A stretch of DNA of 11,375 bases from Magnetovibrio sp. (GTDB lineage Bacteria; Pseudomonadota; Alphaproteobacteria; Rhodospirillales; Magnetovibrionaceae), in contig JAESUA010000424.1 in assembly GCA_016763255.1 (NCBI GenBank), forward strand, positions 1-11,375, written 5' to 3'. Within the stretch, counting starts at the first letter, position 1. Every line of letters starts with the position of its first letter. Position numbers and translations under genes: made by a program. The notes below the pieces were generated by a model. The model searched no databases and was not told the origin of the DNA. It saw only the letters and a program-made list of their open reading frames with translations. This document shows, one piece after another, positions 1-11,375 of this stretch.

Positions 1-377
1 AAGGCGACAAAAAACCAAATCGGCCAGGTCCACTTGACGACACGCTTGTGCTGGTCATGGTTCTTTTTGATGGCGTGAAAAACGGCCATCGGCACCATCG
101 GCACGATCATTACCGCGCCCAAAACATGGACGATCAAGATGGTGAAATAGATGGGCCGCACGATGCCTTCACCACCAAATTTCGCCAGCCCCGAATTGAA
201 GTGATAAACCAAGTAAAAGCCCATGAACATCAGCGACACCGCAAGCGTCGCGATCATGGTTTTCTTGTGGGCTTCTTTATTGCCCGCTTTGATGTAGGTG
301 CGTGCCATCCACAGCAAAGCCACAGTCGCGCTGTTGAGCACCGCATTGATGTGCGGGATGGTGGTGAGTTCGATCAT
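1..377 (-). CDS. DUF420 membrane protein (CtaM/YozB-like oxidase assembly factor), 3' end cut off
   Basis: Partial gene running off the left edge: 125 codons visible, from ATG at 377. The product is a small polytopic membrane protein with hydrophobic stretches at about residues 11-25, 41-60 and 75-100. Conserved-looking histidines lie at residues 9, 59, 84 and 101, and a basic HAIKKNHDQHKR loop precedes another hydrophobic segment. This pattern fits the DUF420 family, whose Firmicute member CtaM (YozB) is needed for maturation of aa3-type oxidase. The location beside a cox cluster agrees with an assembly role, perhaps in heme or copper insertion. The family call comes from recognition, not from a search. 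The start is the first ATG, 16 nt after the upstream stop. No strong Shine-Dalgarno is visible, so it may be translationally coupled to the 394-618 gene. Confidence 0.72.
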   Translation of the reverse strand, partial: MIELTTIPHINAVLNSATVALLWMARTYIKAGNKEAHKKTMIATLAVSLMFMGFYLVYHFNSGLAKFGGEGIVRPIYFTILIVHVLGAVMIVPMVPMAVFHAIKKNHDQHKRVVKWTWPIWFFVA

Positions 378-393
378 CTTGGTTTGGTCCAGA

Positions 394-618
394 TCAATTT
401 GGCTTGGGGTTGGTTGTTTGGGGGCCGCTGGCCTGATTTTGGATCGGCCGGTCATCGCTGATGCCGAGGTAGCCGTAGTTTTGAATGCGATACATGGTGC
501 CTGCATACATACCGAAGGCGACAAGTAAAAAGAGGCCGCCGATGATCCAAAGTTTACGGCGTGGCACTTGGCGGATGTGGCCAAGTTGCGGTGCGGTGGT
601 TTTGGGTGTCTCGTTCAT
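394..618 (-). CDS. Small single-span membrane protein of unknown function in the cox locus
   Basis: Encodes 74 residues. Layout: a polar N-terminus with a basic patch (RQVPRRK, about 17-22), one hydrophobic segment (about 23-42), then a polar, proline- and glutamine-rich tail, probably in the periplasm by the positive-inside rule. I chose ATG 618 because GGAGAAA lies about 7-8 nt upstream. A longer in-frame start at 669 would add 17 residues with no ribosome site. I do not recognise a named family. It sits between the coxA terminator and the DUF420 gene, 16 nt from the latter. It may be an oxidase accessory or small structural subunit, by context only. Its own promoter is possible upstream because a terminator separates it from coxA. 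Confidence 0.68.
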   Translation of the reverse strand: MNETPKTTAPQLGHIRQVPRRKLWIIGGLFLLVAFGMYAGTMYRIQNYGYLGISDDRPIQNQASGPQTTNPKPN

Positions 619-650
619 TGGGGAACTTTCTCCACAGGTTTGTGCCCGCT

Positions 651-679
651 GGTATACCGTTTGGGGCATGGTTTCGCAA
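651..679 (-). promoter_or_regulatory. Possible sigma-70 promoter for the small membrane protein / DUF420 pair
   Basis: On the minus strand, TTGCGA (679-674) is followed after exactly 17 nt by TATACC (656-651). Each hexamer matches four of six consensus bases. It lies between the coxA terminator and the 618 start codon, where a separate promoter would be needed. The predicted start point is near 644. The match is weak and alphaproteobacterial promoters vary, so this is tentative. Confidence 0.28.
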
Positions 680-744
680 GGATAGAGCGCCGCATGTGGC
701 AGAAACCCGCCATATTCATCAGCTGAGGCCTTCTGTGTTGCGGT

Positions 745-778
745 AAAAAAAAGTGGGGACCACTGCGGCCCCCACTTT
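745..778 (-). terminator. Rho-independent terminator after coxA
   Basis: Reading the minus strand, AAAGTGGGG (778-770) pairs perfectly with CCCCACTTT (758-750) across an 11-nt loop, giving a 9-bp GC-rich stem. A run of eight T residues (752-745) overlaps the end of the second arm and continues past it. It begins 23 nt after the coxA stop codon at 803-801. The T run lies only on the minus-strand side, so the signal is directional and ends the coxC-SCO-coxB-coxA transcript. Confidence 0.9.
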
Positions 779-800
779 CAGATCGAGCGTGTTGAATTGG

Positions 801-2435
801 CTATTTTTGGTATTCGTATGGGCTCCAGTTTTCGTCGAGCACCACGTCAGTGTCGCCGAAGTTGCCCGGTCCCGGAGGGCTCGCGGTGTGAGTCCATTCC
901 AACGACTTGGAATTCCATGGGTTGTCCGGTGCCGGTTTGCCTTTAAACGCGGCATAGATGAAGTTGATGGTCGGCAACAGCATGCCCAGGGCAATGGTGA
1001 ACGCACCGATGGTCGCCACTTTGTGGAAATCCTCAAAGTAGAAGCCCATGATCTGCACGTCTTTGAACATTTCATAGTCCCAGTAACGCCGCGGCATGCC
1101 TTCTTTGCCAATAATGAACAAAGGCCAGAAGGTGACGTTCACACCGACGAAGTTGAGCCAGAAGCTAACCGTGGCGATTGGCCCATCGGCGTAACGACCG
1201 GTCATCTTCGGGAACCAATAATAGATGCCGCCAAACAGCGCAAAGGCCGCGAACAGAGCCATGATGAAGTGAAAGTGGGCATGCACATATGAGGTTTCCG
1301 ACAGGTGCAAGGTCATCGACGGCAAGGCCAGCGGAATCCCGGTCAAGCCACCCAGCAAAATCAGGTATAGGCAAGACGCCGCATACATCATCGCGGTGTT
1401 GTAAGTGATCGCACCCTTATACAGCGTGCCCCACATGGACAGCGTCAAGATGCCCACCGGCACCGAGATCAAAAGCGTGGTGACCATATGGCCCAGTCGG
1501 ATCCAGTCGGGCATGCCCGAAACATACAAGTGGTGAACCCAGACGATGCCGGAGATGCCAACGGTGCCCCAAATGCCGACATAAACCGCGGCCTTGTAGT
1601 TGAAGATGCGGTTTTTCGACATGGTTGCGATGATGTCGAACAAGATGCCGACGGCGGGCAAGAAGATCACGTACACCGCCGGGTGCGAGTAAAACCAGAA
1701 CAGGTTCTGATAGAGCAAAACATCGCCGCCCTCGGTGGGATCGAAAAAGTGCGTGCCCAGGTATTTATCGAACAACAGCAAGGTCACGGCAGAGGCCAAG
1801 ACGGGGATGAAAATCAGCTGCAGAACGAAGGCCGCAATGGTCGTCCAGACGAACATATTGAGCTGGTTCCAGCCCATGCCCGGTGCGCGCAAGTAAATCA
1901 CCGTCACCAAAAAATTCACGGCTCCTAAGATGGATGAGAAGCCAAGAAGGTGGACGGTGAACACGTACATGGAGGTGTTGGCCGAGGTGGTCACCGAATA
2001 CGGCGGATAACCGGTCCACATGATGTCGGGACCATCGGGAACGACGAAGCTCAACAACGCCAAGACGATGGCGAAGTAGAACAGCCAAACCGAAAACGCA
2101 TTAATACGTGGGAACGCAACGTCGCGGGCCCCGATCATCAGCGGCAAAAAATAGTTGGCCGCAAAGCCGGTCAAACCCGGAATCAAAAAGGCCAAAATCA
2201 TGACCGCGCCGTGGAAATACAAAATACCGTTGTACTGGGTGCCGGACTCAACGAATTGCATGCCCAGTTCCATCTGCTCTAAGCGGATGATCAGGGCCAT
2301 CAGCCCGGCGATGCCAAAGGCGGCCATCGCGCCGACCAGATACAAAATGCCGATGCGCTTGTGATCGGTGGTCAGAATCCATTCTTTCCAGGCCGGGACC
2401 GCAGCGTGTCCTGTGGTGGTTGTCGGTGTACTCAT
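801..2435 (-). CDS. coxA: Cytochrome c oxidase subunit I, A2-type and lacking K-channel residues
   Basis: A 544-residue, 12-helix heme-copper oxidase catalytic subunit: reduces O2 at heme a3/CuB in the inner membrane and pumps protons. Visible ligands: H75 and H389 (low-spin heme), H387 (heme a3), H251, H301 and H302 (CuB), and Y255 for the His-Tyr crosslink. The heme-propionate motif GMPRRY is at 446-451. The D-channel residues N94, D105 and N112 are kept. The helix VI glutamate is replaced by the YSHPAVY motif (249-255), diagnostic of A2-type enzymes. Ungapped spacing from H302 puts Val327 and Leu330 where the K-channel Thr and Lys normally sit. Ser379-Glu380 replace the usual His-Asp near the Mg site. 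No fused subunit III is present. ATG 2435 is chosen because AAGGGAGAT lies just upstream. A longer start at 2456 would place that site inside the gene. Confidence 0.95.
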   Translation of the reverse strand: MSTPTTTTGHAAVPAWKEWILTTDHKRIGILYLVGAMAAFGIAGLMALIIRLEQMELGMQFVESGTQYNGILYFHGAVMILAFLIPGLTGFAANYFLPLMIGARDVAFPRINAFSVWLFYFAIVLALLSFVVPDGPDIMWTGYPPYSVTTSANTSMYVFTVHLLGFSSILGAVNFLVTVIYLRAPGMGWNQLNMFVWTTIAAFVLQLIFIPVLASAVTLLLFDKYLGTHFFDPTEGGDVLLYQNLFWFYSHPAVYVIFLPAVGILFDIIATMSKNRIFNYKAAVYVGIWGTVGISGIVWVHHLYVSGMPDWIRLGHMVTTLLISVPVGILTLSMWGTLYKGAITYNTAMMYAASCLYLILLGGLTGIPLALPSMTLHLSETSYVHAHFHFIMALFAAFALFGGIYYWFPKMTGRYADGPIATVSFWLNFVGVNVTFWPLFIIGKEGMPRRYWDYEMFKDVQIMGFYFEDFHKVATIGAFTIALGMLLPTINFIYAAFKGKPAPDNPWNSKSLEWTHTASPPGPGNFGDTDVVLDENWSPYEYQK

Positions 2436-2461
2436 AAAACTATCTCCCTTCGGCATATGCC

Positions 2462-3154
2462 CTAATCTTCAGCCGCAATTTTAGCCAGCCATGCATCGTA
2501 CTCTTCACGTGGAACAGCACTGACCTTGGTGGTCATCTCGGAATGATTTTGGCCGCAGAATTCTGCGCACTGCACAATGGTTTCCTTGGCTTCAACCGGA
2601 TTGATCCAGATGTAGGTAATACGACCCGGCATCACGTCTTCTTTGACGCGGTATTCCGGGACACCAAAATTGTGGAGCACGTCTTCGGAGGTCATGCGCA
2701 AGACGACCGGTTCGCCGATCGGCATTTTCAGCTCTTCGGTCTCGGTGCCATCGGGATATTCAAATTCAAAATACCACTGATAGGCGGTGACTTTGATTTC
2801 GATGGCATTTTCAGGAACCCGGCGATAAGCGTTCCAAACGGTCCACCCTTTTGCCGCCAGATAAAAATCATCGGCCATGAAAATCGCCGCCGGGATCAGG
2901 GCAAACGAGATCGCCTGGACGGTCGTCAGCCTTTTGGCGGTGCCGACTTGATCGGGGCTGGTGGCGCGGTATTTGATCAGCATCCACACCGCGGCAATGG
3001 CCATGATGACGCCGATGATGGTGATGTCTATGATCACCGTGTTCCACAACTCTTCCCATTCCGCGGCCGGGTTGCGAACCTCTTGCGCAAAGGCTTGGGT
3101 CGACGCCATGGCACCGACGCTCAGAGCCGTCATTGCGGTTAGAAAATTCCTCAT
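2462..3154 (-). CDS. coxB: Cytochrome c oxidase subunit II with CuA site
   Basis: A 230-residue CuA subunit that takes electrons from cytochrome c and passes them to subunit I. Layout: signal peptide (about 1-23, AFA before QE), two membrane helices (about 36-60 and 82-102), then a periplasmic cupredoxin domain. All CuA ligands are present: H161, C196, E198 (backbone), C200, H204 and M207, in the CxxxCxxxHxxM pattern. The aromatic electron-entry patch AYQWYFEF is at 124-131. There is no C-terminal cytochrome c domain, so this is aa3-like rather than caa3. By alignment to the IP of helix II, the K-channel entrance glutamate falls at Ala81. The start codon overlaps the SCO stop as ATGA, and GGGAGG lies 8 nt upstream, so translation is probably coupled to the SCO gene. 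The coxA start follows 26 nt after the stop. Confidence 0.95.
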   Translation of the reverse strand: MRNFLTAMTALSVGAMASTQAFAQEVRNPAAEWEELWNTVIIDITIIGVIMAIAAVWMLIKYRATSPDQVGTAKRLTTVQAISFALIPAAIFMADDFYLAAKGWTVWNAYRRVPENAIEIKVTAYQWYFEFEYPDGTETEELKMPIGEPVVLRMTSEDVLHNFGVPEYRVKEDVMPGRITYIWINPVEAKETIVQCAEFCGQNHSEMTTKVSAVPREEYDAWLAKIAAED

Positions 3155-3996
3155 GAACTTAACCTCCCTCTTTTACGTCTGCGATAAACGAAGACGGAAA
3201 CGGCAAAGGATGTGATGCCTAAGGACAAGGCACCCACCCCAACAAACAATGGTATGCTGATCGTATATTTCCCCTCAGCATAATTGTAACTATAACAAAG
3301 ACTTATGGCGTAATCGAGAACCTCTCCGACTTTGAATTCTCCGGCTTTGGCGTCAAAAACCGCCAGTTTGATATCTTGCGGTGCGGAATTGAGTGCGTAC
3401 AAAACCCGCGCCAGACGCCCTTCAGGCGTCAGGAACATGAATGCCCCGGGATGAAAAAAGGTCCGATCTTGGGGGGACCAGAAAAACTTAAAGCCGATGG
3501 AATCGGCAAACGGTTTGATCTGGTCTTTGTCCTTGAAGGTCGCAAAGTCCCAAGAACCGTTCATGTTTTTAGTCATTTTCAGGTGCTGCTTGAAGGCACC
3601 TATGGTTTTTAAGTCATCGTGCTCATCGAACGATATGGTCAGCACGTTGAAATCTTCGCCCGGTGTGATGCCTTGAATGTCGGCCAACTGGGCATTGAGA
3701 TCCTGGTTGATGACGGAACAGCTGCCATCACAGGTGAAATACGACAAAACCAAGATCAGGGGTTTGCCAAGTTTGTCGGCCAACTTGAATTCCCGGCCTT
3801 GGGCGTCGATCAGCGTAATGTCGCCATCAACCTTGGCACCGAGATATCTGGTTTCATCAATTTGAAAAATAGCCGGATCAATATCCGACACGGGCACAGC
3901 CCCGCCGTACTGTGCATGGGCCGGAAAGGCGGCCCATGCACAGCCGAGGAGGGTGCTTACCAATGCTAATATCCGCGTGCGGATCATCGATTTCAT
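3151..3996 (-). CDS. SCO1/SenC-type copper chaperone with C-terminal membrane anchor
   Basis: Encodes 281 residues. SCO proteins are thioredoxin-fold copper carriers that help load the CuA site of subunit II. The metal site is visible as CDGSC (C89, C93) after a beta strand (LILVLSYFT), with the partner histidine probably H182 in FFHPG. Residues 1-28 look like a secretion signal ending AHA. Unusually, a second hydrophobic span (about 247-271) is followed by a basic tail RRRKRGR. The protein therefore appears anchored by its C-terminus, or by both ends. The gene lies between coxC and coxB, 16 nt after coxC and overlapping coxB by 4 nt, fitting delivery of copper to its neighbour. The start may instead be the ATG at 3987. 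Neither has a strong ribosome site. Confidence 0.9.
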   Translation of the reverse strand: MKSMIRTRILALVSTLLGCAWAAFPAHAQYGGAVPVSDIDPAIFQIDETRYLGAKVDGDITLIDAQGREFKLADKLGKPLILVLSYFTCDGSCSVINQDLNAQLADIQGITPGEDFNVLTISFDEHDDLKTIGAFKQHLKMTKNMNGSWDFATFKDKDQIKPFADSIGFKFFWSPQDRTFFHPGAFMFLTPEGRLARVLYALNSAPQDIKLAVFDAKAGEFKVGEVLDYAISLCYSYNYAEGKYTISIPLFVGVGALSLGITSFAVSVFVYRRRKRGRLSS

Positions 3997-4012
3997 CCGT
4001 TCGTCTCGCGGC

Positions 4013-4780
4013 TTACCAAAAATAAATCTGGGAGGCTACGAAGAACCAAACAATGTCAACAAAGTGCCAGTAAACGGACACACAGCTGACGAACGTTTTA
4101 TTGGTGCGACCACTGAGCGCCGGGATCAAAACCGCGATGAATGCGCCCAAACCAAGCAACACGTGCGAAGCGTGGAAGCCAGTGATGGTGTAAAACGCGG
4201 AAGAATAAGCGTTGGTGGCCGGAATGAAGCCCTCATTGATGAGGTTGCTCCACTCATAAAGCGACAAACCCAAAAATACGCTGCCAAGGATGATGGAGTA
4301 GATCCACCATTTGTTGAACCCGGACAGGTCGCCATGCTCCAGCTTTTCTTCGGCCATGTGAGCCGTGACGGATGAGCTGACCAAGATCACGGTCATCACC
4401 AGCGGTATGGTATTGCTGATGTGGGGCGTGCCTTCGGGGGGCCAAGATTCCATGCCCAGACGCATCATCCAATAGCTGGAAAACAGCGACAGGAAGATGA
4501 AGATTTCCGACAAAATAAAAATCGGCAGGCCGACGTTGGCCACCCCCGCCAAAAGCGGCGTTTGGGTCAGGCCTTCGTGGACCCATATAGAGACGCCGGC
4601 GAGCAGTAAAACGGTGCCCAAGCCAGCGAAGATTGCCGTCATCAAAAGGTCGTCATAGGCAAAGTAAAAACCAAAAGAAATCGGCAACAGGAAAAAGATA
4701 CCGGCTACCACCAAAAGTGGTGCCCAGCTCCATTCCCAATGGTGCTCGTGCACAGTGGCGGTTTCTGCGTCAGTGGTCAT
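4013..4780 (-). CDS. coxC: Cytochrome c oxidase subunit III
   Basis: A 255-residue polytopic protein with about seven hydrophobic segments (roughly 20-40, 47-66, 86-106, 124-142, 158-176, 197-222 and 233-254). Family marks: the conserved SE pair (S91-E92) in helix III, SSSVTAHMAEEKLEHGD (135-151), TGFHASHV (200-207) and YWHFVDIVWFF near the C-terminus. Subunit III stabilises subunit I during turnover and supports proton uptake by the D-channel. It is the first gene of the operon, which is uncommon because coxC usually follows coxB/coxA. I chose ATG 4780 because GGGAGG lies about 5 nt upstream. The alternative TTG start at 4792 would precede that site. The stop is 16 nt from the SCO start. Confidence 0.93.
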   Translation of the reverse strand: MTTDAETATVHEHHWEWSWAPLLVVAGIFFLLPISFGFYFAYDDLLMTAIFAGLGTVLLLAGVSIWVHEGLTQTPLLAGVANVGLPIFILSEIFIFLSLFSSYWMMRLGMESWPPEGTPHISNTIPLVMTVILVSSSVTAHMAEEKLEHGDLSGFNKWWIYSIILGSVFLGLSLYEWSNLINEGFIPATNAYSSAFYTITGFHASHVLLGLGAFIAVLIPALSGRTNKTFVSCVSVYWHFVDIVWFFVASQIYFW

Positions 4781-4884
4781 GGTCCCTCCCAAAGTCTGAC
4801 GTATTCGTTAAATGCTCTCTCTCTACACAAAATGGTGTGTGATATGGGTCAAAAGTGAGCAGGTTCTTCAATGCATACAATGGA

Positions 4885-4890
4885 ATTGTA
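4885..4890 (-). promoter_or_regulatory. Predicted -10 element of the cox operon
   Basis: The minus strand reads TACAAT here, five of six matches to TATAAT. It would start transcription near 4878, giving a leader of about 97 nt before coxC. The centre of the FNR-like box then lies about 40 bp upstream of the start point, close to the -41.5 position typical of class II FNR/CRP-family activation. No good -35 hexamer is needed in that arrangement. Confidence 0.45.
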
Positions 4891-4910
4891 ATAACTTCGT
4901 AGTACGAGCG

Positions 4911-4924
4911 TTGATCAAAGTCAA
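4911..4924. promoter_or_regulatory. FNR/FixK-family binding site
   Basis: The sequence TTGATCAAAGTCAA matches TTGA-N6-TCAA perfectly and matches the FNR/ANR consensus TTGAT-N4-ATCAA at nine of ten defined positions. CRP/FNR-family activators such as FNR, FixK and NNR bind this motif in response to low oxygen or nitric oxide. Its placement relative to the -10 at 4885-4890 points to activation of the leftward cox operon. Which family member binds cannot be told from the site. Confidence 0.65.
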
Positions 4925-5129
4925 ACCATTGGCTTTTTGCAGTGCACCAAAAAACCTAATAAAATAGAGGCATAAGGGGCTGTTTCATCCCTTGGCCGCC
5001 TTGGTAATTGGGGTTGCACGCATAATTATTGTTGTATGCAGGTGACGAACAAACACATTGATATCTAGACTAAGTTTGGTGTGTTGACGAAAATTCAACG
5101 CAAAAAACACCGCAAAGCCGAGTTAAAAT

Positions 5130-5142
5130 CCTTTATAAAAGG
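5130..5142. repeat. Perfect short inverted repeat upstream of the GAF-PP2C gene
   Basis: CCTTT-ATA-AAAGG is a perfect 5-bp inverted repeat with a 3-nt centre, ending 18 nt before the GTG start. It could be an operator or a leader hairpin, or chance in AT-rich DNA. A 3-nt loop with five pairs is weak as an RNA hairpin. Confidence 0.3.
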
Positions 5143-5160
5143 AAAAACAGGGGGACATTC

Positions 5161-6894
5161 GTGAGCGATCAGCTGGAATTATTGGTCGAAATGGGGCGGC
5201 ATTTTGCTGCAACCCAGGATATTGAATCCACGATGGACCGGGCCTTGGAACGCATCACCGCATTGATCGGTGCCGAGGGGGGGGGCTTGTTTGTACTGGA
5301 GGGCGGGCTCGATGATGGGCAACTGGTCTGTCATGCCTGCCATGGCCCGGTGGATGTGAAAGGTTTGTCGATTCCGGCCGGTACCGGCATCGTCGGGCGG
5401 TCGGTGGCGAACAATGCCTCCGAAATGGTGCGCGATGTGCAAAACGACCCCAGCTTCAATAAGGACCTCGACAAACAATTCAATTTCACCACCCGTTCGA
5501 TCCTCTGTGCGCCGCTTTCGGTCAAAGATGAACGCCTGGGTGCGATTGAGGTGATCAACAAAACCAGTGACGACGGTTTGTTTTCAGATGACGACCTAAC
5601 CCTGCTTGAAGCGTTGGCGGCGTCTGCAGCGTTGGCGATCTCCAACGCACGCATGGCAGCTGAATTGGCGGAAAAAGAAGTGATGCGCCGGGAACTGGAA
5701 CTGGCGGCGGAAATTCAGCGCGGCTTGCTGCCCGATCCGCGGGGCGGTGATTTCCCGGTGAGCGGCGTCAATCGTCCCGCCCGTGTGGTGTCGGGCGATT
5801 TTTTCGATTTTTATACTTTATACGATGGGCGCATCGCGTTCACCTTGGCCGATGTGTCGGGCAAGGGCATGAATGCGGCGTTGTTGATGGCCAAGACCGC
5901 CAGCCTGTTTCGGTGCTTGGGCAAGGATGATTTGCGCCCCGGCCGCCTGCTGCAGCGCATCAATGCCGAAGTGTGTGAGACCTCCTTACGCGGTATGTTC
6001 GTGACCATGGTTGCGGGTACTTATGATCCGGCCACCGGCCGCGTGGTGCTGGCCAATGCCGGCCACGAACCGCCTCTGCTGCACAGCCTGGATGATACGT
6101 TCAAAGCCTTAGAAGCCACCGCCCCACCGGTTGGCATTCCGACGGAACTGACCGGCAGCGGCCCGGTACCCGAAGAGGTTTTGTACCTGAACGGTGGGGC
6201 CCTCTACATTTTCACCGACGGCGCAACCGAAGGCTATATTGCACCCGGCGAAGAGCTTGGTTCTGATGGGTTTATGGAGATGATCCGTAGCGGCGGCGCA
6301 CAAGGGCTTGCCCCCCAGGCGCGCATCAATCGGGTGGCGGATCGCTTAAGCGGATCGGGGGTGGTTTTGCGTGACGACGTCACCGTTTTGGTGATTGATG
6401 ATGCCAAGCCCTTGCAAGCGCGAATAAAACGCGGCGATACTGGCCTTGGTGTTGAGCCCATAAGGGATGAGGCCTTGGATAAACTTGTTGAAGGTTCCAT
6501 CTGCGTATTGAGTGTGCCGGCGCGCCCTCAAAGTTTGAAAATGGTGCGACGCGCGGTTGATCAGGCCGCCGTGACTTGTGGGTTCTCCAAAGAACAGTGC
6601 CAGGATTTGGTGTTGGCCGTGGACGAAGCGTGTCAAAACGTGGTGCGCCATGCTTATGCTGAGTCCGACGGCGATATGATCGTTGATATCCGCCGCGAAG
6701 GGGGCACCTTTACGGTGCTGATCCGCGATTTTGCCGCCCCTGTGGACGTGGATAAAATCAAACCGCGTGATTTGGATGATGTGCGTCCGGGTGGTTTAGG
6801 GGTTCATTTCATTCGCGAAGTCATGGATGACGTAAAACACTTAACCCCGCCCGATGGACAGGGCAACTTGTTGAGATTACAAAAAGCCATCTAA
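5161..6894 (+). CDS. GAF sensor - PP2C (SpoIIE/RsbU) phosphatase - RsbW-like kinase fusion
   Basis: Encodes 577 residues with no membrane span or signal, so cytoplasmic. Residues about 1-165 form a GAF sensor domain, linked by a helix (about 165-190) to a SpoIIE-type PP2C phosphatase (about 195-415). Metal-site motifs are VSGDFFDF (D213, D216), LADVSGKGMNAALL (D231), NAGHEPPL, IFTDGATE (D353) and RDDVTVL (D405, D406). Residues about 440-577 are a GHKL/RsbW-like ATPase with the N-box DEACQNVVRHAY (E489, N493) and the G2 box GGLGVHFI. The G1 box reads DFAAPVD, with alanine where glycine is usual. Such fusions can both phosphorylate and dephosphorylate a STAS partner, here most likely the next gene, 18 nt downstream. 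The start is GTG with AGGGGG 7 nt upstream. A run of nine G (5277-5285) lies within codons 39-42. Confidence 0.9.
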   Translation: MSDQLELLVEMGRHFAATQDIESTMDRALERITALIGAEGGGLFVLEGGLDDGQLVCHACHGPVDVKGLSIPAGTGIVGRSVANNASEMVRDVQNDPSFNKDLDKQFNFTTRSILCAPLSVKDERLGAIEVINKTSDDGLFSDDDLTLLEALAASAALAISNARMAAELAEKEVMRRELELAAEIQRGLLPDPRGGDFPVSGVNRPARVVSGDFFDFYTLYDGRIAFTLADVSGKGMNAALLMAKTASLFRCLGKDDLRPGRLLQRINAEVCETSLRGMFVTMVAGTYDPATGRVVLANAGHEPPLLHSLDDTFKALEATAPPVGIPTELTGSGPVPEEVLYLNGGALYIFTDGATEGYIAPGEELGSDGFMEMIRSGGAQGLAPQARINRVADRLSGSGVVLRDDVTVLVIDDAKPLQARIKRGDTGLGVEPIRDEALDKLVEGSICVLSVPARPQSLKMVRRAVDQAAVTCGFSKEQCQDLVLAVDEACQNVVRHAYAESDGDMIVDIRREGGTFTVLIRDFAAPVDVDKIKPRDLDDVRPGGLGVHFIREVMDDVKHLTPPDGQGNLLRLQKAI

Positions 6895-6912
6895 GGCTTG
6901 AGGGAAGAAAAA

Positions 6913-7245
6913 ATGGAAATCAGCATTAGCGAGCAAGACGGCGTGCAGGTTGTCGCGGTCTGTGGCGAGGTCGATTTAAGCACCTCACCCCAGGTGCGTG
7001 AAGCGCTGCTGGGGTGCATCAAAGGCGGCAGCAGCGTGGTGGTAAACCTGTCGGCGGTTTCTTACATCGACAGTTCGGGGGTGGCTTCGTTGGTGGAAGC
7101 CTTCCAAACCGCAAAATCCAAAGGCTTGGGCTTTGCCTTAGCGCAAATCAGCGAAACCCCGATGCGCGTTTTGAAACTTGCGCGTCTCGATCAGGTGTTT
7201 GTGATTCACGACACCGTCGATGAAGCCGTCTCGGCAGTGGCTTAA
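6913..7245 (+). CDS. STAS-domain anti-sigma factor antagonist (RsbV/SpoIIAA-like; possibly MlaB-like)
   Basis: A 110-residue single STAS domain. The core carries VVVNLSAVSYIDSSG, with the phosphorylatable serine at S54 (or S55) in the DSSG motif after a beta strand. In RsbV/SpoIIAA this serine is phosphorylated by an RsbW-type kinase and freed by a PP2C phosphatase. The protein encoded just upstream carries both activities, so it is the expected partner. ATG 6913 has AGGGAAG just upstream. The TTG at 6898 would lie before that site. The gene is also the nearest upstream neighbour of an MlaE-type permease, and MlaB of the E. coli Mla transporter is a STAS protein. A role as transporter subunit is therefore an open alternative. 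No sigma factor is in view. Confidence 0.88.
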   Translation: MEISISEQDGVQVVAVCGEVDLSTSPQVREALLGCIKGGSSVVVNLSAVSYIDSSGVASLVEAFQTAKSKGLGFALAQISETPMRVLKLARLDQVFVIHDTVDEAVSAVA

Positions 7246-7247
7246 TC

Positions 7248-7289
7248 TCCTGTATTCCTTTATATTCCGGGCTTAAGGAAAATTCAGGA
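7248..7289 (+). promoter_or_regulatory. Imperfect hairpin covering the mlaE ribosome site
   Basis: TCCTG (7248-7252) pairs with CAGGA (7285-7289) and TTCCTT (7255-7260) with AAGGAA (7275-7280), with a small internal loop between and a 14-nt apical loop. The outer 3' arm contains AGGA, the likely Shine-Dalgarno of the permease gene starting at 7302. No T run follows, so it is not a standard terminator. It might stabilise the RNA end, limit read-through, or tune permease translation. Confidence 0.35.
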
Positions 7290-7301
7290 ACTTAATTTTA
7301 G

Positions 7302-8117
7302 ATGGTCGAAGGTTCGCACCAAAACCTCGCAGCACGTTTTTTTGAGAAAGTCGGACGCATCTGCGTCTCCGCTCTTGAGGAAATGGGGCGGCACGGCGTG
7401 ATGATCGGCGAAAGCTTTCATTGGCTGTTCCTGGGCCCGGGGATGAACCAGCCGGTGCGCCTTGGTGCGGTGTTCACCGAGATGATGGAAATCGGCGTGC
7501 GGGCCATTGGCATCATTGGCATCATGGCCGCCGCCATCGGCGCGATGTTGGCGATCCAGGGTATTTACAGTCTGAAAATTTTTGGTGCCGAAGGCCATGT
7601 CGTGGTCGGCGTGGCATTTTCTATGGTGCGCGAATTTGCCCCGCTGATCACCGGTATTTTGGTCGCAGGACGTTCCGGTTCAGCCCTTTCGGCGCGATTG
7701 GGAACCATGAAAATCAACCAAGAACTTGATGCCCTGGAGGTTATGGGCATCAATCCGGTGCGGTTTTTGGTGGTGCCGTCCCTGTTGGCGTCGTTGGTGA
7801 TGGTGCCGGTGCTGACCTTTATGTCGATGGTTTTAGGGTTATATGCGGCGGCGCTGTACGTCAACACCGCGCTGGGCATGTCCATGGCGGCCTTTTTCGA
7901 TCAGACCATCGACGTTTTGTCGGTGGATGATTTGATCCATGGCCTGAGTAAGGCCGCTATCTTTGGTGTGCTGTTCGCGCTGATCGGCGTGCTCAACGGC
8001 TTTTTAGTTAAAGGTGGCGCGGAAGGCGTGGGTAAAGCCACCACCCGTTCGGTGGTGCAGTGCATTAGCGCCATCGTGGTGACCGACATGTTATTCGCCC
8101 TTGTGGCGACGTTGTAA
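7302..8117 (+). CDS. mlaE: MlaE-family ABC transporter permease for lipid transport
   Basis: A 271-residue inner-membrane permease of the MlaE/TTG2B family, which pairs with an MlaF-type ATPase and an MCE protein to move phospholipids between the membranes. The family signature spans residues about 110-160: EFAPLITGILVAGRSGSA, then LGTMKINQELDALEVMG and NPVRFLVVP. About five hydrophobic segments are visible (roughly 65-88, 105-125, 157-187, 215-236 and 250-271), preceded by an amphipathic N-terminus. CAGGAA lies 11 nt before ATG 7302, somewhat far, and is partly held in a predicted hairpin. The stop is 10 nt before the ATPase start. The gene follows the STAS gene by 56 nt and may share its transcript. 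Confidence 0.93.
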   Translation: MVEGSHQNLAARFFEKVGRICVSALEEMGRHGVMIGESFHWLFLGPGMNQPVRLGAVFTEMMEIGVRAIGIIGIMAAAIGAMLAIQGIYSLKIFGAEGHVVVGVAFSMVREFAPLITGILVAGRSGSALSARLGTMKINQELDALEVMGINPVRFLVVPSLLASLVMVPVLTFMSMVLGLYAAALYVNTALGMSMAAFFDQTIDVLSVDDLIHGLSKAAIFGVLFALIGVLNGFLVKGGAEGVGKATTRSVVQCISAIVVTDMLFALVATL

Positions 8118-8127
8118 GGGGGGGGCG

Positions 8128-8964
8128 ATGAGCGACACAGAAAAACCAAATGCAAAAAATGTCATCGAGGTCCGCGGCCTCGTCACCCATTATGGCACCC
8201 GGCAAATCCTCAATGGCGTTGATGTTGACATCAATGAGGGTGAAATCATGGTCATCATGGGCGGGTCCGGTTCGGGCAAGTCGACATTTTTGCGTCACTT
8301 GATGGCCTTGCAGCGCCCAACATCGGGGGTCATCAAGATCCTCGGCCAAGACGTTTGGAAGTTGCCGCAAAAAAAACTGTTCGAGCTGCGCAAAAAACTC
8401 GGTGTGACGTTTCAGGGGGGGGCGCTATTTAGTTCCATGACGGTGGGCGAAAACATCATGCTGCCGCTTTACGAACATACCAAGCTTGACCGCTTGACCA
8501 TGCAAATCATGGCGCGCATGAAACTTGAAGTGGTCGATCTGGCGGGCTTTGAAGATTTGATGCCGTCCGAGCTGTCCGGCGGCATGGTCAAGCGTGCCGC
8601 GGAGGCCCGTGCGGTGATCATGGACCCGCGCATTTTGTTTTTTGATGAACCCTCGGCCGGACTCGACCCGGTGGTATCGTCGCAACTGGATGATTTGATT
8701 TTGCGTTTGCGCGATGCCATGGGCATGACCATCTGCGTGGTGACCCATGAGTTGGAAAGTGCGTTTAAAATTGCCGACCGCATCACGGTGCTGGACAAGG
8801 GCAGTATCTTGTTCACCGGCACGGTCGAAGAACTGCGCAATCACCCCAGTGATCGCATTCAAAATTTGCTCAATCGCCGTTCGGAGGAAGCGGAAATCGA
8901 TGCCGACGAATACCTGCGCCGCCTGACCGGCGACAAAGAGGAAGCTGAGGGAATGCCACGATGA
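8128..8964 (+). CDS. mlaF: MlaF-family ABC transporter ATP-binding protein
   Basis: A 278-residue ABC ATPase that drives the MlaE-type permease. Visible motifs: Walker A GGSGSGKST (45-53), Q-loop Q96 in TFQGGALF, signature ELSGGM (148-153), Walker B ILFFDEP with D173 and E174, D-loop SAGLDP and switch histidine H207 in VVTHELE. The C-terminal ~50 residues are acidic and polar (SEEAEIDADEY), a tail seen in alphaproteobacterial members. ATG 8128 is chosen over an upstream ATG at 8101 because the latter would overlap the permease by 17 nt, while AAGGGGGGGG directly precedes 8128. The stop overlaps the next start as ATGA. The tract CAG-GGG-GGG-G at the Q-loop contains eight consecutive G. Confidence 0.95.
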   Translation: MSDTEKPNAKNVIEVRGLVTHYGTRQILNGVDVDINEGEIMVIMGGSGSGKSTFLRHLMALQRPTSGVIKILGQDVWKLPQKKLFELRKKLGVTFQGGALFSSMTVGENIMLPLYEHTKLDRLTMQIMARMKLEVVDLAGFEDLMPSELSGGMVKRAAEARAVIMDPRILFFDEPSAGLDPVVSSQLDDLILRLRDAMGMTICVVTHELESAFKIADRITVLDKGSILFTGTVEELRNHPSDRIQNLLNRRSEEAEIDADEYLRRLTGDKEEAEGMPR

Positions 8965-9920
8965 ATACGGCAAAAATCAATTACGTCGCAGTGGGGGCGT
9001 TTGTCACCGTAACGCTGGTGGGGATCGTTGTGGCCATCGCCATGCTGACGGGACGCACCGGGGCGACCGACGCTTATCATGCGGTCTACAAAAACGTCAC
9101 CGGGGTGAAGTTTGGAACGCAAGTGCTCTACGAAGGTTATCCCATTGGCCAGGTCGAAACCGTGACCCCGATCCCGGATGGCGGGTCAATGAAGTTTCGC
9201 GTTGATTTTGAAGTCAATGAAGGCTGGAAAATTCCCGATGACAGCATCGCGCGCATCGGCGCATCGGGTTTGTTGTCGGCGATCACCATCAACATCGATG
9301 CCGGCACCAGCCCCATCGCGCACAAGCCGGACACCCAAGTCATCGCCCAAGAAGCTTCTGATCTGTTCAAGGTCATGTCGGGGGTTGCCGGGGACATTTC
9401 AAATTTGGCCGAAAATGATTTGCGCCCGCTTTTGGCGACCATCAACACCGCGGTCGGCAATTTTGCCATCACCGTGGAGCTGGTTGGTGAACTGCTTGAT
9501 GAAGACGGTCAGCGCATGATCAAACAGTTTGCCAATGTGGCCGATGATTTGTCGGGGTTGGTGGTGGATTTGAACAAGCGCCTGCCGCGCATTGCTGAAA
9601 GCGTCGATACCTCAACCGCCAATTTTGCCACCTTGTCGCGTGATTTGTCGCACACCCGGGGCAAGCTCGATCAGTTGTTGGGCACGGCGGATGATTTGAT
9701 GGCCAACAGCAACGCCATGGTCGCTGAAAACCGCGCAGAGGTGCGCAAGTCGATAAAAGATTTGAAACACGTGACCGATTCTTTGGCCCGTCACATTGAT
9801 TCGGTGAACCAAAACATTGAAGGCACGGCGCGCAACATGTATGAGTTCTCGCGTGAAATTCGCCAAAACCCGGGGCTTTTGCTGTCCGGCACCGCACCTC
9901 AGGAAAAAGGCAAAAAATAG
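8961..9920 (+). CDS. mlaD: MlaD-type MCE-domain protein with long helical tail
   Basis: A 319-residue protein with one N-terminal membrane span (about 8-30), a single MCE domain (about 38-116, including VTGVKFGTQVLYEGYPIGQV and the ASGLLSAITINI strand) and a long, mostly helical region (about 132-303) ending QNPGLLLSG. MCE proteins form hexameric rings that carry lipids from the MlaFE complex. E. coli MlaD is only about 180 residues, so the extra ~140 helical residues are the main difference. They could form a tube across the periplasm, as in PqiB. The start overlaps the ATPase stop, with GAGGGAA 7 nt upstream. The downstream lipoprotein is a likely partner at the outer membrane. No gene for a soluble MlaC carrier is in the cluster. 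Confidence 0.92.
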   Translation: MNTAKINYVAVGAFVTVTLVGIVVAIAMLTGRTGATDAYHAVYKNVTGVKFGTQVLYEGYPIGQVETVTPIPDGGSMKFRVDFEVNEGWKIPDDSIARIGASGLLSAITINIDAGTSPIAHKPDTQVIAQEASDLFKVMSGVAGDISNLAENDLRPLLATINTAVGNFAITVELVGELLDEDGQRMIKQFANVADDLSGLVVDLNKRLPRIAESVDTSTANFATLSRDLSHTRGKLDQLLGTADDLMANSNAMVAENRAEVRKSIKDLKHVTDSLARHIDSVNQNIEGTARNMYEFSREIRQNPGLLLSGTAPQEKGKK

Positions 9921-9936
9921 GTTGGTAAATGATGCC

Positions 9937-10539
9937 ATGAAATACCGGATGAAACTGACCATTCCTGCCTTTGTTTTCGTTGGATTGGTGAGCGCGTGTG
10001 CCACCCCGCCACCTGCGCCCGAAGACGTATTTTACCGATTAAGCCCCCGCGCCGCTGCACCCGCCGCCGCTATGGCTTTGTTGGACGGCGTGGTCGAGGT
10101 CGAACGTTTCACGGCCTCAGGCTCGCTCGCCAGCCGACCTTTGCTGTTTTCCGAGCCCGGCTCCAACGCGGTGAGCGAATATCATTATCACTACTGGATC
10201 GAGGCACCGCCGATTTTGCTGCAAAATGCCTTGGTGTCTTACATGCGTTCGGCGCGCGTCTCTGACCTCGTGGTGACGCCTGATATGCGGGCGCGCCCCG
10301 ACTACACCGTGCGCGGACGTTTGATACGTCTGGAAACCGTGCAGGGCGAAACATCCGTTGGCGTGGCGGAGCTCGAATCGAGTTTGCGCCGTGAAAGCGA
10401 TGGCGAACTTTTGGTGTTGGGTGAATATCGCGCCGAAGTGGTGTCAGGTTCCAATGGCATCAAAACCGATGCGGCGGCGATTGAAAAAGCCGTCAACAAT
10501 GCTTTTCAACAATTTGTCTCGGATATCAAAAAACAATGA
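9937..10539 (+). CDS. PqiC-like ABC transport auxiliary lipoprotein
   Basis: A 200-residue lipoprotein. The signal peptide (basic MKYRMK, hydrophobic core) ends in the lipobox VSAC, with lipidated Cys at residue 21, followed by a proline-rich linker (ATPPPAPEDVFYRLSPR). The rest resembles the ABC_trans_aux family (DUF330, PqiC/YmbA-like), with the typical FYRLSP opening and a C-terminal alternation of strands ending in a helix (AAIEKAVNNAFQQFVSDI). Such proteins sit in the outer membrane and cap the PqiB tube. Here it would partner the MlaD-type protein 16 nt upstream. ATG 9937 gives a proper signal peptide. Its ribosome site is weak (GGTTGGTAA), so coupling is possible. The stop overlaps the next gene as ATGA. 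Confidence 0.82.
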   Translation: MKYRMKLTIPAFVFVGLVSACATPPPAPEDVFYRLSPRAAAPAAAMALLDGVVEVERFTASGSLASRPLLFSEPGSNAVSEYHYHYWIEAPPILLQNALVSYMRSARVSDLVVTPDMRARPDYTVRGRLIRLETVQGETSVGVAELESSLRRESDGELLVLGEYRAEVVSGSNGIKTDAAAIEKAVNNAFQQFVSDIKKQ

Positions 10540-11375
10540 GCCGTCCCCCTAAAAAACATCGCTCGTCTGGCCGCAATTTCAAAGGGCGTCGCAAGCGTTC
10601 GGTGGCCCAGGTGCCCAAGGAAGCCGTCGAGGTGACCATCTCTGGCCTCGGGGCACAAGGCGATGGTCTGGCCAAGGCAGAGATTCAGACGCGCTCGCAA
10701 AATCTCTATATTGCGGGGGCCTTACCCGGCGAGACCGTGCGGGCACAAACCGTCGCCAAGCGCGGTGATGGCCTGGTCGCTCAATTGTTGGAGGTGATCA
10801 CCCCCAGTACCCAGCGTGTTGAACCCAATTGCCCTTATTTTGCCAGCTGTGGTGGCTGCGCCCTTCAACACTTGGATCCGAAGGCTTATGGCCCGTGGAA
10901 ACGTGAACGTGTTGCCCGTGTATTGGCCCAGCGCGGTTTTGGTGATGTGGACGTTTTTGATCCGATCTTGATTGGCGAGGGCACGCGTCGGCGCGTCACC
11001 TTTAGTGCGCTCAAACGCGGCAAGCATGTGACCTTTGGTTTCAACGCACGCTCCAGCCATGACCTCGTTGCGATCGATAAATGTCCTTTGCTGGTGGATG
11101 GACTGAACACTTTGATCGCACCGCTGAACACTGCCATGGCGGGCATCTTAAAAGATGGCGCGCGGGCGCGGGTTTCGATCACCGGCTGTGACAACGGTGC
11201 CGATGTGCTGATCGAAGCCGGTGCCGCACCGGGTCTAGAAGCGCGTGAAGCGCTTGCCGCATTTGTGCAAAATACCAGTGCCGTGCGCCTGGGCTGGAAA
11301 GAAGAGGGCTTGGCCCCTGAACCCATCGCCCAGGAAGTTGCACCCTTGATCTATCTCAGCGGTGTGCCGGTGGAA
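10536..11375 (+). CDS. Class I SAM-dependent RNA (uracil-5-) methyltransferase, RlmD/TrmA family, 3' end cut off
   Basis: Partial: 280 codons are visible with no stop before the right edge. The N-terminus is strongly basic (residues 1-23, many Lys/Arg). A TRAM RNA-binding domain follows (about 29-90, with GLGAQGDGLAK and ALPGETVRA). Next come the [4Fe-4S] cysteines C99, C105 and C108 in CPYFASCGGCALQH, with the fourth probably C183 in DKCPLL. That combination marks RlmD/RlmC/TrmA-type m5U methyltransferases, which methylate uridine in 23S rRNA or tRNA. The SAM-binding Rossmann domain and catalytic cysteine would lie beyond the window. Which of RlmD, RlmC or RumA-like specificity applies cannot be told here. 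ATG 10536 overlaps the lipoprotein stop, suggesting co-transcription with the lipid transport genes, although the functions are unrelated. Confidence 0.88.
   Translation, partial: MSRPPKKHRSSGRNFKGRRKRSVAQVPKEAVEVTISGLGAQGDGLAKAEIQTRSQNLYIAGALPGETVRAQTVAKRGDGLVAQLLEVITPSTQRVEPNCPYFASCGGCALQHLDPKAYGPWKRERVARVLAQRGFGDVDVFDPILIGEGTRRRVTFSALKRGKHVTFGFNARSSHDLVAIDKCPLLVDGLNTLIAPLNTAMAGILKDGARARVSITGCDNGADVLIEAGAAPGLEAREALAAFVQNTSAVRLGWKEEGLAPEPIAQEVAPLIYLSGVPVE

Follow-up and report, generated by a model that had tools for sequence, protein, structure and literature searches.

Organization of the locus

The locus described here raises the question of what a gene for a STAS-domain protein does between a gene for a combined protein phosphatase and kinase and the genes of an MlaE/MlaF-type ABC transporter, and whether that transporter might be the target of the switch that these proteins appear to form. 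The window, by which we mean the whole 11,375-nt stretch of Magnetovibrio sp. DNA that was analysed (contig JAESUA010000424.1), contains the features listed below, with the one-letter names used throughout.

5161-6894, + strand: K, 577 aa, with GAF (aa 20-160), SpoIIE/PP2C (aa 222-412) and GHKL HATPase_c_2 (aa 452-575) domains (Pfam)
6913-7245, + strand: S, STAS protein of 110 aa whose sequence and predicted fold are of the RsbV/SpoIIAA type (PF01740, TIGR00377)
7069-7080, + strand: DSSG motif of S, D53-S54-S55-G56, with the codon of the predicted phospho-acceptor Ser54 at 7072-7074 (alignment)
7302-8117, + strand: E, MlaE-family permease of 271 aa, MpcE-like and with no STAS fused to it (PF02405)
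8128-8964, + strand: F, MlaF-like ATPase, 278 aa (profile and structure search)
8905-8925, + strand: D-E-Y262-L-R-R-L266, the central part of the C-terminal extension of F, corresponding to Tyr261/Leu265 of E. coli MlaF (PMC7367683)
8961-9920, + strand: D, MlaD/MCE protein with a long C-terminal part, 319 aa (PF02470 at aa 38-115)
9937-10539, + strand: A, ABC_trans_aux (PqiC-like) lipoprotein, 200 aa (PF03886; lipobox by eye)
10536-11375, + strand: start of an RlmD-like rRNA methyltransferase gene, sharing 4 nt with the end of mpcA

The sequence-only reading of this DNA had placed a STAS gene with a DSSG motif 56 nt upstream of mlaE and next to a kinase/phosphatase fusion, in a cluster with MlaE, MlaF and MlaD homologues and no separate mlaB. 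ORF and profile searches confirm this description. The two ORFs at 6913-7245 and 7302-8117 lie on the same strand 56 nt apart, the GAF-PP2C-GHKL gene stops 18 nt before S, and no separate mlaB is present in the window. Profile scores reach 77.6 bits (PF01740) and 76.1 bits (TIGR00377 ant_ant_sig, cut-off 53.45) for S, 226.5 bits (PF02405) for E, 129.9 bits (PF07228) and 96.2 bits (PF13581) for K, and 37.8 bits (PF03886, cut-off 26) for A. The intergenic gaps running from K through S, E, F, D and A to the RlmD-like gene measure 18, 56, 10, -4, 16 and -4 nt, with all genes on the + strand. A promoter/terminator scan saw nothing resembling a terminator between S and E and returned 3 promoter matches against a shuffle mean of 1.6, and Rfam gave no match at gathering scores. 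A cytochrome-oxidase cluster (subunit III by Pfam, the other genes by eye) occupies the opposite strand upstream of K, and the RlmD-like gene 3' of the operon recurs in many relatives.

The transporter had been read as Mla-type, and this is correct insofar as MlaE, MlaF and MlaD homologues are concerned, but as a whole it is Mpc-like, with a long MCE protein, a PqiC-like lipoprotein and an operon in which neither the window ORFs nor Pfam reveal an mlaC. The genes mpcEFDA make up the Mpc (Mla-Pqi chimeric) system of Brucella abortus, the MpcE of which has a STAS domain fused to the permease (PMC12436622).

Conservation of the linkage

Conservation of the adjacency between S and E had been set beforehand as a test of the reading, and it holds across orders and phyla. 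A search with S, E and K of 150 genomes of the order (own included; the counts ignore kinship) located an Mpc-type E in 99 of them at 7e-81 or better, with a drop to about 1e-47 in the matches that follow. S lies directly upstream of E in 98 of these 99 genomes, with a match-to-match gap of -3 to 103 nt, and a K match (phosphatase and/or kinase) precedes S in 97 of the 98; both exceptions, one lacking S and the other K, are at contig starts. The full tally comprises 98 genomes with E and S, 48 with neither, one with E alone (contig start) and three in which K-S is present and E is missing or incomplete, one of these at a contig end. Fetched regions display the order K-S-E-F-D-A wherever they are long enough, apart from single exceptions such as L193 (F, D and A not found); L117 and L162 are cut by contig ends, and at L140 (G019) the kinase part was found and PP2C was not. 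The surroundings of canonical MlaE/MlaF genes in this order, 21 stretches in all, contain no match to S, to the kinase domain (H) or to D. The adjacency of STAS and MlaE genes is not a product of chance.

Pairwise identities over 56 loci correlate at rho 0.73 for E-H, 0.82 for E-PP (the phosphatase domain) and 0.76 for E-F. Hence, kinase and phosphatase co-vary with the permease to much the same degree as the ATPase, which indicates that these parts have diverged together. Two genomes, G035 and G036, keep the K-S module without an intact mpc transporter; in G036 an internal deletion (L213:4353-5032) has left the beginning of mpcE and a fragment of mpcA beside K and S, and these remnants reveal a transporter that was cut down.

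In a class-level sample of 289 genomes, E was matched at 1e-50 or better in 10 (own included). Seven of the nine others carry K (or PP2C)-S-E-F, six of them with D and A, and the contig of L203 ends in F. Genome G328 has an operon of STAS, GAF-PP2C and GHKL genes (L346:2466-4873) that is convergent with, and adjoins, mpcEFDA, an arrangement suggesting that the linkage survived a rearrangement; its STAS protein has 243 aa and a long C-terminal tail. In genome G381, which has the fused form, the N-terminal domain of a long MlaE can be aligned with fused STAS but falls below Pfam STAS. At L203:1279-2096 two tandem STAS genes, both with DSSG, have a GHKL gene on one side and mpcE on the other.

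A scan of named genomes, from which the best 80 of at least 569 loci were kept and which overlaps the order set in some contigs (e.g. L254, L258), extends the pattern further. Among the 66 of these 80 loci whose sequence reaches 2.5 kb or more upstream of E, S is adjacent in 60, fused in 2 and neither in 4, and of the 60 S-adjacent loci, again among the best 80 of at least 569, 55 have an adjacent kinase and 53 PP2C too. By record titles, the whole cassette occurs in Gammaproteobacteria, Myxococcota, KSB1, Calditrichaeota and Hydrogenedentota, and loci from Acidobacteria and Nitrospirota show kinase-S-E-F-D, with PP2C or A not found. Many of the loci beyond the order are metagenome bins whose taxon labels may be wrong; the cassette is also present in records not labelled as bins, such as those of Paramagnetospirillum caucaseum and Tahibacter aquaticus. 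At the S-E-F-D-A loci of Marinicella and Alcanivoracaceae no kinase was found, although these genomes encode unlinked HATPase_c_2 proteins elsewhere (71-72 bits).

The STAS protein and the linked kinase/phosphatase

Residues D53, S54, S55 and G56 are invariant in all 105 S sequences of the order/class set, and DSSG is likewise found in 64 of 64 named S proteins with a kinase match at the locus (among the best 80 of at least 569 loci). In fused-type STAS-MlaE proteins the aligned acceptor residue is Thr in 27 of 31 and Ser in 4. The distinction between DSSG and DTAG sets fused apart from separate STAS; as a marker of kinase linkage it was rejected, since 7 of the 8 kinase-less separate STAS proteins of the named set keep DSSG, three of these eight loci (L298, L316, L332) having less than 2.5 kb upstream. 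The predicted model of S (mean pLDDT 97) places Ser54 as the first residue of helix 54-69, contains a C-terminal helix at 102-109 and aligns over residues 1-110 with SpoIIAA-type chains, so that the predicted fold is closest to the RsbV/SpoIIAA type over its whole length. The curated MlaB model NF033618 is not passed by S (21.3 bits, cut-off 90). The sequence-only reading had missed this: judged by its sequence and its predicted fold, S is an RsbV-type protein and not an MlaB. A separate STAS in a Lysobacterales bin (L308:3792-4211) has DSSA in place of DSSG, and no HATPase_c_2 match above 30.6 bits was found in that bin.

The enzymes linked to S keep their catalytic motifs. Each of the PP2C motifs SGDF, DVxGKG, TDG and DDxT is present in at least 96 of 101 phosphatase domains, and the N-box E and N plus GGLG are present in 104 of 104 kinase domains. 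Phosphatase and kinase form one ORF in 83 of 105 order/class loci and two in 18, the remaining 4 being without one of the two domains in the stretch; in the named set (best 80 of at least 569 loci) they form one ORF in 36 and two in 23. At L321:5177-5962, in a Hydrogenedentota bin, GHKL kinase and STAS are joined in a single 262-aa ORF directly before mpcE. GAF had been proposed as the input, and it is indeed carried by K in the window. Among eight scanned phosphatases, most of them picked for a weak or missing GAF match, the input domain is HDOD in 4, GAF in 2, FHA-GAF in 1 and HAMP in 1, with HDOD replacing GAF in the gammaproteobacterial cassettes L286, L291, L294 and L297. The sensor domain of the phosphatase is therefore exchangeable between cassettes.

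Fused and unlinked STAS domains

Relatives of fused STAS-MlaE are found at 1e-60 in 91 of 192 class genomes, and 81 of these 91 matches extend to the N-terminal part (read from the match table). The fused-type set used here (n=31) consists of the 30 best of the 91 plus L211; of these 31, 26 are recognized by Pfam STAS_2 and 18 by STAS, the others being assigned by alignment only. Such common fusions, in the class and in Brucella MpcE, indicate that STAS is physically tied to this type of transporter.

An mlaB elsewhere in the genome would have weakened the proposed role of S, and here the outcome differs among genomes. The genome under study (67% complete) encodes a second MlaE with an MlaF-like ATPase, with no STAS match in the 3.6 kb around it, and two other STAS matches, one in a 360-aa ORF that by eye resembles a SulP transporter, the other within a frame of 776 aa. 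The near-complete relatives G003, G007 and G008 have all their other STAS/STAS_2 matches in frames of 509-636 aa, which leaves the mpc-linked STAS as the only short one there. Other relatives (e.g. G001, G002, G005) have further short STAS frames, and eight examined cassette-bearing genomes (L215-L222) encode a second stand-alone STAS (IDSSG) with no kinase seen beside it, possibly a second target of the same kinase. Several of these orphan genes lie near an ispD/ispF-like gene (by eye).

Docking features of the ATPase

The E. coli complex requires MlaB, Thr52 of which is near the centre of the contact with MlaF; T52E weakens MlaF binding, and T52A keeps binding and abolishes ATPase activity (PMC7367683, PMC5016091). 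MlaB contacts the helical subdomain of one MlaF and, in the C-terminal extension of the MlaF next to it, Tyr261, Leu265 and Leu266 (PMC7367683). Both elements can be traced in F.

Of 102 order/class F proteins with complete ends, 101 have the extension, which is absent from all 21 canonical STAS-less MlaF paralogues and all 30 partners of fused STAS. The pattern defining it was set by eye and widened once by allowing one more residue, which raised the first count from 99 to 101 of 102; the partners of fused STAS gave 0/30 under both patterns, and the 21 canonical proteins were scored with the second only. In the helical subdomain, KLExV occurs in 84/102 F, 0/21 canonical MlaF and 0/30 fused-STAS partners, and EHTxL in 81/102, 0/21 and 7/30, respectively. 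E. coli MlaF carries all three elements. Y262, L263 and L266 are each found in at least 90% of 64 F sequences. With the first pattern, the named set (best 80 of at least 569) has the extension in 65 of 67 loci with separate STAS, 3 of 6 with no STAS and 0 of 2 with fused STAS; L288 and L324, where no STAS was found, and the contig-edge locus L295 have it. The best solved relatives of F include chains called MlaF; the top one belongs to an MlaFEDB-type complex, and its alignment runs into the extension.

Judged by these motif counts, the extension and helical motif of F track a separate STAS partner, and this pattern is our main, though indirect, evidence that S may dock on F. Coevolution lends no such support. 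In an analysis of APC mutual information (101 non-redundant rows from 122 complete loci out of 185; Neff ~60), S-F pairs did not rise above S-D pairs, D being a periplasmic control, and S-F had the lowest top values among the five S pairings.

Comparison with known systems

The cassette shares with Brucella Mpc the E-F-D-A order, the long MCE protein, the PqiC-like lipoprotein, the MlaE/MlaF-type ABC pair and a permease-associated STAS, but the latter is at the N terminus of MpcE in Brucella and here is encoded by a separate, K-linked RsbV-like gene with a 56-nt gap, and the available part of the Brucella report describes no kinase or phosphatase for its STAS (PMC12436622). A further difference is that, in the class genomes scored, the ATPase next to a fused STAS has no C-terminal extension (0/30). 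With E. coli MlaFEDB the cassette has in common a STAS subunit next to MlaE/MlaF and the extension and helical motifs shared by F and MlaF. In contrast, MlaB is a short STAS with Thr52 in DTGG, for which the accessible portions of the two E. coli reports name no kinase (PMC7367683, PMC5016091), as opposed to the 110-aa DSSG protein found here with its linked kinase/phosphatase in an operon without mlaC. MlaB moreover has a minimal STAS fold that stops short of the final strand and helix (PMC7367683), whereas the predicted model of S includes a C-terminal helix. By the features tested, the cassette is thus neither MlaFEDB with MlaB nor a Brucella-type Mpc, but an intermediate between both.

The regulatory half resembles RsbU/RsbW/RsbV and SpoIIE/SpoIIAB/SpoIIAA, with a PP2C phosphatase bearing metal-binding Asp motifs, an HATPase_c_2 GHKL kinase and a DSSG STAS protein. 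The known outputs of those switches are mostly sigma factors or regulators. Here, on the other hand, the output that lies beside the switch genes is an ABC lipid transporter, and no sigma factor family was matched by the eight window proteins scanned. Phosphorylation of MlaB was proposed as a hypothesis in 2016 (PMC5016091), and in 2020 it was described as an open question with no experimental evidence (PMC7367683). Our literature search found no kinase for MlaB and, judged mostly by titles and abstract openings, no partner switch tied to an Mla, Mpc or MCE transporter.

A lipid transporter as the probable output of a partner switch

Taken together, the conserved linkage, the intact catalytic motifs, the invariant acceptor, the docking features of F, the co-divergence of the parts and the swapped sensors make it likely that K-S-E-F-D-A is one functional unit, in which a partner switch has an Mpc/Mla-type lipid ABC transporter as its output. 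Within it we infer the binding of S to F, the phosphorylation of Ser54, the sign of the switch, and the lipid cargo and its direction. The GHKL domain would phosphorylate Ser54, upon which S would no longer dock on F, and the PP2C domain, set by GAF or another sensor input, would remove the phosphate and so restore docking, assembly and transport. The earlier proposal that the STAS protein binds MlaF under control of the kinase/phosphatase is in this manner partly supported, and it has become the best-supported reading through adjacency across orders and phyla and an ATPase with both halves of the E. coli MlaB docking site.

The most serious alternative, which we nonetheless regard as unlikely, is that K and S control something else (a transcription factor, an anti-sigma partner or another enzyme) and that the transporter is co-transcribed because both answer envelope stress, S being no subunit of it. 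The persistence of K-S without intact mpc in G035 and G036, the RsbV-like sequence and predicted fold of S, the orphan second STAS genes and the lack of an S-F coevolution signal would all fit such an arrangement. It accounts poorly for the fact that among 99 genomes only Mpc-type MlaE genes at contig starts miss STAS or K, that the linkage is kept in the rearranged G328, that the extension and helical motif of F appear to track a separate STAS, that STAS is fused to MlaE elsewhere, and that no sigma factor was seen among the scanned window proteins.

Less probable still is that S is a constitutive, MlaB-like structural subunit of a transporter that is not phospho-regulated, with the kinase/phosphatase acting mainly on other STAS proteins. 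The kinase-less S-E-F-D-A loci of Marinicella and Alcanivoracaceae would suit this explanation (despite the unlinked 71-72-bit HATPase_c_2 proteins of these genomes), as would the state of the evidence on MlaB phosphorylation in 2020 (PMC7367683). Against it stand a K match linked in 97/98 loci of the order and a kinase in 55/60 (the latter among the best 80 of at least 569), and an acceptor that is always Ser where the STAS locus includes a kinase, versus Thr in 27/31 fused proteins. That the adjacency is hitch-hiking in a conserved neighbourhood and devoid of functional meaning is hardly credible: the single strand, the short gaps and the RlmD-like gene 3' in many relatives agree with some neighbours travelling along, but the same cassette recurs in distant phyla with swapped PP2C sensors, with fused and split kinase forms and in one case with a convergent rearrangement.

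The reading of the cassette as a transporter-directed switch can be generalized, and we lean towards the view that there exists a multi-phylum class of MCE transporters in which an RsbV-type STAS has taken the place of MlaB and is controlled by its own RsbW-type kinase and by an RsbU-type phosphatase with interchangeable sensors, the partner switch having an ABC ATPase as its output and imposing reversible phospho-control on inter-membrane lipid flow. The conserved clustering suggests that cells switch lipid traffic to the outer membrane by phosphorylating a subunit of the pump. If true, partner switching would extend from regulators to the direct control of a membrane transporter. In the cassette, a single conserved operon that is found also in records not labelled as bins supplies candidates for the kinase, the phosphatase, the acceptor residue and the docking site, and this makes the question of MlaB phosphorylation directly testable. 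The fused type, too, may be accompanied by a kinase in some genomes: at L234:806-1276 and L249:1273-1818, an HATPase_c_2 gene of the RsbW type is divergently oriented next to a fused-type MlaE with DTNG.
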